This document shows positions 1-64,000 of a DNA stretch of 64,000 nt, piece after piece. The notes beneath the pieces were generated by a model. That model did not search any database. It was not told the DNA's origin and saw only the letters and a program-made list of their open reading frames with translations. The stretch lies in NCBI GenBank assembly GCA_023251075.1, contig JAHEZM010000003.1:1-64000 (forward strand), written 5' to 3'. How positions within the stretch are numbered: position 1 is the first letter of the stretch; each line of letters starts with the position of its first letter. The stretch comes from Flavobacteriales bacterium. GTDB taxonomy: Bacteria; Bacteroidota; Bacteroidia; Flavobacteriales_C; GCA-002722245. The position numbers were made by a program, and so were the translations under genes.

Positions 1-1
1 C

Positions 2-484
2 ATGAAGGCTAAATGGTATGCTCAACCACTTGGAAAGGCCACTATTTTTATTGCCGCCGCCGCCGCTGTAATTACCTCTATATTTGTATTTAATTCTAAA
101 GATGCTGTAGAACAAAAATTACCTGTTCCTACTGAATTGACCCCAACCAATAATGGATCTTCACCTATTGAAGCCAAACAAGAAATTCGTTCGGAACATG
201 GCAGTGAAGCAAGAGAATATCATCAGGATAAAATTCATCCACATTCTTTATTAGAGAAAGAAGTAAATAAAATGAATGAGTTGAATTCTCTGCCTAAACC
301 TAATGTGAAAGATACTTTGGCAGCACCCATTGATATGAATCCAAAATCAAATACCGCAAACAAACCTATAGTTGAAGAGAAACTGGTTGATCCGGTAACC
401 AATCAAACCACAGCTCCAAAAAACAAAGACAAAGAATTGCTTCGAGAGCATAATCCCGACGAATTAGATAAACCTTTGCAATAA
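2..484 (+). CDS. Membrane-anchored protein, probably 5'-truncated by the window edge
   Basis: The frame begins with an ATG one base into the window, so this Met may be internal and the gene may start further left. A hydrophobic segment at about residues 12-30 (IFIAAAAAVITSIFVF) looks like a single membrane span. The remaining 130 residues are hydrophilic, rich in Lys, Glu, Pro and Asn, and probably disordered. The stop lies 3 bp before the PorP/SprF-like gene, so the two are almost certainly one transcription unit. In Bacteroidota such genes are often preceded by an anti-sigma-like membrane protein, and this could be the C-terminal half of one. That is inference; no domain is recognised. Confidence 0.6.
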   Translation: MKAKWYAQPLGKATIFIAAAAAVITSIFVFNSKDAVEQKLPVPTELTPTNNGSSPIEAKQEIRSEHGSEAREYHQDKIHPHSLLEKEVNKMNELNSLPKPNVKDTLAAPIDMNPKSNTANKPIVEEKLVDPVTNQTTAPKNKDKELLREHNPDELDKPLQ

Positions 485-487
485 AAT

Positions 488-1423
488 ATGCCGAAGAAAA
501 TTGTATTGATTTTGCTTCTAACAATTTGTACTTCTCTTAGTTCATCCGCACAATACTATGAGCCATTTATTTTAGGACAATCATTGCCTCTTTTTCAAAA
601 TGCATCATTTTCGGGAACGCTTATTTATCCTAGAATAACTACGGGGTTGGTGATGAAAGGATTTACTTCACCCTCTCTTTTTAGCACCACTAAATTTTAT
701 ACTTCCTTCGATCAATATATTCCGGCAATCAGATGTGGGTTTGGGTTTGTTTACAGCTCAACACCCGATATTTTTACGCCATTTAAAGTGCAACGCAATC
801 AATTTGAATTAGCCCTCTCTCCTAAAATTAAGTTGGCAAAAAAACGTACTCTTTCTTTAGGTGGATCGATAGGAATTGGTACACCTTCTTATAGAGTAGA
901 TTCCCTAAATAAATATGGTCCTGACGGTATTAATCCCTCCGATAAAATAACTTATTCTGTTAGCGCTTTATACAATAGCGCTACATTTTATGTAGGTTAT
1001 TCATTTCGTGAATATTCAAGCGTTAATGTGGAATCTATGCCAGCCATGCAGGGGAAATATAATTTTAGTTTACATAACCGTCAATTATCTACACTTCAAT
1101 TGGCTTATGTGTTTAGGAAAAAGAAAAGTGATAAAGTTACTTTTTCACCTGCTTTGATTGTTCAGTATTATCATTTACCCAATTTTTCGTCTGTTGTTCG
1201 CTATCAGTTGAATTTGAATTTTAAAAGAAATTTTTTCTTTTATGGTTTTGGATTTGGTAGCACTTCTTTGTTTGCAATGATGGGTTTTCAAGGTGAAAAA
1301 ATACGTTTGGCTTATGCCGGATCTTTGATTGCGGATAGTAATAATCCGGAAATTTTTTATCAGGAAATAGTTTTTTCTTACCTCTTTTTTAAAAGAAAAC
1401 CCATTACAAAAATTGAGAAGTAG
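488..1423 (+). CDS. PorP/SprF-like outer membrane protein (T9SS-associated)
   Basis: 311 residues with a signal peptide ending near residue 21 (SSSAQ) and then alternating, aromatic-rich beta-strand sequence as expected of an outer membrane barrel. The early stretch with NASFSG followed by YPRITTGLV resembles the NPAxAG plus PR region at the start of PorP/SprF proteins, and the length fits the family (about 300-340 residues). PorP/SprF proteins help to hold large T9SS-secreted adhesins on the cell surface. The gene follows the preceding membrane-protein gene by 3 bp. The usual adhesin partner is not seen in the window, and the match is remote, so assignment is to family level only. Confidence 0.6.
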   Translation: MPKKIVLILLLTICTSLSSSAQYYEPFILGQSLPLFQNASFSGTLIYPRITTGLVMKGFTSPSLFSTTKFYTSFDQYIPAIRCGFGFVYSSTPDIFTPFKVQRNQFELALSPKIKLAKKRTLSLGGSIGIGTPSYRVDSLNKYGPDGINPSDKITYSVSALYNSATFYVGYSFREYSSVNVESMPAMQGKYNFSLHNRQLSTLQLAYVFRKKKSDKVTFSPALIVQYYHLPNFSSVVRYQLNLNFKRNFFFYGFGFGSTSLFAMMGFQGEKIRLAYAGSLIADSNNPEIFYQEIVFSYLFFKRKPITKIEK

Positions 1424-1519
1424 TGGTTAGCTAGCTATTTTTTTCTGTTTTTTCCCTATCTTAGAGACAAGGGCTTATTCTTTCGCTTTTCATATTTATT
1501 AACTACTACTACTAATTTT

Positions 1520-3055
1520 ATGAAAAGAACATTACTACTTACGTTATTTTTTATTGGCTCATGTTTATGGATCAATGCTTGTGCTCAATGTTATGGCTCA
1601 TTGATTTGGAATGATGAGTTTAATGACGCTAATCTCAATCAGCAAAAATGGATTTTCCAAACCGGAGATGGCTGTCCCAATCTTTGTGGTTGGGGAAATA
1701 GTGAGCTGGAGTATTATACCAACAGCAATCAAAACACTTATCTCTCCAATGGAAATTTGGTTCTTAAAGTACTCCCGGAAAATTTAGGAGGTGCTTCTTT
1801 TTCTTCCGGAAAAATATTTACCAACGGTACTTTCTCTCAAACTTATGGTCGCTTTGAAGCAAGAATGAAAATGCCTTTGGGTGCAGGATTATGGCCTGCT
1901 TTCTGGATGCTTCCGGTAAATAATCAATGGCCCACTACAGGGGAAATTGATATAATGGAATATCGAGGAGATCAGGCCACTATTACACAAGCCACTTTGC
2001 ATTATGGTGCTGCCTGGCCCAACAATAAATACGATGGCAGTGTTTACAACACTTCAATTGATTTAAGTGCCGATTTTCATGTGTATGCAGTGGAGTGGAG
2101 TGACAATGATATTAAATGGTTTTTCGATGGTACAGTAATTAAAACAGAAACTAAAAATCCGAATTCACTCGATCCGGTTTCTAATGCCAATGCCTGGCCT
2201 TGGGACAAAGATTTTTATATCATTTTAAACTTAGCTGTAGGGGGTTGGTTTACAGGGGTTACTTCGGCCAACAATGTAGTGCTTACAAAACCAACTTTTG
2301 AAATTGATTATGTAAGGGTTTACGATATGAATTCTAATACACAATTGGCGTATAATGGAACAATCAATGCTATTCCCGGAAAAATTGAAGCTGAAGATTA
2401 CGATATAAAGTGTGGAGGTGCCTATCATGATGATGACGCAAATAATCAAGGTGGAAAATACAGAGGAGATGGAGTAGATATTGAAAATTGTAGCGATGCC
2501 GGAGGGGGATATGATGTGGGTTGGACCAACACCAATGAATGGTTAGATTATTCTGTTCATATTAACCAAACAGGAGTTTACGATCTTAATTTGCGCATTG
2601 CCTCAGGGGCTGGTTCGGGAAGCAGTATGCATGTTGAGGTAGATGGAAATAATGTATCGGGAAACATTTCTGTACCCAATACCGGAGGTTGGCAAAATTG
2701 GCAAATACTAAACATTAATAATGTTGCATTGAGTTCGGGAAATCATATGGTGAAGGTGGTTTTCGATGGTAATAATATCAATTTTAATTACATGGAATGG
2801 ATAGATATGAATACTTCTGTAATGCTTAATGAAAGCAACAAAATTATTGTGTCCTTTACCGATGACAATGTGATTTTTAAAAATGTATTGGATAGAAATT
2901 TTTGTGTTTATTCATTGGAAGGAAAATTAATGTATGTGTCGGGTAACATGAAAGACAATATATTTACATTACCTACCAGCACTTGGTCTTCGGGCGTTTA
3001 TTATTTTCAAAGTAACCAACAGTGTGAAAAATTTGTGGTGAGAAATTCATACTAG
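1520..3055 (+). CDS. Secreted GH16 beta-glucanase with CBM6 and T9SS-type tail
   Basis: 511 residues. A signal peptide ends near residue 22. A GH16 domain spans about 27-268, with the catalytic motif GEIDIMEYRG at 141-150: Glu142 is the expected nucleophile, Asp144 the assisting residue and Glu147 the acid/base. A CBM6 module spans about 287-428 (starts IPGKIEAEDYD; GYDVGWTNTNEWLDY is typical). Residues 435-511 form a beta-rich tail with FCVYSLEGKL and a SGVYYF ending, like a type A T9SS sorting domain, but the usual PNP motif is absent. The enzyme probably hydrolyses beta-1,3 or mixed beta-1,3/1,4-glucan outside the cell (laminarinase or lichenase type). It seems to be transcribed alone. Confidence 0.92.
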   Translation: MKRTLLLTLFFIGSCLWINACAQCYGSLIWNDEFNDANLNQQKWIFQTGDGCPNLCGWGNSELEYYTNSNQNTYLSNGNLVLKVLPENLGGASFSSGKIFTNGTFSQTYGRFEARMKMPLGAGLWPAFWMLPVNNQWPTTGEIDIMEYRGDQATITQATLHYGAAWPNNKYDGSVYNTSIDLSADFHVYAVEWSDNDIKWFFDGTVIKTETKNPNSLDPVSNANAWPWDKDFYIILNLAVGGWFTGVTSANNVVLTKPTFEIDYVRVYDMNSNTQLAYNGTINAIPGKIEAEDYDIKCGGAYHDDDANNQGGKYRGDGVDIENCSDAGGGYDVGWTNTNEWLDYSVHINQTGVYDLNLRIASGAGSGSSMHVEVDGNNVSGNISVPNTGGWQNWQILNINNVALSSGNHMVKVVFDGNNINFNYMEWIDMNTSVMLNESNKIIVSFTDDNVIFKNVLDRNFCVYSLEGKLMYVSGNMKDNIFTLPTSTWSSGVYYFQSNQQCEKFVVRNSY

Positions 3056-3116
3056 CATTTCTATTCAAATATCTGAGGCATGAATATTGAACAGTTTCGG
3101 CATTCAAAAAACTACT

Positions 3117-4544
3117 ATGAATGCTGAAATTGTACATGCTCTGCAAAAATTGAATGCAGCACAAAGAAAAATATTGCTTAATAAAATTTCTGATTCTGAA
3201 CGCCTCTTACAAATTGTTCATTTTGTAGAGCAGAAAAAGAGTGTATTTCAAAATCATGAAATTATAGCAGCAGTATTTAAGATTTCTTTTAACGATAAAG
3301 AATTTCCTAAAGCACGAAATAATTATTTTAAACTGAGAAAAAAATTAGTGCAAATTATTTCGGAAATTGAAGTGGAGGAGGAAACGATATTGCCCATTGA
3401 GCAGGAATTAATGGTTTGCCGGAAACTCATTGCTGATCATCAGTATGCGAGCGCTAAAAGAAAATTATTAGAGTTAAAAAACGAGTTATGGCAAAACAAT
3501 ATTTTTGAACATTTAAGCGATTGCATTTATAAATTAATGAGTGTTGAGCAATGTCTAGGTTCGGGTTATTCTGAAGAATTCCGAAAACTAAATATGGAGT
3601 ATGATTTGGCCTGTGATTTAAAACGTGATTTAGAAAAACAACTTTTCTATTATGGTGGCAGATACCATTTAAACCATGAACCAAATTTTCTCAAAAAAAT
3701 GGCACATCTTGCCGAAAAAAACGAAAAACATTCTCGTTTTAAAATCATTTATTTATACACTAAAGTTTTATACGGAATTACCTTACCTATACCTAAACGA
3801 ACCGCGATGGGGAATTTCGAGAAACTAGAAAAACTTTTAGAAAATAATCCTGAAATTCCGGTTTATCATTACGTTAGCAATAGTTATTTAAAAATACGAG
3901 GCTATTGGTTGCCTATGATAAAAATGCACTATGCCATGTTGCATCGCGATTTTTTAGAAGGATTTGAATTGATGAAGGAATATAAAAACACTTTAAAAAA
4001 TAACGCAAAAACTTTTGGCGGTCAGCAAAATGAAAATCTTTTTAAAAATGAAATTAGTGCTTGTATTTATGCTGGAAAATATAAAGAAGCATTACAAATT
4101 GTAGAGGAACTCAAAGAGTTTCAAATTCAAAACGGCAAGAAAGAAAATCATCTGCACAACTATATTGAAATCGCAAATATTTACACTTTTGCTTATCCTT
4201 CCTTAAAAACTACTCAACTAAATTCTATTGTTTCTTTTCTCGATGAATTAATTAAAAAAGCGAAAGGAAGTGATGCCGATTTATATAAAGATGCTCATCT
4301 TGCTGCTGCACTTTTACTATATACTTATGGATTCAAAAATAAGTCGAAAAAATACTTTGAGGTAAAAGTAAATCAAGAAGAAATTACTCGACTTCAAATT
4401 GCCGATATAGCGAAATTATTTAATAGTAAAATAGATAAAGAATTTTGCAAAGAAATTTTCTTGAAAAATATTAAAGAGAGTCCATCACCTATTCAGGAAA
4501 CTTATTACAAGTGGGCCTTGAATATTTTAGAAATCGGACAATAG
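3117..4544 (+). CDS. Unknown alpha-helical protein (475 aa)
   Basis: The frame is open from a TTG at 3087, but the ATG at 3117 (MNAEIVHALQKLNAAQRK) is the better start. The protein has no signal peptide or membrane span. It is dominated by amphipathic helices with many Lys, Glu and Leu, and the pattern of paired helices (for example KEALQIVEELKEF) suggests a TPR-like or other alpha-solenoid fold, so a scaffold or interaction role in the cytoplasm is plausible. No catalytic motif was recognised. The stop codon TAG lies inside the left arm of a palindromic repeat (4537-4640), so that element defines the 3' end. Confidence 0.75.
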   Translation: MNAEIVHALQKLNAAQRKILLNKISDSERLLQIVHFVEQKKSVFQNHEIIAAVFKISFNDKEFPKARNNYFKLRKKLVQIISEIEVEEETILPIEQELMVCRKLIADHQYASAKRKLLELKNELWQNNIFEHLSDCIYKLMSVEQCLGSGYSEEFRKLNMEYDLACDLKRDLEKQLFYYGGRYHLNHEPNFLKKMAHLAEKNEKHSRFKIIYLYTKVLYGITLPIPKRTAMGNFEKLEKLLENNPEIPVYHYVSNSYLKIRGYWLPMIKMHYAMLHRDFLEGFELMKEYKNTLKNNAKTFGGQQNENLFKNEISACIYAGKYKEALQIVEELKEFQIQNGKKENHLHNYIEIANIYTFAYPSLKTTQLNSIVSFLDELIKKAKGSDADLYKDAHLAAALLLYTYGFKNKSKKYFEVKVNQEEITRLQIADIAKLFNSKIDKEFCKEIFLKNIKESPSPIQETYYKWALNILEIGQ

Positions 4545-4640
4545 TTCCTTCGTGCCTCAGGATGACAAACACCCTCAAAACTCGCTCTCACTCTCTATTT
4601 GGGAGTGGTTGTCATCCTGAGGCACGAAGGAACTATTGTC
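4537..4640. repeat. Palindromic interspersed element, family 1 copy A
   Basis: Perfect 32-nt inverted arms at 4537-4568 and 4609-4640 (arm begins GACAATAGTTCCTTCGTGCC) around a 40-nt loop. The same arm sequence occurs at 43229-43337 with a different loop. The stop codon of the gene ending at 4544 lies in the left arm. No open reading frame is supported inside. It resembles the small palindromic repeats scattered through many Bacteroidota chromosomes. Confidence 0.93.
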
Positions 4641-4655
4641 TAATAGATTCCAAAC

Positions 4656-4687
4656 AAAAACGGATTGTCGATCGACAATCCGTTTTT
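4656..4687. terminator. Bidirectional terminator hairpin
   Basis: A perfect palindrome, CGGATTGTCGATCGACAATC plus CG (4661-4682), flanked by A5 on the left and T5 on the right. It lies between two convergent genes ending at 4544 (+) and 4709 (-), and its A and T flanks let it work in both directions. Confidence 0.85.
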
Positions 4688-4708
4688 CAATTATACAATG
4701 GTCTATTT

Positions 4709-5746
4709 TTATTGTACTTCTATTTTATGAACTTCTGCACCTTTAGTGGTAACGATATTTATCAAATATAATCCCGGAGCCAAAGCCTCCATTTTCATTT
4801 CTGCACCCAATATAGAATACACTCTCATAGATTGAATGCTGGTATATTGTGAGCTTAAAGCATTCAACTGACTTGTAGTAGCAGGGTTAGGAATAAATAC
4901 TGAAGGCGTATTGACAACATTTACTGCCGTAGAAAAATTAGCTGCATCAGCTACAGTATAAACGTTATTACTTTCATTCGATTCACTTACTGTATTATCA
5001 GCATCTACTGTAATGGTTAATTTGTAGGTGTTATTGGGATCGAACCAAATATCGTTAATGTCCATGTCGTTAGCCGATAATTGAGCAGTTGCACCTGCAG
5101 CCAAAGCACTCAATGTAAGGTTTTGCGACATGTTGGTATTAGGATCATTCACATCTTCAATTTTGATGGTCACCTTTACCTGTCCTGCAGCAGCAGTCCC
5201 TTTATTTTTGAAATTAATAATGAAGTTAGACAATGCACCAGAACTAAAATCATAATCCAGGCTAGTAGTTTCTAAATCGGCTTTTTGAACCGGACCAGAA
5301 GTGTAGTTGATATTATCGGAAAACAAAATTGCATTATCGTTTTCATTAGGCTCAGTCACTTCTTCATCAGCATCTACATAAATACCTACTCTGTAAGTGC
5401 CGCTGGCAATATTAGGTGTTTGAGTTAAATCAACATCAACATTCCAAGTGGTAGCACTTAACTCATGTTGCCCGTTAGCAAACTGCATTGTTTTCACAAA
5501 AATAGGGGTACTTGTTCCTTGTACCAGCAAATAAATTTTAACAGAGAACGGTGGTGTAGAATTCAATGAATTGTTACCATCGGTCAACACTTCGAAATGC
5601 AAACCTTCAATGGTTTTTGTGTTGTCATTGTAGTTGTCGAAATACATATTCGACGTTAAGTTAGAGGGATAAATGTTTGCCCCCGATTGCGCAAAAGAAC
5701 TGAAAGCAATAGCCATAGTTCCTGTAGTTAGTAATTGTTTTAACAT
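4709..5746 (-). CDS. Exported CARDB-like protein with T9SS sorting domain
   Basis: 345 residues. A signal peptide ends near residue 19 (FSSFAQ). Two Ig-like units follow, each with the CARDB-type ending: VDADEEVTEPNENDNA and VDADNTVSESNESNNV. CARDB domains are adhesion-type beta-sandwiches found in bacterial surface proteins. The C-terminal 70 residues begin with IPNPATTSQLN and include MRVYSILGAEM and APGLYLINI, which fit a type A T9SS sorting domain. It is therefore probably secreted by T9SS and held at the surface. No enzymatic domain is seen. It is convergent with the upstream unknown gene across a strong bidirectional terminator. Confidence 0.82.
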   Translation of the reverse strand: MLKQLLTTGTMAIAFSSFAQSGANIYPSNLTSNMYFDNYNDNTKTIEGLHFEVLTDGNNSLNSTPPFSVKIYLLVQGTSTPIFVKTMQFANGQHELSATTWNVDVDLTQTPNIASGTYRVGIYVDADEEVTEPNENDNAILFSDNINYTSGPVQKADLETTSLDYDFSSGALSNFIINFKNKGTAAAGQVKVTIKIEDVNDPNTNMSQNLTLSALAAGATAQLSANDMDINDIWFDPNNTYKLTITVDADNTVSESNESNNVYTVADAANFSTAVNVVNTPSVFIPNPATTSQLNALSSQYTSIQSMRVYSILGAEMKMEALAPGLYLINIVTTKGAEVHKIEVQ

Positions 5747-5921
5747 AGTAGTTATTTTTATGGATTTACTTCAAATATGCCAAGGATAGTGCCAAAACGA
5801 AATCCAATTTTCTATACGAATAGAAATTAAGGGGGGATTTTATTTTCTTCTCAAAAAAATCCTATGTTTTAAAGGGGTTTGGAGATATCGTTTGTGAATT
5901 CACAGAAGTAGATAAAACAAA

Positions 5922-5951
5922 AAGGCGTCCCGTAATTTTACGGGACGCCTT
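5922..5951 (-). terminator. Intrinsic terminator after the Big2 lipoprotein gene
   Basis: 13-bp GC-rich stem (AAGGCGTCCCGTA, 5922-5934, with its complement at 5939-5951) and a 4-nt loop. On the minus strand it is followed by a T-rich run, and it lies 23 bp beyond the stop of the leftward gene at 5974. Confidence 0.88.
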
Positions 5952-5973
5952 CTGCATTGGTATTTACTAGGGA

Positions 5974-7455
5974 TTAAAAGGAAACATTAATGGTAATTTG
6001 TGCTGTTGCGTATCCACCTGAACATACTGTAATGATAGCTGTTCCAGGACCAGATGCAGTTACAACACCTGTATTTTCATCTACGTTTGCTGCACCAATA
6101 TTATCACTATGGTATTTAAGCGCAGGGTTTGCAACCACATTATTGTTGGCATCTTTAGCAGTTGCAGTTAAAGAAAGCTGATTGCCTCCCATGATGGAAA
6201 GATTAGCAGAACTTCCTTGTGCAATAGTAATTGTTGCAACATCAGGATTTCCTGTACCGCAATCGCTACCACCGCTAATTGCCACAGAAACTAATGCTGC
6301 TCCACCTACATATTCAGAAGCACCAGGTACAGTTGCAATTACAACGGAAGACATTCCCGGCATAGCATCTCCTTTAATAGTTACTTTTCCATTGGCATCC
6401 ACAGTACCTATATCAAACATAGAGAAACCATAAGAAGGGATCATCCAATTGAATTGAGTAATATTGGTAATTTGTGTCATTGTTTTAGCATTATATGCTT
6501 TAGCCGTAAACGTTTTATTTCCACCCGCAGCAATTGAAATCATCATTGGCTCAACAATTACAATAGTATCTGGCGACACTAAAATTTCAGCCATTCCACT
6601 AATTCCTTTTGCTGTTGCACTAATATATACAGAACCAATTCCTGTAGCAGTTACTACACCATTATTGTCAACGCTAGCAATAGAAGCATCAGCAGAAGTC
6701 CAAGAGAAAGGAGTGCTTACTTCCGCATCGTTTACATCATATGCTTTTGCAGTTAAAGTCACTTGATCATTTTTAAATAAATCAGAAGAAGGAGGTGTTA
6801 CTTTTACTTTTGTAACAGGAAGGCTGATTTTAATTTCGCCTACTACTAAAATAGGAACCAAAACTTCAGATTCTTTTCCATTTATAGTAGCTTTAACATG
6901 CACTAAAGTTGAACCAGCTTTTATTAAAGTAACTAATCCTGTATTGCTTACAGATGCAATACTTGCATCGTCACTGGAGAAAGTATAAGTGGGTGTTCCT
7001 CCGGCATTAAAAAATACGGTTTCCAGTTGAATGGTTTCACCGGCAACGAAAACAATTCCTCCGGGAACAACAGTAAATAAAGAGGGCATTCTGATTTGTA
7101 AAGGAGCCTCTGCAGTTAAAGTGCTTCCTTCAATTTCCACTGTTGCTTTTACATTTACTACACCTGACGCAACTACGGCTATTAAACCACTTGCATTAAT
7201 AGTAGCTACGCCTGAATTGTTGGTGCTCCATTTCACCCCTATTGCTTCTTTAACATTTCCCGATTTGTCGATGAGGTGTGCAGTATAAGAAACGCTTTCA
7301 TCGGGTTTGAGCGTTAATGCACCGTTATCAATTACCAACACATAGTTGGCTGCTCCGGTGCCTTCTTCATCTTTTTCATCGTTCTCTTTTTTACAGGCTG
7401 TAAAGCAGAGTAATAAAGGCAATATGCCTGCGATCATTTTTTTTAGTGTAATCAT
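5974..7455 (-). CDS. Big2 (bacterial Ig-like) repeat lipoprotein
   Basis: 493 residues. The N-terminus has a lipoprotein signal with lipobox CFTAC (Cys20), followed by KKENDEKDEE, a charged linker. The rest consists of four to five bacterial Ig-like group 2 units, recognised by the repeated pattern of VKWSTNNSGVATIN then GLIAVVASGVVNVKATV, and again WTSADASIASVDNNGVVTATG and VSNTGLVTLIKAGSTLVHV. Big2 domains occur in surface adhesins and in spacers that hold binding domains away from the membrane. No binding or catalytic module is seen. A strong terminator follows, so it is likely monocistronic. Confidence 0.85.
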   Translation of the reverse strand: MITLKKMIAGILPLLLCFTACKKENDEKDEEGTGAANYVLVIDNGALTLKPDESVSYTAHLIDKSGNVKEAIGVKWSTNNSGVATINASGLIAVVASGVVNVKATVEIEGSTLTAEAPLQIRMPSLFTVVPGGIVFVAGETIQLETVFFNAGGTPTYTFSSDDASIASVSNTGLVTLIKAGSTLVHVKATINGKESEVLVPILVVGEIKISLPVTKVKVTPPSSDLFKNDQVTLTAKAYDVNDAEVSTPFSWTSADASIASVDNNGVVTATGIGSVYISATAKGISGMAEILVSPDTIVIVEPMMISIAAGGNKTFTAKAYNAKTMTQITNITQFNWMIPSYGFSMFDIGTVDANGKVTIKGDAMPGMSSVVIATVPGASEYVGGAALVSVAISGGSDCGTGNPDVATITIAQGSSANLSIMGGNQLSLTATAKDANNNVVANPALKYHSDNIGAANVDENTGVVTASGPGTAIITVCSGGYATAQITINVSF

Positions 7456-7689
7456 AGTTTTGGTTTTTAGTTATTAATCGATTGACGTCTATTCAGAAAT
7501 TGTTCCAAAATAAATTTCCTCAAAGATGTCAAGCTCTGTACCACTCCTCAATCGAGTTTTCGATAAAGAGAGAGAAATCAAATAAATTTTAGAAGAGGAG
7601 CTCTTGAAATACTAGCTTTATAAGGTATTTTCAAGGGAAAATTGTGAATTCACAACTTATTCAGAAATAAGTTTTTATCAGAAATAGAG

Positions 7690-8757
7690 TTATTTAGTTT
7701 TAATCAATAAAAAACTATTGCTCTTATTTTGTGCAGAAGTAATGATTACCTGATAGCTTCCTTCCGATAAATTTTCTGTTGAAATAGGGAAGAAATTTTG
7801 CCCTGTAAATCCAGAAAAAGTTTTTGTTAAAATACTTTTTCCGAGTATATCAAAAATTCTTAATTGATAAGATTGATCCATTTCAGAATAAAATGATAGT
7901 GTGCTGAATGCTGAGGAAGGATTAGGATACAGGGTAAAAGAGGTGAAAGCAGAAGTTTGATCGATGCTAATTATTTTTGAATATTGCTGCGCTCCATCCT
8001 GATCTGTTTCTATCAATTGATAATAATTAATTCCATTCAAAGGATTGTTATCAATAAAGGAATAATCTATCCAAATATTGCTGTTGCCAGCAGCATTTAT
8101 AGAAGTGATGGTTTCAAAATTAATTCCATTACCCGAACGTAAAAGTTGAAATTCTTTGCTATTAATTTCGCTCGCGGTTGTCCAGTTCAAAATATTGGTG
8201 GCGTCTTTTTCGAATCCTTCAAACGAAATGAGCTCAACGGGTAAAGTAGCACAGCCAGGTAGAGTTCCCGACCAGGCGGCACCATAATGAATAGCTCCGG
8301 TGCAGTTAATGGTCATGGCATTGGCTACGTTACCCACAGAAGTGAAATTTCCATCAACATTAAACGTTCCTGAGTTGAGTGCCGATGATCCCGACACGCG
8401 AAATAAACCACCATAATCTAAGTTGAAAGTTCCTCCCGAAAGAGATATTGAATTCGATACAAATAATTTTCCTCCTGAGTTAATATCAAAGGTTGGTGTG
8501 TTAGCGGTATTAACAGATTGTATATCCCATCTTCCACCATTGTTGATGGTGAGAGAAGCAGTAGTTTGATAGATTTGAAAATCGTAGGTAGTCATGTTCG
8601 TTATGGCATGACTAATAATTATTACAGTACCATCACCTAACCAGCCAGATGGAGGTGCACCGTTAGCATCCCAAGTATTAGCGCCAGTTGTGGTGTATGT
8701 TGTAGCAAATAACAACGACGAACAAAAAACACAAAGTAAGAGACAGAATCGACCCAT
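7690..8757 (-). CDS. Secreted protein with T9SS type A sorting domain
   Basis: 355 residues from the ATG at 8757 (MGRFCLLLCVFCSSLLFA), which gives a clean signal peptide; the frame stays open for another 33 codons upstream, but that extension has no export signal of its own. Residues 20 to about 165 are Gly, Asn, Ser and Thr rich with short repeated strands (FNINSGGKLFVSNSISLSGG-like), suggesting a right-handed beta-helix or autotransporter-like passenger. The segment LPVELISFEGF and following WTTASEINSKEF mark a beta-sandwich often placed just before sorting domains. The C-terminus has LYPNPSSAFSTLSF, a T9SS type A sorting domain. The passenger's function is unknown. Confidence 0.82.
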   Translation of the reverse strand: MGRFCLLLCVFCSSLLFATTYTTTGANTWDANGAPPSGWLGDGTVIIISHAITNMTTYDFQIYQTTASLTINNGGRWDIQSVNTANTPTFDINSGGKLFVSNSISLSGGTFNLDYGGLFRVSGSSALNSGTFNVDGNFTSVGNVANAMTINCTGAIHYGAAWSGTLPGCATLPVELISFEGFEKDATNILNWTTASEINSKEFQLLRSGNGINFETITSINAAGNSNIWIDYSFIDNNPLNGINYYQLIETDQDGAQQYSKIISIDQTSAFTSFTLYPNPSSAFSTLSFYSEMDQSYQLRIFDILGKSILTKTFSGFTGQNFFPISTENLSEGSYQVIITSAQNKSNSFLLIKTK

Positions 8758-8975
8758 GTAAAAAGAGAATTGAATTAAGTTTAGGTGTAAGCCAATAACT
8801 AAAAATAATAATTCTTGGAATCCAATGCAATTTAAAGTTCCTTCCCGAAATGTCATTGTAGAAAAAAGCGAGTGAGGGTGAAATTAAATACTTGGAAGAG
8901 TGAGTGTGAGAGAGGGGGTTGAGAAAACCAGAGTGTTAATGGCCACTCTCGCGCCTTACTCTCACTCTGATTTTG

Positions 8976-9048
8976 TGGTCTCACCCAGAATCGAACTGGG
9001 ATCTACAACTTAGGAGGTTATCGTTCTATCCAATTGAACTATGAGTCC
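8976..9048 (-). tRNA. tRNA-Arg (anticodon CCT)
   Basis: 73 nt on the minus strand, folding as a full cloverleaf. The D arm is GTTC/GAAC with GG in the loop. The anticodon arm is ATAAC/GTTGT with loop CTCCTAA, so the anticodon is CCT, reading AGG. The T arm is CCCAG/CTGGG with loop TTCGATT, and the discriminator is A. CCA is not encoded. The acceptor stem GGACTCA/TGAGACC pairs except for an A-A opposition at the third pair (positions 3 and 70). Confidence 0.95.
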
Positions 9049-9090
9049 GTACCGTAAAAATACAAATATTTAATTTGCTATTTTCGTAAC

Positions 9091-9852
9091 ATGATTAGCG
9101 TAATTAAAATTGGCGGCGGTATTATTGAAGACCAAAGCTCTTTGGCGAAATTTTTAGAATCCTTCTCTAAAATTGAAGGCAAAAAAATATTGATTCATGG
9201 GGGGGGTAGAGTAGCTACCAATATGGCCAAAAAACTCGGCATAGAAAGCAAAATGATTGATGGTAGAAGAGTTACCGATGATGCTACTTTGGAAGTAGTA
9301 ACGATGGTGTATGGTGGATTGGCTAATAAAACCATTGTTACAGGTTTACAAGCTTTGAAAGTAAATGCAATTGGTTTAACAGGTGCTGATGGCAATATAA
9401 TACAAGCACACAAACGCACCGGTTGGGAACATGATTTTGGGTGGGTGGGTGATGTAGATAGTGTGAATGCACAACTGTTGAATACGCTTATTAATTCGGG
9501 ATTGGTTCCGGTGATTGCTCCGCTTACACATGATGGTGCCGGGCATATGTTGAACACCAATGCAGATACCATTGCATCGGAAGTAGCTAAGGCTATGTCT
9601 GCTATTGAAGAGACTCAACTTATTTTAGGTTTTGAGTTGGATGGCGTGATGAAAAATCCGAAAGATTCTACCACATTGATTTCTTCTATCAATCAACAAG
9701 ATTATGAGAATTATAAAGCCGATGGAACTATTACCGATGGCATGATTCCTAAGCTCGACAATGCTTTTAAAGCGATTGCCAGTGGTGTAGGGAGTGTGAG
9801 AATTTGTCATGCTTTGAAAGTGGGGGAGAAGGGGGGAACGGTGATTCATTAA
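9091..9852 (+). CDS. argB: Acetylglutamate kinase
   Basis: 253 residues. ArgB phosphorylates N-acetylglutamate (some Bacteroidota use a succinylated form) in the second step of arginine synthesis, in the cytoplasm. The N-terminal KIGGG (6-10) and the HGGG (about 37-40) are the nucleotide-binding glycine motifs of the amino-acid kinase fold; GRRVTD and NTNADTIA are typical of ArgB. The length is normal. Other arg biosynthesis genes are not adjacent; an M20 deacylase that could be ArgE-like lies 38 kb away. The stop codon is directly followed by a structured repeat that appears again in inverted orientation at 10411-10620. Confidence 0.93.
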   Translation: MISVIKIGGGIIEDQSSLAKFLESFSKIEGKKILIHGGGRVATNMAKKLGIESKMIDGRRVTDDATLEVVTMVYGGLANKTIVTGLQALKVNAIGLTGADGNIIQAHKRTGWEHDFGWVGDVDSVNAQLLNTLINSGLVPVIAPLTHDGAGHMLNTNADTIASEVAKAMSAIEETQLILGFELDGVMKNPKDSTTLISSINQQDYENYKADGTITDGMIPKLDNAFKAIASGVGSVRICHALKVGEKGGTVIH

Positions 9853-9998
9853 TTTTCTTTGCTAAAGAAACAAAGCCTTACTTTTTTCAGAGATGAAGAA
9901 GTAAGCAAAAAATCATAAGCCAAAAGATGCTGTCTTTCCGCGCCCCCTCCGTCAGCTGACGGACTGGCCAGCACGCAATAGTGGTGGCATTACCGGAA
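9850..9998 (+). repeat. Structured repeat, family 5 copy A (shorter)
   Basis: Begins at the argB stop codon with hairpin TTCTTTGCTAAAGAA, then a CTTACTT/AAGTAAG hairpin, then AAAAGATGCT and a C-rich stretch, and ends with CTGGCC and CAATAGT. A palindrome CCGTCAGCTGACGG lies at 9949-9962. The reverse complement of 10411-10620 has the same blocks in the same order, with about 60-90 additional nt in the middle. Confidence 0.8.
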
Positions 9999-10000
9999 AT

Positions 10001-10381
10001 TTAGAGGGAAAAATAAAAATCCTGGTGGTAAGTAGAGTTTCGATATTTTCTCCACTTATTTTTTAATTTCTTTTCATCTACCTCGCAAGCAATGAAAATA
10101 TATTTCGGATTTAGCTCCTTGTTTGCTTTTCTTCTGTTGAATGGTTTTACTACAGATGGACAAGCGGTTTGCCATTCCACTTCAATTCGAAAATGTCCGT
10201 TTGAATCTGTTCTTATTGTTTTCGTTTTTTCACCTATCGTAATTACCAATAAAACGTTTTTAAGTGCAAGATTAGCTGTGCTGAAAGCTGTGCCTTCAAT
10301 ATAATAAACCCCTCCGGTCCCCTTCGAAAAACCAAGAGAAATAGAGAAAACAAAAAATAAAAATAAAAGTGCCTTTTTCAT
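10001..10381 (-). CDS. Small exported protein, carboxypeptidase-regulatory-like fold
   Basis: 126 residues with a signal peptide (MKKALLFLFFVFSISLGFS). After it comes YYIEGTAFSTANLALKNVLLVI, a short beta-rich core with TDSNGHFRIEV, the strand-turn-strand that is typical of carboxypeptidase-regulatory-like (transthyretin-type) domains in Bacteroidota. The C-terminal third is basic. No catalytic residues were recognised. It may act in the periplasm as a binding module. It sits alone between argB and the GH3-family gene and is flanked on both sides by inverted copies of one structured repeat (9850-9998 and 10411-10620), which suggests the repeats arrived around or with it. Confidence 0.7.
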   Translation of the reverse strand: MKKALLFLFFVFSISLGFSKGTGGVYYIEGTAFSTANLALKNVLLVITIGEKTKTIRTDSNGHFRIEVEWQTACPSVVKPFNRRKANKELNPKYIFIACEVDEKKLKNKWRKYRNSTYHQDFYFSL

Positions 10382-10410
10382 ATCCTCGTTAAAACTACAA
10401 AATATTTCTA

Positions 10411-10620
10411 AGCGATATGGGATACTATTGTGCGGAGGCCAGAGTGAAAAGGCGGGCGTGTGATGGAGGGAATTGAAATTTTAGCTTCCGACCCAAGAAG
10501 GAAGCGTTAAAAAATTTCAAGGGCGGGGAGAAGCATCTTTTCGCTCTTGAATTCTTTGCTTACTTTCTGTTTCAAGACAGAAAGTAAGTATTTGCTTCTT
10601 TATAAAAGAAGAATAAATTA
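10411..10620 (-). repeat. Structured repeat, family 5 copy B (longer, inverted)
   Basis: Read on the minus strand it starts at the stop codon of the GH3-family gene, with hairpin CTTCTTTTATAAAGAAG, then a perfect CTTACTTTCTGT/ACAGAAAGTAAG hairpin, AAAAGATGCTTCTCCCCGCC, a TTTTTTAACGCTTCC stretch, and ends near CTGGCC and CAATAGT. Block order matches copy A at 9850-9998. Confidence 0.82.
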
Positions 10621-12111
10621 CACTTTAAAAGCACTTAAAGCATCAGCAATTTTCCTATCATTCCCCAAGCGGGGAACTTTATTTTGCCCGCCTAATTTCC
10701 CTTCCGATTTCATGTAAGAAATAAAACCATCTTTAGCGATTTCGGTGAGCACTAATGAGCGTAAAATATTTCCGGTAATCAAATCTTTGTAATACACATT
10801 TTGTTTCACCATTTGTTCATTCAAATATTGAACAAAATCATTCAAATCTTTCGGACGTTCTCTAAATTCCACTAACCATTCATGATAGGGTAATCCTTCT
10901 TTGGGTGCAACTTGGGGAGCCACGGTAAATTCGGTAACTTCTACTTTAAATTTTTCGCAAGCGACAATCATGGCTCTATCTACTTCTTCCCCTATCACGT
11001 GTTCACCAAATGCAGAAATAAAATGTTTAATTCTTCCCGAAACAACAATGCGGTATGGATGGGTTGAAACGAATTTTATGGTGTCACCAATGTTGTATCC
11101 AAATAAGCCGGCATTGGTGTTTAAGATGATGGCGTAGTTCACACCTACTTTCACATCCTTCAAAGAAATACGTGTTGGATTTTCATTAAAAAATTCATCG
11201 GCGGGAATAAATTCAAAGAAAATTCCGGCATTGGTGTTGAGTAATAAACCTTCGTGTTTTTGTGAATCCTGAAAAGCAATAAATCCTTCTGATGCAGGAT
11301 ATACTTCAACCGTAGGAATTGATTTGCCAATAATATTTTCGAGAATGGGTTGGTACGGACGATAGTTTACGCCACCTTGAACGAACAAAGAAAAATTGGG
11401 AAATACATCTTTAATTTGTTTTCCTGTTTTTGCTTGAATGCGTTCGAAATACATTTGAACCCATGGCGGAATGCCTGATATCACGCGCATATCTTCATTC
11501 ACCGTTTCTTCAATAACGGCATCAAGTTTGGTTTCCCAATCGCTAATGCAATTGGTTTCGTAAGAAGGCTTTCTGTTTTTTTGCAAGTATTTTGGAACGT
11601 GGTGCGCAGTAATGCCGGAGAGCCGGCCGGTGGGCGTTTTATAAGTGTTGTCTAATTCCGGACTCCCTTGTAGGAAAATCATTTTTCCATCCACAAATTC
11701 TGCTTTGCCTGTTTCAGCTATATACAACAGAATCGCGTTGCGTGCAGCAGTGATATGATGTGGCATGGATTCTTTTGAAATAGGAATGTATTTTACTCCT
11801 GAAGTGGTGCCCGATGTTTTGCTGAAATACATGGGTAAGCCCGGCCACAAAACATTTTCTTCATCGTGTTTAATGCGCTCAATGTATTTTTTTATTCCTT
11901 CGTAATCGTTAACCGGAACGGCCTTTTTAAAATCTTCGTAATTTTTTATGGAAGAGAATTTATGGTCTTTTCCAAAGGCTGTGTTCTTTGCCGTTTCAAT
12001 TAAATGCTGTAAAGTTTTCTCCTGCAATTCAACGGCACGAGCGGCTTCCTTATAAACCTTTTTAGAAATATATTTTGCAAATGGTTTGCTTAATGCTGCT
12101 TTTAATCCCAT
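10618..12111 (-). CDS. GH3-family acyl-adenylating protein (auxin-responsive GH3-like)
   Basis: 497 residues, the usual length for the family. The ATP/AMP motif FSKTSGTTSGVKYIPIS (about residues 97-113) is the hallmark of the GH3 branch of acyl-adenylate-forming enzymes. Further family features are YPASEGFIAFQD, the loop NTNAGIFFEFIP and the GRIKHFISAFGEHV segment that joins the C-terminal domain. Plant relatives join amino acids to carboxylic acids; the role in Bacteroidota, where the gene is common, is not established. No signal peptide, so cytoplasmic. It is leftward, alone, and its stop borders the inverted structured repeat. Confidence 0.88.
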   Translation of the reverse strand: MGLKAALSKPFAKYISKKVYKEAARAVELQEKTLQHLIETAKNTAFGKDHKFSSIKNYEDFKKAVPVNDYEGIKKYIERIKHDEENVLWPGLPMYFSKTSGTTSGVKYIPISKESMPHHITAARNAILLYIAETGKAEFVDGKMIFLQGSPELDNTYKTPTGRLSGITAHHVPKYLQKNRKPSYETNCISDWETKLDAVIEETVNEDMRVISGIPPWVQMYFERIQAKTGKQIKDVFPNFSLFVQGGVNYRPYQPILENIIGKSIPTVEVYPASEGFIAFQDSQKHEGLLLNTNAGIFFEFIPADEFFNENPTRISLKDVKVGVNYAIILNTNAGLFGYNIGDTIKFVSTHPYRIVVSGRIKHFISAFGEHVIGEEVDRAMIVACEKFKVEVTEFTVAPQVAPKEGLPYHEWLVEFRERPKDLNDFVQYLNEQMVKQNVYYKDLITGNILRSLVLTEIAKDGFISYMKSEGKLGGQNKVPRLGNDRKIADALSAFKV

Positions 12112-12176
12112 AAATTATTTATGAGCGACTAAAATATAAAAATCAATATGAATATCTGTTATTTAGCATTAATACA

Positions 12177-12387
12177 ATTTTAACCACAGAGACACAGAGT
12201 TTTTCACAGAGAATAGATAATATAAGAACGCAAAGCCACTTCGTTTAGTAAGAGAACACAGAGTGCATACTCTAAATGTTTTTTCGAGTATGCACTCTGT
12301 GTTCTCTTGAAAAGCAAAGCGCCTCACCATTTTTTTTATAAAACTCTGTGACCTCTGTGAAAAACTCTGTGTCTCTGTGGTTAAAAT
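12177..12387. repeat. Nested palindrome, family 3 (CACAGAGACACAGAG type)
   Basis: Two nested perfect inverted repeats: outer 35-nt arms at 12177-12211 and 12353-12387 (containing CCACAGAGACACAGAG) and inner 22-nt arms at 12251-12272 and 12286-12307 (AGAGAACACAGAGTGCATAC...). The whole 211-bp unit can fold as one long interrupted hairpin. It fills the gap between the GH64 and GH3-family genes, ending 12 bp past the GH64 stop. Confidence 0.92.
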
Positions 12388-12398
12388 TATGTTTCATG

Positions 12399-13889
12399 TT
12401 ATTCCACTATAAATTTCTTTACTACATTTTCATATTGAATAAAATAAATTCCTTGTGGTAAATTCAAATCGATGTGTGTTGTATTTGCAGGATAATACTT
12501 TTCTATTTTTCCTTGTATATCGAATATTTTTAAAAATGAATTTTCAGTTCCTTTAATCTTTAAATAATTTTTTGCAGGATTGGGATAGAGATCAAATGTT
12601 GTGTTTTTTTCGTTTAAAGTACTGAGTGTCCAATCGGCAAATCCACCAAAAGCAACTACAACTTTAGTAGGTGATGAGCTATGTAAAGTGGAAGATTGTT
12701 CGAACACGTCATCGTAAGCAAAGGCGTATGTTTTTTGATTTTCACTAATACCTTGTTCATGAAAAAATTTAGCGTAGTAGTTACAAGGTGCGGTGAGATA
12801 ATATTGCGATGGGTCGGAAAAACTTTGTTGTCCGATATTAGGTGTGGTAGTATTCACCACATGACGAGAAATAGCTGCACACATTTGCGCTTGCAGCATT
12901 AAATCTACCGGTGCATCACCATTGATTTGGTTCAGCACACCTTTTCCCTCAAAGAGTTCTTGAGTGGTGGGTCTTCTGCTGATGATAGCTGTTCTGCCGT
13001 TGAAACCACCGCTCTGACAAACCATTACCAATTGTTCATTTTGTACTCTACCTTTCCACACTCCGGCATCACCCGCACTAAAAATTAAATCTTCATTGGC
13101 ATATTTTGCCCAAATAGCATCAATATAAGGTTTCATATAGTTAACGTATGGCCCAATATTGGGCATAGTACCAATAGTGCCATCGGCAAAATTTTCGGTT
13201 TTGGTTGGAAAAAGAATTACGCCTGTGTTAGCATTGTAACAACCCTGAAATTCAAGAGGAGCATTGGCTTGAAAATCGGCAATAATTTCATCATGTGTTT
13301 TGAGTTCACCCGTTTTTTGATACGAATTATTGCTTCCAAATAATTCTAATCCCATAGGATAATTGTAAGAATCTACACGGGTGGTATTTCCCCAAAATCC
13401 ATATTGATTGTAAGTGAGTTCAATGATTTCATATTTAATTCCTTTGTTGGGATCGGTAGGATCGGTATGGTTGGGAGAGGCGTATCCTGAAGGAGCTCCT
13501 GTAGCACCAAAGAAATACAAATACAATTGTTGCTGAATAGAGATAAACATTCGGCAACCTTGTATTCCTGTCAGGTTCACCGTTTTATTGGGAATATCGC
13601 TCAGTTTCGTGAAGCAGTTGGCGTACATGCCGTTGTTGCCCGGGCCTTTGTTTCCGCCATAAACAGGACCTGCAACGGTATTGTAGCTTGCGCTCATGGG
13701 CATTTGATTTCCGGTGGTCATATCCACCCAAACGTGCGCTCCCGGAGGTCCGCTTAAATCTTCTCCCACAATGGCAACATACAATTCATTGTCGTTGTAA
13801 GGGGAGTTATTTTTGATTTCGAAAGGAATGTTTTGAGAGAACAAAACATTACAAAGCATGACGCTAAGAGCAAGCAAATTTTTCCCCAT
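12399..13889 (-). CDS. Secreted GH64 beta-1,3-glucanase with T9SS sorting domain
   Basis: 496 residues. A signal peptide ends near residue 18 (NVLFSQ). The catalytic region, about 20-400, matches the GH64/thaumatin-like family: early IPFEIKNNSPYNDNELYVAIVG, HVWVDMTTG, GCRMFISIQQQLYLYF, and YEIIELTY. GH64 enzymes release oligosaccharides such as laminaripentaose from beta-1,3-glucan. The C-terminal 75 residues, starting FDLYPNPAKNYLKIKG and ending with GIYFIQYENVVKKFIVE, are a T9SS type A sorting domain. With the GH16 and GH18 enzymes it suggests degradation of fungal or algal wall glycans. Upstream (13890-14048) there is a 7-bp GACGAAA/TTTCGTC hairpin at 14012-14028. Confidence 0.88.
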   Translation of the reverse strand: MGKNLLALSVMLCNVLFSQNIPFEIKNNSPYNDNELYVAIVGEDLSGPPGAHVWVDMTTGNQMPMSASYNTVAGPVYGGNKGPGNNGMYANCFTKLSDIPNKTVNLTGIQGCRMFISIQQQLYLYFFGATGAPSGYASPNHTDPTDPNKGIKYEIIELTYNQYGFWGNTTRVDSYNYPMGLELFGSNNSYQKTGELKTHDEIIADFQANAPLEFQGCYNANTGVILFPTKTENFADGTIGTMPNIGPYVNYMKPYIDAIWAKYANEDLIFSAGDAGVWKGRVQNEQLVMVCQSGGFNGRTAIISRRPTTQELFEGKGVLNQINGDAPVDLMLQAQMCAAISRHVVNTTTPNIGQQSFSDPSQYYLTAPCNYYAKFFHEQGISENQKTYAFAYDDVFEQSSTLHSSSPTKVVVAFGGFADWTLSTLNEKNTTFDLYPNPAKNYLKIKGTENSFLKIFDIQGKIEKYYPANTTHIDLNLPQGIYFIQYENVVKKFIVE

Positions 13890-14048
13890 AAATAGTAGTT
13901 AATAGTAGTGGGGGCAATGTATCATGAAAATTCATTCATCACTAATAAAAATGGAATAAATACGGGGATTTACTGCCGGACAAATTTGGGACGAAGGGGG
14001 ATTGCCGTAGGGACGAAATGCTTTCGTCTTAAATTATTTTCTGTTGAA

Positions 14049-14855
14049 TTAATATTTCACTTCTTCTGTTTTTTCGTCTTTGTATATTTTCCAGATGCCT
14101 ACTTTTTTATCGTTTTTATATTGTCCTTCTTCAACAAGAATAGCACCTTCCCATCTTTTGTAAGGACCATTTTTCTTGTCATTCAAATTATAAAATTCTG
14201 CTCTTAATTTTCCAGTTATATAAAACTCTTGGTCAATTCCATTCCATATTCCATTAACCAATTGTGCTTTTTCATTCATATGGCCAGTAGCAGAATAGAA
14301 AGTAACCATTACAGTATCTTCCCCATCTTTATAATCGCACTCTTTGTGCAATTTACCATCCTCGTAATATTCTTTCCAAACACCAACTCCCTTATCGTTT
14401 TTGTTGTATCCTTCTATTCTTATTTTTCCATTGGGATAGAATTCAACATAATATCCGTTAAGTTTAGCGTCTTTAAATATTTTGATGTATTCTAAATTAC
14501 CATTAGGATACCACGCAATAGATGAATCTTGAGCCAGACCAGCTATTTGGTGCTCTTTCGCTAGTAGGTGGCCTTTTTTATCGTAGACAAGCAAATCTCC
14601 GTTGATTAGTCCATTGACAATTCTAATCTGCGATTTGTATTTTTTGTGATGAAATTTCACTTTGGTGTAGGCTATGCCAGTATATACAGAATCCAAAAAG
14701 CCAGTGTAAAACAAACTATCTTCTTTATTGAAGGATAAATGTTTCCCCTTTTCATCTTTCCAAAAACTAGGTTTTGGTCCAATGAGTATATTTTGAGAAA
14801 ATAGGCTATTGCCCAATAGAATAGCGAGAGTGAAGAGTAATAATTTGTTTAACAT
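14049..14855 (-). CDS. Exported MORN-repeat (YwqK-like) protein
   Basis: 268 residues with a signal peptide ending at about residue 21 (GNSLFSQ). The body consists of about six MORN-type repeats of roughly 22-24 residues, for example NGYYVEFYPNGKIRIEGYN, GVWKEYYEDGKLHKECDY and GPYKRWEGAILVEEGQYK, and ends with GIWKIYKDE. In Bacteroidota such proteins are often labelled YwqK-family antitoxin, but no toxin partner is seen and the export signal argues against that role. MORN repeats usually bind membranes or proteins. The gene lies 32 bp downstream of the next leftward gene, so the two may be cotranscribed. Confidence 0.8.
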   Translation of the reverse strand: MLNKLLLFTLAILLGNSLFSQNILIGPKPSFWKDEKGKHLSFNKEDSLFYTGFLDSVYTGIAYTKVKFHHKKYKSQIRIVNGLINGDLLVYDKKGHLLAKEHQIAGLAQDSSIAWYPNGNLEYIKIFKDAKLNGYYVEFYPNGKIRIEGYNKNDKGVGVWKEYYEDGKLHKECDYKDGEDTVMVTFYSATGHMNEKAQLVNGIWNGIDQEFYITGKLRAEFYNLNDKKNGPYKRWEGAILVEEGQYKNDKKVGIWKIYKDEKTEEVKY

Positions 14856-14887
14856 CGGCAGAAATTTGTAAGGCGAATTTAGATTTT

Positions 14888-15598
14888 TTATTGAAGTAGT
14901 TTCAGATATTTTCTATTTTCTTTTGTGATCTCGTTCGCTTTTTCTTGGCTCATTTTCGGATATGTATAGGTAAGAAGGAACAAGCTATTTTTAACCCTAA
15001 AATGTACCATAGTGCCCATAGCTTCTTGTCCGTTTTGCAAGGTAAGCGAATAATTTTTCGCTACGTATTCTTCTCCTATTTTTTCAAATGATTCATTCAA
15101 ATTGAATTTTGCATTTGGATGCATAGAAATTAAATTACTTTCGACTTCTTTGGTTAATTCCGACAATTCAAGCGAAGAAGAATAAGGAATTTTTAATAGT
15201 GAGGTTTGGTAAACATTTTCTTCTTTAAAGTTTTGAATTACCCAAAAAAAGCAGTCGTTGAGGGTGTCGGAAACAACTATAGCATCTTTATCTATTTCGA
15301 TCCCAACAAGGCCTTCTATTATTAAATTAGTATCCTTTTCTATTTGTGGGGCTATTGCCAATTTTTTCATTACCGAGGCCTGCAGTATTTCTTTTGTTTT
15401 GGCCATTTTCTCATCATTAGCTATGTTACTATTATAAGAGTTAAAAGCAGAAACCAGTTGATAAATACCTACTATTATTAAGCCGATTGCACCTATCAAA
15501 TACAAGGGTCTTTTATTCTCAAGCCACTTAACAATTAAAAATCCGGCTGCTAATAGACTAATTAATACATCAATGTGAGTTGCGAGTAAATCTGCCAT
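14888..15598 (-). CDS. Unknown protein with two N-terminal membrane helices
   Basis: 236 residues from the ATG at 15598 (MADLLATHIDVLISLL); an in-frame ATG at 15646 would add 16 residues and almost touches the palindrome at 15652, so the shorter form is preferred. Two membrane helices (HIDVLISLLAAGFLIVKWL and LYLIGAIGLIIVGIYQLV) are followed by a hydrophilic domain of about 170 residues with alternating strands and helices, including TMVHFRVKNSLFLLTYTY. That pattern resembles PsbP/DUF1795-like alpha-beta folds, but I cannot assign a family. The protein would be anchored in the inner membrane. It precedes the MORN gene on the same strand. Confidence 0.7.
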   Translation of the reverse strand: MADLLATHIDVLISLLAAGFLIVKWLENKRPLYLIGAIGLIIVGIYQLVSAFNSYNSNIANDEKMAKTKEILQASVMKKLAIAPQIEKDTNLIIEGLVGIEIDKDAIVVSDTLNDCFFWVIQNFKEENVYQTSLLKIPYSSSLELSELTKEVESNLISMHPNAKFNLNESFEKIGEEYVAKNYSLTLQNGQEAMGTMVHFRVKNSLFLLTYTYPKMSQEKANEITKENRKYLKLLQ

Positions 15599-15651
15599 AA
15601 TAATGAGATGCTTTGATGTAAAGCTATAAAAAATACTATTACTCATATTTT

Positions 15652-15751
15652 TTCGTAGAGACTGCTTGCAGCTGTCTTAAAATAGATTACTTTCAATTTC
15701 ATTCAACGGAATATTTTTCTTTTTAAGACAGCTGCAAGCAGTCTCTACGAA
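15652..15751. repeat. Palindromic interspersed element, family 2 copy A
   Basis: Perfect 31-nt inverted arms at 15652-15682 and 15721-15751 (arm includes GTAGAGACTGCTTGCAGCTG) with a 38-nt A/T-rich loop. A second copy at 51386-51480 has the loop in reverse orientation and arm differences that are matched on both sides. Confidence 0.94.
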
Positions 15752-15788
15752 GACCGTAGCAATTTAAAATTCCAATTCTCACAAACAA

Positions 15789-15818
15789 AAAATCCTTCCC
15801 GTTTCTGAGAAGGATTTT
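15789..15818 (-). terminator. Terminator of the sdhCAB operon
   Basis: Stem AAAATCCTTC (15789-15798) with complement GAAGGATTTT (15809-15818) and a 10-nt loop; a T-rich run follows on the minus strand. It lies 20 bp after the sdhB stop. Confidence 0.85.
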
Positions 15819-15837
15819 CATTTATTATTTCAATTGC

Positions 15838-16608
15838 TTACTGGGCTTCTTGTTCAGAAACCACACTAGCCTTCAAATATTCTTTGTTCATGATGGCGAT
15901 GTTTTGGATAGAAATTCCTTTAGGGCATTCTACTTCGCAAGCACCTGTGTTGGTACAGCTACCAAATCCTTCTTCGTCCATTTGAGCTACCATGTTCAAC
16001 ACACGTTGAGAAGCTTCTGCTTTACCTTGTGGCAACAACGATAGTTGAGCAACCTTAGCAGAAACAAATAACATTGCAGATGAGTTTTTACAAGTTGCAA
16101 CACAAGCTCCGCAACCGATACATGCCGCTGCTTCAAAAGCTTTATCTGCATCTACTTTAGGAATAGGAAGGTTGTTCGCATCTTTCGCGTTACCTGTGTT
16201 CACAGAAATGAATCCGCCTTTCGCGATGATTCTATCGAAAGAAGAACGGTCAACTACTAAGTCTTTTACCACTGGGAAAGCTGCTGCTCTCCAAGGTTCA
16301 ACAACGATAGTGTCACCATCTTTGAATGAACGCATGTGTAACTGACAAGTGGTAACCTGGTCTTTCGGGCCATGTGCGTGTCCGTTGATATGCATAGAAC
16401 ACATACCGCAAATTCCTTCACGACAGTCGTGGTCGAATGCGATAGGCTCTTTGCCCTCTGTTACCAATTGATCGTTCAATACGTCGAACATTTCCAAAAA
16501 TGACATATCCGGAGAAATATCAGATACCGGATAAGTTACCAATTCTCCTTTGCTTCCGCCATTTTTTTGTCTCCAAACTTTTAGAGTCAAGTTCATATTT
16601 CCGCTCAT
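15838..16608 (-). CDS. sdhB: Succinate dehydrogenase iron-sulfur subunit
   Basis: 256 residues. Carries electrons from the flavin of SdhA to quinone through three iron-sulfur clusters on the cytoplasmic face of the inner membrane. The [2Fe-2S] ligands are in [12 protein letters not shown] plus a later Cys in TTCQLH (about residues 62-92). The [4Fe-4S] motif is [13 protein letters not shown] and the [3Fe-4S] motif [15 protein letters not shown]. Length and spacing are those of the Bacteroidota-type enzyme, which usually works with menaquinone. Last gene of the sdhC-sdhA-sdhB unit, 19 bp after sdhA (counted between coding ends), and followed by an intrinsic terminator. Confidence 0.96.
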
Positions 16609-16627
16609 ATCTTATTTTTTAAAATTC

Positions 16628-18643
16628 TTATTTATAACTTCTTTGAGAAACCTTGATTACCTCATATTTAAGCTCTTCTTTATGAAGCTCAAATGTGTTC
16701 GGACCTTTATATTCCCATGCACCAACGTACATGAAGTTTGCGTCGTCACGTTTTGCTTCTCCTTCTTGCTCACCACTTGTTTCAGCCGATTCTTCACGGA
16801 AGTGGCCTCCACATGATTCAACACGGTGTAAAGCATCTACACACATCAATTCTCCTAATTCCAAGAAATCGGCAACTCTACCTGCTTTCTCCAATTCAGG
16901 ATTCAATTCATTGGCTTCGCCCGATACACGAACATCGGCCCAGAAATCTTTTTGTAGTTGTTGAATTTCTACAATCGCTTGTTTCAATCCTGCTTCGTTA
17001 CGGGCCATACCACATTTATCCCACATTATTTTTCCTAATTTCTTGTGGAAATAATCAACCGGTTTGCTTCCTTTGATAGCGAAGAATTTATCGATTCTAG
17101 CTTGCACTTCTTTCTCAGCAGCTTCAAATGCTTCGTGAGTGGTAGGAATAGCTTTCGTTCTAATATCGCCAGATAAGTAAGCACCAATAGTGTAAGGAAT
17201 TACGAAATATCCATCGGCCAAACCTTGCATCAAAGCAGAAGCACCTAAACGGTTAGCGCCATGATCTGAGAAGTTTGCTTCACCTAAAGCGTACAATCCC
17301 GGTACGGTAGTCATTAAGTTGTAATCTACCCAGATACCACCCATGGTGTAGTGAACCGCAGGATAGATCATCATTGGCATTTCGTATGGATCTTCACCGG
17401 TAATTTGTTTGTACATGTCGAACAAGTTACCGTATTTCTCTTTCACCACTTCTTTACCAAAGGCATGTAATTGCTCTTCGGTAGGGTTGTGAATTCCTTT
17501 AACGATAGCCACTTGTTTACCGTATTTGTATTTCATGTTAGAAGCGAAATCAAGGTAAACTGCTTCACCTGTTTTGTTCACTCCAAAACCTGCATCACAT
17601 CTTTCTTTAGCGGCACGTGAAGCAACGTCACGAGGCACTAAGTTTCCAAAAGCAGGATATCTTCTTTCTAAGTAATAATCTCTGTCGTCTTCTGCGATGT
17701 CGATGGCTTTTTTTCTACCTTCTCTTATCGCAACAGAATCTTCTATTTTTTTAGGAACCCAAATTCTTCCGTCGTTACGCAATGACTCACTCATCAAAGT
17801 TAATTTCGATTGGTGATCACCTGAAACGGGAATACAAGTAGGGTGAATTTGTGTGTAGCAAGGGTTTCCAAAGAAAGCTCCTTTCTTGTGCGCTTTCCAA
17901 GCAGCCGTTACGTTAGAGCCCATTGCGTTGGTAGATAAGAAGAATACGTTACCGTATCCGCCGGTACCTAATAACACAGCGTGTCCAAAATGTCTTTCTA
18001 ATTTACCAGTGATTAAGTTTCTTGCAATGATACCACGAGCTTTTCCTTCAATGGTAACCACTTCTAACATTTCATGACGAGCAAATAGCTCTACATTTCC
18101 TAAACCAACTTGTCTTTGTAAGGCGCTGTATGCTCCTAATAATAATTGTTGTCCGGTTTGCCCCGCAGCATAAAAAGTACGCTGTACTTGAGTACCACCG
18201 AAAGAACGGTTGCTCAACATACCACCGTATTCTCTTGCTAAAGGTACACCCTGAGCCACACATTGGTCGATGATGTTACCACTCACCTCAGCCAAACGAT
18301 GAACGTTTGCTTCACGTGCACGGTAGTCACCACCTTTAATAGTATCGTAAAATAAACGGTAAACGGAGTCACCATCATTTTGATAATTCTTTGCAGCATT
18401 CACCCCCCCTTGTGCAGCGATAGAGTGCGCACGACGCGGAGAATCCTGAAAGCAAAATACTTTTACTTTATAACCCATCTCGGCTAAAGAAGCCGCCGCC
18501 GATGCTCCAGCCAAACCAGAACCTACGATGATGATTTCCAAACTTCTTTTGTTGGCAGGGTTTACCAGAGGTACAGAAGATTTATACTTCTCCCATTTTT
18601 TGTCTAATGGGCCTTCCGGAATTTTTGAATCTAATTTTGACAT
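16628..18643 (-). CDS. sdhA: Succinate dehydrogenase flavoprotein subunit
   Basis: 671 residues from the ATG at 18643 ([11 protein letters not shown]); the frame also opens with a TTG at 18658, five codons earlier. Oxidises succinate to fumarate in the TCA cycle. The FAD-binding motif [17 protein letters not shown] is near residues 40-60, the segment [16 protein letters not shown] contains the His that normally carries covalent FAD, and [14 protein letters not shown] and [17 protein letters not shown] are family motifs near substrate and flavin. The long N-terminus before the FAD motif and total length fit the sdhCAB branch of Bacteroidota. A tandem near-repeat of TTCAAAGTTCAATGTT-like sequence lies between sdhC and this start. 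Confidence 0.96.
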
Positions 18644-18686
18644 ATTGTTATTGTTCAAAGTTCAATGTTTAAAGTTCAATGTTAAC

Positions 18687-19358
18687 TTAATCTAGTATTC
18701 CTAATAAAAATGCTAGAGGCATTAATGCGAAAATCAAAGGAACAATAATTGAGAAACCTGTTCCTATTGCGTTGATCAGTGGAGTATATTTTTTGTGATT
18801 GAAGCCTAAAGATTGAAATGCAGAAGGAAAGCCGTGTAATAAATGGTAGCCTAAAGAAACTACACCTAATATATAAACAGGAACAAAAACAAACCAAAGT
18901 TCACCGGTAAACACTTCTTTCAATTCATTGTAAGTGTTGTGTTCAGTGCCAGCTGCAACAGCAACTTTAGTGGGGTACCAGAAATTATATAAGTGCACTG
19001 CCAAGAAAATTAATAACAATGATCCTAAAATTCCCATTGAGCGGGAATACCATTTACTGGCAGTTTCATTTTGTACAGCATATTGTACCGGGCGGGCTTT
19101 TTTGTTTTCCTGAGTTAGAATCCAAGCCTGATAGATGTGCATCAATAAGCCAACAAACAAACCAATTTCCATAATTCGAATAATGATGTTATGCGCCATG
19201 AAGCCGGCTGCCACGTTAAAGGTTTCTCCACCATCATTCAAGAAAATTAAGGAGTTGATAGAAACGTGTACTACCAAAAAGGAAATTAAAAATAAACCAG
19301 TAGCGGCCATCACGAATTTTTTGGCTAGCGAAGAGGTTAAGAATTCTTTATTGCTCAT
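18687..19358 (-). CDS. sdhC: Succinate dehydrogenase cytochrome b subunit
   Basis: 223 residues with five predicted membrane helices, the form of single-subunit membrane anchors that bind two haem b groups. Conserved histidines appear in helices: FLISFLVVHVSIN, VGLLMHIYQAW, LLIFLAVHLYNFW and LGYHLLHGFPSAFQSLG. These are the expected haem ligands and quinone-site region of the B-type enzyme. First gene of the sdhC-sdhA-sdhB operon. The 206-bp space upstream is shared with the divergent aminopeptidase gene and should hold both promoters, but no clear Bacteroidota promoter motif was found. Confidence 0.94.
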   Translation of the reverse strand: MSNKEFLTSSLAKKFVMAATGLFLISFLVVHVSINSLIFLNDGGETFNVAAGFMAHNIIIRIMEIGLFVGLLMHIYQAWILTQENKKARPVQYAVQNETASKWYSRSMGILGSLLLIFLAVHLYNFWYPTKVAVAAGTEHNTYNELKEVFTGELWFVFVPVYILGVVSLGYHLLHGFPSAFQSLGFNHKKYTPLINAIGTGFSIIVPLIFALMPLAFLLGILD

Positions 19359-19564
19359 GTTACGAATTTTAAGTCTGATTTTCGGGGGGTAAATATAAGA
19401 ACCTGAATTGAATTTCCTCTGAATTTTTTTAACGATTATGATTTCCCTTGTTAGCAGCGCTTTTAAATGCTACGATAAAACAATTAATATTGTGCTTTCA
19501 TAACAAAATCAGAATTTGATCGTACACGGCGAACTGCCCAATATTAGTACAGTTTAAATAGAAT

Positions 19565-20863
19565 ATGAATCAACGATATACAGCTATTTCCTCTTCACTT
19601 TTTGTAAACAATAGAAAGAAGTTTGCTGATTTGATGCGACCCAATTCAATAGCTATTTTTCATTCAAATGATGAAATGCCTAGAAATGGCGATTGTAATT
19701 TCCCTTTTCGTCAGAATTCCGATTTCTTTTATTTAACAGGAATAGATCAGGAGCAAAGTATATTGATTTTGTTTCCTCATGCAAAAGACAAAAAGTATCA
19801 GGAAATATTATTGGTTCGTGAAAGCGATGATCATACCGTAGTGTGGGAAGGGCCCAAATATTCAAAGGAAGAAGCCAATCAGGTATCGGGAATCAAAACG
19901 GTATTGTGGAATAAGAGTTATGTGGATGTATTGAATAAACTGATGGAGCAATGTTCTATGGTTTATGTAAATGCCAATGAAAACGACAGGGCGAAAAATG
20001 AAGTGATATCGAGAGATGAGCGTTTGGCACAAATGCTTAAGAAAGAATATGATGGAAAAAAATACGAGCGATCGGCTCCTTTGCTTACCAAACTAAGAGA
20101 AACCAAAAGCGCTACGGAAATAAAATTGATTTCAGAAGCTTGTTCTATTACTGAATTGGCTTTTAGAAGGGTATTGGAATTTATAAAACCCGGTGTTTGG
20201 GAATATGAAATTGAAGCAGAAATCACGCATGAATTTGTAAGAAACAGAGCTAATGCACACGCTTATTCTCCTATTGTAGCCTCAGGAAAAAATGCTTGCA
20301 TTTTACATTATGTCAACAACAATCAAAAATGTAAAACACGAGATTTGGTATTGATGGATTTTGGTGCTGAATATGCAAACTATGCTTCCGATTTAACGAG
20401 AACTGTTCCGGTGAATGGTAAGTTCACCAAGCGTCAGAAACAAGTGTATAATTCTGTTTTAAGAATCATGAAAGATGCTACTCAGTTAATGGTAGTGGGT
20501 AATACTTTTTCTGAATACAACAGGGAAGTGAGGGGTTTGATAGAAAGGGAATTGTTGCATTTGAAATTATTGAGCAAGCACGACATACAAAAACAAGATC
20601 CGGCCAATCCGGTGTTTAGAAAATACTTCATGCATGGTATTTCTCATTTCATGGGATTAGATGTTCATGATGTAGGAGATAAGAAAAAACCATTTCAAAA
20701 TGGAATGATTTTAACCTGTGAACCAGGCATTTATATTCCCGCTGAAAACATTGGTATAAGAATAGAAAATGATATTTTGCTTTCTTCGAAAGGGCCAATA
20801 GATTTAATGAAGAGTATTCCTGTTGAAGCTGATGAGATTGAGGAATTGATGATGAAAAAGTAG
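19565..20863 (+). CDS. pepP: Xaa-Pro aminopeptidase (M24B, aminopeptidase P)
   Basis: 432 residues, usual length. An N-terminal creatinase-like domain (RQNSDFFYLTGIDQEQSILILF is typical of aminopeptidase P) precedes the pita-bread catalytic domain. The dimetal ligands are visible: the Asp of LMDFGAEY and of ASDLTRTVPV, His in MHGISHFMGLDVHDVG, Glu in TCEPGIYI and Glu in GIRIENDIL. The enzyme removes the N-terminal residue from peptides with Pro in second place, in the cytoplasm. Divergent from sdhC. Its stop is 11 bp from the stop of the convergent lipoprotein gene, with no obvious terminator. Confidence 0.94.
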   Translation: MNQRYTAISSSLFVNNRKKFADLMRPNSIAIFHSNDEMPRNGDCNFPFRQNSDFFYLTGIDQEQSILILFPHAKDKKYQEILLVRESDDHTVVWEGPKYSKEEANQVSGIKTVLWNKSYVDVLNKLMEQCSMVYVNANENDRAKNEVISRDERLAQMLKKEYDGKKYERSAPLLTKLRETKSATEIKLISEACSITELAFRRVLEFIKPGVWEYEIEAEITHEFVRNRANAHAYSPIVASGKNACILHYVNNNQKCKTRDLVLMDFGAEYANYASDLTRTVPVNGKFTKRQKQVYNSVLRIMKDATQLMVVGNTFSEYNREVRGLIERELLHLKLLSKHDIQKQDPANPVFRKYFMHGISHFMGLDVHDVGDKKKPFQNGMILTCEPGIYIPAENIGIRIENDILLSSKGPIDLMKSIPVEADEIEELMMKK

Positions 20864-20874
20864 TTTTTCTTGAA

Positions 20875-21717
20875 TTACAATACCAATTCTTTTTCTTTCA
20901 AAGTAAATTCTATTTTCCCTGCATCGTTGAAAGGCCCGGGAATTAATTGATTTTTAGCATCCATCAATTTAAATGAAACGGAATGCATTCCTGTATTTAA
21001 TCCTTCAATAATGAAAGATGACCATTTGGTAATTTTAAAGTCGGTATTATCAATAGTTACTAAAACATAATTGCCCCCTTCTTGTAATTTTACGTCAATT
21101 AAGAAGAAATCTAAAAGTATTTTTTTGTTGTAAGGCTCTAAGTAAGTTCCAATTGGACTCATGGGGATCAAATGACTTCCTTTAGGAGTAGTGATAGTTG
21201 ATTTATGATCTTCAATCGATATTTTTTTGAGTATATAAGCTGATTTTGAATCGTGCACCGACATACCGTAAGATCTTGTAAGTGTTGCAAAAATATAATT
21301 TTCTCCTACCGATAAGTTATCTTCTATTTGATCTTTTTTAGAAGTTTTAGGCAATCTACCGCTATTGAAAAAAGTGATGTGTTGTCCGTCGGCATCTGTT
21401 TGTAGTCCTAATTTATCGGCTTCAGCAGTTTCTTCCCCTAGCATAAAATTACTTACAGAAAATTCGAAATTTGTTTTTCCGGGGGTGGCCTTATCTTTCG
21501 GGCTTACCAAGGATAAACTAGCATCTACAAACATTGGGTAATCGGTCATTTCCGTTAAGGTAATACCGTCCTTAGTGATCACTACACTTCTTTTCTTTCC
21601 AAATTGTGAATTGTTTTGCGCAATATTTTCCATTTGATTCTGTTGTCCTTCATCAGATACTGTGGTATCACATGAAAAAAGTAAAAAGGCGCTGATCACT
21701 AAAAGTAATTTATACAT
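20875..21717 (-). CDS. Lipoprotein of unknown function
   Basis: 280 residues. N-terminal lipoprotein signal with lipobox LLFSC (Cys16), then a short polar linker rich in Gln and Asn. The body is beta-rich, with two Ig-like or jelly-roll stretches (DASLSLVSPKDKATPGKTNFEFSV; LNTGMHSVSFKLMDAKNQLIPG). The sentence-like ending GPFNDAGKIEFTLKEKELVL resembles a predicted domain found in other Bacteroidota lipoproteins, but I cannot name it. It is 11 bp downstream of the biotin carrier gene on the same strand, so cotranscription is likely although the functional link is unclear. Confidence 0.72.
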   Translation of the reverse strand: MYKLLLVISAFLLFSCDTTVSDEGQQNQMENIAQNNSQFGKKRSVVITKDGITLTEMTDYPMFVDASLSLVSPKDKATPGKTNFEFSVSNFMLGEETAEADKLGLQTDADGQHITFFNSGRLPKTSKKDQIEDNLSVGENYIFATLTRSYGMSVHDSKSAYILKKISIEDHKSTITTPKGSHLIPMSPIGTYLEPYNKKILLDFFLIDVKLQEGGNYVLVTIDNTDFKITKWSSFIIEGLNTGMHSVSFKLMDAKNQLIPGPFNDAGKIEFTLKEKELVL

Positions 21718-21728
21718 GCGTTATAATT

Positions 21729-22193
21729 TTATGCAAACTTAATCAATATGTCGTTCTTATTTACAGAAGCTCCGTTTTCTACCATTATTTTTCCCACTTT
21801 ACCTTCGCTCAAAGCTTGTAGGGCGTTTTCCATTTTCATTGCTTCCAGAATAATTAATGGTTGTCCGGTTAATATATCATCTCCTTCATTTACCAATACT
21901 TTCACAATTTTTCCTGGCATAGGGGATTTCAATTCTTTTACTTTCTTTAAATCGGCACTTTTAAAACCCAATTGATTCAATAAAAGGTCTAATTCATTTT
22001 GAATATTTACTTTGAAATAACTTTGTTTGATTTGAATCTCTATCTCTTTTCCATCTTCACTTTCACTTAAAACATATAACTCATATACTTTATCGCCTTT
22101 AGTCAATAAATATTTCCCATCACCCAATCTTTGTACATTGGAATTGGATGGCTCAAGATTAAATATTTCTTTATTGACTTGAATTTGCAACAT
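21729..22193 (-). CDS. Biotin carboxyl carrier protein (acyl-CoA carboxylase subunit)
   Basis: 154 residues. The C-terminal 70 residues are a biotinyl domain, starting at PMPGKIVKVLVNEGDDI, with the biotinylation motif EAMKM (Lys is the carrier residue) and ending GASVNKNDILIKFA. The N-terminal half (about 80 residues) resembles the extension on carrier subunits of propionyl- or methylcrotonyl-type carboxylases in Bacteroidota rather than AccB. It should carry carboxyl-biotin between a biotin carboxylase and a carboxyltransferase, but neither partner is in this window. It is divergent from the M1 peptidase gene. Confidence 0.88.
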   Translation of the reverse strand: MLQIQVNKEIFNLEPSNSNVQRLGDGKYLLTKGDKVYELYVLSESEDGKEIEIQIKQSYFKVNIQNELDLLLNQLGFKSADLKKVKELKSPMPGKIVKVLVNEGDDILTGQPLIILEAMKMENALQALSEGKVGKIMVENGASVNKNDILIKFA

Positions 22194-22237
22194 GTAACAA
22201 ACCTACGTGATTTATTTTATTTGAAAAAGCTATTGTT

Positions 22238-22245
22238 TATGTTTG
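22238..22245 (+). promoter_or_regulatory. Candidate -7 element for the M1 peptidase gene
   Basis: TATGTTTG fits the Bacteroidota sigma-ABfr -7 consensus TAnnTTTG exactly and ends 15 bp before the ATG at 22261. A TTTG lies at 22220-22223, but its 14-bp spacing is shorter than usual, so only the -7 box is supported. Confidence 0.35.
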
Positions 22246-22260
22246 TGGTAAACGGATCAA

Positions 22261-24942
22261 ATGAAACTACTGAAATCATTTTCTTTTTTTGCTTTAAGTT
22301 CCCTTCTTTTCTTGTCTTCCTGTCATTTGTTTACTAAAAATAAAGAAGCTGCCTCGTCATCACAAAAACCTCCTCTACAAGATACAAAAACAGTTTATCA
22401 CCCCTCCCGAACTATTAAACAAGATTTATTACACACCAAATTGGAAGTTAGTTTTAACTGGCAAAGCAAAGAAGTTATGGGTAAGGCTACCTTAACTTTA
22501 AAACCCTATTTCTATGCTACAAAAACATTGGAATTAGATGCTAAAGGAATGGTGTTGCGAGAAGTGGCTATGATAGATTCGGTGGGTAATAAAAAGAAAT
22601 TGGTTTACAAATACGATAACAAGAAAATTAATATAACTCTGGATAAAGAATACAAAAGAACAGATAGCTACAAAATTTTTATTGATTATTTAGCTCAACC
22701 AGAGTTGTTGTTAGAAAAGAAATTGATTGCCAATAATGATGAAAGAGGAATTTTCTTTATCAATGCCGATGGTAAAAATACCGTGAAACCAAAGCAGTTA
22801 TGGAGTCAGGGGGAACCAGAATCTTCTTCGTGCTGGTTTCCAACGATAGAAAATGCGCAGGATAAAATGACTCAGGAGGTTTTGATCACTGTGGATAATA
22901 ATTTTCAAACTCTTTCCAATGGCTTATTGAAAAGCAGTACCAAAAATGCCGATGGCAGCAGAACCGATTATTGGAAACAGGATATAGTGCATTCACCCTA
23001 TCTCACTATGATTGCTGTGGGTGAGTTTGCTATTGTAAAAGATCAATGGAAAAATATTGAAGTGAATTATTACGTGGAGCATAAAGATTCCGCAGATGCT
23101 AAAGCAGTATTTGGAAATACAGTGGAAATGCTCACTTTTTTTTCTGAAAAATTAGGAGTTTCTTATCCCTGGGAAAAATTTTCGCAGATCATTGTACGCG
23201 ATTTTGTTTCAGGAGCAATGGAGAATACCGGTGCGGTTGTGCATATGGAACGGGTGATGCGATCGAAAAAGGAATTGATAGATGCCGATTATGAAGATAT
23301 TATTGCGCATGAATTGTTTCATCATTGGTTTGGCGATTTAGTGACTTGTGAGTCGTGGGCCAATCTTCCCCTAAATGAATCTTTTGCCACCTATGGAGAA
23401 TATTTATGGGTGGATCATAAGTACGGAAAAGAAGAAGCGGATTATCATTATTGGTTGGATTTACACAAATATTTTGAGGAAAGCGCAGGTAAAAAAGAAC
23501 GCTTGATTCGTTACGATTACAAAGATATAGAGAGCATGTTCGATCGCCATAGCTACGAGAAAGGATCATGCGTCATTCATATGTTGAGAAACTATGTAGG
23601 CAATGAAGCATTTTTTGCGGCGCTGGAAGATTACTTGAAAACAAATCAATTTAAAACCGCTGAAATAGCAAACCTTAGAATGTCTTTCGAAAAGGTAACG
23701 GGAGAAGATCTAAATTGGTTTTTCAATCAATGGTTTTTCACCAAAGGCCATCCGGTTTTAGAGATGAGTCATCATTACAATGCTAAAGGAGATAGTTTAA
23801 TGGTATTGATCAAACAAAATCAAGACTTATCGGTTTCCCCTATATTTAAAATGCCGGTGGATATTGATATTCATTCTGGAGGAAAACCGAAGAGAGTAAG
23901 GGTTTGGACAGAGCATCCCGTAGATACGTTTTATTTCTCAGGAAATGGTGAGCCTGAATGGATAAGTGTTGATCCCGATAAAATTTTGCTGGCTCAAAAA
24001 ATCGAAATAAAATCGGTGAATGAATGGAATACGCAATATTCAAAAGGCAAAAATTTCATTGATAGAATAAATGCTTTTGACGCTTTAATGAGTGATTCTA
24101 ATGCAGTAAAAACCCACGAAGATATTTTAGTATCTGCTTTGAGCGATAAATTTTGGGTTATTCGTCAGCACGCTTTAGAGTATTTAATCGTCGATACGAA
24201 TTGGAGAGACTCACTACTTACCGATATCATGGATGTTGTTTTTAAAATGGCGGTGAAAGACGACAAATCAATGGTGCGCGCAAATGCCTTGAAATTTATT
24301 AGATCTAATTATAAAAACTTCGAAGAAGTAGAACCTATCTTAAAAAAGACATTCAATGATCCTTCCAACTGGGTACAAGCTGCCACCATCCGTTCTTATT
24401 ACAAATACAAAGGAGAAGAGGCTTACGGCATTATAAAACAAAAGGAAAAACCCGTGGCTGAATTTATCACTTTAACGATAGGGGATATTTACAAAGATTT
24501 TAAAATGCGCGATGAACTTTATGATTTTTATGTGTATTCCATTCCGCAAATGGAGGGCTATGAAAAATCGATTCTGGTGAGTTTGTTTGGTGATTACTTG
24601 CTGAAACAAAGACGGGAAATAATGTTTCATGGCTTAGATTCCTTATTTGCTATTGCTACCAGCGATGAGGATGCTGAGGTGCGCAAAGAATCGGTAATGG
24701 GAATGCAGGGTTTGTGCTCGTTCTACGATCATAAAATAAAAGATTTAGAAAAAGATTTAGCCGACAATAAAGCCACTAAAAAAGGTTCTTTCGATGCTAA
24801 GGAAATGCAGAAAAAATTAGATGAGTTAAACGCGGAAAGAAAAAAAATTCAGGATAAAATTAATCTGGCGATTGCCAGAGAAAAAGATAAGGATTTGATA
24901 GAGTTTTATACGAATGTTGGACTAATTAAGAAGCAACCTTAA
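22261..24942 (+). CDS. M1 family metallopeptidase lipoprotein with HEAT-like C-terminus
   Basis: 893 residues. Lipoprotein signal with lipobox LSSC (Cys21). The N-terminal beta domain precedes the catalytic domain: GAMEN at 318-322 binds the substrate N-terminus, and HELFH at 350-354 with Glu373 (the HExxH-18-E set) binds zinc. A Tyr in RHSYEKGSCV fits the transition-state residue. Residues from about 590 on are alpha-helical pairs (HEAT-like, as in ERAP-type enzymes), ending in a Lys/Glu-rich coiled coil near 830-875. The enzyme probably trims peptides in the periplasm or at the cell surface. Its stop overlaps the stop of the convergent rnhA gene by 4 bp. Confidence 0.92.
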   Translation: MKLLKSFSFFALSSLLFLSSCHLFTKNKEAASSSQKPPLQDTKTVYHPSRTIKQDLLHTKLEVSFNWQSKEVMGKATLTLKPYFYATKTLELDAKGMVLREVAMIDSVGNKKKLVYKYDNKKINITLDKEYKRTDSYKIFIDYLAQPELLLEKKLIANNDERGIFFINADGKNTVKPKQLWSQGEPESSSCWFPTIENAQDKMTQEVLITVDNNFQTLSNGLLKSSTKNADGSRTDYWKQDIVHSPYLTMIAVGEFAIVKDQWKNIEVNYYVEHKDSADAKAVFGNTVEMLTFFSEKLGVSYPWEKFSQIIVRDFVSGAMENTGAVVHMERVMRSKKELIDADYEDIIAHELFHHWFGDLVTCESWANLPLNESFATYGEYLWVDHKYGKEEADYHYWLDLHKYFEESAGKKERLIRYDYKDIESMFDRHSYEKGSCVIHMLRNYVGNEAFFAALEDYLKTNQFKTAEIANLRMSFEKVTGEDLNWFFNQWFFTKGHPVLEMSHHYNAKGDSLMVLIKQNQDLSVSPIFKMPVDIDIHSGGKPKRVRVWTEHPVDTFYFSGNGEPEWISVDPDKILLAQKIEIKSVNEWNTQYSKGKNFIDRINAFDALMSDSNAVKTHEDILVSALSDKFWVIRQHALEYLIVDTNWRDSLLTDIMDVVFKMAVKDDKSMVRANALKFIRSNYKNFEEVEPILKKTFNDPSNWVQAATIRSYYKYKGEEAYGIIKQKEKPVAEFITLTIGDIYKDFKMRDELYDFYVYSIPQMEGYEKSILVSLFGDYLLKQRREIMFHGLDSLFAIATSDEDAEVRKESVMGMQGLCSFYDHKIKDLEKDLADNKATKKGSFDAKEMQKKLDELNAERKKIQDKINLAIAREKDKDLIEFYTNVGLIKKQP

Positions 24943-25403
24943 TTGTCCTCTTCCTCAGGTTTATAACCTGTATCCACCAATAAGTTTTTACTTTCCGATG
25001 CAGCTACAGCCAGTTCATCACAGCGCTCATTAAGTGGATTTCCGGCGTGGCCTTTTACCCAAATAAATTTAACCTGATGTTTAGGATAAATAAGCAGAAA
25101 GCGCTTCCACAAATCGGCATTTTTCTTTTTAGCGAATCCTTTTTTCTGCCAACCAAAAACCCATTTTTTTTCAACAGAATCTACTACATATTTTGAATCG
25201 GAATAGATAGTAACGTTGCATGGTTTGGTTAATGCTTCCAGGGCAACAATTACACTCATTAATTCCATTCGGTTGTTGGTGGTGTGCTGAAATCCTTGCG
25301 ATAATTCTTTTCTATGTTGTCCGCTCAAAAGCACCACGCCATAACCTCCTCTTCCCGGATTTCCTTTGGCAGCGCCATCTGTATAAATAGTAACCACCGA
25401 CAT
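24939..25403 (-). CDS. rnhA: Ribonuclease HI
   Basis: 154 residues from the ATG at 25403 (MSVVTIYTDGAAKG). The frame extends two codons upstream to a GTG, but the ATG overlaps the purN stop in a TAATG arrangement, which marks it as the coupled start. Catalytic residues are seen as Asp9 (YTDGAAKGNPG), Glu47 (NRMELMSV), Asp69 (IYSDSKY) and Asp129 (ERCDELAVAA), with the basic handle region around WVFGWQKKGFAKKK. The enzyme cuts the RNA strand of RNA-DNA hybrids. The stop overlaps that of the M1 peptidase gene by 4 bp. Confidence 0.95.
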   Translation of the reverse strand: MSVVTIYTDGAAKGNPGRGGYGVVLLSGQHRKELSQGFQHTTNNRMELMSVIVALEALTKPCNVTIYSDSKYVVDSVEKKWVFGWQKKGFAKKKNADLWKRFLLIYPKHQVKFIWVKGHAGNPLNERCDELAVAASESKNLLVDTGYKPEEEDN

Positions 25404-25975
25404 TAGCACAATAATTTTTCAATTTCTTTGGCGAAATGCAAATGCTCCAGTTTCAAAACTTCCGCAGCAATTTCTTCGGGATTTAATCCTTCCACCGCAC
25501 ATTTCGCTTGAAAAATAATTTCCCCAGAATCATAAATTTCATTCACAAAATGAATACTGATGCCCGATTCTTTTTCTTTGTTTTTGTAAATAGCCTCATG
25601 CACAAAATGCCCATGCATTCCTTTGCCTCCGTACTTGGGCAATAAAGCAGGATGAATATTCACCATTTTATTAGGAAATGCTCTGATGAGGTAAGGTGGA
25701 ATTAACCACAGAAAACCTGCCAGTACTATAAAATCAATTTTGTGAGGTTGAAGTGCAGCTAAAAATTCCTTTTCATTTTGAAAAAATGTTTTGTTGATCA
25801 TCAACACAGGAATACCAAATTTTTTTGCACGCTCAATTACATGTGCTCCTTCCTTGTTGCATACTACCAATGCTACTTTAACACTGGTATGATGCTGAAA
25901 GTGTTCGAATATTTTTTGTGCGTTGCTTCCGCCGCCCGATGCAAAAACTGCTATATTTTTAATGGTATTTGTCAT
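25403..25975 (-). CDS. purN: Phosphoribosylglycinamide formyltransferase
   Basis: 190 residues from the ATG at 25975 (MTNTIKNIAVFASGGGSN); upstream codons in frame lack family similarity. Transfers a formyl group from 10-formyl-THF to GAR in purine synthesis. Motifs are FASGGGSNAQ (substrate phosphate loop), VNIHPALLPKYGGKGMHG (with the catalytic His of NIHP) and HFVNEIYDSGEIIFQ (with the family Asp). A little shorter than E. coli PurN at the C-terminus, normal for Bacteroidota. Its stop overlaps the rnhA start by one base. Confidence 0.95.
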   Translation of the reverse strand: MTNTIKNIAVFASGGGSNAQKIFEHFQHHTSVKVALVVCNKEGAHVIERAKKFGIPVLMINKTFFQNEKEFLAALQPHKIDFIVLAGFLWLIPPYLIRAFPNKMVNIHPALLPKYGGKGMHGHFVHEAIYKNKEKESGISIHFVNEIYDSGEIIFQAKCAVEGLNPEEIAAEVLKLEHLHFAKEIEKLLC

Positions 25976-26037
25976 GTTCAATGCGATGCACTTTGTACAA
26001 AAATGCAAATTAATTTTGTAGGACTAACTATCGCTAA

Positions 26038-26066
26038 AAAATTACCCGTTTAGAAAGGGTAATTTT
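26038..26066 (+). promoter_or_regulatory. Leader hairpin upstream of rodA
   Basis: 10-bp stem AAAATTACCC (26038-26047) with its complement GGGTAATTTT (26057-26066), 20 bp before the TTG start of rodA. It lies between divergent genes, so it is not an upstream gene's terminator. Candidate mRNA leader structure or protein-binding site. Confidence 0.4.
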
Positions 26067-26086
26067 GTATTATTGCATATTCAATT

Positions 26087-27583
26087 TTGGCAGCAAAGCG
26101 TAACAATATTATCACCAACATCGACTGGGTATTAGTAGGGATTTTTCTTGCTTTATTGCTCATTGGCTGGGTAAATATTTATGGTGCCGTTTATGAAGAA
26201 GAGCATTCCAGCATTTTTGATATGAGTATGCGCTATGGTAAGCAGTTGATGTGGATTGGCTGCGCTCTTTTTATCGCCTTTTTAATTTTAAATCTCGAAA
26301 GCAAAATATTCACGGTTTCCGCTTATTTCATCTATGGCGTTAGCTTATGTATGGTGCTTGTGGTAATGCTCATTGGTAAAGAAGTGAATGGTGCGCGTTT
26401 GTGGATTGAAATAGGGGCTTTCCGATTGCAACCTTCCGAATTCACAAAATTTGCTACCAGTTTGGCTTTAGCGAAATATCTATCGTCACTACAAAGTGTT
26501 AAAACCAACGAGAGTTCTATTTTTGATTTGGGTCGACAAGTGAGTAGAATTGTTACCGGTAAAGCGATATTTCGCTTGAGTTATATTGATACGAATACTC
26601 AGGTAATGCCTATGGCCATTATTTTACTGCCTATGGCTTTAATCCTTTTTCAAAATGATACAGGCTCGGCTTTAGTGTATTTGGCTTTTATTTTCGTGTG
26701 GTATCGTTCCGGATTTTCGGGAAGTATTTTACTGGTTGGTTTTTATTTTATGGTGTTGGCCGTTCTTACCCTTATGGTGGAGCCCGACCCGGTTATTTCT
26801 GCTATTTGTTCTATTGGTTTGGTGTTGTACAGTTTGTTCATGAAACAAACAGCTGCCGCAGTTTTGCTGATAGGAGGCATTTTACTGTATTTCATTTTGT
26901 ATTTCATTTTTGATTGGAATGATGCCATTACCAATTACTTGTTTTTTGCTTTAATGGGAACTTTTTTCATCATCAATTTCGCCACAGAAGGAGTGTGGAA
27001 GAAATTTGAAAAAAACTTCGTTTTATTTTCTTTGTTGATTAGTATTTTGTTTGTGGGTAGTGTTCAGTTTTTATTTGAAAATGTTTTACAAGCCCATCAA
27101 AAAGACAGGATCATGGTGCTTTTTGGAAAGAAGGAAGATATTCATGGTGTGGGCTATCAGGCACATGTAGCGAAGATTGCTATTGGTTCGGGTGGTTTTT
27201 CGGGAAATGGATTGTTAGAAGGAATTATTACCAAAGGAAATTTTGTGCCTGAGCAGGGCACCGATTATATTTTTTGTACTGTAGGGGAAGAGTGGGGGTT
27301 TATTGGATCTGCTGTGGTAATTGTTTTGTTTCTCGGTTTAATTCTGCGCATTATCATGAGGGCAGAACGACAGCGGAGCGATTTCACCCGAATTTATGGT
27401 TATTGTGTGGCTTCTATTTTCTTTATTCATTTCATGATTAACATTGGAATGGTGATTGGCTTAGCTCCTGTCATTGGAATTCCGCTTCCGTTTTTAAGCT
27501 ATGGAGGCTCGTCTATGTTTGGTTTCACTATTTTGCTTTTCTTGTTCATTAAGTTCGATTCTGAACGGTTGGAAATTCTATAA
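26087..27583 (+). CDS. rodA: Rod shape-determining protein, SEDS glycosyltransferase
   Basis: 498 residues with about ten membrane helices. SEDS motifs are present: NGARLWIEIGAFRLQPSEFTK near residues 102-122, and the C-terminal HFMINIGMVIGLAPVIGIPLPFLSYGGSSM. RodA polymerises glycan strands with a class B PBP during elongation. Length is longer than the E. coli protein because of a middle insert of extra helices, common in Bacteroidota. The start is TTG at 26087: no ATG or GTG occurs in frame between it and the upstream stop, and MAAKRNNIITNIDW is the normal N-terminus. The partner PBP2 is not in the window. Confidence 0.93.
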   Translation: MAAKRNNIITNIDWVLVGIFLALLLIGWVNIYGAVYEEEHSSIFDMSMRYGKQLMWIGCALFIAFLILNLESKIFTVSAYFIYGVSLCMVLVVMLIGKEVNGARLWIEIGAFRLQPSEFTKFATSLALAKYLSSLQSVKTNESSIFDLGRQVSRIVTGKAIFRLSYIDTNTQVMPMAIILLPMALILFQNDTGSALVYLAFIFVWYRSGFSGSILLVGFYFMVLAVLTLMVEPDPVISAICSIGLVLYSLFMKQTAAAVLLIGGILLYFILYFIFDWNDAITNYLFFALMGTFFIINFATEGVWKKFEKNFVLFSLLISILFVGSVQFLFENVLQAHQKDRIMVLFGKKEDIHGVGYQAHVAKIAIGSGGFSGNGLLEGIITKGNFVPEQGTDYIFCTVGEEWGFIGSAVVIVLFLGLILRIIMRAERQRSDFTRIYGYCVASIFFIHFMINIGMVIGLAPVIGIPLPFLSYGGSSMFGFTILLFLFIKFDSERLEIL

Positions 27584-27672
27584 ACTCACATTCTATTGTT
27601 TATAATTTGGAATTGTAATTGCCTTACCGCGTTAGTCTCTATCTTATTTTTAACATGGATAAATTTAATAGT

Positions 27673-28668
27673 ATGAAAAAATTAATAGTTGTAACCATAG
27701 TAGGATTTTTTGCGGCTTGTGTTCCCGCTCGTCAGTTTGAGGAAACCAAGGCAAAATACGACGCAGCAGTAACCGATAACAAAGCACTGCAAGATAAAGC
27801 AATGAAAGCAGAAACCAAGTACAATGAGTTGAATGCAAGTACTGAAGTGATGCGAAAAGATATGGAAGCCATTCGCAGAGATACCAGCGTAATGGGAAGA
27901 TCTTTAAGAAATCTTACCGTGAATTACGATCAATTGGATAAAACTTACCGTGAGTTACTCGATGTTAATGATCGTTTGAGCAAGGGAAATGCTCAGGATG
28001 CAGAAATTCTCAGAAAAAAATACGAAGCCAAATTAAATGAGCTGCACGCATTGCAGGATGCCGCCAACGATTTGCAAAGAAATCTTTCCGATAAAGAACA
28101 GAAATTGGCCAAAATGGAAACGGAATTGGCTTCCAGAGAAAAAAGGGTGAAAGAATTGGAAAGTGTAATCAACAGAAAAGATTCCATTGTAAAAGCATTA
28201 AAAAATAAATTATCAGCCGCTTTGTTAGGTTTCGAAAATAATGGATTAACCATTACTATGAAAGATGGTAAAGTTTACGTGTCGTTGGAAAATCAACTGT
28301 TGTTTAAATCGGGAAGTTATGATGTGGACGAGAAGGGAAAAGATGCTTTGAGAAAATTAGCGAAAGTATTGGAGCAAAATCCTGATATCAATATTACGGT
28401 AGAAGGACATACCGATACCGATAAATTTGGTGGTTCAGGATCGTTGAAAGACAATTGGGATTTAAGTGTAATGCGTGCTACTCAAATTGTAAAATTACTT
28501 ATGAGCTCTGCTACCATTGAACCAAAGCGCTTAACTGCCGCGGGAAGAGGAGAGTTTTTACCTTTAGATCCAGCGAATACGGAGGATGCTAAAAAGAAAA
28601 ACAGAAGAACAGAAATTATTTTAACGCCGAAGTTGGATGAATTGTATGAGTTATTGAATGAAAAGTAA
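27673..28668 (+). CDS. OmpA-family lipoprotein with coiled coil
   Basis: 331 residues from the ATG at 27673 (MKKLIVVTIVGFFAAC); 18 codons upstream stay open but would spoil the lipoprotein signal. Lipobox FFAAC (Cys16). Residues about 20-185 form a long coiled coil (KYEAKLNELHALQDAAND and similar heptads). The C-terminal 115 residues are an OmpA/MotB domain: LLFKSGSYDV, VEGHTDTDKF and KKKNRRTEIIL, which includes the peptidoglycan-binding Asp and Arg positions. It probably links the outer membrane to peptidoglycan through a spacer. 89 bp after rodA, possibly cotranscribed. Confidence 0.87.
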   Translation: MKKLIVVTIVGFFAACVPARQFEETKAKYDAAVTDNKALQDKAMKAETKYNELNASTEVMRKDMEAIRRDTSVMGRSLRNLTVNYDQLDKTYRELLDVNDRLSKGNAQDAEILRKKYEAKLNELHALQDAANDLQRNLSDKEQKLAKMETELASREKRVKELESVINRKDSIVKALKNKLSAALLGFENNGLTITMKDGKVYVSLENQLLFKSGSYDVDEKGKDALRKLAKVLEQNPDINITVEGHTDTDKFGGSGSLKDNWDLSVMRATQIVKLLMSSATIEPKRLTAAGRGEFLPLDPANTEDAKKKNRRTEIILTPKLDELYELLNEK

Positions 28669-28715
28669 TATTTTTAAGAACTTAATTACAAGTCAAACTA
28701 CTTAAACTATTAGAA

Positions 28716-29333
28716 ATGAAAATTAGAATTTTACCCCTTGTTGTTGTAGCTGCATCAATGTTGCTATTCGCATGTAATTCATCAGTGAGTATCGCTAAAA
28801 AACGTTACAGCAATGGTTATTATGTTAGTGTTTCAAAAAATGAGAATACATCATTAAAAAGCGAGGAGCAAGTTGCTCCAGCCAACGAAGTAGTAAAAGT
28901 AAGTACGAGCAAAACTTCTACTAAAACTAGTTCTGCAGAACTTATTGAAAGTGCAAAAGCTGTTGATGCTAAGGCTAAAGTGAAAGAGATCGTTGTTTCT
29001 TCTAAAGAGGAAAACAAAGCCCTTGTTACTACTAAAGGGACAAAACAAGAAGAGAACAAAATACTTGAGGTGATTACTAAAAAAGAAAAATCAGCTGCAT
29101 CAACACCAGATGATATGAGTGATGAGTTTCTTTTGGTTTTAGTTTTAACTATTTTAATTCCACCTCTTGGTGTTTATTGGTTTAAGAAAGAAGCTCGTCC
29201 CACTTTAATTGATATTTTATTGATCTTGCTTGGGGCTGTTGTATCTTTTGCATTGGGAGGATTCTTTGGTTATGGATTGGGATGGTTGCTTGCTGTAATT
29301 TACGGTTTGTTCTATATTTTCGAAAAGCTATAA
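28716..29333 (+). CDS. Lipoprotein with YqaE/Pmp3-like membrane domain, paralogue 1
   Basis: 205 residues. Lipoprotein signal with lipobox LLFAC (Cys20), then SSVSIAKKRYSNGYYV, a basic motif shared with the next gene. A Ser/Thr/Lys/Glu-rich linker covers about residues 40-130. The C-terminal 65 residues have two membrane helices with LTILIPPLGVYW, the signature of the small YqaE/Pmp3 family, and IYGLFYIF. A protein with a lipid-anchored N-terminus and membrane-spanning C-terminus is unusual: both ends are in a membrane. YqaE-type proteins are linked to stress and salt responses elsewhere; the role here is unknown. Separated from the paralogue by 102 bp. Confidence 0.75.
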   Translation: MKIRILPLVVVAASMLLFACNSSVSIAKKRYSNGYYVSVSKNENTSLKSEEQVAPANEVVKVSTSKTSTKTSSAELIESAKAVDAKAKVKEIVVSSKEENKALVTTKGTKQEENKILEVITKKEKSAASTPDDMSDEFLLVLVLTILIPPLGVYWFKKEARPTLIDILLILLGAVVSFALGGFFGYGLGWLLAVIYGLFYIFEKL

Positions 29334-29375
29334 ATCAGCCTGATTTCCATTTTGGGCAATTAATATATTCGGTAT

Positions 29376-29405
29376 AAATTACACTCCAATTTAGGAGTGT
29401 AATTT
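29376..29405 (+). terminator. Hairpin between the two YqaE-like genes
   Basis: 12-bp stem AAATTACACTCC (29376-29387) with complement at 29394-29405 and a 6-nt loop, flanked by A/T. It could end part of the transcription of paralogue 1 before paralogue 2 begins at 29436. Confidence 0.6.
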
Positions 29406-29435
29406 ATTAATAACCTTTTAACGCGTCATTGAAGT

Positions 29436-30047
29436 ATGAGAATTAATCTAATATCATTTGCTGTAGTAGTGTTTTCACTAATATTGTTCTCATGCAACTC
29501 TTCAATTACTATTGCGAAGAAAAGATATAGCAATGGTTATTATGTTGCTATTTCAAAAGATTCTAAGGTTTTAGCTACCGAACAGAAATCTCCTCTAAGC
29601 ATTACGCAAGGAGAAGTTGAATCAAAAGAAATTTCTGTTTCTAAATCAAGCGATTCTAAAAATAAAACTACTCTCATAAAGAAGAAAGAGCATTCTGCTA
29701 AAACAGAATTAAGTCCGAAAATAGTTGGCTTAGTTACCAGCAAAACAGAAAGTAAAAAAGAAAAATTTTTGAGTACGATTGCACTTAAAAATACACCCTC
29801 AACTCTTCCCGCAAAGAAAGATGAAATGTCGGATACTTTTTTATTGGTGCTGATACTTACTATTATTTTCCCTCCGCTAGGGGTTTATTTGTTTATGGAA
29901 AATTCCCGCAGAGCGATGATTACTTTAGCTTTATTAATTGGAGGAACTATTTTAGGAGCCTTAATAGGCATTTCTAATGTGTTTTTATTGATAGGATATG
30001 TACTGGCTTGGATCTATGGCTTATTGTATATTTTCCAGAAGATTTAA
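29436..30047 (+). CDS. Lipoprotein with YqaE/Pmp3-like membrane domain, paralogue 2
   Basis: 203 residues, clearly a tandem duplicate of the preceding gene. Shared features are lipobox LFSC(NSS), the block AKKRYSNGYYV, an intrinsically disordered Ser/Lys/Thr-rich linker with little identity, and the C-terminus beginning EMSDTFLLVLILTIIFPPLGVYLF. The two membrane helices differ in sequence but keep the PPLGVY signature and end in IYGLLYIF. Strong conservation of the two ends and a free linker suggest that the linker only spans a distance. Followed by a strong bidirectional terminator. Confidence 0.75.
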   Translation: MRINLISFAVVVFSLILFSCNSSITIAKKRYSNGYYVAISKDSKVLATEQKSPLSITQGEVESKEISVSKSSDSKNKTTLIKKKEHSAKTELSPKIVGLVTSKTESKKEKFLSTIALKNTPSTLPAKKDEMSDTFLLVLILTIIFPPLGVYLFMENSRRAMITLALLIGGTILGALIGISNVFLLIGYVLAWIYGLLYIFQKI

Positions 30048-30064
30048 ATTCAATTTTTATACAT

Positions 30065-30097
30065 AAAAAAGGCGGTTGATTTTCAACCGCCTTTTTT
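30065..30097. terminator. Bidirectional terminator
   Basis: Stem AAAAAAGGCGGTTGA (30065-30079) with complement at 30083-30097, A6 on the left and T6-7 on the right. Lies between the YqaE-like gene (+) and the PBP1A gene (-), which converge. Confidence 0.9.
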
Positions 30098-30150
30098 GTT
30101 TTGTGGGATTACCGCTACATTTTCTGAAAATCACTTTCAGTAATGTTTCT

Positions 30151-32772
30151 CTAATCAATTTTATCCGGATCGGGGAATTCACCAAACTGTTGTACTTGCT
30201 CGCAATCGAAACTAACCCCACTTAAGCTTGCTGGTTTTTCAATGGCTCCTTTTGATACTTTCAATTCTTTGTCTTTATACAAGCTGTTCATATAGTATCC
30301 CCAAATAGGCAAGGCCATATTCGTTCCCATTCCCAAACGCAGTGAGGTAAAGTGCGCGCTACGGTCGTCACAGCCTACCCATACACCCGTTACTACATCA
30401 GGAGTAATACCCATAAACCATCCATCGGATTGATTTTGTGTAGTTCCTGTTTTCCCTGCAATTTTAATAGAGTAAGGAATGTTTCCATATGGTTTTGCCG
30501 GAGAACGCAAACGAACACCAGTACCATAAGTCCTTTCACCGTCAACCATTGGTCCGTAAGCAGCAACTCCCGAAAGTAATTCCACCATTTTGTAAGCATT
30601 TTCTTCGCTCATGGCTTCGCGTGTTTTGGGTTGAGAACGGAAAATTACATTTCCATTTTTATCTTCAATTCTTAAAATAAAAGTAGGTTCAATCCATTGT
30701 CCTTTATTCGCAAAAGATGCATAAGCGGAAACCATTTCTTTCAATGAAATATCGGCAGTACCCAAACAAATTGACGGCACTTGTTCCAAAGGTGAAGTAA
30801 TTCCGCAGCGACGCGCAACATCAATGATAGCGGCCGGACCATAATCATACATGAATTTTGCAGATACCGTATTGATGGAATTTGCCAAAGCCATTTTTAA
30901 AGTCACCTTTCTTCCATCCAATTTTGAAACTTCCGAGTTTCCTGGAGTCCAACTTCCCTGTAATCCATACATTCCCGCAGGAAAAGTAATGGGAATATTA
31001 AGTACTTCATCACAAGGTGTAATTCCATTTTCCACTGCGGTAGCATATACAAAGGCTTTAAAAGTTGAGCCTACCTGACGGCGACCTTGGCTCACGTGAT
31101 CGTATTGAAAATGTTTGTAGTTGATACCACCCACCCAGGCTTTTATATAACCCGATTGTGGATCAAGCGACAACACTCCTGTTTGTAAATACCATTTTGC
31201 ATAATGCACAGAATCTCTCAAAGTCATGATGGTATCTTTATCACCCTTCCAGGTAAATAAATTTACTTTCATTGGTTTATTGAAAGCACGCATCATAGAA
31301 TCATCAAAGGGTTTCCAAACGCGTTGGTATGCTTTCCACGCACGATCCACATCTTCTTTAATGTCTTTTCTTTCGTTGCGCACTTCTTCCATTGCTTCTT
31401 TAAAGGCAGCCAAAGAATCTCTTAAACCAGCAGCTTTTCCGGGAGTAATGGCCGAGTTTAAAGAATCTTTTTTGTAGCTGTTTAACTGGCTTTGATACAA
31501 ATATCTCTTTTCTTCCATCGCTTTCAATTTTGCGTCGAAATCATCGTCAGGATGTTTGTATTTCAAATATTTTGCAAGCAATTGTCGGATATGAATGTGG
31601 TTATCTAACTCAGCATTGTAACGCGATGAAGCGCGAATACCTTCTACAAGAATTTTATCTACTTGTTCTTTGTATGATTTTTCGTTGCATCCTTCAAAAT
31701 AGAAGGGAGCCATTTTTTTATATACTCCATTTTTGTTTTTCCAGTGTTTAAAAAAAACATCTTGCAGTTCACCGCCTAAGTGACTTTGTATCGCTTTTTC
31801 AGCGTATTGCTGCATTTTGTAATTGATGGTGGTATAAATACGTAAACCATCTTTATATAAATTGTAGTTTTCTCCAGTGTTTGGGTTCACGTTATTTGAA
31901 CACCAATTGGTCATGTATTTTCTTAACTCTTCGCGGAAATAAGTAGCAGTTCCTTCTTTGTGCGAAGCCAAAGAAACTTTTAATTGTAGAGGTAATATTT
32001 TTAGTGAATCGCGTTCTTTTGCTGTAATAAGATTGTTTCTAACCATTTGTCCCAACACTACATTTCTTCTGAAAATACAAGTATCTACTCTTTTCTTGCG
32101 CATTGGGTCGTATAGGGATGGGTTCTGACACATACCAATAAAAACGGCAGCTTGCTGAACATTCAATTCGCTGGGAAGCTTACTGAAATATACACGTGAT
32201 GCCGATTTGATACCTACTGCATTATTGATAAAATCGAATTTATTTAAGTACATCATTATTATTTCTTCTTTGGTATAGTGACGTTCCAAACGAACAGAAA
32301 TAACCCACTCTTTTAATTTTTGAATAACCCGTACAACAAAATTACCTGCTGGTTTTTCGGTAAAAAGCATTTTAGCCAATTGCTGTGTCAGAGTACTTCC
32401 TCCACCATCTTTACCCATTCCTGCGATTGCCCTTGCTAAAGCTCTGGGATCGATGCCCGAGTGTTCTAAAAAACGTTCATCTTCTGTGGCAATTAATCCT
32501 TTAATAAGAATAGGTGAAATCTCGTTATACTCAATGTTCGATCTGTTTTCTTTGAAGAATGTACCTAGCAAAACACGATCTGAAGAATAAATTTCAGCGG
32601 CCAAATTCACTTTCGGATTTTCTAATTCTTCGAAAGAAGGAAGGGCACCAAAAAGTTCCCATTCCGCAATAGCATAGAAAAATAAAAATACTGCTAGTAC
32701 ACCTCCGAAAAACAAGCCCCAAAACCATTTTAGTTGCTTGCTGTATTTTTTTATTGAATCTTTTAAAGCCAT
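30151..32772 (-). CDS. Class A penicillin-binding protein 1A (PBP1A)
   Basis: 873 residues. Short cytoplasmic N-terminus, a membrane helix at about 13-35, then a GT51 transglycosylase: ATEDERFLEHSGIDPRALA with catalytic Glu97, and GGSTLTQQLAKML. The transpeptidase domain carries the SxxK serine in GSTFK (near 570), SxN in NSINTVSAKFM and KTGT near 775, plus GWFMGITPDVVTGVW. An insert of about 90 residues rich in Lys and Glu separates the domains, longer than in E. coli. The enzyme makes and cross-links peptidoglycan. Follows gldH on the same strand by 87 bp. Confidence 0.95.
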   Translation of the reverse strand: MALKDSIKKYSKQLKWFWGLFFGGVLAVFLFFYAIAEWELFGALPSFEELENPKVNLAAEIYSSDRVLLGTFFKENRSNIEYNEISPILIKGLIATEDERFLEHSGIDPRALARAIAGMGKDGGGSTLTQQLAKMLFTEKPAGNFVVRVIQKLKEWVISVRLERHYTKEEIIMMYLNKFDFINNAVGIKSASRVYFSKLPSELNVQQAAVFIGMCQNPSLYDPMRKKRVDTCIFRRNVVLGQMVRNNLITAKERDSLKILPLQLKVSLASHKEGTATYFREELRKYMTNWCSNNVNPNTGENYNLYKDGLRIYTTINYKMQQYAEKAIQSHLGGELQDVFFKHWKNKNGVYKKMAPFYFEGCNEKSYKEQVDKILVEGIRASSRYNAELDNHIHIRQLLAKYLKYKHPDDDFDAKLKAMEEKRYLYQSQLNSYKKDSLNSAITPGKAAGLRDSLAAFKEAMEEVRNERKDIKEDVDRAWKAYQRVWKPFDDSMMRAFNKPMKVNLFTWKGDKDTIMTLRDSVHYAKWYLQTGVLSLDPQSGYIKAWVGGINYKHFQYDHVSQGRRQVGSTFKAFVYATAVENGITPCDEVLNIPITFPAGMYGLQGSWTPGNSEVSKLDGRKVTLKMALANSINTVSAKFMYDYGPAAIIDVARRCGITSPLEQVPSICLGTADISLKEMVSAYASFANKGQWIEPTFILRIEDKNGNVIFRSQPKTREAMSEENAYKMVELLSGVAAYGPMVDGERTYGTGVRLRSPAKPYGNIPYSIKIAGKTGTTQNQSDGWFMGITPDVVTGVWVGCDDRSAHFTSLRLGMGTNMALPIWGYYMNSLYKDKELKVSKGAIEKPASLSGVSFDCEQVQQFGEFPDPDKID

Positions 32773-32791
32773 GGTATTAAAATAATATTTT

Positions 32792-32799
32792 CAAAAATA
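32792..32799 (-). promoter_or_regulatory. Candidate -7 element for the PBP1A gene
   Basis: On the minus strand TATTTTTG, an exact match to TAnnTTTG, 19 bp before the start codon at 32772. No convincing -33 TTTG was seen, and gldH lies upstream, so it would be an internal promoter. Confidence 0.3.
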
Positions 32800-32859
32800 A
32801 GACTTTGTTTAAATATTGAATCTCTATTTTATTATTCGTTGAATTTTTATGAAAAGGTG

Positions 32860-33360
32860 CTATTGTTCAATTGCTTTAATATTTAAACCAACATCTTCAA
32901 TATCTTCTAAGGGTTCTTTGCGCATGGCCTGATAAACAGTGAATTTATAAACTCCTTTGTGCGGAAATTTAAATTTTGTACGGTAAGGAAATGATATTTC
33001 TTTGATGGTGCCAAAACCTTCCGCTTCCTCCACCCAGTTCCCTTCCGCATCTTGTAAAATGCCATTAACAGTATCGCGAATTTTTTGTTTATCGGGCATT
33101 TCAATATCCACAAAAAAGTAGATGTTTCTAAAGGCGTAATTTTCATTCACTCTCACATTGATCATTGCGCTGTAGATAGCTTCCACATCACCAATAGAGT
33201 CGGTAGTGAAGGTGAATGGTTTGCTGCGCTCCCATTTTTTACCGGCTACTGGATAACTATCGCTGTAGATTAATCCGGGGTCGCAGGAAGTTAGTGACAA
33301 AAGTAAAAAGGCAAAGGCCAATAAATAAAAATGCTTAACCATTAAATTCATCATTCTCAT
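32860..33360 (-). CDS. gldH: Gliding motility lipoprotein GldH
   Basis: 166 residues. Lipoprotein signal with lipobox LTSC (Cys26 from the first ATG), then DPGLIYSDSYPVAGKKWERSKPFTF, and later NYAFRNIYFFVDIEMPD and PHKGVYKFTVYQAMR, all fitting GldH. GldH is needed for gliding and surface protein turnover in Flavobacterium johnsoniae; the T9SS role is known only in part, and gliding cannot be concluded from this gene alone. The first ATG (33360) overlaps the ricT stop by 4 bp, so the pair is translationally coupled; three in-frame ATGs within 7 codons leave the exact start open. Confidence 0.88.
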   Translation of the reverse strand: MRMMNLMVKHFYLLAFAFLLLSLTSCDPGLIYSDSYPVAGKKWERSKPFTFTTDSIGDVEAIYSAMINVRVNENYAFRNIYFFVDIEMPDKQKIRDTVNGILQDAEGNWVEEAEGFGTIKEISFPYRTKFKFPHKGVYKFTVYQAMRKEPLEDIEDVGLNIKAIEQ

Positions 33361-34616
33361 TTCGGTGTATTGTCTCTGGGCGGTTGTGGGTTATTACTGC
33401 GTGGAGCACCTCCTCCTTGATTGCGATTATTATTGGGATTAGGTCTTCTGTTGTTGTTTGGTCGGTTGTTATTATTGCCACCGGGTCTGCGGTTTCTATT
33501 GTCGTTACCTCCGCGTTTGCGATCGAAACGTGTTAAATCATCAGCACCTACAACGTTTTCATAGTCGTGCTCAATTTTTTTAGGATTCTTATCAGGAGGT
33601 GGAGCAATCAATAAATCTTCAGGATGATTTCCTGCGCGATTCATAGCAATAATTTCTTTTACTCTGCTCACGGGCACAGGGTGAAAAGTTGAAGGATCAT
33701 CTTTGTAAACGTAGTACAATAAGCGTTTGAAAATATCGGTTTTTACCTGGTAAGCCAATCCTTTTTTGGTGTGCAGGTCGGTATGACTTTGTGGAAATTC
33801 TTTCACAGCATCCAGGTAACTGTCTAATTCGTAATTGAGACAGCATTTCAACTTACCACATTGTCCGGCTAATTTTTGCGGATTCAATGAAAGTTGCTGG
33901 TATCTTGCTGCTGAAGTATTCACCGAACGGAAATCGGTAAGCCAGGTAGAACAACACAATTCTCTTCCACATGATCCCACTCCCCCTAATTTCGATGCCT
34001 CTTGTCGCGCACCAATTTGTCGCATCTCAATACGAATGCGGAAATTCTCGGCATACTGCTTAATCAACTGACGGAAATCAACTCGTCCGTTGGCAGTATA
34101 AAAAAACGTTGCTTTCGATTTATCCCCCTGGTATTCTACATCGCCAATTTTCATTTCCAAACCTAATTCAATGGCTAGTTCTCTAGCTTTTTTCATAGTT
34201 GGTTTTTCGAGGGAAATAGCATCATTCCATTTATCAATATCGCTTTGTTTGGCTTTGCGATATAATTTTTTCATTTCACTATCAGGGAAATTTCTTTTGC
34301 TCATTTGCAATTTCACCAATTCACCGGTGAGTGATACTGTGCCTATATCATGGCCCGGAGAAGCTTCAACCGCAACAACATCACCCAAGCTTAGGGGAAT
34401 TTTGTCTGCATTGATAAAATATGCTTTTCTATCGTTTTTGAATCTAACTTCAACGCCATGAAATGTTTCTTCGTTGGCGGGAGTTACCATATTGCTCAAC
34501 CAGTCGAACACGCTAAATTTATTGCAACCTTGCGTTGAGCAAGTGCCATGATTTCCGCATCCCGCTGGTGGTGTATTGGTATTACCTCTTCCTGTTTCGC
34601 ATCCGCTGCAACCCAT
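33357..34616 (-). CDS. ricT: RicT-like (PSP1 domain) protein with Cys clusters
   Basis: 419 residues. PSP1/YaaT domain with the typical double-Cys motifs CGRELCCSTW and QCGKLKCCLNYELDSYLD, which bind iron-sulfur clusters in the Bacillus Ric complex that promotes RNase Y-dependent mRNA processing. The N-terminus has extra Cys (CSGCETG, GCGNHGTCSTQGC) before the core at about residue 40. The C-terminal 70 residues are low-complexity Asn, Arg, Pro and Gly (GGNDNRNRRPGG and later NNRPNNNRRPN), unlike the shorter tails of Firmicutes YaaT; an RNA-binding or flexible tail is plausible. Sits between holB and gldH, an arrangement common in Bacteroidota. Confidence 0.85.
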   Translation of the reverse strand: MGCSGCETGRGNTNTPPAGCGNHGTCSTQGCNKFSVFDWLSNMVTPANEETFHGVEVRFKNDRKAYFINADKIPLSLGDVVAVEASPGHDIGTVSLTGELVKLQMSKRNFPDSEMKKLYRKAKQSDIDKWNDAISLEKPTMKKARELAIELGLEMKIGDVEYQGDKSKATFFYTANGRVDFRQLIKQYAENFRIRIEMRQIGARQEASKLGGVGSCGRELCCSTWLTDFRSVNTSAARYQQLSLNPQKLAGQCGKLKCCLNYELDSYLDAVKEFPQSHTDLHTKKGLAYQVKTDIFKRLLYYVYKDDPSTFHPVPVSRVKEIIAMNRAGNHPEDLLIAPPPDKNPKKIEHDYENVVGADDLTRFDRKRGGNDNRNRRPGGNNNNRPNNNRRPNPNNNRNQGGGAPRSNNPQPPRDNTPK

Positions 34617-34691
34617 ATTTCAGTTTTAAAGTACGCTAAAATACAAATTTAAAGTGATTGTAAGAGGTCTAAATTTCGTTTCTACTTTTTG

Positions 34692-35828
34692 TTATACTTC
34701 TGCCTTCAGTTTCAACATTTTACTAATGTTGAGCGACAGGTTCATAAAGGTGATTTTAGGATTTGCATTTCTGGTAATTTGGTTGTGCAAATCTTCAAAA
34801 GCTTCGGTCAATAAAATAATATTTCCACCATGAATAAATGGGGAGAATTTGTACAAGAACTGAGTTTCTTTTTCGTGCAAATTATTGAGCCCGCTGCCAA
34901 AATTATGAACCAGGCATTCCCTAAAAAATCGCAATCCGTATTCAGCAATATTTTTTTGTCGCTCCCTGCCCACAGTAGCTATTGCATCTACCCAATTGCT
35001 GATTTCAATCACATTAGCAGTGTAGCAAAAGCGCATCCAGTTTTGAAAATTTGTGATGTAAAAATCTTCTTCTTCGTTTCCGCCGGCGAGTTCTATTGCT
35101 TTGTTGATATCGCCTGCACACATCAATGATAAAGATTTAGCAACACCGTTTTCCACTGCAAAATTTTGTGTTAACCCTTCTGCAATTTCTGTTGCCGATG
35201 GAGTGGGGACTTTAATGATTTGTACGCGTGAAAGTATAGTGGGTAAAAGATTATCGCTATCCTGACAAACCATTAAAAAAACTGTTTGTGGATCGGGTTC
35301 TTCCAAAATTTTCAACAATTTATTGGAAGTGGTCGTATTCATTTTTTCAGGCAACCAAATAAGGATGATTTTCTTTTTGGCTTCGTAAGCACGCAAGCTT
35401 AATTTGCTTAATACTTCCTGACTGTCGATAATGTTAATAGCCACTTGCTTATTATCTACTTCCAATAGAGTAACCCAGCTTTGTAAACTCAAATAGGGGT
35501 TCGCCAAAACAGCGCCTATCCATTCACTATAAAATTTAGAACTACTTGGATTTTTTGAAATTTCTTTGGTGGTTGCTGTTGGAAAAACCAAATGCAAATC
35601 GGGATGTTGTAATTTTTCCAATTTGATACAAGAAGAACAAACACCACAACTATCATTCTCGCTGGGATTTAAGCAATTGATGTATTGTGCGTAAGCCAAA
35701 GCCAGAGCTAAACCGCCACTTCCTTCTTTTTCATCGAAGAGCTGAGCATGACTCACACGATTTTCATTCACCTGCGCAGCGAGTCGAAGTTTAACGCTTG
35801 AATTGGCTATTACTTTTTTGAATTGCAT
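34692..35828 (-). CDS. holB: DNA polymerase III delta' subunit
   Basis: 378 residues. Clamp-loader AAA-like fold with the zinc module NDSCGVCSSCIKLEKLQHPDLH (about residues 62-84) and the pattern IILIWLPEKMNTTTSNKLLKILEEP, then a box VII-like LLPTILSRVQIIKVP. The nucleotide-binding P-loop is degenerate, as is normal for delta'. The subunit helps to open and load the sliding clamp. It is the first gene of the leftward holB-ricT-gldH-PBP1A row and is divergent from pgk across 63 bp. Confidence 0.9.
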   Translation of the reverse strand: MQFKKVIANSSVKLRLAAQVNENRVSHAQLFDEKEGSGGLALALAYAQYINCLNPSENDSCGVCSSCIKLEKLQHPDLHLVFPTATTKEISKNPSSSKFYSEWIGAVLANPYLSLQSWVTLLEVDNKQVAINIIDSQEVLSKLSLRAYEAKKKIILIWLPEKMNTTTSNKLLKILEEPDPQTVFLMVCQDSDNLLPTILSRVQIIKVPTPSATEIAEGLTQNFAVENGVAKSLSLMCAGDINKAIELAGGNEEEDFYITNFQNWMRFCYTANVIEISNWVDAIATVGRERQKNIAEYGLRFFRECLVHNFGSGLNNLHEKETQFLYKFSPFIHGGNIILLTEAFEDLHNQITRNANPKITFMNLSLNISKMLKLKAEV

Positions 35829-35854
35829 TATGCCAAAAGTATAATTTTTTGCCG

Positions 35855-35862
35855 TATGTTTG
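35855..35862 (+). promoter_or_regulatory. Candidate -7 element for pgk
   Basis: TATGTTTG, the same octamer as at 22238-22245, matches TAnnTTTG and lies 29 bp before the pgk ATG. No clear -33 TTTG at the usual distance. Confidence 0.35.
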
Positions 35863-35891
35863 GGAACAGCAAAATATAAAAAACAAAATAC

Positions 35892-37082
35892 ATGAAGACA
35901 GTTAGAGATTATGATTTCTCAGGTAAAAGAGCCTTGATTAGAGTTGATTTTAACGTGCCATTAGATGAGCAATTCAATGTAACCGACGATACCAGAATTA
36001 AAGCTTCAATGCCTACCATTAATTTAATTTTACAAAAAGGCGGATCAGTAATTTTAATGTCGCATTTAGGTCGCCCGAAAAACGGACCAACTCCCGAATT
36101 TTCTTTGAAACATGTAATTTCTACTTTGGAAAAATACTTGGGTAAGAAAGTAAAATTTGCTGAAGATTGTATTGGTGCAGATGCACAAAGTTTGTCGAAA
36201 GATTTGAAACCAGGCGAAGTATTGTTGTTGGAAAATTTACGTTTTTATAAAGAGGAAGAAAAAGGTGATGAGGCTTTTTCTCAAAAGTTGGCAAGTTTAG
36301 GCGATTGTTATGTAAATGATGCTTTTGGAACTGCTCACCGCGCTCATGCTTCTACCACTATTGTGGCGAAATTCTTTCCTAAAGATAAAATGTTTGGATT
36401 GCTTTTAGCAGGTGAGTTGGAAAGCATTGATAAGGCTTTGAAAACAGGTAAAAAACCATTGACTGCCATAATGGGTGGATCAAAAGTTTCTTCTAAAATT
36501 TCTATTATAACTCAGTTGTTAGATAAAGTAGATGTATTAATTATTGGCGGTGGAATGGGTTATACTTTTTCTAAAGCACAAGGCGGTGATGTTGGAAATT
36601 CTAAAGTGGAAGATGATTATTTAGAAATGGCTTTAGACATTGTGAAAAAAGCAAAAGAAAAGGGAGTGAAATTATATTTACCTACCGATTGTGTTATTGC
36701 CGATGATTTTTCTAATGATGCTCACACAAAAGTTTCTAGCAACAGGTCAATTCCTTCAGGATGGCAAGGTTTAGATGTTGGTCCTGAAACAATCAAAAGT
36801 TTTTCAGCGGCTATTGAAGGTGCCGGAACGATTTTATGGAATGGTCCGGTGGGCGTTTTTGAAATGACAAAATTTGAAAATGGAACTAAATCGGTAGCTA
36901 ACGCTATTGTTACTGCAACTCAAAAAGGAGCATTCTCCTTAATTGGCGGCGGTGATTCTGTAGCAGCAATTAACAAATATCATTTAGGCGATCAAGTAAG
37001 TTATATCAGCACAGGTGGTGGTGCAATGTTAGAATATTTGGAAGGACAAGTGTTACCAGGTGTAGATGCAATTTTAAATTAA
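35892..37082 (+). CDS. pgk: Phosphoglycerate kinase
   Basis: 396 residues, normal length. Transfers phosphate from 1,3-bisphosphoglycerate to ADP in glycolysis. Motifs: [14 protein letters not shown] near the N-terminus, [19 protein letters not shown], the hinge [10 protein letters not shown] and the nucleotide site ending WNGPVGVFE and [14 protein letters not shown]. The next gene follows after 13 bp on the same strand, so they may share a message. Confidence 0.97.
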
Positions 37083-37095
37083 TATTATAAAAAAA

Positions 37096-37488
37096 ATGAA
37101 GAAAGTAATTATTTCAAGTTTAGCGGCGGTTTGTTTAATATTTGCTGCTTTTACAAGCACTCAAAGTGGTCCTGAAACAAAAATTTTAGGAATTTGGAAA
37201 TACAAATCAATGATTAAACCCGATGGTACTGAAAGTGCTTTTCCGTTTAATGCTAAAATGGAGATTTTACCCGACAGTGTTTATTTTGAATACAAAGAAA
37301 AGTTGGATGGAAGTGGAGAGATGACGAGAGGGCTTAAAGGTCAATGGAAATTGGAAGCCAATAATACTGTGTTAAGTTTGAAAAGTAAAACAACCTGGAA
37401 ACCTGCTAATATAGTGAAGCTAACTGCTGATTCGTTGATGGTGGAGGCAAGTAGCGGCAGCAAATTATTATTCTTAAAAGAGAAGTAA
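37096..37488 (+). CDS. Small exported protein, lipocalin-like
   Basis: 130 residues with an N-terminal signal peptide (MKKVIISSLAAVCLIFAAF). The core opens with ILGIWKYKSMIKPDGTE and then alternates strands (GQWKLEANNTVLSLKS, LTADSLMVEASSGSKLLF), resembling the lipocalin-like/DUF4488-type beta-barrel proteins that are common in Bacteroidota, in which GxW near the start is typical. Ligand unknown; probably periplasmic. Thirteen bp after pgk and followed by a terminator, so cotranscribed with pgk. Confidence 0.72.
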   Translation: MKKVIISSLAAVCLIFAAFTSTQSGPETKILGIWKYKSMIKPDGTESAFPFNAKMEILPDSVYFEYKEKLDGSGEMTRGLKGQWKLEANNTVLSLKSKTTWKPANIVKLTADSLMVEASSGSKLLFLKEK

Positions 37489-37508
37489 TTCAAGCGAAAG
37501 TAAATTTG

Positions 37509-37541
37509 AAAAGGCGATGATTAAATGTTCATCGCCTTTTT
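37509..37541 (+). terminator. Terminator after pgk and the lipocalin-like gene
   Basis: 12-bp stem AAAAGGCGATGA-like arms at 37509-37520 and 37530-37541, followed by a T-run (TTTTTGTTTTT). Twenty bp after the stop at 37488. Confidence 0.88.
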
Positions 37542-37608
37542 GTTTTTAATCCTCCTTTACAAATCACAAATAATCCTCAATAAATCTTATCTTCGCTTTC
37601 CTCCAAAA

Positions 37609-38772
37609 ATGGAAAAGAAAAAAATCGCCATACTCGGTTCATCCGGTTCTATAGGAACTCAGGCTTTAGAAGTGATTCAGGAGCATCCTGATCAGTTTGA
37701 AGTAGAAGTTTTAACGGTGAATTCCAATGCTGATTTACTCATTGAACAAAGCAAAAAATTTAAACCCAATACAGTTGTAATTGCCGACGAAAGTAAGTAC
37801 ACTTATGTGAAGGAAGCGCTTGCGAATGAAGATATTCATGTATGGGCGGGCGAAGAGGCTTTGTCGCAGGTAATGGAAATGGATGCCATTGATGTGGTGC
37901 TTACGGCAGTGGTTGGTTTTGCTGGTTTAAAACCTACTTTATCGGCGATCAATGCGGGTAAACACATTGCTTTGGCCAATAAAGAAACTTTAGTGGTGGC
38001 GGGTGATTTGGTAACTAAAGCTGCTCGTGATAAAGGGGTAAATATTTATCCTGTTGATTCCGAACACTCTGCTATTTTTCAATGTTTAGCAGGAGAATTT
38101 CAAAATAAAATTGAAAAAATTTATTTAACTGCTTCTGGTGGACCCTTTCGCGGAATGAGTGTTGAACAGTTGAGTTCAGTAACCAAGGCACAGGCCTTGA
38201 AACATCCCAATTGGGATATGGGGGCGAAAATCACCATTGATTCTGCATCGATGATGAATAAAGGATTAGAAGTGATTGAGGCGCGTTGGTTGTTTGGCCT
38301 GCAGCCCGATCAAATTGATGTGGTAGTACATCCGCAATCCATCGTTCATTCTATTGTTCAATTTGAAGATGGATCGATGAAAGCACAAATGGGATTGCCC
38401 GATATGAAATTGCCCATTCAATACGCAATGGCCTATCCACAAAGGTTAAAATCGTCTTTTAAAAGATTTAACTTTTTAAATTACCCATCGCTCACATTTG
38501 AATCGGCCGATACAAAAACTTTTCGTAATCTTGCTTTAGCATACAGCGCTCTGAGGAAAGGGGGAAATTCACCTTGTATTTTAAACGCAGCAAATGAAGT
38601 AGTGGTAGATGCATTCCTGAAAGATAAAGTGCGGTTTTTGGAGATGCCTGATATAATTGAGCAATGTATGAGTGCCGTACAATTTGTGGCGCAACCTACA
38701 TTACAGGATTATTTGAATTGCGATCGGGAAACAAGAGCGTTGGCGAAAGAAATTATTTTAAAAACTGTTTGA
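37609..38772 (+). CDS. dxr: 1-deoxy-D-xylulose 5-phosphate reductoisomerase
   Basis: 387 residues from the ATG at 37609 (MEKKKIAILGSSGSIG); the open frame extends 28 codons upstream across the terminator, so that extension is rejected. Converts DXP to MEP with NADPH in the MEP isoprenoid pathway. GSSGSIG binds NADPH, VDSEHSAIFQCL holds the metal-binding Asp and Glu, and SMMNKGLEVIEARWLFG is the flexible-loop region with the other metal Glu. Family length is about 390. rseP follows after 9 bp, as in many bacteria. Confidence 0.96.
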   Translation: MEKKKIAILGSSGSIGTQALEVIQEHPDQFEVEVLTVNSNADLLIEQSKKFKPNTVVIADESKYTYVKEALANEDIHVWAGEEALSQVMEMDAIDVVLTAVVGFAGLKPTLSAINAGKHIALANKETLVVAGDLVTKAARDKGVNIYPVDSEHSAIFQCLAGEFQNKIEKIYLTASGGPFRGMSVEQLSSVTKAQALKHPNWDMGAKITIDSASMMNKGLEVIEARWLFGLQPDQIDVVVHPQSIVHSIVQFEDGSMKAQMGLPDMKLPIQYAMAYPQRLKSSFKRFNFLNYPSLTFESADTKTFRNLALAYSALRKGGNSPCILNAANEVVVDAFLKDKVRFLEMPDIIEQCMSAVQFVAQPTLQDYLNCDRETRALAKEIILKTV

Positions 38773-38781
38773 AACTGATCA

Positions 38782-40119
38782 ATGGAAGAATTTTTTGTAA
38801 AAGCTATTAGTTTAATTTTAAGCTTGTCGATATTGGTTTTATTGCACGAAGCCGGGCATTTTATTCCTGCTCGTTTATTTAAAACCAAAGTGGAAAAATT
38901 CTATTTGTTTTTTGATCCTTGGTTTTCCTTATTCAAATACAAAAAAGGAGATACTGAATATGGTATCGGTTGGATTCCGCTGGGAGGTTATGTAAAAATT
39001 GCCGGAATGATTGATGAATCGATGGATAAAGAGGCGATGAAACAACCTGCTCAACCCTGGGAATTCCGTTCTAAACCAGCTTGGCAACGTTTGATTATTA
39101 TGATTGGTGGGGTAACGGTGAATGCATTGCTGGCCTGGGCAATTTATAGCATGTCGTTGTTTACCTGGGGTAAAGAAGTATTGCCTTTGGAAAACACAAA
39201 ATATGGCTTGGCTGCCGATTCTTTAATGTACCAATATGGCTTTAAAGATGGTGATGTTATTACGGCAATTGATACTGTAAAAGCCTACGATCTTAAATCC
39301 ATCAGCGAGGAAATTTTATTGAATGAAAGAAGAACCATTCACATCAGCAGAAATGGAAAAGATACTATTATTCAGCTTCCGGAAGATTGTCAGGATGAAA
39401 TTCTCGATAAGTTAGATGGTCCGCTTTTCTCCATTCGTATGCCTTTTATAATTGATAGTGTAATTCAAGATACTTCGGCTCCTGCCTTCGCTTCCACCTT
39501 AAAAAAAGGAGATCAGGTGATAGGAGTAAATACAGTGGCTACACCTTATTTTCAAGATTATAGCAAAGAAATAGCAAAGTTCGCCCACAAAAAAGTACAG
39601 TTAAAAACAATAAGAGGAAAAGACACATTAATGATTCCTTGCGGTGTTGATGCCGATGGTCGTATTGGAACTTATTCGAAAGGACTAGATCATTATTTCA
39701 CCTTTACCAAGAAAGAATACGGATTTTTTGAAGCTATTCCTGCCGGTTTAGGTGAGGCAACAGATCGATTGAGTGGTTATGTAAAACAGTTTAAATTGAT
39801 TTTTTCCAAAGCTGGAATTAAAAAAGTGGGTGGTCCATTATCCATGGGAAGTTTATTCCCTTCCTCTTTTGGAGAACATTATTGGGAACACTTTTGGGCA
39901 ATGACTGCCTTGCTTTCCGTTATTTTGGCTTTTATGAATTTATTACCTATTCCTGCTTTGGATGGCGGACATGTAATGTTTCTTTTGTATGAAATGATCT
40001 TCAGAAGAAAACCAGGTGAAAAATTCATGGAGTATGCTCAAATGACAGGGATGGTTTTATTGTTGGGCTTAATGGCTTACGCACTATTTAACGATGTGCT
40101 GAGGTTTATTATTAACTAA
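38782..40119 (+). CDS. rseP: Site-2 intramembrane zinc protease RseP
   Basis: 445 residues. M50 metalloprotease motif LLHEAGHF with His22, Glu23 and His26 in the first membrane helix, and the second motif NLLPIPALDGGHV in the last part, providing the Asp ligand. Two PDZ-like regions lie between (for example YGFKDGDVITAIDTVKAYD and LKKGDQVIGVNT). RseP-type proteases cut anti-sigma factors or signal-peptide remnants in the membrane. Nine bp downstream of dxr, so in one operon. Confidence 0.95.
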   Translation: MEEFFVKAISLILSLSILVLLHEAGHFIPARLFKTKVEKFYLFFDPWFSLFKYKKGDTEYGIGWIPLGGYVKIAGMIDESMDKEAMKQPAQPWEFRSKPAWQRLIIMIGGVTVNALLAWAIYSMSLFTWGKEVLPLENTKYGLAADSLMYQYGFKDGDVITAIDTVKAYDLKSISEEILLNERRTIHISRNGKDTIIQLPEDCQDEILDKLDGPLFSIRMPFIIDSVIQDTSAPAFASTLKKGDQVIGVNTVATPYFQDYSKEIAKFAHKKVQLKTIRGKDTLMIPCGVDADGRIGTYSKGLDHYFTFTKKEYGFFEAIPAGLGEATDRLSGYVKQFKLIFSKAGIKKVGGPLSMGSLFPSSFGEHYWEHFWAMTALLSVILAFMNLLPIPALDGGHVMFLLYEMIFRRKPGEKFMEYAQMTGMVLLLGLMAYALFNDVLRFIIN

Positions 40120-40198
40120 TTAACTCTAAACATCTACCTGTTAGTAATATTCAGCATTTTACTACAACCTCTTTTACTTAAATAAGTAAACTTGTTCT

Positions 40199-41059
40199 AT
40201 GCAGAAGTTTACTCTTTTCATTCTTTTCTCTCTTTCCTGTTTTGTAGCCTGGGCGCAAGCCGATACTACACTGTTGGATACTTCCTATCAATATAAAAAA
40301 GTGATGATCATTCCCTTTGAAGAGGATATGTATATCTGCGAAATTCAAAGTCAACTGGGCAGCAATTCCGGAATGAATACCGCTCAAATCAAAAGAACTT
40401 TTCGATATGGAATTGCAAGTGCATTGCAAAATCAATTTTTGTATCTATACAGCACCACTTCATTGATTCACTTGGTGCAGGATTCATTAAAAGATCTATA
40501 TCGTGTTTATGGTTCTATAGCCCGTACCTACGATTTAGTGCCTGAGGAACCTAAGGAGGAACCTAAAGGAGCTTTGGGTCCGGTGCTTAAAAAATTAGAT
40601 TTTAAAGCGAATAAAAAAGAAGGTAAAGAAGAGAAAACGCACATTGAAAACGGACAAATTATTTCTAAGCAAACCTCTGCTCCGCGATTTATGAATGTGG
40701 CCATAAAAGATCCTGCTTTATTGCCTTACCTGAATCAAAAATATGGAACCGATTTATTTGTATTCCTTAATGAAATGGATATTGTTAATGATTTAAGTGA
40801 TCCCTATAAAGTAGCCGAAAATAACTACGATCGCATTTTAAAATTTCATTACACGGTGTATAATCATAAGGGCCAGATATTAAATAAAGGAATTATTTCT
40901 ACTCCTTTTCCTTCAACAGAAAATAGTGTGAATGGCATCATAAAAGTTTATTTTCCACTTATCGCCAAACAGCTTGCTACTAAGTTGCCTCAACCTAAAG
41001 TTTTGAAAGTGCAAGAGGTGAATTCTGCCGACAGCAAAATAATGGTGGAGGAGAAATAA
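40199..41059 (+). CDS. Exported protein of unknown function (286 aa)
   Basis: Signal peptide ending near residue 20 (CFVAWAQ). The rest is alpha/beta, with a KVMIIPFEEDMYICEI start and a later DLFVFLNEMDIVND, a pattern that resembles the nucleotide- or ligand-binding-like domains of CsgG-type or other secreted assembly proteins, but no family is certain. The sequence around 115-150 is Lys/Glu-rich and probably a loop. It follows rseP by 79 bp and precedes an aldehyde dehydrogenase by 56 bp, so operon membership is unclear. Confidence 0.7.
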   Translation: MQKFTLFILFSLSCFVAWAQADTTLLDTSYQYKKVMIIPFEEDMYICEIQSQLGSNSGMNTAQIKRTFRYGIASALQNQFLYLYSTTSLIHLVQDSLKDLYRVYGSIARTYDLVPEEPKEEPKGALGPVLKKLDFKANKKEGKEEKTHIENGQIISKQTSAPRFMNVAIKDPALLPYLNQKYGTDLFVFLNEMDIVNDLSDPYKVAENNYDRILKFHYTVYNHKGQILNKGIISTPFPSTENSVNGIIKVYFPLIAKQLATKLPQPKVLKVQEVNSADSKIMVEEK

Positions 41060-41115
41060 TCTTCGTGATCACGAGCCGATTAATTCTTAATTTTATGAGG
41101 TAAATATTTCAAATC

Positions 41116-42657
41116 ATGGCAACTATCAATATCAAATCGGTTTTAAAAGAATTAGGAATCAATGCCGTTAATTCGGGTGTTTCTAGCGGTAATATATGGT
41201 TTAAAGATTCTAAAAAATATATAGAATCGTATTCTCCTACCGACGGAAAATTAATTGCAAAAGTGTCAGTGGCCTCAAAAGCCGATTACGATAAAGTAAT
41301 TAAAACAGCAGAAAAAGCTTTTTCAGAATGGAAAATGGTACCGGCACCTAAAAGAGGTGAGGTAGTGCGGCAAATTGGTGATGAATTGAGAAAGCATAAA
41401 AATGCATTGGGGGAGTTGGTATCTTATGAAATGGGGAAATCTTTGGAGGAAGGTTTAGGTGAAGTGCAGGAGATGATTGATATCGCTGATTTCGCAGTGG
41501 GTTTATCACGACAATTGCATGGACTTACGATGCATTCTGAAAGATTCAAACACAGAATGTACGAGCAATATCATCCTTTGGGAGTAGTAGGAATTATTTC
41601 TGCTTTTAATTTTCCTGTGGCTGTGTGGTCGTGGAATTCTTTTTTAGCATGGATATGCGGTGATGCTTGTGTTTGGAAACCATCGGAAAAAACACCTTTG
41701 TGTTCTGTCGCTTGTCAGCATATCGTAAACAGAGTTTTCAAAAAAAATAATGTTCCCGAAGGTTTATCTTGTATTGTGAACGGAGATTATACTATTGGCG
41801 AACTACTATCCCATGATGTTCGCGTACCTCTAGTATCTGCTACCGGTTCAACACGAATGGGTAAAAAAGTAGGGGAGGCAGTGGGCGCCCGTTTAGGAAA
41901 ATCATTGTTGGAGTTAGGCGGAAATAATGCCATTATTATTACCCCTTCTGCCGATTTAAATATTGTTACTGTTGGGGCGGTATTTGGTGCTGTGGGTACA
42001 GCTGGGCAACGTTGTACTTCCACCCGCAGGTTGATCATTCATGAGTCGGTTTATAATGAAGTAAAAAACAAATTGGTGAAAGCTTATGGTCAACTGAAAA
42101 TTGGAAATCCACTCGACAGAAAAAATCATGTGGGTCCGTTGATTGATACCGATGCCGTGAAAATTTATTTATCGTCGATTGAAAAAGTGAAGAAAGAAGG
42201 AGCCAAAGAAATTGTGGCCGGAGGAGTGCTGAAAGGCAAAGGATATGAATCGGGTTGTTATGTTAAACCTTGTATTTTCGAAGCTAAAAATTCTTACGAA
42301 ATGGTACAACATGAAACCTTTGCACCCATTTTATATTTGATGAAATACAAAACCATTGAGGAAGCTATTGCTTTGCAAAATGGTGTTCCGCAGGGATTAT
42401 CATCTTCTATCATGACTACCAATCTTCGTGAAGCAGAAAGATTTTTATCGCATGAAGGATCTGATTGCGGAATTGCCAACGTGAATATTGGAACCTCAGG
42501 TGCTGAAATTGGTGGAGCTTTCGGTGGAGAAAAAGAAACCGGTGGCGGAAGAGAATCAGGATCTGATGCATGGAAAATATATATGCGCCGACAAACCAAT
42601 ACTATCAATTACAGCAGCACATTGCCGCTGGCGCAAGGCATTAAATTCGATTTATGA
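41116..42657 (+). CDS. Aldehyde dehydrogenase, ALDH7/antiquitin type
   Basis: 513 residues. NAD-dependent aldehyde oxidation. The catalytic Cys lies in AVGTAGQRCTSTRRLIIHE and the Glu in SLLELGGNNAII, with SAFNFPVAVWSW near the nucleotide site. The sequences ERFKHRMYEQYHPLGVVG and GQRCTSTRR are hallmarks of the alpha-aminoadipic semialdehyde (ALDH7A1, AmaB) branch, which acts in lysine breakdown, although a wider substrate range is possible. No other lysine-catabolic gene is adjacent. Its stop overlaps the ATG of the next gene (ATGA), so translation is coupled. Confidence 0.9.
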   Translation: MATINIKSVLKELGINAVNSGVSSGNIWFKDSKKYIESYSPTDGKLIAKVSVASKADYDKVIKTAEKAFSEWKMVPAPKRGEVVRQIGDELRKHKNALGELVSYEMGKSLEEGLGEVQEMIDIADFAVGLSRQLHGLTMHSERFKHRMYEQYHPLGVVGIISAFNFPVAVWSWNSFLAWICGDACVWKPSEKTPLCSVACQHIVNRVFKKNNVPEGLSCIVNGDYTIGELLSHDVRVPLVSATGSTRMGKKVGEAVGARLGKSLLELGGNNAIIITPSADLNIVTVGAVFGAVGTAGQRCTSTRRLIIHESVYNEVKNKLVKAYGQLKIGNPLDRKNHVGPLIDTDAVKIYLSSIEKVKKEGAKEIVAGGVLKGKGYESGCYVKPCIFEAKNSYEMVQHETFAPILYLMKYKTIEEAIALQNGVPQGLSSSIMTTNLREAERFLSHEGSDCGIANVNIGTSGAEIGGAFGGEKETGGGRESGSDAWKIYMRRQTNTINYSSTLPLAQGIKFDL

Positions 42658-43229
42658 GAAATATATTTTTATTTGGTTTTATTGTTTCATTGTCTTTTTC
42701 TTGTGCACAAAAACAAGAAGAACAAAAAGCTTCTTTATTGGCTTCTTTCTGGAAAAATGAAATAGCTCGTTTACAAAAAGAAAAGCCACTAGTTACTAAA
42801 ATTTCTACTGTTAATGGGAAAACGGATACGATTAAAACCGATAGTATTAATTGGACAAACGAGTTGCACATGTTTGTGAAGAATGATTTAAATGATAATG
42901 AATTGGCTTTGTATGATGTTGATACAAACATAGTGCATGATACCTTGATCACTTCAGATGTAGAAGGAAACGTAAAGTATTTAGATATTCCTGCAACCGT
43001 TATTGTTTTTAATGCAAAAAGTGAAGAACAGAAATTAAGGAAAATCGTTTTGAGTGTGTATAAACCGTACAGTCGAGTTGAAATTATTATTAAGGATAAT
43101 CAGCAACTTTATGGGCTTAATAAAAGGTTGATTTATGATGTGACTTCTGGCTATACCATCGAAGGATCTCAAGACATCAAATTTTTAAATGGAATAAATT
43201 ATAAAGCGGAAGTGAAATTTGAAAAATAG
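42654..43229 (+). CDS. Lipoprotein of unknown function
   Basis: 191 residues. Lipoprotein signal with lipobox LSFSC (Cys17), followed by AQKQEEQK. The body has two short beta-rich segments (SDVEGNVKYLDIPATVIVF and EQKLRKIVLSVYKPYSRVEIIIK) and a C-terminal NYKAEVKFE strand. No domain was recognised. The start overlaps the aldehyde dehydrogenase stop by 4 bp. The TAG stop is directly followed by the family 1 palindrome. Confidence 0.72.
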   Translation: MRNIFLFGFIVSLSFSCAQKQEEQKASLLASFWKNEIARLQKEKPLVTKISTVNGKTDTIKTDSINWTNELHMFVKNDLNDNELALYDVDTNIVHDTLITSDVEGNVKYLDIPATVIVFNAKSEEQKLRKIVLSVYKPYSRVEIIIKDNQQLYGLNKRLIYDVTSGYTIEGSQDIKFLNGINYKAEVKFEK

Positions 43230-43337
43230 GACAATAGTTCCTTCGTGCCTCAGGATGACAAATTTTGGATGAGATTGCTTCGTTCCTCGCAATGACGAGA
43301 GTGTTTGTCATCCTGAGGCACGAAGGAACTATTGTCC
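43229..43337. repeat. Palindromic interspersed element, family 1 copy B
   Basis: Perfect 34-nt arms at 43229-43262 and 43304-43337, with the same core as 4537-4640. The loop holds GAGATTGCTTCGTTCCTCGC followed by AATGACGA, the reverse complement of another widespread repeat motif. The element touches the stop codon of the preceding gene. Confidence 0.93.
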
Positions 43338-43369
43338 ACCACATAAAATATGAAACCAGAACAACGCTT

Positions 43370-45046
43370 ATGAAGCAATTTCTTTTTGGCTTTTTACTTT
43401 TTGTGTTTGCCTTTTCTCAAGCGCAAAGCGTACCCGATTTTGCTTCTGTTAAAGATGCCCATGAATTGAATTGGGAGAGAATGAATCTCGATTCCTTACC
43501 GCATTACATTACTCAATGTACTCAACTGAAAAAGATCAATCTCAGCGGAAACCGAAAAATAAAAGTGAACGATACTTTTCAAAAATTATCTAAACTACCT
43601 AAGCTTGAAATATTAATTATAGATTATTGCAATCTCTTTTTTCTTCCTTCGGTAATCAGTGATTTCAAAGCATTGAAGATTTTGTCGGTAGAAGGAAATG
43701 GTATCAGCTGGCTTCCTCCCAGTTTTAAAAATTTACCCATCGAAGAACTCAATCTTTCAAAAAACAATATCGATAGTTTGAACATCGGATTTTATTCTTT
43801 GCTGAAATTAAAGGAGTTGAATTTTTCACAAAATAAAGGAGTGGTGCGCGATTACAATATGGAAATATTGGCTTCTTTTCCTCTTTTAAAGTCCTTGATA
43901 TTACAAGATTCGAAAGAACTTCCCAAAGGAATTGGAAAATTAAAATTGCTTGAAAAATTAGATATTTCGGGTGGTATTTTTAAGCAGGTTCCGAGTGAAA
44001 TTTCTCAATTAACGAAATTGAAAATTTTAAAAATGCAAGGTTGTGCTCAAGTTGATTTGAGTGTGATTATTGAATTTTTAGCGGCAACAAAAACTTTAAT
44101 CGAATTATATTGTGGTTATCCAAAAATGAGCGTGATTCCGTTTAATATTTCCAAATTACGAAACTTGAAGAAATTGTATTTATATGATTGTTCCTTGTCG
44201 CGATTACCAATATCATTCAAAGAATTAGCTTTAAGTGATATTTATTTTTTTCGTTGCTCATTTCCTCAAGAAACTGAATTTTTTAAGGAATTGGGAAATG
44301 GTAAACCTGAGAAGTATTTGCATTTTCAAAATTGTGAAATACAGCCATCGTATTCCAAGACATTTATCTTTGCCAAAGATACTATTGAACAATCATTTCA
44401 ATACGATAATCAGTTTAATAAAGTAGCACTTGACCATCAGTTGGAAATACCACAAATGTCTTATCAATTGCTTACTTCTAAGGTATACTTAAAGGTGAAA
44501 AAACAAGTCTCCAAAAATAAATTTTCTTTCACTTTAGAACCTCAGTATGGCTATACCGAAAAGTATTTAGATGTATTTGGCGACAAGGTAAAAGCGTATC
44601 CTGAACTGAAAGTTTATAAAGGAATTAAGTGGGATTATACAGGCAATGAAATGGATATCGATTTGCTGAAAATGTATGCTTTGAGTGAAAAAAATGATGC
44701 CGATAAAGCAAAGAAAAAAGTAACTTTTGATATTTATGTTTTGAATTTACAAGACATTTTTATTTATCCTGAAAAAGAAGAAGATACTTATGTGATGGCT
44801 TACTCTCGCGGATTCGATACCTTGCGTATAAAAGTTTTACCATCATTGAGTTTAATAGATGCAAAGAAAATTCAAAAGTGGCATAAAAGTAAGTATGAAT
44901 CGTATTTGAATGAGCGTGCTAAGCGACAAGAAAAGTGGGTTGTTTTAGATAAAAAATATTTATTGGCCTACGAAAAACATGAAGATGAATTAGAAAAATT
45001 CCGTACCAAATTAAATGCTCATTTTTACAATGAATTTAAAAAATAA
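43370..45046 (+). CDS. Exported leucine-rich repeat protein
   Basis: 558 residues from the ATG at 43370 (MKQFLFGFLLFVFAFSQAQ), a clean signal peptide; the longer frame from 43265 starts inside the palindrome and is rejected. Residues about 50-330 hold roughly ten leucine-rich repeats of 22-24 residues (IEELNLSKNNIDSLNIGFYS, LLEKLDISGGIFKQVPSEIS, LKKLYLYDCSLSRLPISFKE). The last 230 residues are a mixed region without repeats, with a Lys-rich C-terminus. LRR proteins in Bacteroidota act in binding or surface signalling; no partner is apparent. The stop codon lies inside the next gene. Confidence 0.85.
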   Translation: MKQFLFGFLLFVFAFSQAQSVPDFASVKDAHELNWERMNLDSLPHYITQCTQLKKINLSGNRKIKVNDTFQKLSKLPKLEILIIDYCNLFFLPSVISDFKALKILSVEGNGISWLPPSFKNLPIEELNLSKNNIDSLNIGFYSLLKLKELNFSQNKGVVRDYNMEILASFPLLKSLILQDSKELPKGIGKLKLLEKLDISGGIFKQVPSEISQLTKLKILKMQGCAQVDLSVIIEFLAATKTLIELYCGYPKMSVIPFNISKLRNLKKLYLYDCSLSRLPISFKELALSDIYFFRCSFPQETEFFKELGNGKPEKYLHFQNCEIQPSYSKTFIFAKDTIEQSFQYDNQFNKVALDHQLEIPQMSYQLLTSKVYLKVKKQVSKNKFSFTLEPQYGYTEKYLDVFGDKVKAYPELKVYKGIKWDYTGNEMDIDLLKMYALSEKNDADKAKKKVTFDIYVLNLQDIFIYPEKEEDTYVMAYSRGFDTLRIKVLPSLSLIDAKKIQKWHKSKYESYLNERAKRQEKWVVLDKKYLLAYEKHEDELEKFRTKLNAHFYNEFKK

Positions 45047-45959
45047 AGTAAATACAATTTTTTTAGGATATGCTGGTTCTAATCTCACTTCTCTCCGTCG
45101 GTTGACGGAGAGAGTGCCAAAGGAATTGCGAAGTGGCAAGAGGGATTTTATAGGGTTGGAATTATCTAAGCAAAATCCCTCTTGCCTTTACCCACAAAGT
45201 CAGCGCACTCTCTCCGTCAACCGACGGAGAGAAGTAGGATTACCGCTTCTGTACTCATTAATTTTCTCTTTTCTTTTCTTTTCTTCTTTCAATACTCCCG
45301 ATTCATATTATACTCAATCTGCTTCTTCATTTTTCTCTTCTGGCATTGCCGATAAAACTTTAACTCTTTCTTCTGCCGATCCGGAGTTGTTGAATGCCAC
45401 AGTGTTTCATACTATTAATCAATTGCGGGAGAAGAAAGGAAAATTACCTTTTGAATATTCTCCTGAATTGAATAAAGTGGCTCAGAGTTATTTAGAAAAG
45501 ATGGAGAAAAGAAAATTCACCAATCCTGAAGCCATTCAAAGTAAATATGTGAAAATAATTTTAAATGATGCCAAAGCACAAGGCTTTAAAGGTACATTAG
45601 TAAATATGAATGCACAACAGTATCAAGCCATAGATTATAATGGAAAGGAGTTTTTTTACAATAGAAAAGATAGTACAACGCAGTTGAAATTGTTTTATGG
45701 AAAAATGCCTGTGAAAAATGAAAAACACCCTGAAAGAGATTCTATTTCATGTTATACTTACAAAGCTTTTGCGGAGCAAATAGTGGATGAAATGTTGAAG
45801 AACGATAAACAAAAAGTTACTTTGAGTAAGGCCTATAAATTTTCTTCCTGTGTGTTACAGTGGGATTACTCTACTTTGTACAAAAGAAAGATTCCTCAAA
45901 TTAAGTTGATTCAAGTGGCTGGTGGGTTTCAAACCGATTTGATGCAGGAGGAGGATTAG
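45015..45959 (+). CDS. CAP (SCP)-domain protein with a repeat inserted at its 5' end
   Basis: The frame opens at ATG 45015, or at 45030 (MNLKNKVNTIF), and overlaps the LRR gene end by 17-32 bp. From about residue 130 it shows a CAP-domain start, LLNATVFHTINQLREKKGKLPFEYSPELNKVA, with VAQSYLEKMEKRKF; the C-terminal third fits weakly. The first 75 residues are unusual: residues 22-76 are the translation of an inverted repeat (45081-45241), and the signal-like helix LLYSLIFSFLFFSSF comes only after it. No ATG, GTG or TTG lies between the repeat and the hydrophobic segment. Either the repeat is translated, or the original start was lost. Extracellular role uncertain. Confidence 0.6.
   Translation: MLIFTMNLKNKVNTIFLGYAGSNLTSLRRLTERVPKELRSGKRDFIGLELSKQNPSCLYPQSQRTLSVNRRREVGLPLLYSLIFSFLFFSSFNTPDSYYTQSASSFFSSGIADKTLTLSSADPELLNATVFHTINQLREKKGKLPFEYSPELNKVAQSYLEKMEKRKFTNPEAIQSKYVKIILNDAKAQGFKGTLVNMNAQQYQAIDYNGKEFFYNRKDSTTQLKLFYGKMPVKNEKHPERDSISCYTYKAFAEQIVDEMLKNDKQKVTLSKAYKFSSCVLQWDYSTLYKRKIPQIKLIQVAGGFQTDLMQEED
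45081..45241. repeat. Palindromic element, family 4, inside the CAP gene
   Basis: Perfect 30-nt outer arms at 45088-45117 and 45205-45234 (TCTCCGTCGGTTGACGGAGA core), extending to 45081-45241 with few mismatches, and inner 15-nt arms at 45135-45149 and 45172-45186 (GGCAAGAGGGATTTT). It stays open in the CAP-domain reading frame. Confidence 0.92.
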
Positions 45960-45981
45960 CGTTTCTTTTCTAAAAGAGCAT

Positions 45982-46013
45982 AAAAAACCTTCATGATTTT
46001 GTGAAGGTTTTTT
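45982..46013. terminator. Bidirectional terminator
   Basis: 12-bp stem AAAAAACCTTCA (45982-45993) with complement at 46002-46013 and an 8-nt loop, between the convergent CAP gene (+) and the exported protein gene (-). Confidence 0.88.
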
Positions 46014-46032
46014 TATTGAAAATCATTTTTTC

Positions 46033-46680
46033 TTAAAAAGAAATAGAAGCAATTACTCTAAACAATTTATATGTTTTTGTTTTAGCGTCAAAAAATTCTT
46101 GTTCGAAATACTCAATGGTTGCTGCTTTATTCAGCTTCGATAAATAAGTAGTTTCAAATTTTTCAGGAGAGTTAATAGCATACAACCAATAGTAAGTTGC
46201 GATAGTGCCGTTGCTTTCTTTAAGAGTGAAAGCAATAAATTGAGTTCCTTCTATTTTAGTGATAGTTCCTGTTGCAGTTGGATTTGGTTCTACGGCAACT
46301 TCTTCATAAGCAGCAGCGGTATCTGCAGCAGGGACAGCTTCTTCAGCATTTCCTTCGTTATATGCTTGTCCTAATTTAACCAGAAAGTCGGGACAAAAAT
46401 TTGCCATTCTCACAGCTACTAATGTTCCCAGTTTACGACCTTGTTCCTCATCAAATTTATCCATATTGATGTGGTGATCTTTTTTGAAATTCTTTTTATA
46501 AGGCATTGCGGCATCGTAAATACACATTCCAAATTTCAATAAGCCTTCTTGTGTTTTAATGTCTTCGGTAACTTTTGTTGCACAGTCACAAGATTTTTCC
46601 GCCACAATGTCTAAATACTTTTGTGAGTAAGCTTGAGCACTAACAACAACTAATAAAAGGAGAATGATTTTTTTTAGCAT
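46033..46680 (-). CDS. Exported protein with conserved cysteines, unknown function
   Basis: 215 residues. Signal peptide ending near residue 19 (AQAYSQ). The mature protein starts KYLDIVAEKSCDCATKVTED and has KFGMCIYDAAMPYKK and MANFCPDFLVKLG; the pattern of CxC, then a single Cys, then another Cys in helices resembles a small predicted domain often seen in Bacteroidota exported proteins, here about 100 residues. An acidic Ala/Glu/Pro linker (around 110-130) leads to a beta-rich C-terminus of about 75 residues (GTITKIEGTQFIAFTL). Function unknown. Confidence 0.72.
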   Translation of the reverse strand: MLKKIILLLLVVVSAQAYSQKYLDIVAEKSCDCATKVTEDIKTQEGLLKFGMCIYDAAMPYKKNFKKDHHINMDKFDEEQGRKLGTLVAVRMANFCPDFLVKLGQAYNEGNAEEAVPAADTAAAYEEVAVEPNPTATGTITKIEGTQFIAFTLKESNGTIATYYWLYAINSPEKFETTYLSKLNKAATIEYFEQEFFDAKTKTYKLFRVIASISF

Positions 46681-46724
46681 AAAATTAAATTAAGCCGCAA
46701 ATGTATATATAATGATTTATAAAT

Positions 46725-47588
46725 TTAGAATTCCTCTTGTAATTGTCCCATTTTTCCATTTTGAAAATCTTCAATGGCGGTATATATTTCTCGTTGGCTG
46801 GTCATTACAAAAGGGCCGTAGGTAGAAACATGTTCGTTGATAGGTTCTCCTGCTAACAGAATAAACCGGGTGTTTTCTGTTGCATTTAGGTTTACATTTT
46901 CATCATCATTTCCTAAAACCACTAAATTTTTTGTTACTGTATTTTCCCCATTGATTTGCATTTTTCCATCCAATAAATAAATCACAATGTTGTTTGATTT
47001 TGGCAGTGCAAATGAAAAGGAATCTCCACTTTTTAATTCTCCCCGCAATAAAACCAATTCACTCATGGTAGGCATAGGCCCCTTGATTTTATTTACTTCT
47101 CCGCAAATGATTCCTATTTCCGATTTTTTTTCTGAAGTGAACACAGAAGGAATTTCTTCTTTCTGTAAAGGATAATAAAATGGTTTTTCCATTTTCTTTT
47201 TTTGTGGAGCATTCACCCAAATTTGAATGATTTCCATCACTCCTCCTTTTTCCGATAGTTCATCGGAAGGGCGCTCACTATGTATCATTCCGCTTCCTGC
47301 AAACAACCATTGAATTCCGCCAGCTCTAACTTTTTTATCATTGCCCATTGAATCACGATGATTAATATCGCCTTCAAACACAAAAGTTACGGGGGAAAAT
47401 CCGCGATGCGGATGTGGAGGAACACCTAAATCTTTTTGTTTTTCGCCGCCAGGATATTCCATTCTATGGTGGTGAATCAGTAGAAAAGGATCTACCATAT
47501 CTAATCCCTTAATGGGAAGTGGCTGATCAATTAAAGTCCCTCCCATAGGTACTTTTTGAGAGGGGATGATGTGTTTGATGGTTCTCAT
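46725..47588 (-). CDS. Pirin family protein
   Basis: 287 residues, two cupin domains. The N-terminal cupin has the metal-binding pattern PHPHRGFSPVTFVFEGDINHRDS and the RAGGIQWLFAGSGMIHSE box that is characteristic of pirins. The C-terminal cupin (about 175-285) is less conserved. Pirins bind iron; some degrade quercetin or act as regulators, and the substrate here cannot be told. No signal peptide. It is leftward and 44 bp downstream of the M20 hydrolase, possibly in the same message. Confidence 0.92.
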   Translation of the reverse strand: MRTIKHIIPSQKVPMGGTLIDQPLPIKGLDMVDPFLLIHHHRMEYPGGEKQKDLGVPPHPHRGFSPVTFVFEGDINHRDSMGNDKKVRAGGIQWLFAGSGMIHSERPSDELSEKGGVMEIIQIWVNAPQKKKMEKPFYYPLQKEEIPSVFTSEKKSEIGIICGEVNKIKGPMPTMSELVLLRGELKSGDSFSFALPKSNNIVIYLLDGKMQINGENTVTKNLVVLGNDDENVNLNATENTRFILLAGEPINEHVSTYGPFVMTSQREIYTAIEDFQNGKMGQLQEEF

Positions 47589-47632
47589 AATTTTTGTCAG
47601 TACCTCTACAGCAATGACGAGTGTTATTTGTA

Positions 47633-48682
47633 TTACAGTTTGCTTCCTAGTTTCAGCAGAATTTCTTTGTATCGTGCAGGTGCTTTTTCTAATTCATCTA
47701 CAAAAATAAATTCATCGGCACTGTGAGAACGGGCGCTATCACCCGGACCAATCTTCACACTTACACAAGGCATCAGTGCTTGGTCACTGGTAGTGGGAGA
47801 TCCGTAAGTAGGGATATTTAATTCTTTGGCAACGGCAAATAAGGGATGTCCCTCCGGCAAGCCCGAAGAATTCAATCGAGTAGATCGCGCATTAACTTCA
47901 CACAACACACTTTCTTTAATCAATTGAAGTAGTTCCTCATTCGAATAAGTATCGGGCACACGAACATCTACCGTGAATTTACATTCTGCAGGAACAACAT
48001 TGTGCTGGCTTCCGGCTTCAATCACCGTTACGCTCATTTTTACGGGCCCGAGAACATTACTCACCTTTGGGAATTGATGTGTTTTAAACCACTTGATGTC
48101 TTTTAAAGCTTCGTAAATGGCATTGATACCTTCGTTGCGCGCAGCGTGTCCTGCCTTGCCTTTTGCCACACAATCCAACACCATTAATCCTCTCTCTGCC
48201 ACCGCCAATTCCATTTGTGTAGGTTCACCCACAATAGCTAAATCGATTTTTGGAAGATGCGACCATAATGCTGCAATTCCATTTTTTCCTGAGATTTCTT
48301 CTTCTGCTGTGGCTGCGTAAATTAAATTGAATGGTAAGTTTTCAGGGTACAGATCGCAGAAAACAGTGAGCAGCGAAATGAGTGGTCCGCCAGCATCATT
48401 GCTTCCTAATCCATATAACTTTCCATCAATAATTTCTGCTTGGTGCGGAATACGGGTATAGCCTTTATTTGGCTTTACAGTATCGGTATGCGAATTGAGT
48501 AAAATGGTGAATTTTCCTTCTGTGAAATTTTTGTTCACACACCAAATATTATTCAAGTATTTTTTGGTTTGAATTCCTTCTGTATTAATAACCTTTTCAA
48601 GGTATTCCACACGTTTTGATTCATCGCCGCTGAAGGCCTGAATTTGAATCAAATCACTTAATATTTTAGTAGGATTAATCAT
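47633..48682 (-). CDS. M20 family metallo-hydrolase (ArgE/DapE-like)
   Basis: 349 residues. Metal ligands are visible in the usual order: LLNSHTDTVKP (His and Asp), YGLGSNDAGGP (bridging Asp), the catalytic and metal Glu pair in AATAEEEISG, GEPTQMELAVAERG (Glu of the next ligand), and HSADEFI near the C-terminus (last His). The enzyme removes acyl groups from amino acids or related compounds. In Bacteroidota such genes are often called acetylornithine deacetylase, but N-acetylcitrulline or another substrate is possible. argB is 38 kb away. A middle dimerisation domain is intact and the length normal. Confidence 0.88.
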   Translation of the reverse strand: MINPTKILSDLIQIQAFSGDESKRVEYLEKVINTEGIQTKKYLNNIWCVNKNFTEGKFTILLNSHTDTVKPNKGYTRIPHQAEIIDGKLYGLGSNDAGGPLISLLTVFCDLYPENLPFNLIYAATAEEEISGKNGIAALWSHLPKIDLAIVGEPTQMELAVAERGLMVLDCVAKGKAGHAARNEGINAIYEALKDIKWFKTHQFPKVSNVLGPVKMSVTVIEAGSQHNVVPAECKFTVDVRVPDTYSNEELLQLIKESVLCEVNARSTRLNSSGLPEGHPLFAVAKELNIPTYGSPTTSDQALMPCVSVKIGPGDSARSHSADEFIFVDELEKAPARYKEILLKLGSKL

Positions 48683-48916
48683 GAGTGAAAGATAAGGAAA
48701 ATGTAATTAATTAGGATACTGGCCTTTAAAACCCTACATTTACGCACATTTTAGCAGATACCAGTTCTGTATAGTTAGTTCAACTTTAAGTCCCCATCTT
48801 ATTTTTATACTCACTAATCTCTCGTTTCAGCTGAAAATTTTATAACGTTTGAAAAGCAGTAAGTTGTTAGACAGATAGGCAACGTAGGGTTTGAGTAAGG
48901 CATAACAATTTAGTAA
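48683..48916 (+). promoter_or_regulatory. Long leader before the DEAD-box helicase gene
   Basis: A 234-bp gene-free stretch. It contains CAGATAGGCAACGTAGGGTT and GTAAGGCATAACAATTTAG just before the ATG, and no terminator or repeat. Long leaders precede cold-inducible helicase genes in many bacteria. This region is only a candidate leader; no fold or protein site could be assigned. Confidence 0.3.
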
Positions 48917-50116
48917 ATGAATAACAATTTTAATTCAACAGGGCGACGTACGCGCGCACCTCAAAATGGCAATTTTCGCCGCACACAAAGTAAATCGAAT
49001 CAAAAAGAAAGTACTTTAGATCCCCGAAATTTCATTAAAAAAGCTCTTCCTAAAGAAGAAAAAAGATATGTTTCTGAAAGAAAAATTTCTGATTTGCCGG
49101 TGCATGAAAGCATCATCCAAAATTTATTGAAAAAAGGATACAACACTCCTACAGAAATTCAAGACAAAACCATTGAAGCTCTTTTGGAAGGAAGAGATTT
49201 AATGGGTATTGCACAAACCGGTACCGGAAAAACCGGTGCGTTTTTAGTGCCTATTGTACAACATTTAATGAATCATAAGCCTGCATTTCAGGTGTTGATC
49301 GTTGCACCTACTCGCGAATTGGCTTTGCAAATTCAAGATGAGTTTAGCACTATTAGTGCCGGATTGAACTTATACAGCGAATGTTTTATTGGTGGTACAA
49401 GTGTAAATAAAGACCGACAGTTATTGCGACAACCATCGCATGTAATTATTGGTACGGTGGGTAGATTGATGGATTTAGCCAATCAGAAAGCTTTGTATTT
49501 TGAAGATTTTTCTGCTTTGGTTTTAGATGAATTCGATAGATTACTCGACATGGGTTTCTCTCACGAAATTCAAAAAATGGTGAAAGCCATGACCCACAGA
49601 AAACAAACCATGTTGTTCTCTGCAACAGAAGAAAAAAGTCAGAAAGTTTTGATTCAATCTATTTTAAATAATCCTATTGAAGTTCGTGTGAGTACGGGTA
49701 ATGCCAGTGCTGATCATGTGGATCAGGATATCATTGAAGTGAAACCCAATGAAAACAAAATGGATCTTTTAATCAATATGCTGAAAGAAGAATCTTTTGA
49801 AAAAGTAATTGTGTTTGCAGAAACCAAAAGATGGGTGAGTAAGGTGTGTAAAGAGTTGAATCGCGCTGGAATTAAAGCCGATGAAATACATGGAAATAAA
49901 TCGCAAAATTATCGTGTACAAGCTTTAGATAAATTCAAATGTAACACCATTCAGGTTTTGGTGGCTACTGATGTTGCAGCACGTGGAATAGATGTATCGA
50001 ACATCTCGCATGTGATCAATTATCAGCGACCAAAAAATTTAGATTCATACATTCATCGTGTGGGAAGAACAGGCAGAGCGGGCAAAAGCGGAAAGGCTTA
50101 CACATTTATTAATTAA
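48917..50116 (+). CDS. DEAD-box family RNA helicase with DEFD motif II
   Basis: 399 residues. A basic N-terminal tail of about 45 residues (NNNFNSTGRRTRAPQNGNFRR) precedes the helicase core. Motif Q precedes motif I AQTGTGKT (98-105), then PTRELALQIQ (Ia), motif II reads DEFD (204-207) rather than DEAD, motif III is SAT, and motif VI is HRVGRTGRAGKSGKAYT at the very end, so the core is full-length but there is almost no C-terminal extension. RNA unwinding, probably in mRNA or ribosome metabolism. A 234-bp leader precedes it, and a 70-residue basic protein follows after 12 bp. Confidence 0.92.
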   Translation: MNNNFNSTGRRTRAPQNGNFRRTQSKSNQKESTLDPRNFIKKALPKEEKRYVSERKISDLPVHESIIQNLLKKGYNTPTEIQDKTIEALLEGRDLMGIAQTGTGKTGAFLVPIVQHLMNHKPAFQVLIVAPTRELALQIQDEFSTISAGLNLYSECFIGGTSVNKDRQLLRQPSHVIIGTVGRLMDLANQKALYFEDFSALVLDEFDRLLDMGFSHEIQKMVKAMTHRKQTMLFSATEEKSQKVLIQSILNNPIEVRVSTGNASADHVDQDIIEVKPNENKMDLLINMLKEESFEKVIVFAETKRWVSKVCKELNRAGIKADEIHGNKSQNYRVQALDKFKCNTIQVLVATDVAARGIDVSNISHVINYQRPKNLDSYIHRVGRTGRAGKSGKAYTFIN

Positions 50117-50128
50117 TAAAAGAATTCA

Positions 50129-50341
50129 ATGGCAAAGTCGAACAATAGTTTTATCAAAAAGCAAAAAGCCGATCAGCGTTCTAAAGATCGTAAAGAAAAA
50201 ATGCAACGCATTAAAGACAAAAGGAGCGAACCTGTAAAGAAAACTTCTTTTGAAGATATGATTATGTATGTAGATGCCAACGGAAATTTTGTGAAGGAAA
50301 AACCATTGCCGCCTAACGAAGACGAGAAAGATAAAAAGTAA
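50129..50341 (+). CDS. Small highly charged protein, cold-shock-neighbour type
   Basis: 70 residues, rich in Lys, Arg, Asp and Glu, with no cysteines and no membrane segment. It begins MAKSNNSFIKKQKADQRSKDR and has a conserved-looking end FEDMIMYVDANGNFVKEKP. The pattern of a Lys-rich helix followed by EDMI.YVD.NGN is the same as the N-terminal extension of Bacteroidota cold-shock proteins, but the cold-shock domain is missing here. It lies 12 bp after the DEAD-box helicase gene and is followed by a terminator, so the pair is one transcript. A role with RNA is likely but not shown. Confidence 0.75.
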   Translation: MAKSNNSFIKKQKADQRSKDRKEKMQRIKDKRSEPVKKTSFEDMIMYVDANGNFVKEKPLPPNEDEKDKK

Positions 50342-50361
50342 TTTTATTTGAATAATTAATG

Positions 50362-50388
50362 AAGGAGTTTCTTGAAAAGAAACTCCTT
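50362..50388. terminator. Terminator after the helicase operon
   Basis: 12-bp stem AAGGAGTTTCTT (50362-50373) with complement at 50377-50388 and a 3-nt loop, followed by a T-rich run. The convergent gene ends at 50389, so it may serve both strands. Confidence 0.88.
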
Positions 50389-51222
50389 TTATTTTTTACT
50401 TAATGCCAACACATTTGGGATATCCCAATACACTTTGTTGCTGTCGTTTTCATTGAAATCAGTTTCATAGCTGCCACAGCGTTGCACACTTAAGGCGGTA
50501 TCTTTCAAATAGAATGAAGCTTCTGGTCCGCCTTCCAAATACATCATCTTTTTGAGATGAAGCGGTGTTGATTTTAGCATATTTATATAGTCGTGAACTT
50601 TGTAAGGAGAGCGAGAAAAAATGAATAAAATATTACCTCCTTGATCTTCCCCAATGGTAACCATACTCCATTTTTTTTCTTGCAATTTCCAGGTGTTTTT
50701 TTGGTTGCAATCCATCATGCGTATTCCTTGAGCAAAAGAATTGTATTTGTTTTTTAAGTCGCTCCAATTCGCACAGGTGATGTCGATAATTTGAATGGGA
50801 GGTACTAGAGAATCTTTGGGATTGAAAGCTAAAATATTTTTGTAAGAGGAAGTTAAAATTGGGTTGTTCACATAATTGTAATTCTTCATATATCCTGTAC
50901 ACACATCAAAACTCCCACTCAATTGAAACATCCCGGCATTAATTCCTGCAATAGCATTATTTTCTTTACACCATAAATCCATGGTTTTACTTTTTGTTTT
51001 TTTCTCGGCAGCACAAAGTAAATTCAGTTTAAATTTTTTTGGATCGAAACGTAAAATGTCAATTTTTGAATCGCCATGTGATGATTTTACAGCTGCATCA
51101 ATTAATGCGTATTCTAAACCATTTTGAAGTTTTTGCCAAGTGATAGTTGAAGAAGAAGTTCCGTTACTGAAAAATGTAATGAGAATAAAAGTAATGGAGA
51201 TTAGAAGAAATATTTTTTTCAT
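50389..51222 (-). CDS. Phosphodiester glycosidase-like exported protein (NAGPA/DUF2233)
   Basis: 277 residues with an N-terminal signal segment (ISITFILITFFSNG). The core shows the pattern of the NAGPA-like domain: IDILRFDPKKFKLNLLCA, NAIAGINAGMF, LAFNPKD and KMMYLEGGPEASFYL, which carries the conserved Gly-Gly near the predicted active site. Family members remove N-acetylglucosamine-type caps from phosphodiesters, or are uncharacterised in bacteria. The protein may act on exopolysaccharide or cell-wall linkages in the periplasm. It ends 1 bp from the terminator stem shared with the convergent helicase operon. Confidence 0.85.
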   Translation of the reverse strand: MKKIFLLISITFILITFFSNGTSSSTITWQKLQNGLEYALIDAAVKSSHGDSKIDILRFDPKKFKLNLLCAAEKKTKSKTMDLWCKENNAIAGINAGMFQLSGSFDVCTGYMKNYNYVNNPILTSSYKNILAFNPKDSLVPPIQIIDITCANWSDLKNKYNSFAQGIRMMDCNQKNTWKLQEKKWSMVTIGEDQGGNILFIFSRSPYKVHDYINMLKSTPLHLKKMMYLEGGPEASFYLKDTALSVQRCGSYETDFNENDSNKVYWDIPNVLALSKK

Positions 51223-51609
51223 CGTTTTTAATTTTAACTGAGGTTAAAATGCAAAAAAAGAAATTGGTTACACAACTTTTTCTTCTTAGAACAATTTTGG
51301 TAGTTAATTACCATAATTGTACTGTTTGATTGGTGGGAGAATTTATTAAGGGCGAAGAGCTAGAAAAATTGCAAAGCGCATCAATGTAGAGGCAGCTTGA
51401 AGCTGTCTTAAAACAGAAAAAATTCCGTTGAAAGAGGAAATGGAAATAATCTTTATAAGACAGCTTCAAGCTGCCTCTACGAATGCTCAGTAGATATTGT
51501 AAGAATTTCGATTTCTTAATTTTGAAGCTGAAAGCTTCGGGAAAAGATTCTGCAAAGTTCGCAAGCTAAACTTTGTAGAGGGTGAGGAATTTTTAGTATT
51601 TTTCCGTTG
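51223..51609. other. Gene-free stretch holding a family 2 palindrome
   Basis: 387 bp between divergent genes. It holds the family 2 element (51386-51480) and a small GAAGCTGAAAGCTTC hairpin at 51523-51537. The left 150 bp is A/T-rich with no clear motif and should contain the promoter of the phosphodiester glycosidase-like gene. Confidence 0.6.
51386..51480. repeat. Palindromic interspersed element, family 2 copy B
   Basis: Perfect 25-nt arms at 51386-51410 and 51456-51480 (GTAGAGGCAGCTTGAAGCTG...). Its loop matches the reverse complement of the loop of 15652-15751, so the copies are in opposite orientation. The arms differ from copy A at three positions, each matched on the other arm. Confidence 0.93.
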
Positions 51610-52623
51610 ATGAAATTCGTTTTATATATATTATTTCTGTTTTTTTTCAGTTCGGCTTTTGCCAACAACAAAACATGTTTATGTGAAGAAGAATATAAGG
51701 AAAGTAGTTTTGTTTTTTCAAATGGTCGATTAGTTACAGTTTGTTCTTCATCAGACGATGATCATGCGAAAAAAGAGTATGAGGTTCGTATTCTGGATAG
51801 TAAGCATGATAACGTGCTTGATGTTATATATTCTCCAGAAAAATTCAAAATAAAAATGCAGAAGGATACTCTTCTTGTTTTTGAATATAAGCTTCTTGCA
51901 AGCGGAAAAAATAGAAAGCCAAAAGTAGAATTATGGCATATTTTCAAATTTTATTTTATTGATAGTGTACTGGTAGAAGAGGTGAAAATAAATCAAAGAT
52001 TAAGGGTTTATTCTAAAGAGGAAATTAAACGAACAATTGTTGAATATAAAGATGCTGACTCTATATTAAATCCTGCAAAAATAGAACTTGCTTCTAAGCT
52101 AGTTATGGCGGGAATTTCCGGTGATACTTTATCACAATACTATATAAATAATTTCTCCAAAAAGTATAGATTAGATTCAATGTACAGTCTAGATTTTATT
52201 GTGTTGAAAAAAACATTAAATGAATGGCAAAATCAAGAAGATACTACTTTTAAAATACTTGATTCTGCTAGTCTTTCTTATAAACTTGTTCATCGTCAAT
52301 CAGTAGGCATTTCTTATGGATGGTTCGGTTGTTTGTATAGTGATGGATTTTCATCCTATAAGAAAATTTCGATTTTGCAGTACAATGATGATGCGCAATT
52401 AGTGGTCCAATCGGAAAAACATTCTCGTCATCGCGGTTGCCAGGGAGGAATTGAGTATTTAAAAACTACTTTTTATGATACAACAGGATACACTACTGTT
52501 TTAATCGACGGGAAAAATAAGATTAATACAAAGTATTTTTTCGCTAAAAACGGGGAATTGATTAAAGTCATTAATTTAAGACCCAGCGAGGCAAGAAGAG
52601 AAGGAGGTATCGATTGGGAATAG
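51610..52623 (+). CDS. Exported protein of unknown function (337 aa)
   Basis: Start at ATG 51610; the open frame includes a TTG one codon earlier. Signal peptide ends near residue 18 (SSAFAN). The mature part begins with KTCLCEEEYKESSFVFSNGR and is beta-rich with a long middle helix. The C-terminal half has YGWFGCLYSDGF and HSRHRGCQGG, four Cys overall, and KLVHRQSVGISYGW. No family was recognised. It is convergent with the large helicase gene, with 2 bp between stops. Confidence 0.7.
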   Translation: MKFVLYILFLFFFSSAFANNKTCLCEEEYKESSFVFSNGRLVTVCSSSDDDHAKKEYEVRILDSKHDNVLDVIYSPEKFKIKMQKDTLLVFEYKLLASGKNRKPKVELWHIFKFYFIDSVLVEEVKINQRLRVYSKEEIKRTIVEYKDADSILNPAKIELASKLVMAGISGDTLSQYYINNFSKKYRLDSMYSLDFIVLKKTLNEWQNQEDTTFKILDSASLSYKLVHRQSVGISYGWFGCLYSDGFSSYKKISILQYNDDAQLVVQSEKHSRHRGCQGGIEYLKTTFYDTTGYTTVLIDGKNKINTKYFFAKNGELIKVINLRPSEARREGGIDWE

Positions 52624-52625
52624 TT

Positions 52626-54548
52626 TTAATAATTAAACTCCCAAGCACTTTTATAGGCTCCAATTTTTTCAGAATATTCAATAAAATCTTTGTAAAAATT
52701 ATGATTTGCCAAAGTAGCGCTATTCCCTATTACCACTAGTTTTTTCTTGGCGCGGGTGAGGGCAACGTTCATACGACGAATGTCGGCGAGGAAACCAATT
52801 TCAGCATTATCATTACTGCGAACTAAAGAGATATAAATAATATCGCGTTCCTGACCTTGAAATCCATCGATGGTTTTAATGGCTAATTTGATAGGAAAAG
52901 ATTTAAAATCTTCATCTGCTTCTACCAATTGTGTGAGATATTGTACTTGTTCTTTGTAAGGGGAAATAATACCCACAGTTAAAATTTCTTTAGAAGAATT
53001 TTGATATTCGTTCAGTAATAATTTTAAATGTTTGATGAGTAAAGTTGCTTCATCAGGATTAGAATGACTTAAGCTTTCTGGATTCATGATATCATCGAAG
53101 CTACAGCCGGAAGTATCAATAAAATCAATAGGTGTATGCAAAAATGTTTCTTCTTCGTTGTAACTCAATAAAGTATTTTTTACCGAATCATCGGCTTTTA
53201 ATTCTCCTTTGTAAAATTTATGATTCGAGAAATTCATGATGTTTTCGTGCATGCGGTATTGTGTGTTCAACATCACCGAAATATTTTCTATACTCATGCA
53301 ACGTTCAAACAAAGTTTCTTTCAATCCTTCTGCTTCTGCTTTTTTTGATTTTACAGTGGGAGGTAATTGAAAATGATCTCCGGCAAAAATTACGCGTTCA
53401 GCACGGGTGATTGGAATCCAACACATAGGTTCTAACGCTTGTGCAGCCTCGTCGATAAAGAGTGTAGAGAAGTGACGTTTGCGCATCATTTTTCCTGCCG
53501 ATACTACAGGCGTACATGCAATTACTTGTGCTTTATCGAAAAGAGATTGAATAATGTAATCCTCTAAATTGTTGGCATCGCGCATGATTTGTTTGGCTTG
53601 CTGGTAGTATAGTTGTCGCTGCACTCTTTCTTCTTTATTGAAAACACGTTTGTATTTTCCCGCCATTTTGAAATATTCTTCTGCTGTTTTCCTGTAATTT
53701 TTTAAATCTTTGTGCGATTCGTGTGCCGAAATTTTTGCATCTAAAGTATTCATTAAAACTTCTTCAGAAATACGAGCAGGATTACCTAAACGCAACACAC
53801 TAATTCCTTCGCGATGTAATTTTTCGGTGAGTAAATCAACAGCAGTATTGCTAGAGCTACACACTAAAACCTGAGTTTCGTTTTTTAGTGTTTCGCGAAT
53901 GGCTTGAACGAGTGTAGTTGTTTTTCCTGTGCCGGGCGGACCGTGAATGATGGCGATGTCTTTTGCGGAAACAATTTTATTTACCGCTTCATTTTGTGAA
54001 GTATTCAATCGAGAAATTTGTAAATGTGGATTGCTGTGAAAGGCAGGTTTTTTCTCCTGAAAAATCACATCGCGTAGTTGTCCGAGTCGATTGCTATTGG
54101 GTGCTGCAATTACTTTGTCTATGGCAGCATTCATTTCTCTATAACTTGCTTCATCGAATAAAATATTGAGTCCGAGTTTTCCTTCTTCGCACCAATCGGG
54201 TAATTCATCTAAAGTGGTAGAGAAGCGAATTTTGTTATGTCCGAGAATTTTTACCGTACCAACAATTTGTTGTTCATCGGGATATTTATTGGAGAAAAGT
54301 GCAGCTTGTTTTCCTCCTGAGAATTGATGCGGTTCATTAAAGTTGGTGGTGCGTTCTATATCGAGAGATAGATATTCACCCACACCAATTTCTTCGCTGC
54401 TAATTACTATGGGGTACCAGGTAACGCCATTTTGTTTTCGGAAATTAATATTATCGCGGGAGAAGTGAGTTTGATACTGAGCAAAGTCTTCATCGCGTTC
54501 TATTTTTAAAAGTTTTTTAAGTTGTAATAATCTTTCAGGAGTTTCCAT
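52626..54548 (-). CDS. SF1 DNA/RNA helicase, IGHMBP2/Smubp-2-like
   Basis: 640 residues. An N-terminal beta domain (about 1-170) precedes two RecA-like domains. Walker A GPPGTGKTTTLV is near residue 203, motif II is IDEAAQALEP, then DHFQLPPTV, NTQYRMHENIM, TIDGFQGQERDII and MNVALTRAKKKLVVIG, which together fit the UPF1-like subset of SF1. Such Bacteroidota proteins are usually annotated as AAA domain or IGHMBP2-family helicases with 5'-3' activity. Its cellular role is not known. The stop lies 2 bp from the convergent exported-protein gene. Confidence 0.93.
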   Translation of the reverse strand: METPERLLQLKKLLKIERDEDFAQYQTHFSRDNINFRKQNGVTWYPIVISSEEIGVGEYLSLDIERTTNFNEPHQFSGGKQAALFSNKYPDEQQIVGTVKILGHNKIRFSTTLDELPDWCEEGKLGLNILFDEASYREMNAAIDKVIAAPNSNRLGQLRDVIFQEKKPAFHSNPHLQISRLNTSQNEAVNKIVSAKDIAIIHGPPGTGKTTTLVQAIRETLKNETQVLVCSSSNTAVDLLTEKLHREGISVLRLGNPARISEEVLMNTLDAKISAHESHKDLKNYRKTAEEYFKMAGKYKRVFNKEERVQRQLYYQQAKQIMRDANNLEDYIIQSLFDKAQVIACTPVVSAGKMMRKRHFSTLFIDEAAQALEPMCWIPITRAERVIFAGDHFQLPPTVKSKKAEAEGLKETLFERCMSIENISVMLNTQYRMHENIMNFSNHKFYKGELKADDSVKNTLLSYNEEETFLHTPIDFIDTSGCSFDDIMNPESLSHSNPDEATLLIKHLKLLLNEYQNSSKEILTVGIISPYKEQVQYLTQLVEADEDFKSFPIKLAIKTIDGFQGQERDIIYISLVRSNDNAEIGFLADIRRMNVALTRAKKKLVVIGNSATLANHNFYKDFIEYSEKIGAYKSAWEFNY

Positions 54549-54655
54549 TGCGGTAAAAGTAATTATACTAAGTTAAAAAAGTTAGAAAAGAAAATATTTA
54601 CTTATAATTGAAACAACTAATGGTATTTACTTTCGTTATTAGAAAAACTTCTACT

Positions 54656-55000
54656 ATGAAAATTTTTGGAATTTCTATTTTTTTATTTGCACTGATTGGC
54701 TTAGCTGCTTGTCAGAAAACCGCGGTATCCACTTCTGATTGTACAGGCACAACACCTACTTACTTAACGAATGTAAAGTCGATATTGGATTCGAAATGCG
54801 TAAGTTGTCATAGTACAGGAAATCAAAGCGGTGGTATCGATTTAAGCAATTATTCCAGTTGTAAAAATGCGAAAGATAAAATTGTAGGCAGTGTTCAACA
54901 TGCATCTGGATTTTCGGCAATGCCACAAGGAGGAGCTAAACTGGATGACGCTACGATAAAAACAATTAACTGCTGGTCGCAGAACGGAGCTCCCGAATAG
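54656..55000 (+). CDS. Cytochrome c-like lipoprotein
   Basis: 114 residues from the ATG at 54656 (MKIFGISIFLFALIGLAAC); the frame opens 16 codons upstream but the later start gives a proper lipobox LAAC (Cys19). It has one haem c motif, CVSCH (Cys48, Cys51, His52), and the following SGGIDLSNYSS, with Met in FSAMPQGG a possible axial ligand. Similar small domains (often called PSD1 or planctomycete cytochrome C-like) occur in Bacteroidota lipoproteins. It may shuttle electrons at the periplasmic side. Alone in orientation; it is convergent with a T9SS cargo gene (2 bp gap). Confidence 0.85.
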   Translation: MKIFGISIFLFALIGLAACQKTAVSTSDCTGTTPTYLTNVKSILDSKCVSCHSTGNQSGGIDLSNYSSCKNAKDKIVGSVQHASGFSAMPQGGAKLDDATIKTINCWSQNGAPE

Positions 55001-55002
55001 TT

Positions 55003-55623
55003 TTATTTTTTCATGAATTTTTCTGTGTACAATTTGTCTTCATTATTTACAGTGAGAATATATATTCCATTGGGAAAATTTTCGATAGAAATTTGATTGG
55101 GCAAATTGCAGTTTTGCATTTCCAGCATAGTTTCACCTAAAATATTAGTGACTGTTAAACTCTTTATTTTACCGAGAGCTTGTGTTTTTATAAATAAAAT
55201 TTTGTCGCTAGGATTAGGATACAAACTAATGTATGATTTTACAATTCTATTATTTATTGAAGTAATATTATTGCAAGTTGGTTTAACCCAATTAGGATCT
55301 TCCCAGTGACTATTTACCATAGTTACACCCGGAATCGAAAAGACATCATCACCTTGTAAGTAAATATGGTCGTGACAATCGGTATCTACGCCGTTATTTA
55401 TAAGTACAAAATTATCCGTGGTGTTAGAGATATTGTTGTGAATAGATGCTTGTGAAGCACCCATGCCTATGCCAGATTGGGGATCTACACAAATTCTTAA
55501 GGTATCACCGTAACACCAGTCGTTGGAATCAACGGATGCAATGGGGTGAATAAGAATAATGTTTGCATGAATTGAGGTGTTCACACCTATGGCGAGCAAT
55601 AGAGTAAAAAAATATTTAGTCAT
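55003..55623 (-). CDS. Small T9SS type A sorting-domain protein
   Basis: 206 residues. A signal peptide ends near residue 21 (IGVNTSIHA). A beta-rich passenger of about 100 residues contains DSNDWCYGDTLRICVDPQSG and Cys residues, without a recognised family. The C-terminal 75 residues start SLYPNPSDKILFIKT and end EKFMKK, a T9SS type A sorting domain, with FPNGIYILTV as the typical ending strand. It is thus a small secreted surface protein of unknown role. Confidence 0.8.
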   Translation of the reverse strand: MTKYFFTLLLAIGVNTSIHANIILIHPIASVDSNDWCYGDTLRICVDPQSGIGMGASQASIHNNISNTTDNFVLINNGVDTDCHDHIYLQGDDVFSIPGVTMVNSHWEDPNWVKPTCNNITSINNRIVKSYISLYPNPSDKILFIKTQALGKIKSLTVTNILGETMLEMQNCNLPNQISIENFPNGIYILTVNNEDKLYTEKFMKK

Positions 55624-55665
55624 TTTCCAGAATTTAAAACTAGAACAAATTGTGAATTGAAAAAG

Positions 55666-55884
55666 TTACTTCTGCTTTAAACTTTTAATGTATAACTCTT
55701 CTACTTTTTTTCGGGCCCACGGAGTTTTGCGTAGAAAAGTTAAACTCGATTTAATACTTGGATTGCTCTTGAAACAATTGATATTTATTTCATACGACAA
55801 CTCTTCCCAAGGATAGAGATTGGTAAGGTGCTCTAATATTTGCTGAAGTGTTACTCCGTGTAAAGGGTCATTGCTTTTTTGCAT
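55666..55884 (-). CDS. VF530 (DUF2132) family DNA-binding-like protein
   Basis: 72 residues, the full family length. The sequence [18 protein letters not shown] and [32 protein letters not shown] fits the VF530/DUF2132 family, a small helical fold suggested to bind DNA. Biological role unknown. It is divergent from the ClC gene, whose ATG is 52 bp away. Confidence 0.92.
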
Positions 55885-55936
55885 ACACTATTCATTTCAA
55901 GATAAAAGTAAAAGATTTATCTTCATCACCCTAAAG

Positions 55937-57184
55937 ATGGAAGCAGAAAAGAAAATATTAGAAAATTCAACCTTTGAAATGGGTTTAAAGTGGTTGTTGC
56001 TCATTTTAGGGATTGGTGTTTTGGTAGGTTCTGCTTCGGCGATTTTTTTGTGGTTACTTGATGCTGTTGTAAATATTCAATACTTTGAAAATTGGTTGAT
56101 GTGGTTTTTGCCTTTGGGTGGGTTGGCGGTTGGATTGGCTTATCATTATTGGGGAAAGGAAGTCAACAAAGGAAATAATTTGTTGTTGGAAGAGATAGAT
56201 GAACCTAAAAAAGTACTTCCATTTCGCATGGCCCCTATGGTATTGTTAGGCACTTTAATTTCACATTTATTGGGTGCATCGGTGGGTAGAGAGGGTACTG
56301 CTGTGCAAATGGGCGGAGCGATTGCAGATAAATTCACTCAATGGTTTCGATTGAATAATGAAAGCCGAAGGGTCATTTTAGTAATGGGCATAAGTGCAGG
56401 ATTCGCTTCTGTTTTTGGAACACCTTTGGCCGGAGCAATTTTTTCGCTGGAAGTAATGGCCGTTGGTAAATTGAGATGGAAAGCTCTTCTTCCTGCTTTT
56501 GCTGTTGCTTTTGTTGCGCATTATGCATGTATGCATTGGGAAATTAAGCATACTCAATTTCATGTTCAATATGTTCCTGATTTGATTTTCACTTCTGTTT
56601 TTTGGACTGTTGTACTGGCTATTCTTGCGGGTTTTTGTGCATGGCTTTTTGTTTATAGCGGAGCGTTTTTTAAATATAATTTCGAGCGATGGATCAAATA
56701 TCCCCCTTTGCGACCTTTTGTAGGCGGAATCATTTTAGCCATTGCTTATTTTTTTATAAACGATCCGGCTTATTTTAGTTTGGGAGTAGGAGAGATTCAG
56801 GATGCTTTTGGTAGGACTGTTGGTGGAGAGATGTTCATTCTAAAATTACTACTCACTGCCTTTGCGGTGAATGCCGGATTTAAAGGAGGTGAAGTAACGC
56901 CTTTGTTTTTTATTGGTGCTACTTTAGGTAGTGCGTTAACGCTTGTTAGTCCGATGCCTGTTGATTTATTCGCTGCGATTGGTTTAGTTGCTGTTTTTGC
57001 GGGTGCCACCAATACACCCTTGGCCTGTGCCATTTTAGGTGTTGAGCTGTTTGGAATACAGGGCGTAATTTATTACGCTTTAGCTACGGTTATTGCCTAT
57101 CATTTTTCAGGAAAAAAGGGAATTTATTCTTCACAGAAAATATCGTGGAAAGAGGCGAAAATGCTATGGAATTTCAAAAAATAA
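55937..57184 (+). CDS. ClC-family chloride channel or transporter
   Basis: 415 residues from the ATG at 55937 (MEAEKKILENSTFEMG); 22 codons upstream are open but overlap the divergent gene and lack family similarity. About ten membrane helices. The gating Glu is in the motif GREGTAVQMGG (Glu119), and FKGGEVTPLFFIGATLG is the second signature. The first selectivity motif, usually GSGIP, is GSASA at about 31-35. Having a gating Glu fits an exchanger as well as a channel. It could move chloride, fluoride or another anion. No CBS domains. porZ follows in the same direction after 68 bp. Confidence 0.9.
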   Translation: MEAEKKILENSTFEMGLKWLLLILGIGVLVGSASAIFLWLLDAVVNIQYFENWLMWFLPLGGLAVGLAYHYWGKEVNKGNNLLLEEIDEPKKVLPFRMAPMVLLGTLISHLLGASVGREGTAVQMGGAIADKFTQWFRLNNESRRVILVMGISAGFASVFGTPLAGAIFSLEVMAVGKLRWKALLPAFAVAFVAHYACMHWEIKHTQFHVQYVPDLIFTSVFWTVVLAILAGFCAWLFVYSGAFFKYNFERWIKYPPLRPFVGGIILAIAYFFINDPAYFSLGVGEIQDAFGRTVGGEMFILKLLLTAFAVNAGFKGGEVTPLFFIGATLGSALTLVSPMPVDLFAAIGLVAVFAGATNTPLACAILGVELFGIQGVIYYALATVIAYHFSGKKGIYSSQKISWKEAKMLWNFKK

Positions 57185-57252
57185 TTTGTGGAGTTTATTT
57201 TAATACAATAACTTTTAGCAAAATGAGTTAATTTGGCTCTACAATCATCTGC

Positions 57253-59610
57253 ATGAAAAGAATAATATTTATTGGTTTTTTATTTTCAACCTTCAGTTTG
57301 CTTCAAGCGCAACCTGTTGCTATTGGTCAATGGAGAGATCATTTGCCTTATTATGGAGGTAAAACGCTATTGGCAGCGGGCGATAAAATTTACTGTTCTT
57401 CTGATCCGGGCATGTTTAGTTTCGATTTAGACGACAATAGTATCACTCGTTTGTGGAAAGGAAGTGGTTTATCGGATGTGGGTGTAAATAGTATAGGTTA
57501 TTCAAGTACTTACAATACGGTAGTATTAGGCTATTCAAACGGAAATATCGACTTGATTGTGGGGGATAAAATCATCAATTTGGCCGATATCAAGATGAGT
57601 AATATTTTGGGAGATCGATCGATTAATCATGTGCGTGTAAACGGACAATGGGCATATCTCTCTTGTGGTTTTGCAATTGTGGTGCTTGATTTGGCAAAAA
57701 GAGAAATTAAAGATACTTATAGAATTGGAAACAACAGTACCAATGTTTTTGTTAATGAATTAGAGATTTATCACGATACTATTTTTGCAGCCACAAAAGA
57801 TGGAATTTATTTGGCCGATCTTAATAATCCGAATCTTAGCGATTTTCAAAACTGGACTGTTTTAACGTCATTGCCTTCTGGTTCATACAATTCAATTGTT
57901 GCAGTGAATGATAAATTGTATACCAATTTCGATAAGGCCAATGCCACCAATCAAGACACTATTTTTGAATTTAGTAATGGTGTATGGTCGAAAAGCAACT
58001 TAGGTGTTTATTACACCAATAATGATGTTTTAGATATTAATGCAGGAACAAAAGGCTTGCTCATCGCCTCAACGGTAAAGGCATGGGTTTTGAATGCCGA
58101 TTTAAGTTTAGATAAAGAGATTGTTCAGTTTTATGTAGATGGTTTTCCGGGTTGGGCTACCGATGCACATCCTGTAGAAATTATAGAAAATAATGGTGAG
58201 TATTTTGTTTGTGATTGGCGATATGGCTTGCATAGAGTGAATGGAGTTTCATTGCCTCAGGCCATTATTCCTAACGGACCTTATGCTAAAGATGTGTGGG
58301 AACTTAAAGCGCGCAATGGTCATTTATGGGTGGCTACAGGAGGTTATGATAACGCAATCAATCCGCGTTTTTCAATAGTGGGGACTTATATGTTTGATGG
58401 TAGTTTCTGGCATACTTACAATTCCGTTACCACTCCGGGTTTAGATACCATTTATGATCATATCTCGGTAACACCTGATGCTACAGGGAAATTAGCTTAT
58501 TATGGTTCTTTGAATACCGGAGGTTTTTCTTTAGCAGAAAACGGAATTCAAAATGTTTACAAATTGACCAATACTAGTTTTAATGCTTATTCTGGTAAAA
58601 ATGTAATGCTTTCCGATTTTGAATTTGATGCCAATGGAAAATTGTGGGCTTTGAATAGCGGAAGAGATGGATTTCCAATTTCATCTACCTTACATGTGTT
58701 GAAGGGAAATACCTGGCAGCCCTTTACCATACCCGCTATTACTAGTAATGCTTCTATTATGATGAAGATGATGATAGATTCACAAGGCAATAAATGGATC
58801 GTTAAAACAAAAACAAATTTTGGTGTGGTAGTAGCTCGAGAAAAAGATAATAATTTAAATAGCTCAACACTTTTTAATGTGCGTCACCTTTCGGATGGGG
58901 TGGGTAGCGGAAGTTTACCTTCGTTGAGGGTAAATGAAATGGCGGAAGATCATGCCGGTAAAATTTGGTTCGCTACGGATCAAGGAGTTGCTGTTCTTTA
59001 CAGCACCGATAATTTATATACAGCATCGGCTGTTGATGCTAGTTTGGTAACCATTACAGATCCTGCAACCAAAGTGGCCTATCATCTTTTAGCGACGGAA
59101 AGAGTTACTTGTGTGGCGGTAGATGGTGGTGATAGAAAATGGTTCGGTACAGATGGTTCCGGAGTATATTTGGTTTCGGCAGAAGGAACCACTCAGCTTT
59201 TGCATTTTACCGAAGAAAATAGTCCGCTTATTTCTAATAAAATTATTGATATAGCAATAGATGATGTTACCGGAGAAGTGTTTATTGGAACAGAAAAGGG
59301 AATAGTTTCTTATCGAGGAACATCAACAGAAGGGACCGATGCCAATGGATTTGTTTATGCTTTCCCCAATCCGGTTAAACCTGATTACGATGGTATTATT
59401 GGCATTAGAAATTTAGTGAATAATGCTTACGTAAAAATTACCGACATAACGGGTAATATGGTTTATGAAACCAAAGCGGAAGGCGGACAAGCAACATGGG
59501 ATGGCAAAAGGAAAGATGGAAGCAGACCTCAAACCGGAGTTTATTTGGTTTTTATTTCTAATGGAGATGGAACAGAAACAGAAGTAACTAAAATTTTATT
59601 TATCAATTAA
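57253..59610 (+). CDS. porZ: Type IX secretion system surface protein PorZ
   Basis: 785 residues. A signal peptide ends near residue 19 (LLQAQ), and the mature N-terminus reads IGQWRDHLPYYGGKTLLAAGDKIYC, typical for PorZ. Two seven-bladed propeller-like regions follow (repeats such as GKIWFATDQGVAVLY and GEVFIGTEKGIVSYRG), then a C-terminal sorting domain starting VYAFPNPVKPDYDGIIG. PorZ is part of the surface attachment complex that places A-LPS on T9SS cargo, studied in Porphyromonas gingivalis. recO follows after 10 bp, so they are one operon. Its presence supports a working T9SS for the GH16, GH64 and GH18 enzymes here. Confidence 0.93.
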   Translation: MKRIIFIGFLFSTFSLLQAQPVAIGQWRDHLPYYGGKTLLAAGDKIYCSSDPGMFSFDLDDNSITRLWKGSGLSDVGVNSIGYSSTYNTVVLGYSNGNIDLIVGDKIINLADIKMSNILGDRSINHVRVNGQWAYLSCGFAIVVLDLAKREIKDTYRIGNNSTNVFVNELEIYHDTIFAATKDGIYLADLNNPNLSDFQNWTVLTSLPSGSYNSIVAVNDKLYTNFDKANATNQDTIFEFSNGVWSKSNLGVYYTNNDVLDINAGTKGLLIASTVKAWVLNADLSLDKEIVQFYVDGFPGWATDAHPVEIIENNGEYFVCDWRYGLHRVNGVSLPQAIIPNGPYAKDVWELKARNGHLWVATGGYDNAINPRFSIVGTYMFDGSFWHTYNSVTTPGLDTIYDHISVTPDATGKLAYYGSLNTGGFSLAENGIQNVYKLTNTSFNAYSGKNVMLSDFEFDANGKLWALNSGRDGFPISSTLHVLKGNTWQPFTIPAITSNASIMMKMMIDSQGNKWIVKTKTNFGVVVAREKDNNLNSSTLFNVRHLSDGVGSGSLPSLRVNEMAEDHAGKIWFATDQGVAVLYSTDNLYTASAVDASLVTITDPATKVAYHLLATERVTCVAVDGGDRKWFGTDGSGVYLVSAEGTTQLLHFTEENSPLISNKIIDIAIDDVTGEVFIGTEKGIVSYRGTSTEGTDANGFVYAFPNPVKPDYDGIIGIRNLVNNAYVKITDITGNMVYETKAEGGQATWDGKRKDGSRPQTGVYLVFISNGDGTETEVTKILFIN

Positions 59611-59620
59611 GGATCAATTT

Positions 59621-60328
59621 GTGAATAAAGATTTTCTTGATCAAGCCATCATTATTCAATCCATTAATTATTCTGAAAATTCAGTAATTGCGAAATTTTT
59701 TTCACAGCAGCATGGTTTAATTTCTTGTTTTGCGCAAAAAAAAAAAGGAAGCAGAGGATCTAATTATCCTCCTTTTTCTTTGTGTGAAATAGAATATCAA
59801 TCGAAGAAAGGAAGTAATCTTTTTAAACTGAAAAGCAGTAAATTAATTTCGCCCTATACTACTTTATATTCTGATCCATTTAAAACAACCATTTTGCTTT
59901 TCTTATCGGAAGTGCTTGTAAAAACTGTGAAAGAGGAAAGTGCTCATCCCGAGTTATTTGCTTTTTTACGAAGAGAATTTTTATTTTTCGATCAGCTGGA
60001 AGAAGGTGTAGCTAATTTTCATTTGTATTTTTTATCGCATTTAATTACTCATTTAGGTTTTAAACCTCTCCATGGAGAGGGTAGATTTTTTAATATTGCA
60101 GATGGGGAATTTGTTGAATTTGAATCGGCAGAAAAACATTTGGATGAAAAGGAAAGCAAAATGTTTTTAAAATTTTTACAAAGTTCAGGGGAAGATATTT
60201 CTGTGATTTGCAGCAATAGAATTGAACGATCTTCTTTACTCAAAGGAATTATTGAATTCTATCGTTTTCATTGCACTGGTTTTGGGGAATTGAAATCGAT
60301 GGCCGTGATGGAGGAAGTTTACATGTAA
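59621..60328 (+). CDS. recO: DNA repair protein RecO
   Basis: 235 residues with a GTG start at 59621 (MNKDFLDQAIIIQSINYSENS). N-terminal OB-fold (ISCFAQKKKGSRG, PFSLCEIEYQSKKGSNLF), then a helical C-terminal domain with LYFLSHLITHLGFKP. RecO works in the RecF recombination pathway by bringing together single-stranded DNA and RecA. The zinc-binding Cys of some RecO proteins are missing. A run of 11 A at 59736-59746 encodes the Gln-Lys-Lys-Lys stretch, a place where slippage could occur. Follows porZ by 10 bp and ends before a strong hairpin. Confidence 0.9.
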   Translation: MNKDFLDQAIIIQSINYSENSVIAKFFSQQHGLISCFAQKKKGSRGSNYPPFSLCEIEYQSKKGSNLFKLKSSKLISPYTTLYSDPFKTTILLFLSEVLVKTVKEESAHPELFAFLRREFLFFDQLEEGVANFHLYFLSHLITHLGFKPLHGEGRFFNIADGEFVEFESAEKHLDEKESKMFLKFLQSSGEDISVICSNRIERSSLLKGIIEFYRFHCTGFGELKSMAVMEEVYM

Positions 60329-60338
60329 GATGTAGTAT

Positions 60339-60399
60339 AATTAACGTGAGTTCTGAATAAAAATATTTCTGTTATTTTTATTCAGAACTCACGTTAATT
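60339..60399. terminator. Long hairpin between recO and the chitinase gene
   Basis: Perfect 27-bp stem at 60339-60365 and 60373-60399 with a 7-nt loop (AATTAACGTGAGTTCTGAAT...). The stop codon of the leftward chitinase gene (60394-60396) lies inside the right arm. T-rich on both sides, so a bidirectional terminator is likely. Confidence 0.85.
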
Positions 60400-62349
60400 T
60401 TTAATCAGTTTGTAAAAATCAATGTTGTTATTGGTTACGGTATAAATTCCTTCTGGGAGGGAATTAATATCTATCCATTCGTTATTACTGATTGTATTTT
60501 GTTGCACTAGTTTTCCTGATAAATCATAAATGAAAATAGTACCTGCTGAATTTATTTTAAACGAGTTGTGAGCAGGATTAGGGTAAATGAAGTTGATTGT
60601 TTTTTTCATTTCAGATACGGCAATATTACTGCTAGGATCGGCGAAAGTAAAATCCAAATAATTCAGATTAAAATCACCTGTTTCAAAAACAATTCTAATC
60701 ACTTGCTCTCCTTTTGTTAAAGGTACATCATTCACTTTTACATTGAGCCAGCTTTGCCATCCGCCGCTGGCAGGAATAGAGAAGGTGGCTGTTGTTTGAT
60801 CATTGATTTCGATATGGAAAGCTTTGTTTCCCGCAGTACACGCTACTCTTGCCCGTATGTCGTAAATAGTATCTTTAGCAACATTAACGGTATACTCTAA
60901 CCATTCTCCTGCCTGAATCCATCCTATACTATAACCATTACCATTGTCGGCACAACTTTCTATATCTACATTTCCTGTTCTGTAAGCATTACCGTTATTG
61001 CCTTCCGATAAATCGTAGTAACCCAGATTGCTACCCACATCAAAATTTTCTGCTTGCACTTTTCCCGGAATATTTTGTGCATTTCCACCAAATGCACTTT
61101 GTACAAGAGCTGGATTTACGGTGATAGTTATGGTATCACTATATGCAGAAGAGTACATATTATCGAGCGCTAAGGCATAAATTTTATAGGTTCCTGGTCC
61201 GGCAGTTTTCCAACTGTAGGTAAAATGAGTGCCTGTATCTTGTGCTATTTTATTATTGTTGGCATAAAAAGCAATAAGAGAGATAGTACCATCGGAATCA
61301 TTTGCATTTGCTTCCATGTAGATAGAATCTCCTTCTGTAAATGTTTGATTATAGATTGGGTGGATTAAAGTTGTTTTTGGTTTTTTATTGTTTTGCGAAT
61401 TTTTTATTACTTCATCCATTGCCTTTAACAATGATTTATTATTGCTCGTTGGGAAATCATATTGTAAAGCCCACCACATTACTCCTCCTGCTAAATCCTG
61501 AGCCAGGGCTGTTTTTTTTTTAATGGTGCTAATACCGTTGTAGTAAATATTTCCGTTGGATGGTGTGGTAATGTGATCTTCATTTTCTGATCCCGGAAAG
61601 AGATTAAAAATTTGCATGATGGTCATACTACTGCTGCCATTGGTTTCCCATCGGTAGCCATAACTAGGTAATCCCAGTATCAATTTTTCTTTGGAAAGTG
61701 CTCTTGTTTCTCCCCAATATTGTAAGTCGCTTACGGCTGAGGAATATGAGGAATGCTGACCGGGTCCGCTCCAGGTACCATATTGGTCGTACGACATAAT
61801 ATTTACCCAATCGAATTTATTCAGTGCATCATTAGAAATAGAATTTCCATTCCATGTAGCTACTGCAGCGCTTAATGTTTTTCCACTTCCAGCGAGTGAA
61901 TCAGCCAGTTCAATAATAAAAGCATTGTAGTTAACATCAATTGCTGATCCTTCTAAATCAATATCGATTCCATCCAGTGAATACTGAAAAAGAAATTCTT
62001 TGATTTTGTGAATGAAATTTGCTCGGTTTGCTAGCTGTTTTAAGGTAGTCCATGAACTCGGAGCAGAAGCACCACCTACAGAAATAATTGCTTTTGCATT
62101 TCCATTGTGAATAATGTTTACAACAGAATTTAAATTATCGGTAGGACTCATCGCTCCCAAATTATCGGGATTCGCGAACGATATACAAACATGTGTTACA
62201 ACATTGTAATCAACAGCGTTAGCATCTTGTACAAAATTCCCCCAATTGTACAAATAACCCACCACTTTAAATTCTGCTTTACAGAATTGAAAGCTAAATA
62301 AGAAAAGAAAAAAGAAAAGAAAGCCCCCATTTGATTTACTTGTAGTCAT
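60394..62349 (-). CDS. Secreted GH18 chitinase with Ig, CBM6 and T9SS sorting domains
   Basis: 651 residues. A signal peptide ends near residue 25 (FQFCKA). GH18 domain about 27-312: FKVVGYLYNW start, SVGG at 90-93, catalytic DGIDIDLE at 126-133 with Glu133 as the proton donor, MSYDQY at 185-190 and the terminal Trp of GGVMWWALQYD. Residues 325-411 are an Ig-like domain (VxxTxPxxG-type linker with IYMEANANDSDGTIS), 427-570 a CBM6 (IPGKVQAENFD, VDIESCADNGNGYSIGW, GEWLEYTVNV), and about 580-651 a T9SS type A sorting domain (YPNPAHNSFKIN). Degrades chitin outside the cell. The AraC-type regulator lies just upstream in the same direction. Confidence 0.95.
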   Translation of the reverse strand: MTTSKSNGGFLFFFLFLFSFQFCKAEFKVVGYLYNWGNFVQDANAVDYNVVTHVCISFANPDNLGAMSPTDNLNSVVNIIHNGNAKAIISVGGASAPSSWTTLKQLANRANFIHKIKEFLFQYSLDGIDIDLEGSAIDVNYNAFIIELADSLAGSGKTLSAAVATWNGNSISNDALNKFDWVNIMSYDQYGTWSGPGQHSSYSSAVSDLQYWGETRALSKEKLILGLPSYGYRWETNGSSSMTIMQIFNLFPGSENEDHITTPSNGNIYYNGISTIKKKTALAQDLAGGVMWWALQYDFPTSNNKSLLKAMDEVIKNSQNNKKPKTTLIHPIYNQTFTEGDSIYMEANANDSDGTISLIAFYANNNKIAQDTGTHFTYSWKTAGPGTYKIYALALDNMYSSAYSDTITITVNPALVQSAFGGNAQNIPGKVQAENFDVGSNLGYYDLSEGNNGNAYRTGNVDIESCADNGNGYSIGWIQAGEWLEYTVNVAKDTIYDIRARVACTAGNKAFHIEINDQTTATFSIPASGGWQSWLNVKVNDVPLTKGEQVIRIVFETGDFNLNYLDFTFADPSSNIAVSEMKKTINFIYPNPAHNSFKINSAGTIFIYDLSGKLVQQNTISNNEWIDINSLPEGIYTVTNNNIDFYKLIKN

Positions 62350-62417
62350 AAATAAATGGTTTTAATAGACAGGCAAATTAACCTTGCATTTACAATTTTC
62401 AAAATGTTTTAGAGGAA

Positions 62418-62434
62418 GTGCGGTGATTGTCCGG
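62418..62434 (-). promoter_or_regulatory. Candidate operator upstream of the chitinase gene
   Basis: On the minus strand CCGGACAATCACCGCAC, i.e. half-site CCGGACA and a weaker CCGCAC starting 11 bp later, about 70-85 bp before the chitinase start at 62349. A third look-alike, CCGGATA, starts 18 bp earlier and falls in the end of the AraC gene. The same arrangement is seen at 63839-63856. Confidence 0.5.
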
Positions 62435-62444
62435 TGAAATAAAT

Positions 62445-63548
62445 TTATCCGGCCTTTTCTTCTTTTTGTTTTCTGTAATCGCCAGGGGCAATACCTGTTT
62501 CCGATTTAAAAACCCTGTTGAAATGAGTCACATTATTATAACCAATAGAATAGGCAATTTCAGAAATATTAGCTTCGCTTTCATTCAACAATCTCTTGGC
62601 TTCGGTCATTCTGATGTTGTTGATATATTGCTTGAAAGACTGATTGTATTTGGTTTTTATAATAGCAGAAATTTTATTTTCGTTGTATCCGGTTTCTTTA
62701 TTAATTAAACTTAATGATAGTTCCGGATTAGAATAATTGGCTGCGATGTAATCGAACACCTTTTTCTCTAAAGCATCATTGCCATTGTTAATTTCCGGTG
62801 TTGGCTGATAAGTAACAAAAACCGTTTTTTTCTTTTTAGTATAGCCAATTAAGAAAGCAATAATACTTAATATTAAGCCTATTATTAGTGTATATAGGTA
62901 ATATAAATTTTCAGCAGTAAATGCAAAAGAGCTAAGAGTAATTTTATCTTTTATTCCAGTAGGTAAGAATGCACAGTTTTCAATTTCTACAGATTGTGTA
63001 TTGCTAAAAGCACAATTCATTTTGCTGCCAATGGAATCAATCTGGTTGTCTCTATACCACCAATCAGGAGTACTGAATTCTTTTAAAGGAATTTCATATT
63101 CTTCTTCCTCAGGAGAATATTTTAATTCATAAACATTACTCATGTAAGAGTTCGAATTTTCAATATTTGAAAATTTCTCACAATAGGTTTTGATATTTAT
63201 TCGAATAATTTTTGTGTGTTCGGCCTTTATTTTAAGCGATACTGATGAATAATCATTGATATCAAAGTACTGTTTCGGATTCTTTTTAGATAAGGCGATT
63301 CCAACGTAAGGGTATTCAAATTTCCCCCCTAAGGTGTAAGTTAATTCAAGAGATTGCTCGGGGTTGGTTTTTAATTCTGCCTCAGAATTTCCTTTGTCTG
63401 CATGATCTTCATATCCCTTGGCTACAAAGTCCTCTGTAAATGGAAACATCGAAAATTTTTGAACTCTAAAGAAAAAAAGAATAGAGGAAACCGCTAAGGT
63501 CCCAATAAGTATGTTAATAGCTATCCTTTTAAAATTATAGGTCTCCAT
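62445..63548 (-). CDS. Membrane-anchored AraC-family regulator with extracytoplasmic sensor
   Basis: 367 residues. Helix 8-27 and helix 214-235 are both membrane segments; between them, residues 28-213 form a beta-rich domain outside the cytoplasm, with DYSSVSLKIKAEH, IRINIKTY and EEEYEIPLKEF, a pattern resembling galactose-binding-like jelly-rolls. The cytoplasmic C-terminus, about 262-362, is an AraC HTH pair: SLSLINKETGYNENKISAII and ANISEIAYSIGYNNVTHFNR, with GIAPGDYRKQ. It would sense a ligand outside and act directly on DNA. Immediately upstream of the chitinase gene (95 bp), in the same direction. Chitin breakdown products are a plausible ligand, by context only. Confidence 0.88.
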   Translation of the reverse strand: METYNFKRIAINILIGTLAVSSILFFFRVQKFSMFPFTEDFVAKGYEDHADKGNSEAELKTNPEQSLELTYTLGGKFEYPYVGIALSKKNPKQYFDINDYSSVSLKIKAEHTKIIRINIKTYCEKFSNIENSNSYMSNVYELKYSPEEEEYEIPLKEFSTPDWWYRDNQIDSIGSKMNCAFSNTQSVEIENCAFLPTGIKDKITLSSFAFTAENLYYLYTLIIGLILSIIAFLIGYTKKKKTVFVTYQPTPEINNGNDALEKKVFDYIAANYSNPELSLSLINKETGYNENKISAIIKTKYNQSFKQYINNIRMTEAKRLLNESEANISEIAYSIGYNNVTHFNRVFKSETGIAPGDYRKQKEEKAG

Positions 63549-63607
63549 GTTCGCACCTTAAAGATAGCATTTTCACATTAATTTCCAGTTTTAATTTTGC
63601 ACAAAAA

Positions 63608-63641
63608 AACAAGGTAGATATTGAGCAATATCTACCTTGTT
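63608..63641 (-). terminator. Long hairpin upstream of the AraC gene
   Basis: Perfect 15-bp stem (AACAAGGTAGATATT, 63608-63622, with complement at 63627-63641) and GAGC loop, followed on the minus strand by T7. It has the form of an intrinsic terminator for leftward transcription, though no leftward gene is seen to its right. Confidence 0.65.
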
Positions 63642-63816
63642 ACCTAATATATATAAAACTGTCTGGAGAATGCATATGAAAAAAGAACGTCTTTTTTAAA
63701 AAGTGACGGCCTCGGGGGGGAGACCGTCCACTTCTTTAGGGGGATTCAATCTACTTTTCTTGTTACAAATTTAAGTTGTAAGGGAGTGATTCGACGAATA
63801 TTTATTGTGACTTGCG
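63642..63816. other. Gene-free stretch with two further hairpins
   Basis: Part of a 406-bp gene-free region between the divergent AraC gene and the entering gene. It holds AAAAAAGA/TCTTTTTT (63679-63697) and AAGTGACGGCCTC with an imperfect complement (63701-63733, G-rich loop). No coding frame or known RNA was recognised, but three hairpins in about 130 bp are unusual. Confidence 0.5.
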
Positions 63817-63856
63817 CCGGACAGGCAAAAAAATAAAGCCGGACAATGACCGGACA
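63817..63856 (+). promoter_or_regulatory. Candidate operator array, CCGGACA direct repeats
   Basis: CCGGACA occurs at 63817-63823, 63839-63845 and 63850-63856, in direct orientation with 22- and 11-bp steps (multiples of one DNA turn). The pair 63839-63856 matches the site upstream of the chitinase gene in 15 of 18 positions and lies in the same orientation relative to the gene starting at 63955. Probable binding site for the AraC-type regulator, inferred only. Confidence 0.55.
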
Positions 63857-63954
63857 AAAACACGCAATAAATTGAAAATCAAATTAATAATGAAAAGACA
63901 ATTTTTGTGATGTATTAATTTTCTTAGTATTTTGTGGTAGATAATTGTTCGATT

Positions 63955-64000
63955 ATGAAAAAGATATTTGTCCTCCTATTTATCCTTCCTCATTTACTAT
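63955..64000 (+). CDS. Start of an exported protein gene, cut by the window end
   Basis: ATG at 63955 followed by MKKIFVLLFILPHLL, the first 15 residues of a signal peptide; the frame runs to the window edge without a stop. The product cannot be identified. The CCGGACA array 99 bp upstream, in the same direction, suggests it is regulated with the chitinase gene, and such a neighbour might be another chitin-related surface protein, but that is a guess. Confidence 0.6.
   Translation, partial: MKKIFVLLFILPHLL

Follow-up and report, generated by a model that had tools for sequence, protein, structure and literature searches.

Two inverted, facing copies of one sequence enclose a gene of 126 residues in the window analysed here, a 64,000-nt stretch at positions 1 to 64,000 of contig JAHEZM010000003.1 from a Flavobacteriales bacterium. 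A preliminary description took the arrangement to be either a composite unit or a pair of 3′-end elements that might be transcribed and fold into structured RNA. We asked whether the two copies belong to a larger family, whether their fold is maintained when their letters change, and what kind of element could account for both.

Two facing copies of one structured repeat

The ordered blocks from which the locus was originally recognized were all recovered, in 9850-9998 and on the minus strand of 10411-10620. Both copies carry the same series of H1, a CTTACTT..AAGTAAG hairpin, AAAAGATGCT, a C-rich stretch, GGCC and CAATAGT, and both were matched by the covariance model R1 (see below), in agreement with one structured repeat present as two inverted, facing copies (Table 1). 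The argB stop codon marks the start of copy A, and the stop codon of the GH3-family gene that of copy B, as had been reported. The middle arm said to be missing from copy A is indeed absent, and the palindrome TCCGTCAGCTGACGGA stands in its place. The pseudoknot helix S2 of copy A is weak, with approximately three pairs, and was missed by the pseudoknot descriptor; copy A is decaying, whereas copy B is intact. The enclosed gene showed only a faint similarity to CarboxypepD_reg, under the Pfam cut-off (E=0.023).

Table 1. Coordinates of the two repeat copies, their parts and the adjacent genes in the window.
Feature	Position	Strand	Basis and remarks
argB-like amino-acid kinase gene	9091..9852	+	ORF call; Pfam AA_kinase, E=9.3e-41; stop codon 9850-9852 abuts copy A
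Copy A (degenerate, long arm lost)	9852..9990	+	R1 match 9878-9985
Hairpin H1 of copy A (TTTCTTT/AAAGAAA)	9854..9870	+	Block order; fold
Hairpin S1 of copy A	9877..9905	+	Block order; fold; CTTACTT..AAGTAAG
Palindrome TCCGTCAGCTGACGGA in place of the long arm of copy A	9948..9963
126-residue gene between copies A and B	10001..10381	-	ORF call; signal-peptide-like start
Copy B (complete)	10411..10620	-	BLAST, fold; R1 match 10421-10587
Hairpin H1 of copy B	10595..10611	-	Block order; fold
Hairpin S1 of copy B (CTTACTT..AAGTAAG)	10559-10588	-	Arms 10577-10588/10559-10570
H-type pseudoknot of copy B	10546..10588	-	Descriptor; covariation; A-rich linker between helices
Helix S2 of copy B	10571-10576 with 10546-10551	-	Loop CTTGAA pairs with TTCAAG
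Arm P3 of copy B with inner stem H4	10441..10545	-	Fold; covariation
Basal stem of P3, copy B	10537-10545 with 10443-10451	-
3′ end of copy B, GGCC..CGCACAATAGT	10420..10440	-
GH3-family gene	10618..12111	-	ORF call; Pfam GH3; stop codon abuts copy B

The surroundings of the GH3-family gene differ from those in most relatives. It is adjacent to dxr in six of the seven relatives (G002-G007; not in G001), and here the two genes lie 25 kb apart, with dxr at 37609. An inversion by recombination between repeat copies was considered: the break on the GH3 side coincides with copy B, but the dxr side carries no repeat, and such an inversion is therefore not claimed. Elsewhere in the window, 45082-45232 contains another pair of inverted palindromes that is unrelated to the repeat, CTCTCCGTCGGTTGACGGAGAG ... 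CTCTCCGTCAACCGACGGAGAG, which encloses GAGGGATTT/AAATCCCTC. This pair resembles palindrome pairs that sister species have at addresses of the repeat (L392, L400) and also one of the two kinds of tail behind repeat copies.

A repeat family dispersed across Bacteroidota

Model R1 was trained on 17 sequences, none of them from the genome studied here and thus neither copy A nor copy B. When R1 was run over the whole 3.28-Mb genome, it recovered copy B (E=4.6e-7) and copy A (E=8.5e-4) together with two further copies, named C16 (E=3.6e-7) and C19 (E=2.2e-7) after their contigs, and nothing else at E<=0.01; plain BLAST against the whole genome connected the same four. Because R1 was built without either copy and nevertheless recovers both, the likeness of A and B is not due to chance. 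Many more copies were found in sister species. At E<=0.01, against four matches in its own genome, R1 gave 9, 40 (G002), 34 (G003) and 2 matches in four congeners, and no match in five genomes of the sister genus.

The family extends well beyond the genus. An exact core pattern was present in 18 of 395 genomes of the class and its reversed control in none of the 395; the pattern misses the genome studied here because its copies carry other letters. With R1 at E<=1e-7 and strict filters, at least 17 of 149 class genomes, from 13 of 99 genera, contained the repeat, a tally that is a lower bound, as the own genome itself does not reach that limit. A search with several positions left free (see below) returned, among the matches listed, titles including Pedobacter, Mucilaginibacter, Dyadobacter, Fluviicola, Vaginella, Faecalibacter, Dysgonomonas, Chryseobacterium, Chitinophaga, Cardinium, Prevotella, Saprospiraceae and many MAGs. 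All of the 80 titles listed were Bacteroidota except one plain "bacterium" and a record with the label Nomurabacteria, perhaps through an error in binning. Three IMG/VR contigs (L389, L390 and L391) also contain the core pattern, and no BLAST match to the unit at L213, a pair of copies in G002, was obtained in the plasmid and phage collections.

Copies A and B are thus members of one large repeat family that is dispersed between genes across Bacteroidota. The family has apparently not been described before: a search of open-licence PMC text found no description of it, Rfam 15 at gathering scores placed no family over the repeat in the window or at 12 class-wide loci, and Rfam at relaxed E values gave nothing convincing at five loci of the genus. 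On the reverse strand, the repeat gives rise to short conserved reading frames of an FFLDKKVTK-like kind (L270, L375, L382, L286, L363 and similar loci), from which spurious hypothetical proteins are likely to have arisen in Bacteroidota.

The fold is conserved while the letters change

Read 5′ to 3′ on the element strand, the repeat consists of an optional A/T hairpin H1, the hairpin S1, a pseudoknot, the arm P3, GGCC..CGCAC and a lineage-specific ending, which is CAATAGT here and GAAGTTAG in two sister species; the core measures 110 to 200 nt. S1 is of the CTTACTTTTT/AAAAAGTAAG type, and a stretch of its loop (CTTGAT, CTTGAA, CTTGGC, AAAGAT and others) pairs beyond S1, over an A-rich linker, to form an H-type pseudoknot. 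The outer stem of P3 has letters that vary by genome, and it encloses a variable inner part and conserved unpaired motifs that are AUGCUUCC-like on the 5′ side and CGCCCGC-like on the 3′ side.

As single strands, copies B, C16 and C19 folded better than each of 200 shuffled sequences (z scores -3.6, -4.5 and -3.9, respectively); copy A folded more weakly (z -2.3), and 4 of 200 shuffles equalled it. In alignment A3, which comprises 17 sequences, most of them found by a pattern search fixing CTTGAT, the helices S1 and S2 barely vary because that search had fixed these letters. In P3, by contrast, seven of nine pairs were changed on both sides with no single-sided change, and the covariation score of the whole structure was 0.267, compared with 0.083 after shuffling; none of 500 shuffles reached 0.267. 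Within the own clade (B, C16, C19 and six G001 copies), 22 of 36 pairs were changed on both sides, including five of the six pairs of the pseudoknot, while only one cell was changed single-sidedly and 89% of cells were paired. In both sets the compensatory changes exceeded shuffled and slid controls, as expected of a structured single strand, whether RNA or DNA, although the covariation numbers overstate the number of events because related sequences are not independent.

The pairs of S1 and S2 were assessed by the free-position search, in which the closing pair of S1 and the last two pairs of S2 were left unfixed and CTTG/CAAG and most of S1 were fixed. This search yielded at least 120 genome stretches and three viral contigs, with 128 distinct matches among those listed. 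The S1 closing pair was Watson-Crick in 127 of these 128, where 48 would be expected if the two sides were independent, and its letters were TA in 61, GC in 44, CG in 21 and AT in one. For the last S2 pair the corresponding values among the matches listed were 126 of 128 and 83 expected; the middle S2 pair (124 of 128 listed, 122 expected) is almost invariant. At least eight of the nine P3 pairs were Watson-Crick in 51 of 107 matches listed, compared with 7 of 107 when the downstream sequence was shuffled, and the well-paired arms represented 39 distinct stems. The mismatches at positions 1-8 of these distinct stems (position 9, which lies outside many stems, was left out) were eight G-U and one A-C among the matches listed; all eight G-U occur at one stem position, in stems of one letter type, and the genus set contained no G-U and two A-C mismatches. 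This asymmetry does not discriminate between a strand of RNA and one of DNA.

The fold, that is, the pairing of the S1 loop with downstream sequence, P3 and the GGCC..CGCAC end, is shown by these data to be conserved while its letters change. Strong compensatory changes, for which the preliminary description had suggested a check, are present in the family.

Mosaic structure and turnover at shared addresses

The repeat is embedded in other modules. Some copies have H1 upstream of S1, others have a palindrome such as GAGGCTTTCAGCCTC, whose spacing is nearly constant, and others have neither; downstream there is one of two recurring kinds of tail, or none. The palindrome TCCGTCAGCTGACGGA replaces part of the arm not only in copy A but also in L183 of the sister species G001, and it was found as well beside the copies of L068 and L235 and, in L124, on the 5′ side of a Y1-transposase-like gene.

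Addresses were compared for 24 G002 loci, 21 G003 loci and a few of G001 and G004. Nine addresses were common to G002 and G003 or G004; in seven of them the copy resembled a paralogue from the same genome more closely than its counterpart at that address in the other species, and the other two were ties. At two conserved gene pairs, helicase-mnmE (the G002 pair L213) and atpC-plsC (own copy C16), named from their translated letters, an inverted palindrome of another kind stands in the sister species and the repeat is absent (best R1 E value at these sister sites, 0.02). L080 is a decayed remnant opposite L214, and one further G002 copy stands where G003 has a gene. No clean empty site was found among the addresses compared. 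No consistent target duplication was found either, the flanks other than those of L213 being read by eye; at L213, a direct repeat of 12 nt and low complexity flanks the pair.

Arrangement and gene context

Among the 89 R1 matches in the five congeners, 71 were single copies, and all nine close pairs (within approximately 1.1 kb) faced inward. Most facing pairs span 45 to 240 nt of non-coding sequence; two enclose a gene, namely the pair in the window and one in G002. These inverted pairs, set in a mosaic with other intergenic repeat modules, have the layout of BIMEs and REPINs. Outside the genus, neighbouring copies in a wide set identified by a noisy descriptor were facing in four cases, diverging in four and tandem in seven, so the facing pair is not universal. 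Genome G132 has seven strong same-strand matches within 12 kb, many approximately 300 bp apart and each followed by other palindromes, and genomes of family f41 have units of approximately 500 bp with an inverted second arm. In the G132 array (L409, 11400-14250), the units of approximately 300 bp consist of the repeat followed by palindromes (CTCCGGAGGAG, CCCGGGTTTTAACCCGGG, CCAGCGCTGG), and units differ compensatorily in their pseudoknot letters (CTTGACC/GGTCAAG and CTTGGC/GCCAAG).

Gene context was evaluated for 63 copies, with genes called by a simple longest-ORF rule, after L234 (at a contig edge) and the weak antisense matches L221 1459 and L206 1599 had been dropped. Of these, 21 begin within approximately 40 nt of the stop codon of a same-strand gene. 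The 40 unpaired copies with both neighbours called lay between convergent genes in 13 cases, between co-directional genes in the sense orientation in 11 and in the antisense orientation in 11, and between divergent genes in five; neither neighbour bias was significant (p=0.27), and the head of copy C16 points at a gene start. Placement behind a stop codon, from which a 3′-end element had been proposed, consequently does not hold as a rule; the position of A and B is frequent, not defining.

The notion of a composite unit survived in part. The facing pair does recur as a unit in this genus, but the 126-residue gene does not appear to belong to it. This gene has no relative in nine other genomes of its own family, and the single relative elsewhere among 60 genomes searched comes from a different family and has no repeat copy at its locus. 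The gene is probably not cargo and merely stands between the arms. A composite transposon with A and B as its ends and this gene as its cargo would fit the enclosed gene and its absence from the nine family genomes; against it, most other facing pairs enclose nothing but short non-coding sequence and the one relative has no copy beside it, and we consider this origin highly improbable.

Search for a mobilizing or partner gene

ORFs within 2.5 kb of the copies were clustered by BLAST for at least 123 loci (the 120 or more genome stretches and three viral contigs). No recurring neighbour emerged beyond common genes; the largest cluster among the loci listed, ABC-transporter ATPases at eight loci, is itself a common gene.

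Y1 transposase-like genes are present in the genus, some of them RAYT-like and of the subclass 2.6 type. In PMC6006769, the signature of this subclass is reported for Bacteroidetes, and its TnpA_REP genes are described as flanked by atypical structures. RAYT as the direct partner was rejected, as R1 found no copy at E<0.05 at 57 Y1_Tnp loci, taken from the genus, from further relatives and from 18 genomes that carry copies (best E values of 0.093 at 27 loci and 1.5 at 30 loci); the descriptor was also applied. At seven RAYT-like loci of the genus, flanks read by eye contained other palindromes wherever a flank was present. These loci, of the subclass 2.6 type (L113, on C36 of the own genome, and L115, L116, L119, L120, L123 and L125), are mostly flanked by palindromes like GAAGCTGAAAGCTTC..CTAAACTTAGCAGAG, which constitute a separate REP family of the genus. 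No GTAG/GGAG-like foot was seen by eye in the 5′ flanks of the repeat. Palindromes found beside Y1 genes do abut or invade repeat copies (L079, L073 and the TCCGTCAGCTGACGGA cases), and a RAYT or other Y1 protein could therefore act on the repeat in trans.

Discussion

We think it probable that the repeat is a non-autonomous, dispersed, mosaic DNA element of Bacteroidota, BIME- or REPIN-like, on which selection acts at the level of the family, by way of its folded single strand. Such an element is favoured over an RNA acting in cis at 3′ ends because the fold persists through the turnover of letters and addresses, because the copies have no strand preference relative to genes and because copy numbers vary greatly. 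With its letters free and its knotted shape kept, the repeat looks like a genomic hitch-hiker recognized by shape. A and B would be the two arms of a facing pair that works much as REPs, BIMEs and REPINs do, with a larger and more elaborate fold. An enzyme may recognize that fold, for which an HUH/Y1 protein working on single-stranded DNA in trans or an enzyme that copies RNA could be candidates; if so, selection would act on the shape of the family and not on single insertions, and copies could spread or overwrite one another between genes. Several points count against this reading: neither a clean empty site nor a consistent target duplication was found, no copy was found at the 57 Y1 loci, neighbouring copies outside the genus can also be tandem or diverging, spread by gene conversion alone would equally explain the turnover, and a pseudoknot linker rich in A is a feature more of RNA than of DNA.

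Were the repeat a functional structured RNA, made from a promoter of its own or by read-through and retained for what the RNA does, for example as a 3′-end stabilizer, terminator or small RNA, this would account readily for the conserved H-type pseudoknot with its A-rich linker and compensatory changes, for the copies starting shortly after same-strand stop codons and for the excess of G-U over A-C mismatches in P3. That excess is confined to a single stem position, however, and is not seen in the genus set; co-directional single copies are evenly divided between sense and antisense, shared addresses exchange subtypes or lose the repeat, no conserved promoter-like 5′ sequence was seen by eye and Rfam has no match. 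We therefore regard this alternative as quite unlikely. A second group of explanations would see static intergenic structures, such as sites for gyrase or nucleoid proteins or transcription barriers, that are selected at gene boundaries and homogenized by gene conversion. Copy numbers ranging from 2 to 40 within the genus and falling to zero in the sister genus are difficult to reconcile with this idea, as are the tandem arrays of G132; we judge it improbable, even though nine addresses are common to species, sister species keep some palindrome at an address, even one of another family, and divergent genes flank only 5 of the 40 single copies.

The repeat might instead be the REP of a RAYT (TnpA_REP) system, with the host genome's own RAYT moving it in trans. 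Genes of the subclass 2.6 type do occur in the genus, atypical flanking structures are reported for that subclass in PMC6006769, palindromes from beside Y1 genes abut or invade copies (L079 and L073; TCCGTCAGCTGACGGA in copy A and L183 and near L124), and the paired inverted layout is that of REPINs. We nevertheless hold it unlikely, given that the subclass-2.6-like genes of the genus are mostly flanked by a different palindrome, that the 27 and 30 Y1 loci are without a copy, that no GTAG-type foot was seen and that the repeat is several times the size of a REP. Returning to the dispersed DNA element, a bolder version, which we find possible though doubtful, is a phylum-wide class of genomic parasite defined by its pseudoknotted single strand and not by its sequence, whose enzyme would recognize that strand as DNA or RNA, write it as interchangeable modules into preferred intergenic addresses and overwrite earlier palindromes there.

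Dispersed bacterial palindromes have so far been known mainly as simple hairpins linked to RAYTs. Here, the fold is much larger, with a pseudoknot and a long arm, and is kept across Bacteroidota through compensatory changes; it matches no Rfam family and lies beside none of the transposases examined. The repeat provides a search image and a covariance model with which the enzyme that reads it could be found, and a natural system for watching turnover at fixed intergenic addresses between strains.

Several known systems share features with the repeat. The Rfam motifs Flavo-1, Bacteroidales-1 and Bacteroides-1 are likewise structured intergenic motifs of the phylum, but none matched over the repeat in the window, at the 12 class-wide loci or at the five genus loci. 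Integron attC sites were considered for their folded variable arms and set aside, since no conserved core boxes were seen. MITEs, reportedly known from Porphyromonas gingivalis, resemble the family as small non-autonomous repeats of Bacteroidota with an inverted pair layout; in single copies here, however, no perfect terminal inverted repeats were seen, and neither a consistent target duplication nor a related transposase was found. The STAXI motif, as described in PMC2864571, is also a repeated pseudoknot for which a role in single-stranded DNA has been considered, but it lies beside genes for ssDNA-binding, topoisomerase, antirestriction or integrase proteins, whereas the repeat has no gene partner and is not a tandem pseudoknot. 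The atypical REPs of TnpA_REP subclass 2.6 occur in the same phylum and, according to PMC6006769, are likewise atypical structures that recur at other places in the genome; the structures beside the genes of this genus, however, are another sequence family that sometimes abuts the repeat. REPs, BIMEs and REPINs with RAYT are also short, dispersed, intergenic, palindromic, non-coding and mosaic and occur singly or in inverted pairs. The repeat differs from them in adjoining none of the 57 Y1/RAYT genes examined, in that no GTAG foot was seen, and in its build: where they have one hairpin of 20-65 nt, it has a pseudoknot and a long arm that covaries, in a core of 110-200 nt.

Follow-up and report, generated by a model that had tools for sequence, protein, structure and literature searches.

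A tandem CCGGACA operator in a Flavobacteriales genome, its likely LuxR-type membrane reader and a candidate small RNA

Our comparisons identify the CCGGACA boxes upstream of a GH18 chitinase gene and of a gene for a 939-aa membrane protein as what is probably the operator of that protein, a one-component regulator which would control a chitin/glucan regulon together with a small RNA divergent from its own gene. The window referred to here is the whole stretch of 64,000 nucleotides analysed (contig JAHEZM010000003.1, positions 1 to 64,000) from an uncultured bacterium, the organisms concerned being known through metagenome assemblies; the regulator gene begins at its edge and runs on beyond it.

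Operator boxes and their target genes

The main features of the chitinase–regulator region are as follows.

60394-62349, minus strand: GH18 chitinase with CBM6 and a type IX secretion tail, 651 aa, putative target gene (Pfam, ORF)
62374-62404, minus strand: chitinase promoter of the Bacteroidetes type, with TTTTG (62400-62404), 19 bp and TAATTTG (62374-62380) (promoter scan)
62417-62434, minus strand: chitinase two-box operator CCGGACA-N4-CCGCACT, with the -33 element 12 bp downstream
62445-63548, minus strand: membrane AraC-type regulator with a TM helix, periplasmic CBM11-like domain, TM helix and AraC HTH (Pfam, model, Foldseek)
63806-63823, plus strand: first pair of operator boxes (TGTGACT, CCGGACA), at a distance of exactly 32 bp from the -7 element of the small RNA
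63839-63856, plus strand: second pair of operator boxes (CCGGACA-N4-CCGGACA), 116 bp ahead of the start codon of the regulator
63806, 63817, 63839 and 63850: boxes of the four-box operator (steps 11-22-11) upstream of the regulator gene at 63955
63955-64000, plus strand: start of the 939-aa regulator gene, which extends to contig position 66774 (L061:8955-11774), proposed operator reader

The initial annotation had described the repeats correctly: CCGGACAATCACCGCACT (62434-62417, minus) and CCGGACAATGACCGGACA (63839-63856, plus) are equal at 15 of 18 positions, a third CCGGACA is present at 63817, 22 bp upstream of the second pair, and the AraC-type gene lies between both sites. It had missed the diverged fourth box, TGTGACT at 63806, with which the operator takes on the 11-22-11 architecture kept in all relatives. 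The two-box site before the chitinase is weaker than this four-box operator.

CCGGACA occurs eight times in the window where 2.7 would be expected, and the exact N4-spaced pair was found twice in the 3.28-Mb genome against an expectation of about 0.002 under a simple composition model, the second pair lying 103 bp upstream of another GH18 chitinase gene. Across the five genus genomes, matches with two or fewer mismatches number 62 compared with 9 for the reversed pattern, and 12 of the 13 with no more than one mismatch are intergenic. Random recurrence of a k-mer beside unrelated genes might be suggested by the frequency of lone CCGGACA words (about 127 expected in the genome) and by several matches with two or three mismatches that fall inside coding sequence, but the number of exact pairs, the intergenic placement and the constant promoter distance leave such an explanation almost no credence, and the conservation data already refute it: when orthologous upstream regions and the chance 7-mer rate were checked, the operator was present in all five genus genomes, above random expectation, with its boxes at about -149, -138, -116 and -105. 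On this comparative evidence we regard the CCGGACA words as real, beyond chance, and as probable binding sites.

Sites precede orthologues of the GH18 (three genomes), of a GH20 (five genomes) and of a GH16 gene (three genomes), and are also found before a second GH20, another GH18 and a GH2, for which PDB gave an exo-beta-D-glucosaminidase as the best match (E 1e-70), with weaker sites before a GH64 and a polysaccharide deacetylase. Those before chitin/glucan genes are mostly outside coding DNA, and the CCGGACA sites probably activate genes for chitin and glucan degradation that are dispersed over the genome. The shared operator, its orientation toward the next gene and the small chitin regulon put forward in the initial annotation are backed by both conservation and further targets in the five genomes. 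A role as a general chitinase signal was rejected, as the motif is missing from most of the GH18-domain matches checked in this genome (n = 16).

A probable further member of the regulon lies elsewhere in the window.

12399-13889, minus strand: GH64 beta-1,3-glucanase gene (Pfam)
13976-13993, plus strand: weaker operator CCGGACAAATTTGGGACG, 3 mismatches, intergenic, in reverse orientation before the GH64 gene

The GH64 site, like those of the deacetylase and of a 486-aa protein, has three mismatches; genome matches this diverged are mostly found in coding DNA. There are no GH64 orthologues in the order, so neither this site nor the RNA pairing described below can be checked by conservation, and the operator is mostly missing from orthologues of the 486-aa protein. 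TAnnTTT[GA] lies 31–33 bp away at 8 of 14 reversed sites, which belong to four protein-gene families unrelated to one another, and the promoter of the small RNA adds a fifth family with a fixed distance.

The candidate readers

The 939-aa regulator consists of Reg_prop propellers, Y_Y_Y, one TM helix, a coiled coil and a LuxR-type HTH. Reg_prop and Y_Y_Y exceed the Pfam cut-off, and the sensor model matches the BT4663 periplasmic domain (E about 1e-32; best PDB match 4a2l). The GerE match lies just under the cut-off (E 6.5e-5, 22.9 bits; cut-off 23.5) and is above it in a distant family member (25.8 bits), and the C-terminal domain is helical in the structure model; Pfam matched neither a histidine kinase nor a receiver or AraC domain in this protein. 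Related proteins were found in 63 of the 295 Bacteroidia genomes searched, some of which are other propeller proteins matching only in the sensor part, and our literature searches found nothing specific on the LuxR-propeller family and no published operator for propeller/Y_Y_Y/LuxR regulators.

This membrane regulator is the most likely reader of the CCGGACA operator. The motif is found upstream of its sister-genus orthologues in G005, G007 and G008, where the AraC gene is not adjacent, and is missing upstream of that in G006. Paralogues with a different recognition helix carry CCTGACA-N4-CCTGACA upstream, and distant Bacteroidia members have the same 11-bp-step architecture written in other letters (TACATCA). 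Among 38 distant members, 12 have 11-bp-step repeats (2.4 expected from shuffles or 4.4 from control promoters) and 10 have 33-bp-step repeats (1.2 or 4.4 expected). TACATCA pairs with 0–2 mismatches accompany 9 of 12 members with helix EIS/EIG-RY compared with 1 of 26 with other helices (Fisher p 1.2e-5), though it should be noted that the consensus came from the very promoters used for this test. The operator letters track the LuxR recognition helix. A point against this reader is that the better-documented targets of LuxR/NarL-type domains are inverted repeats.

The initial annotation had instead proposed that the AraC-type protein at 62445-63548 binds the repeats and controls the chitinase and the divergent gene, at a point where the propeller/Y_Y_Y/LuxR gene at 63955 was beyond its view. 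The AraC-type DNA-binding domain was confirmed (HTH_18, E 2e-21), the gene sits between both sites and beside the four-box operator in all five genomes, and its sensor resembles the glucan-binding CBM11 (Foldseek). It is the LuxR-type gene, however, that the motif follows, persisting in the sister genus and beside stand-alone copies of the small RNA, where there is no AraC neighbour, while AraC paralogues beside other carbohydrate genes lack it and distant LuxR-propeller genes have analogues with the same spacing upstream where no AraC is present. Near-identical half-sites 11 bp apart are also ill-suited to one AraC monomer with its two different HTHs. The direct-repeat motifs of Bacteroides AraC-type hybrid regulators (HTCS) offer a precedent, but with a repeat distance averaging 21 bp rather than 11 (PMC3878776). 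We consider it improbable that the AraC-type protein is the reader of CCGGACA. AraC paralogues are numerous, and because of this a joint AraC role is possible.

A third and unlinked protein, such as a response regulator of the OmpR/PhoB type, would be a still more doubtful choice. Such regulators typically bind direct repeats of near-identical half-sites with an 11-bp step, and a response regulator is encoded nearby (L061:13964-14704), though of the LytTR and not the OmpR type. Against this, the letters covary with the LuxR-propeller helix in paralogues and distant members, and it is to the LuxR-propeller gene that the operator is most constantly attached.

A predicted small RNA beside the operator

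Between the AraC gene and the operator there is an apparent small RNA gene, previously undescribed.

63609-63640, minus strand: second hairpin of terminator type (P2), with a T-run, in the leader of AraC, its arms varying between species with pairing kept
63698-63761, minus strand: predicted 64-nt small RNA with invariant 5' AAGAAAAGTAGATTGAATCCCC, covarying terminator hairpin and T-run (sequence comparison)
63766-63773, minus strand: small-RNA -7 promoter element TAAATTTG, 4 nt before the first conserved RNA base

The candidate has its own promoter and terminator and a conserved, covarying hairpin structure. In 7/7 copies TAnnTTT[GA] lies 4 nt before the conserved block and the promoter box is exactly 32 bp from the operator, two of these copies being stand-alone; the operator site appears to switch on the small RNA as well. 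The stand-alone copies, in G002 and G003, lie between a gldG-like gene and dnaN, where promoter, operator, 5' block and terminator are kept and AraC is absent. An RNA-model search found no sister-genus copies, its match in G000:C19 being an ordinary hairpin between convergent genes, and Rfam gave only weak and implausible matches at the hairpins. A small peptide was also considered and rejected, as relatives, inspected by eye, do not keep the TTG frame that is open in the genome of the window.

The hairpin might alternatively be an attenuator in the AraC leader, at which transcription from 63761 normally stops and sometimes reads into AraC, a reading that would replace our explanation only where the small RNA is concerned. 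The AraC gene does lie downstream on the same strand in all five genomes, with hairpin P2 ahead of its start codon, but the G002 and G003 copies have retained their elements with no AraC to attenuate and the conserved 5' block is outside the hairpin, and we think the attenuator rather unlikely.

As a lead only, the 5' end of the small RNA could pair with the start regions of some regulon mRNAs: in a small, non-genome-wide set of 213 start regions, GH64, the 486-aa protein and the chitinase rank 1, 2 and 6 for predicted pairing, and the G001 homologue of the 486-aa protein has predicted pairing at its start codon (-20.4 kcal/mol).

Proposed mechanism and closest known systems

Motif, conservation, spacing, gene identities, hairpin covariation and the link between helix and operator letters were obtained from sequence analysis, and the mechanism we infer around them is as follows. 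The periplasmic double propeller/Y_Y_Y domain would sense a chitin- or glucan-derived oligosaccharide and pass the signal via the single transmembrane helix and coiled coil to the C-terminal LuxR-type HTH, which would bind the 7-mers in tandem, at an 11-bp step and on one face of the DNA. The bound regulator would then activate promoters with the Bacteroidetes TAnnTTTG element, upstream of which reversed sites end by about 31–33 bp and the forward chitinase sites by about 36–37 bp, with chitinases, hexosaminidases, exo-glucosaminidase and glucanases as the targets. The four-box operator would serve the regulator gene on one side and, on the other, the divergent 64-nt small RNA transcribed toward AraC; the 5' end of this RNA may pair with some target mRNA start regions.

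SusR and SusR-like proteins of Bacteroides are likewise membrane one-component sugar regulators: their sensor is periplasmic and their HTH cytoplasmic, they act on carbohydrate regulons through direct-repeat operators, and motif similarity tracks regulator similarity (PMC3878776). They differ in that the spacing of predicted SusR sites is 67 or 77 bp, compared with 11 bp within pairs and 33 bp between pairs here, and in that the SusR DNA-binding domain has no significant similarity to other known transcription factors (PMC3878776), whereas there is a LuxR/GerE match here (compared by description). BT4663-type hybrid two-component systems share the periplasmic double propeller and Y_Y_Y fold and the control of glycan genes, but the 939-aa regulator couples its sensor directly to a LuxR-type HTH. 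The CusS/CusR two-component system, from the chitin utilization locus of Flavobacterium johnsoniae, is also a Bacteroidota regulator needed for chitin degradation genes, though made up of two separate proteins and serving one contiguous locus (PMC5127042), in contrast to the one-component regulator and scattered regulon seen here. The small RNA can be likened, by description and not by sequence, to GibS of Bacteroides thetaiotaomicron, which is linked to GlcNAc, has a conserved unstructured 5' seed and pairs around the start codons of metabolic mRNAs; GibS is 145 nt (PMC7366714), while the RNA predicted here is 64 nt with a 3' terminator hairpin and lies beside its presumed regulator.

More tentatively, the Bacteroidota propeller-LuxR class may share a common operator code of 7-mer pairs with an 11-bp step, the pairs 33 bp apart and the letters set by the helix, to which this genus would add the divergent 64-nt small RNA, pairing with the mRNAs of some of the regulon's enzymes at their start codons in an incoherent feed-forward loop for chitin/glucan degradation. 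A readable operator code would allow regulons to be predicted from sequence for propeller/Y_Y_Y/LuxR regulators, and the chitin regulon would be one dispersed over the genome rather than held in one locus. The candidate small RNA is tied to this regulon by its exactly conserved promoter spacing, and opens RNA control of polysaccharide breakdown in Flavobacteriales to direct tests.

Distribution of the CCGGACA operator

The letters and coordinates of the two-box sites described in the initial annotation, one ahead of the window GH18 chitinase gene and the other ahead of the propeller-LuxR regulator gene starting at 63955, were correct on re-reading of the sequence, as were the 15 of 18 positions equal between them and a third CCGGACA at 63817:

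62434-62417, minus strand, two-box site CCGGACAATCACCGCACT
63839-63856, plus strand, two-box site CCGGACAATGACCGGACA

CCGGACA occurs eight times in the window compared with 2.7 times in dinucleotide-block shuffles, none of which reached eight, and exact CCGGACA-N4 pairs occur twice in the 3.28 Mb source genome with 0.002 expected under a simple composition model. Our comparison set included four other genomes of the genus (G001-G004) and five from the sister genus, all Flavobacteriales known from metagenome-assembled genomes and some fragmented. With as many as two mismatches allowed, CCGGACA-N4-CCGGACA matched 62 times in the five genus genomes and the reversed pattern nine times, and 12 of the 13 matches with at most one mismatch were intergenic (p ~1e-10 assuming 12% intergenic DNA, with promoters of orthologues being mutually dependent data points). 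Sites with three mismatches are each uncertain when taken singly.

Before the regulator gene the operator consists of four boxes at -149/-147, -138/-136, -116/-114 and -105/-103 from the start codon in 5/5 genus genomes (steps of 11, 22 and 11 bp), and in every copy a pair-to-pair gap of 33 bp scored better than any other gap tried. Elsewhere, forward sites lie at -103 to -109 of the 421/422-aa type of GH18 gene (source genome, G002 and G003), and a reversed site precedes the GH20 hexosaminidase found beside this gene or at the same place in 5/5 genomes. Sites also precede a GH16-CBM6 gene that is transcribed divergently from one of SpoIIE type (G002, G003 and G004), a second GH20 (G001), and, in G002, another GH18 and a GH2 gene whose best PDB match is an exo-beta-D-glucosaminidase (E 1e-70). 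In the source genome weaker sites stand before the genes for GH64 (window 12399-13889), for a polysaccharide deacetylase and for a giant-protein fragment of 486 aa with no Pfam match. At the window chitinase, 12 bp separate the site from the TTTTG-N19-TAATTTG promoter downstream of it.

Reversed sites have TAnnTTT[GA] 31-33 bp away in 8/14 promoters (background density 0.0035 per bp), a spacing held by five of nine independent gene families including the small RNA described below (p ~2e-8 under that density). For forward sites the distance, inferred from weaker promoter matches, is ~36-37 bp at GH18 genes and ~70 bp at the regulator gene. This placement relative to promoters is activator-like.

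We also note a one-mismatch operator (L062:9992-10009; G000:C42:149991-150008) 117 bp before a gene that has a perfect TTTG-N21-TATCTTTG promoter and whose secreted product of 147 aa belongs to no known family. The PorZ-like type IX secretion propeller protein encoded upstream of recO (window 57253-59610) has no relation to the operator.

A predicted small RNA

The alignment of the AraC-propeller intergenic region from five genomes includes a block, AAGAAAAGTARATTGAATCCC, that is otherwise invariant. Behind it come a hairpin, five pairs of which have both partners changed in at least one sequence, and a T-run. A covariance model found two more strong copies, each by itself in the interval from a gldG-like gene to dnaN and with the same operator. 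The window copy and these two are:

63698-63761, minus strand, predicted 64-nt RNA
L273 (G002:C23:228-288), stand-alone copy beside dnaN
L274 (G003:C143:9938-9997), stand-alone copy beside dnaN

In 7/7 copies the TAnnTTT[GA] box ends 4 nt ahead of the conserved block, with exactly 32 bp between this box and the end of an operator box pair upstream of it, and the stand-alone copies have the complete 0/11/33/44 operator with the 44-bp offset unchanged. The sequence fits a 64-nt RNA driven by the operator of the regulator gene.

When the 5' 22 nt of the RNA were paired with 213 start regions of the source genome, GH64 ranked first (-18.7 kcal/mol), the 486-aa protein second and the window chitinase sixth, and all three have operator-like sites. 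A G001 homologue of the 486-aa protein also pairs with the RNA at its start codon (18/21 bases complementary). Because the start regions came from a limited set of loci, we offer pairing with the GH64, 486-aa protein and chitinase mRNAs as a hypothesis only. Several members of a giant secreted protein family (L015, L293-L307; ~1000-1700 aa, N-terminal part without a Pfam match) have ATGGG start regions complementary to the RNA.

Candidate readers of the boxes

The regulator gene extends beyond the window end. Its full product (L061:8955-11774) is 939 aa long, and in it the Reg_prop and Y_Y_Y domains are followed by a single transmembrane helix, then a long helix and, at the C-terminus, an HTH of LuxR type. 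Its sensor (AlphaFold model, Foldseek) matches the periplasmic domain of BT4663 (E ~1e-32), and since the protein gave no match to a kinase, receiver or AraC domain, we take it for a one-component regulator. All five genus genomes keep the divergent AraC/propeller pair, in G004 split over two contigs which have the intergenic region in common.

The initial annotation had proposed the AraC-type protein encoded between the two sites as binder of the boxes, and this is not upheld. In the sister genus, where AraC does not adjoin the regulator gene, the motif is still present at its orthologues (38% identity), as AAGGACA-N4-CCGGACA in G007 and the CAGACA/CTGGACA type in G005 and G008, with none upstream of the G006 orthologue, and the motif was not found at AraC paralogue loci. 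The letters also vary with the regulator: paralogues with the recognition helix SINALDKRKSRLRE in place of SISGVEKRKYRLKD have CCTGACA-N4-CCTGACA upstream (C45 of the source genome, where one more base differs, and C4 of G001). Among 38 distant regulator-family members from other families of the same class, 8-mer repeats were seen at 11-bp steps in 12 (2.4 in shuffled and 4.4 in control promoters) and at 33-bp steps in 10 (1.2 and 4.4). TACATCA pairs were found with EIS/EIG-RY recognition helices in 9/12 cases and with other helices in 1/26 (Fisher p 1.2e-5, an optimistic value, since these same promoters supplied the consensus). Published repeats are spaced differently, by a mean of 21 bp in AraC-type hybrid motifs and 67 or 77 bp in SusR motifs (PMC3878776), compared with the 11-bp step here. 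Taken together, these sequence comparisons make the LuxR-propeller protein the better candidate reader than AraC, and we infer rather than observe binding.

TACATCA direct repeats with an 11-bp step lie upstream of the distant propeller-LuxR genes L207, L209, L214, L218, L221, L223 and L252, with the full four-box layout ~140 bp before L209, L214, L218 and L252 and at -224 for L207. The CCTGACA-bearing paralogues L177 (G000:C45) and L176 (G001:C4) probably represent a sister regulon.

The AraC protein and its leader

A second terminator-like hairpin immediately precedes AraC, and in relatives its arms have changed with pairing kept:

63609-63640, minus strand, second terminator-like hairpin

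Because of this position read-through control of AraC is possible, with the hairpin as a possible attenuator. In the structure model (mean pLDDT 84) AraC has a jelly-roll domain flanked by two TM helices, for which the best match is the beta-1,3-1,4-glucan binder CBM11 (E 1e-7), and AraC may be a glucan sensor that acts elsewhere than at these boxes. Its paralogues with a like TM/CBM-like build (L069, L073-L076) adjoin other secreted carbohydrate-type genes, which suggests that these membrane AraC proteins form a family of local regulators with differing sites.
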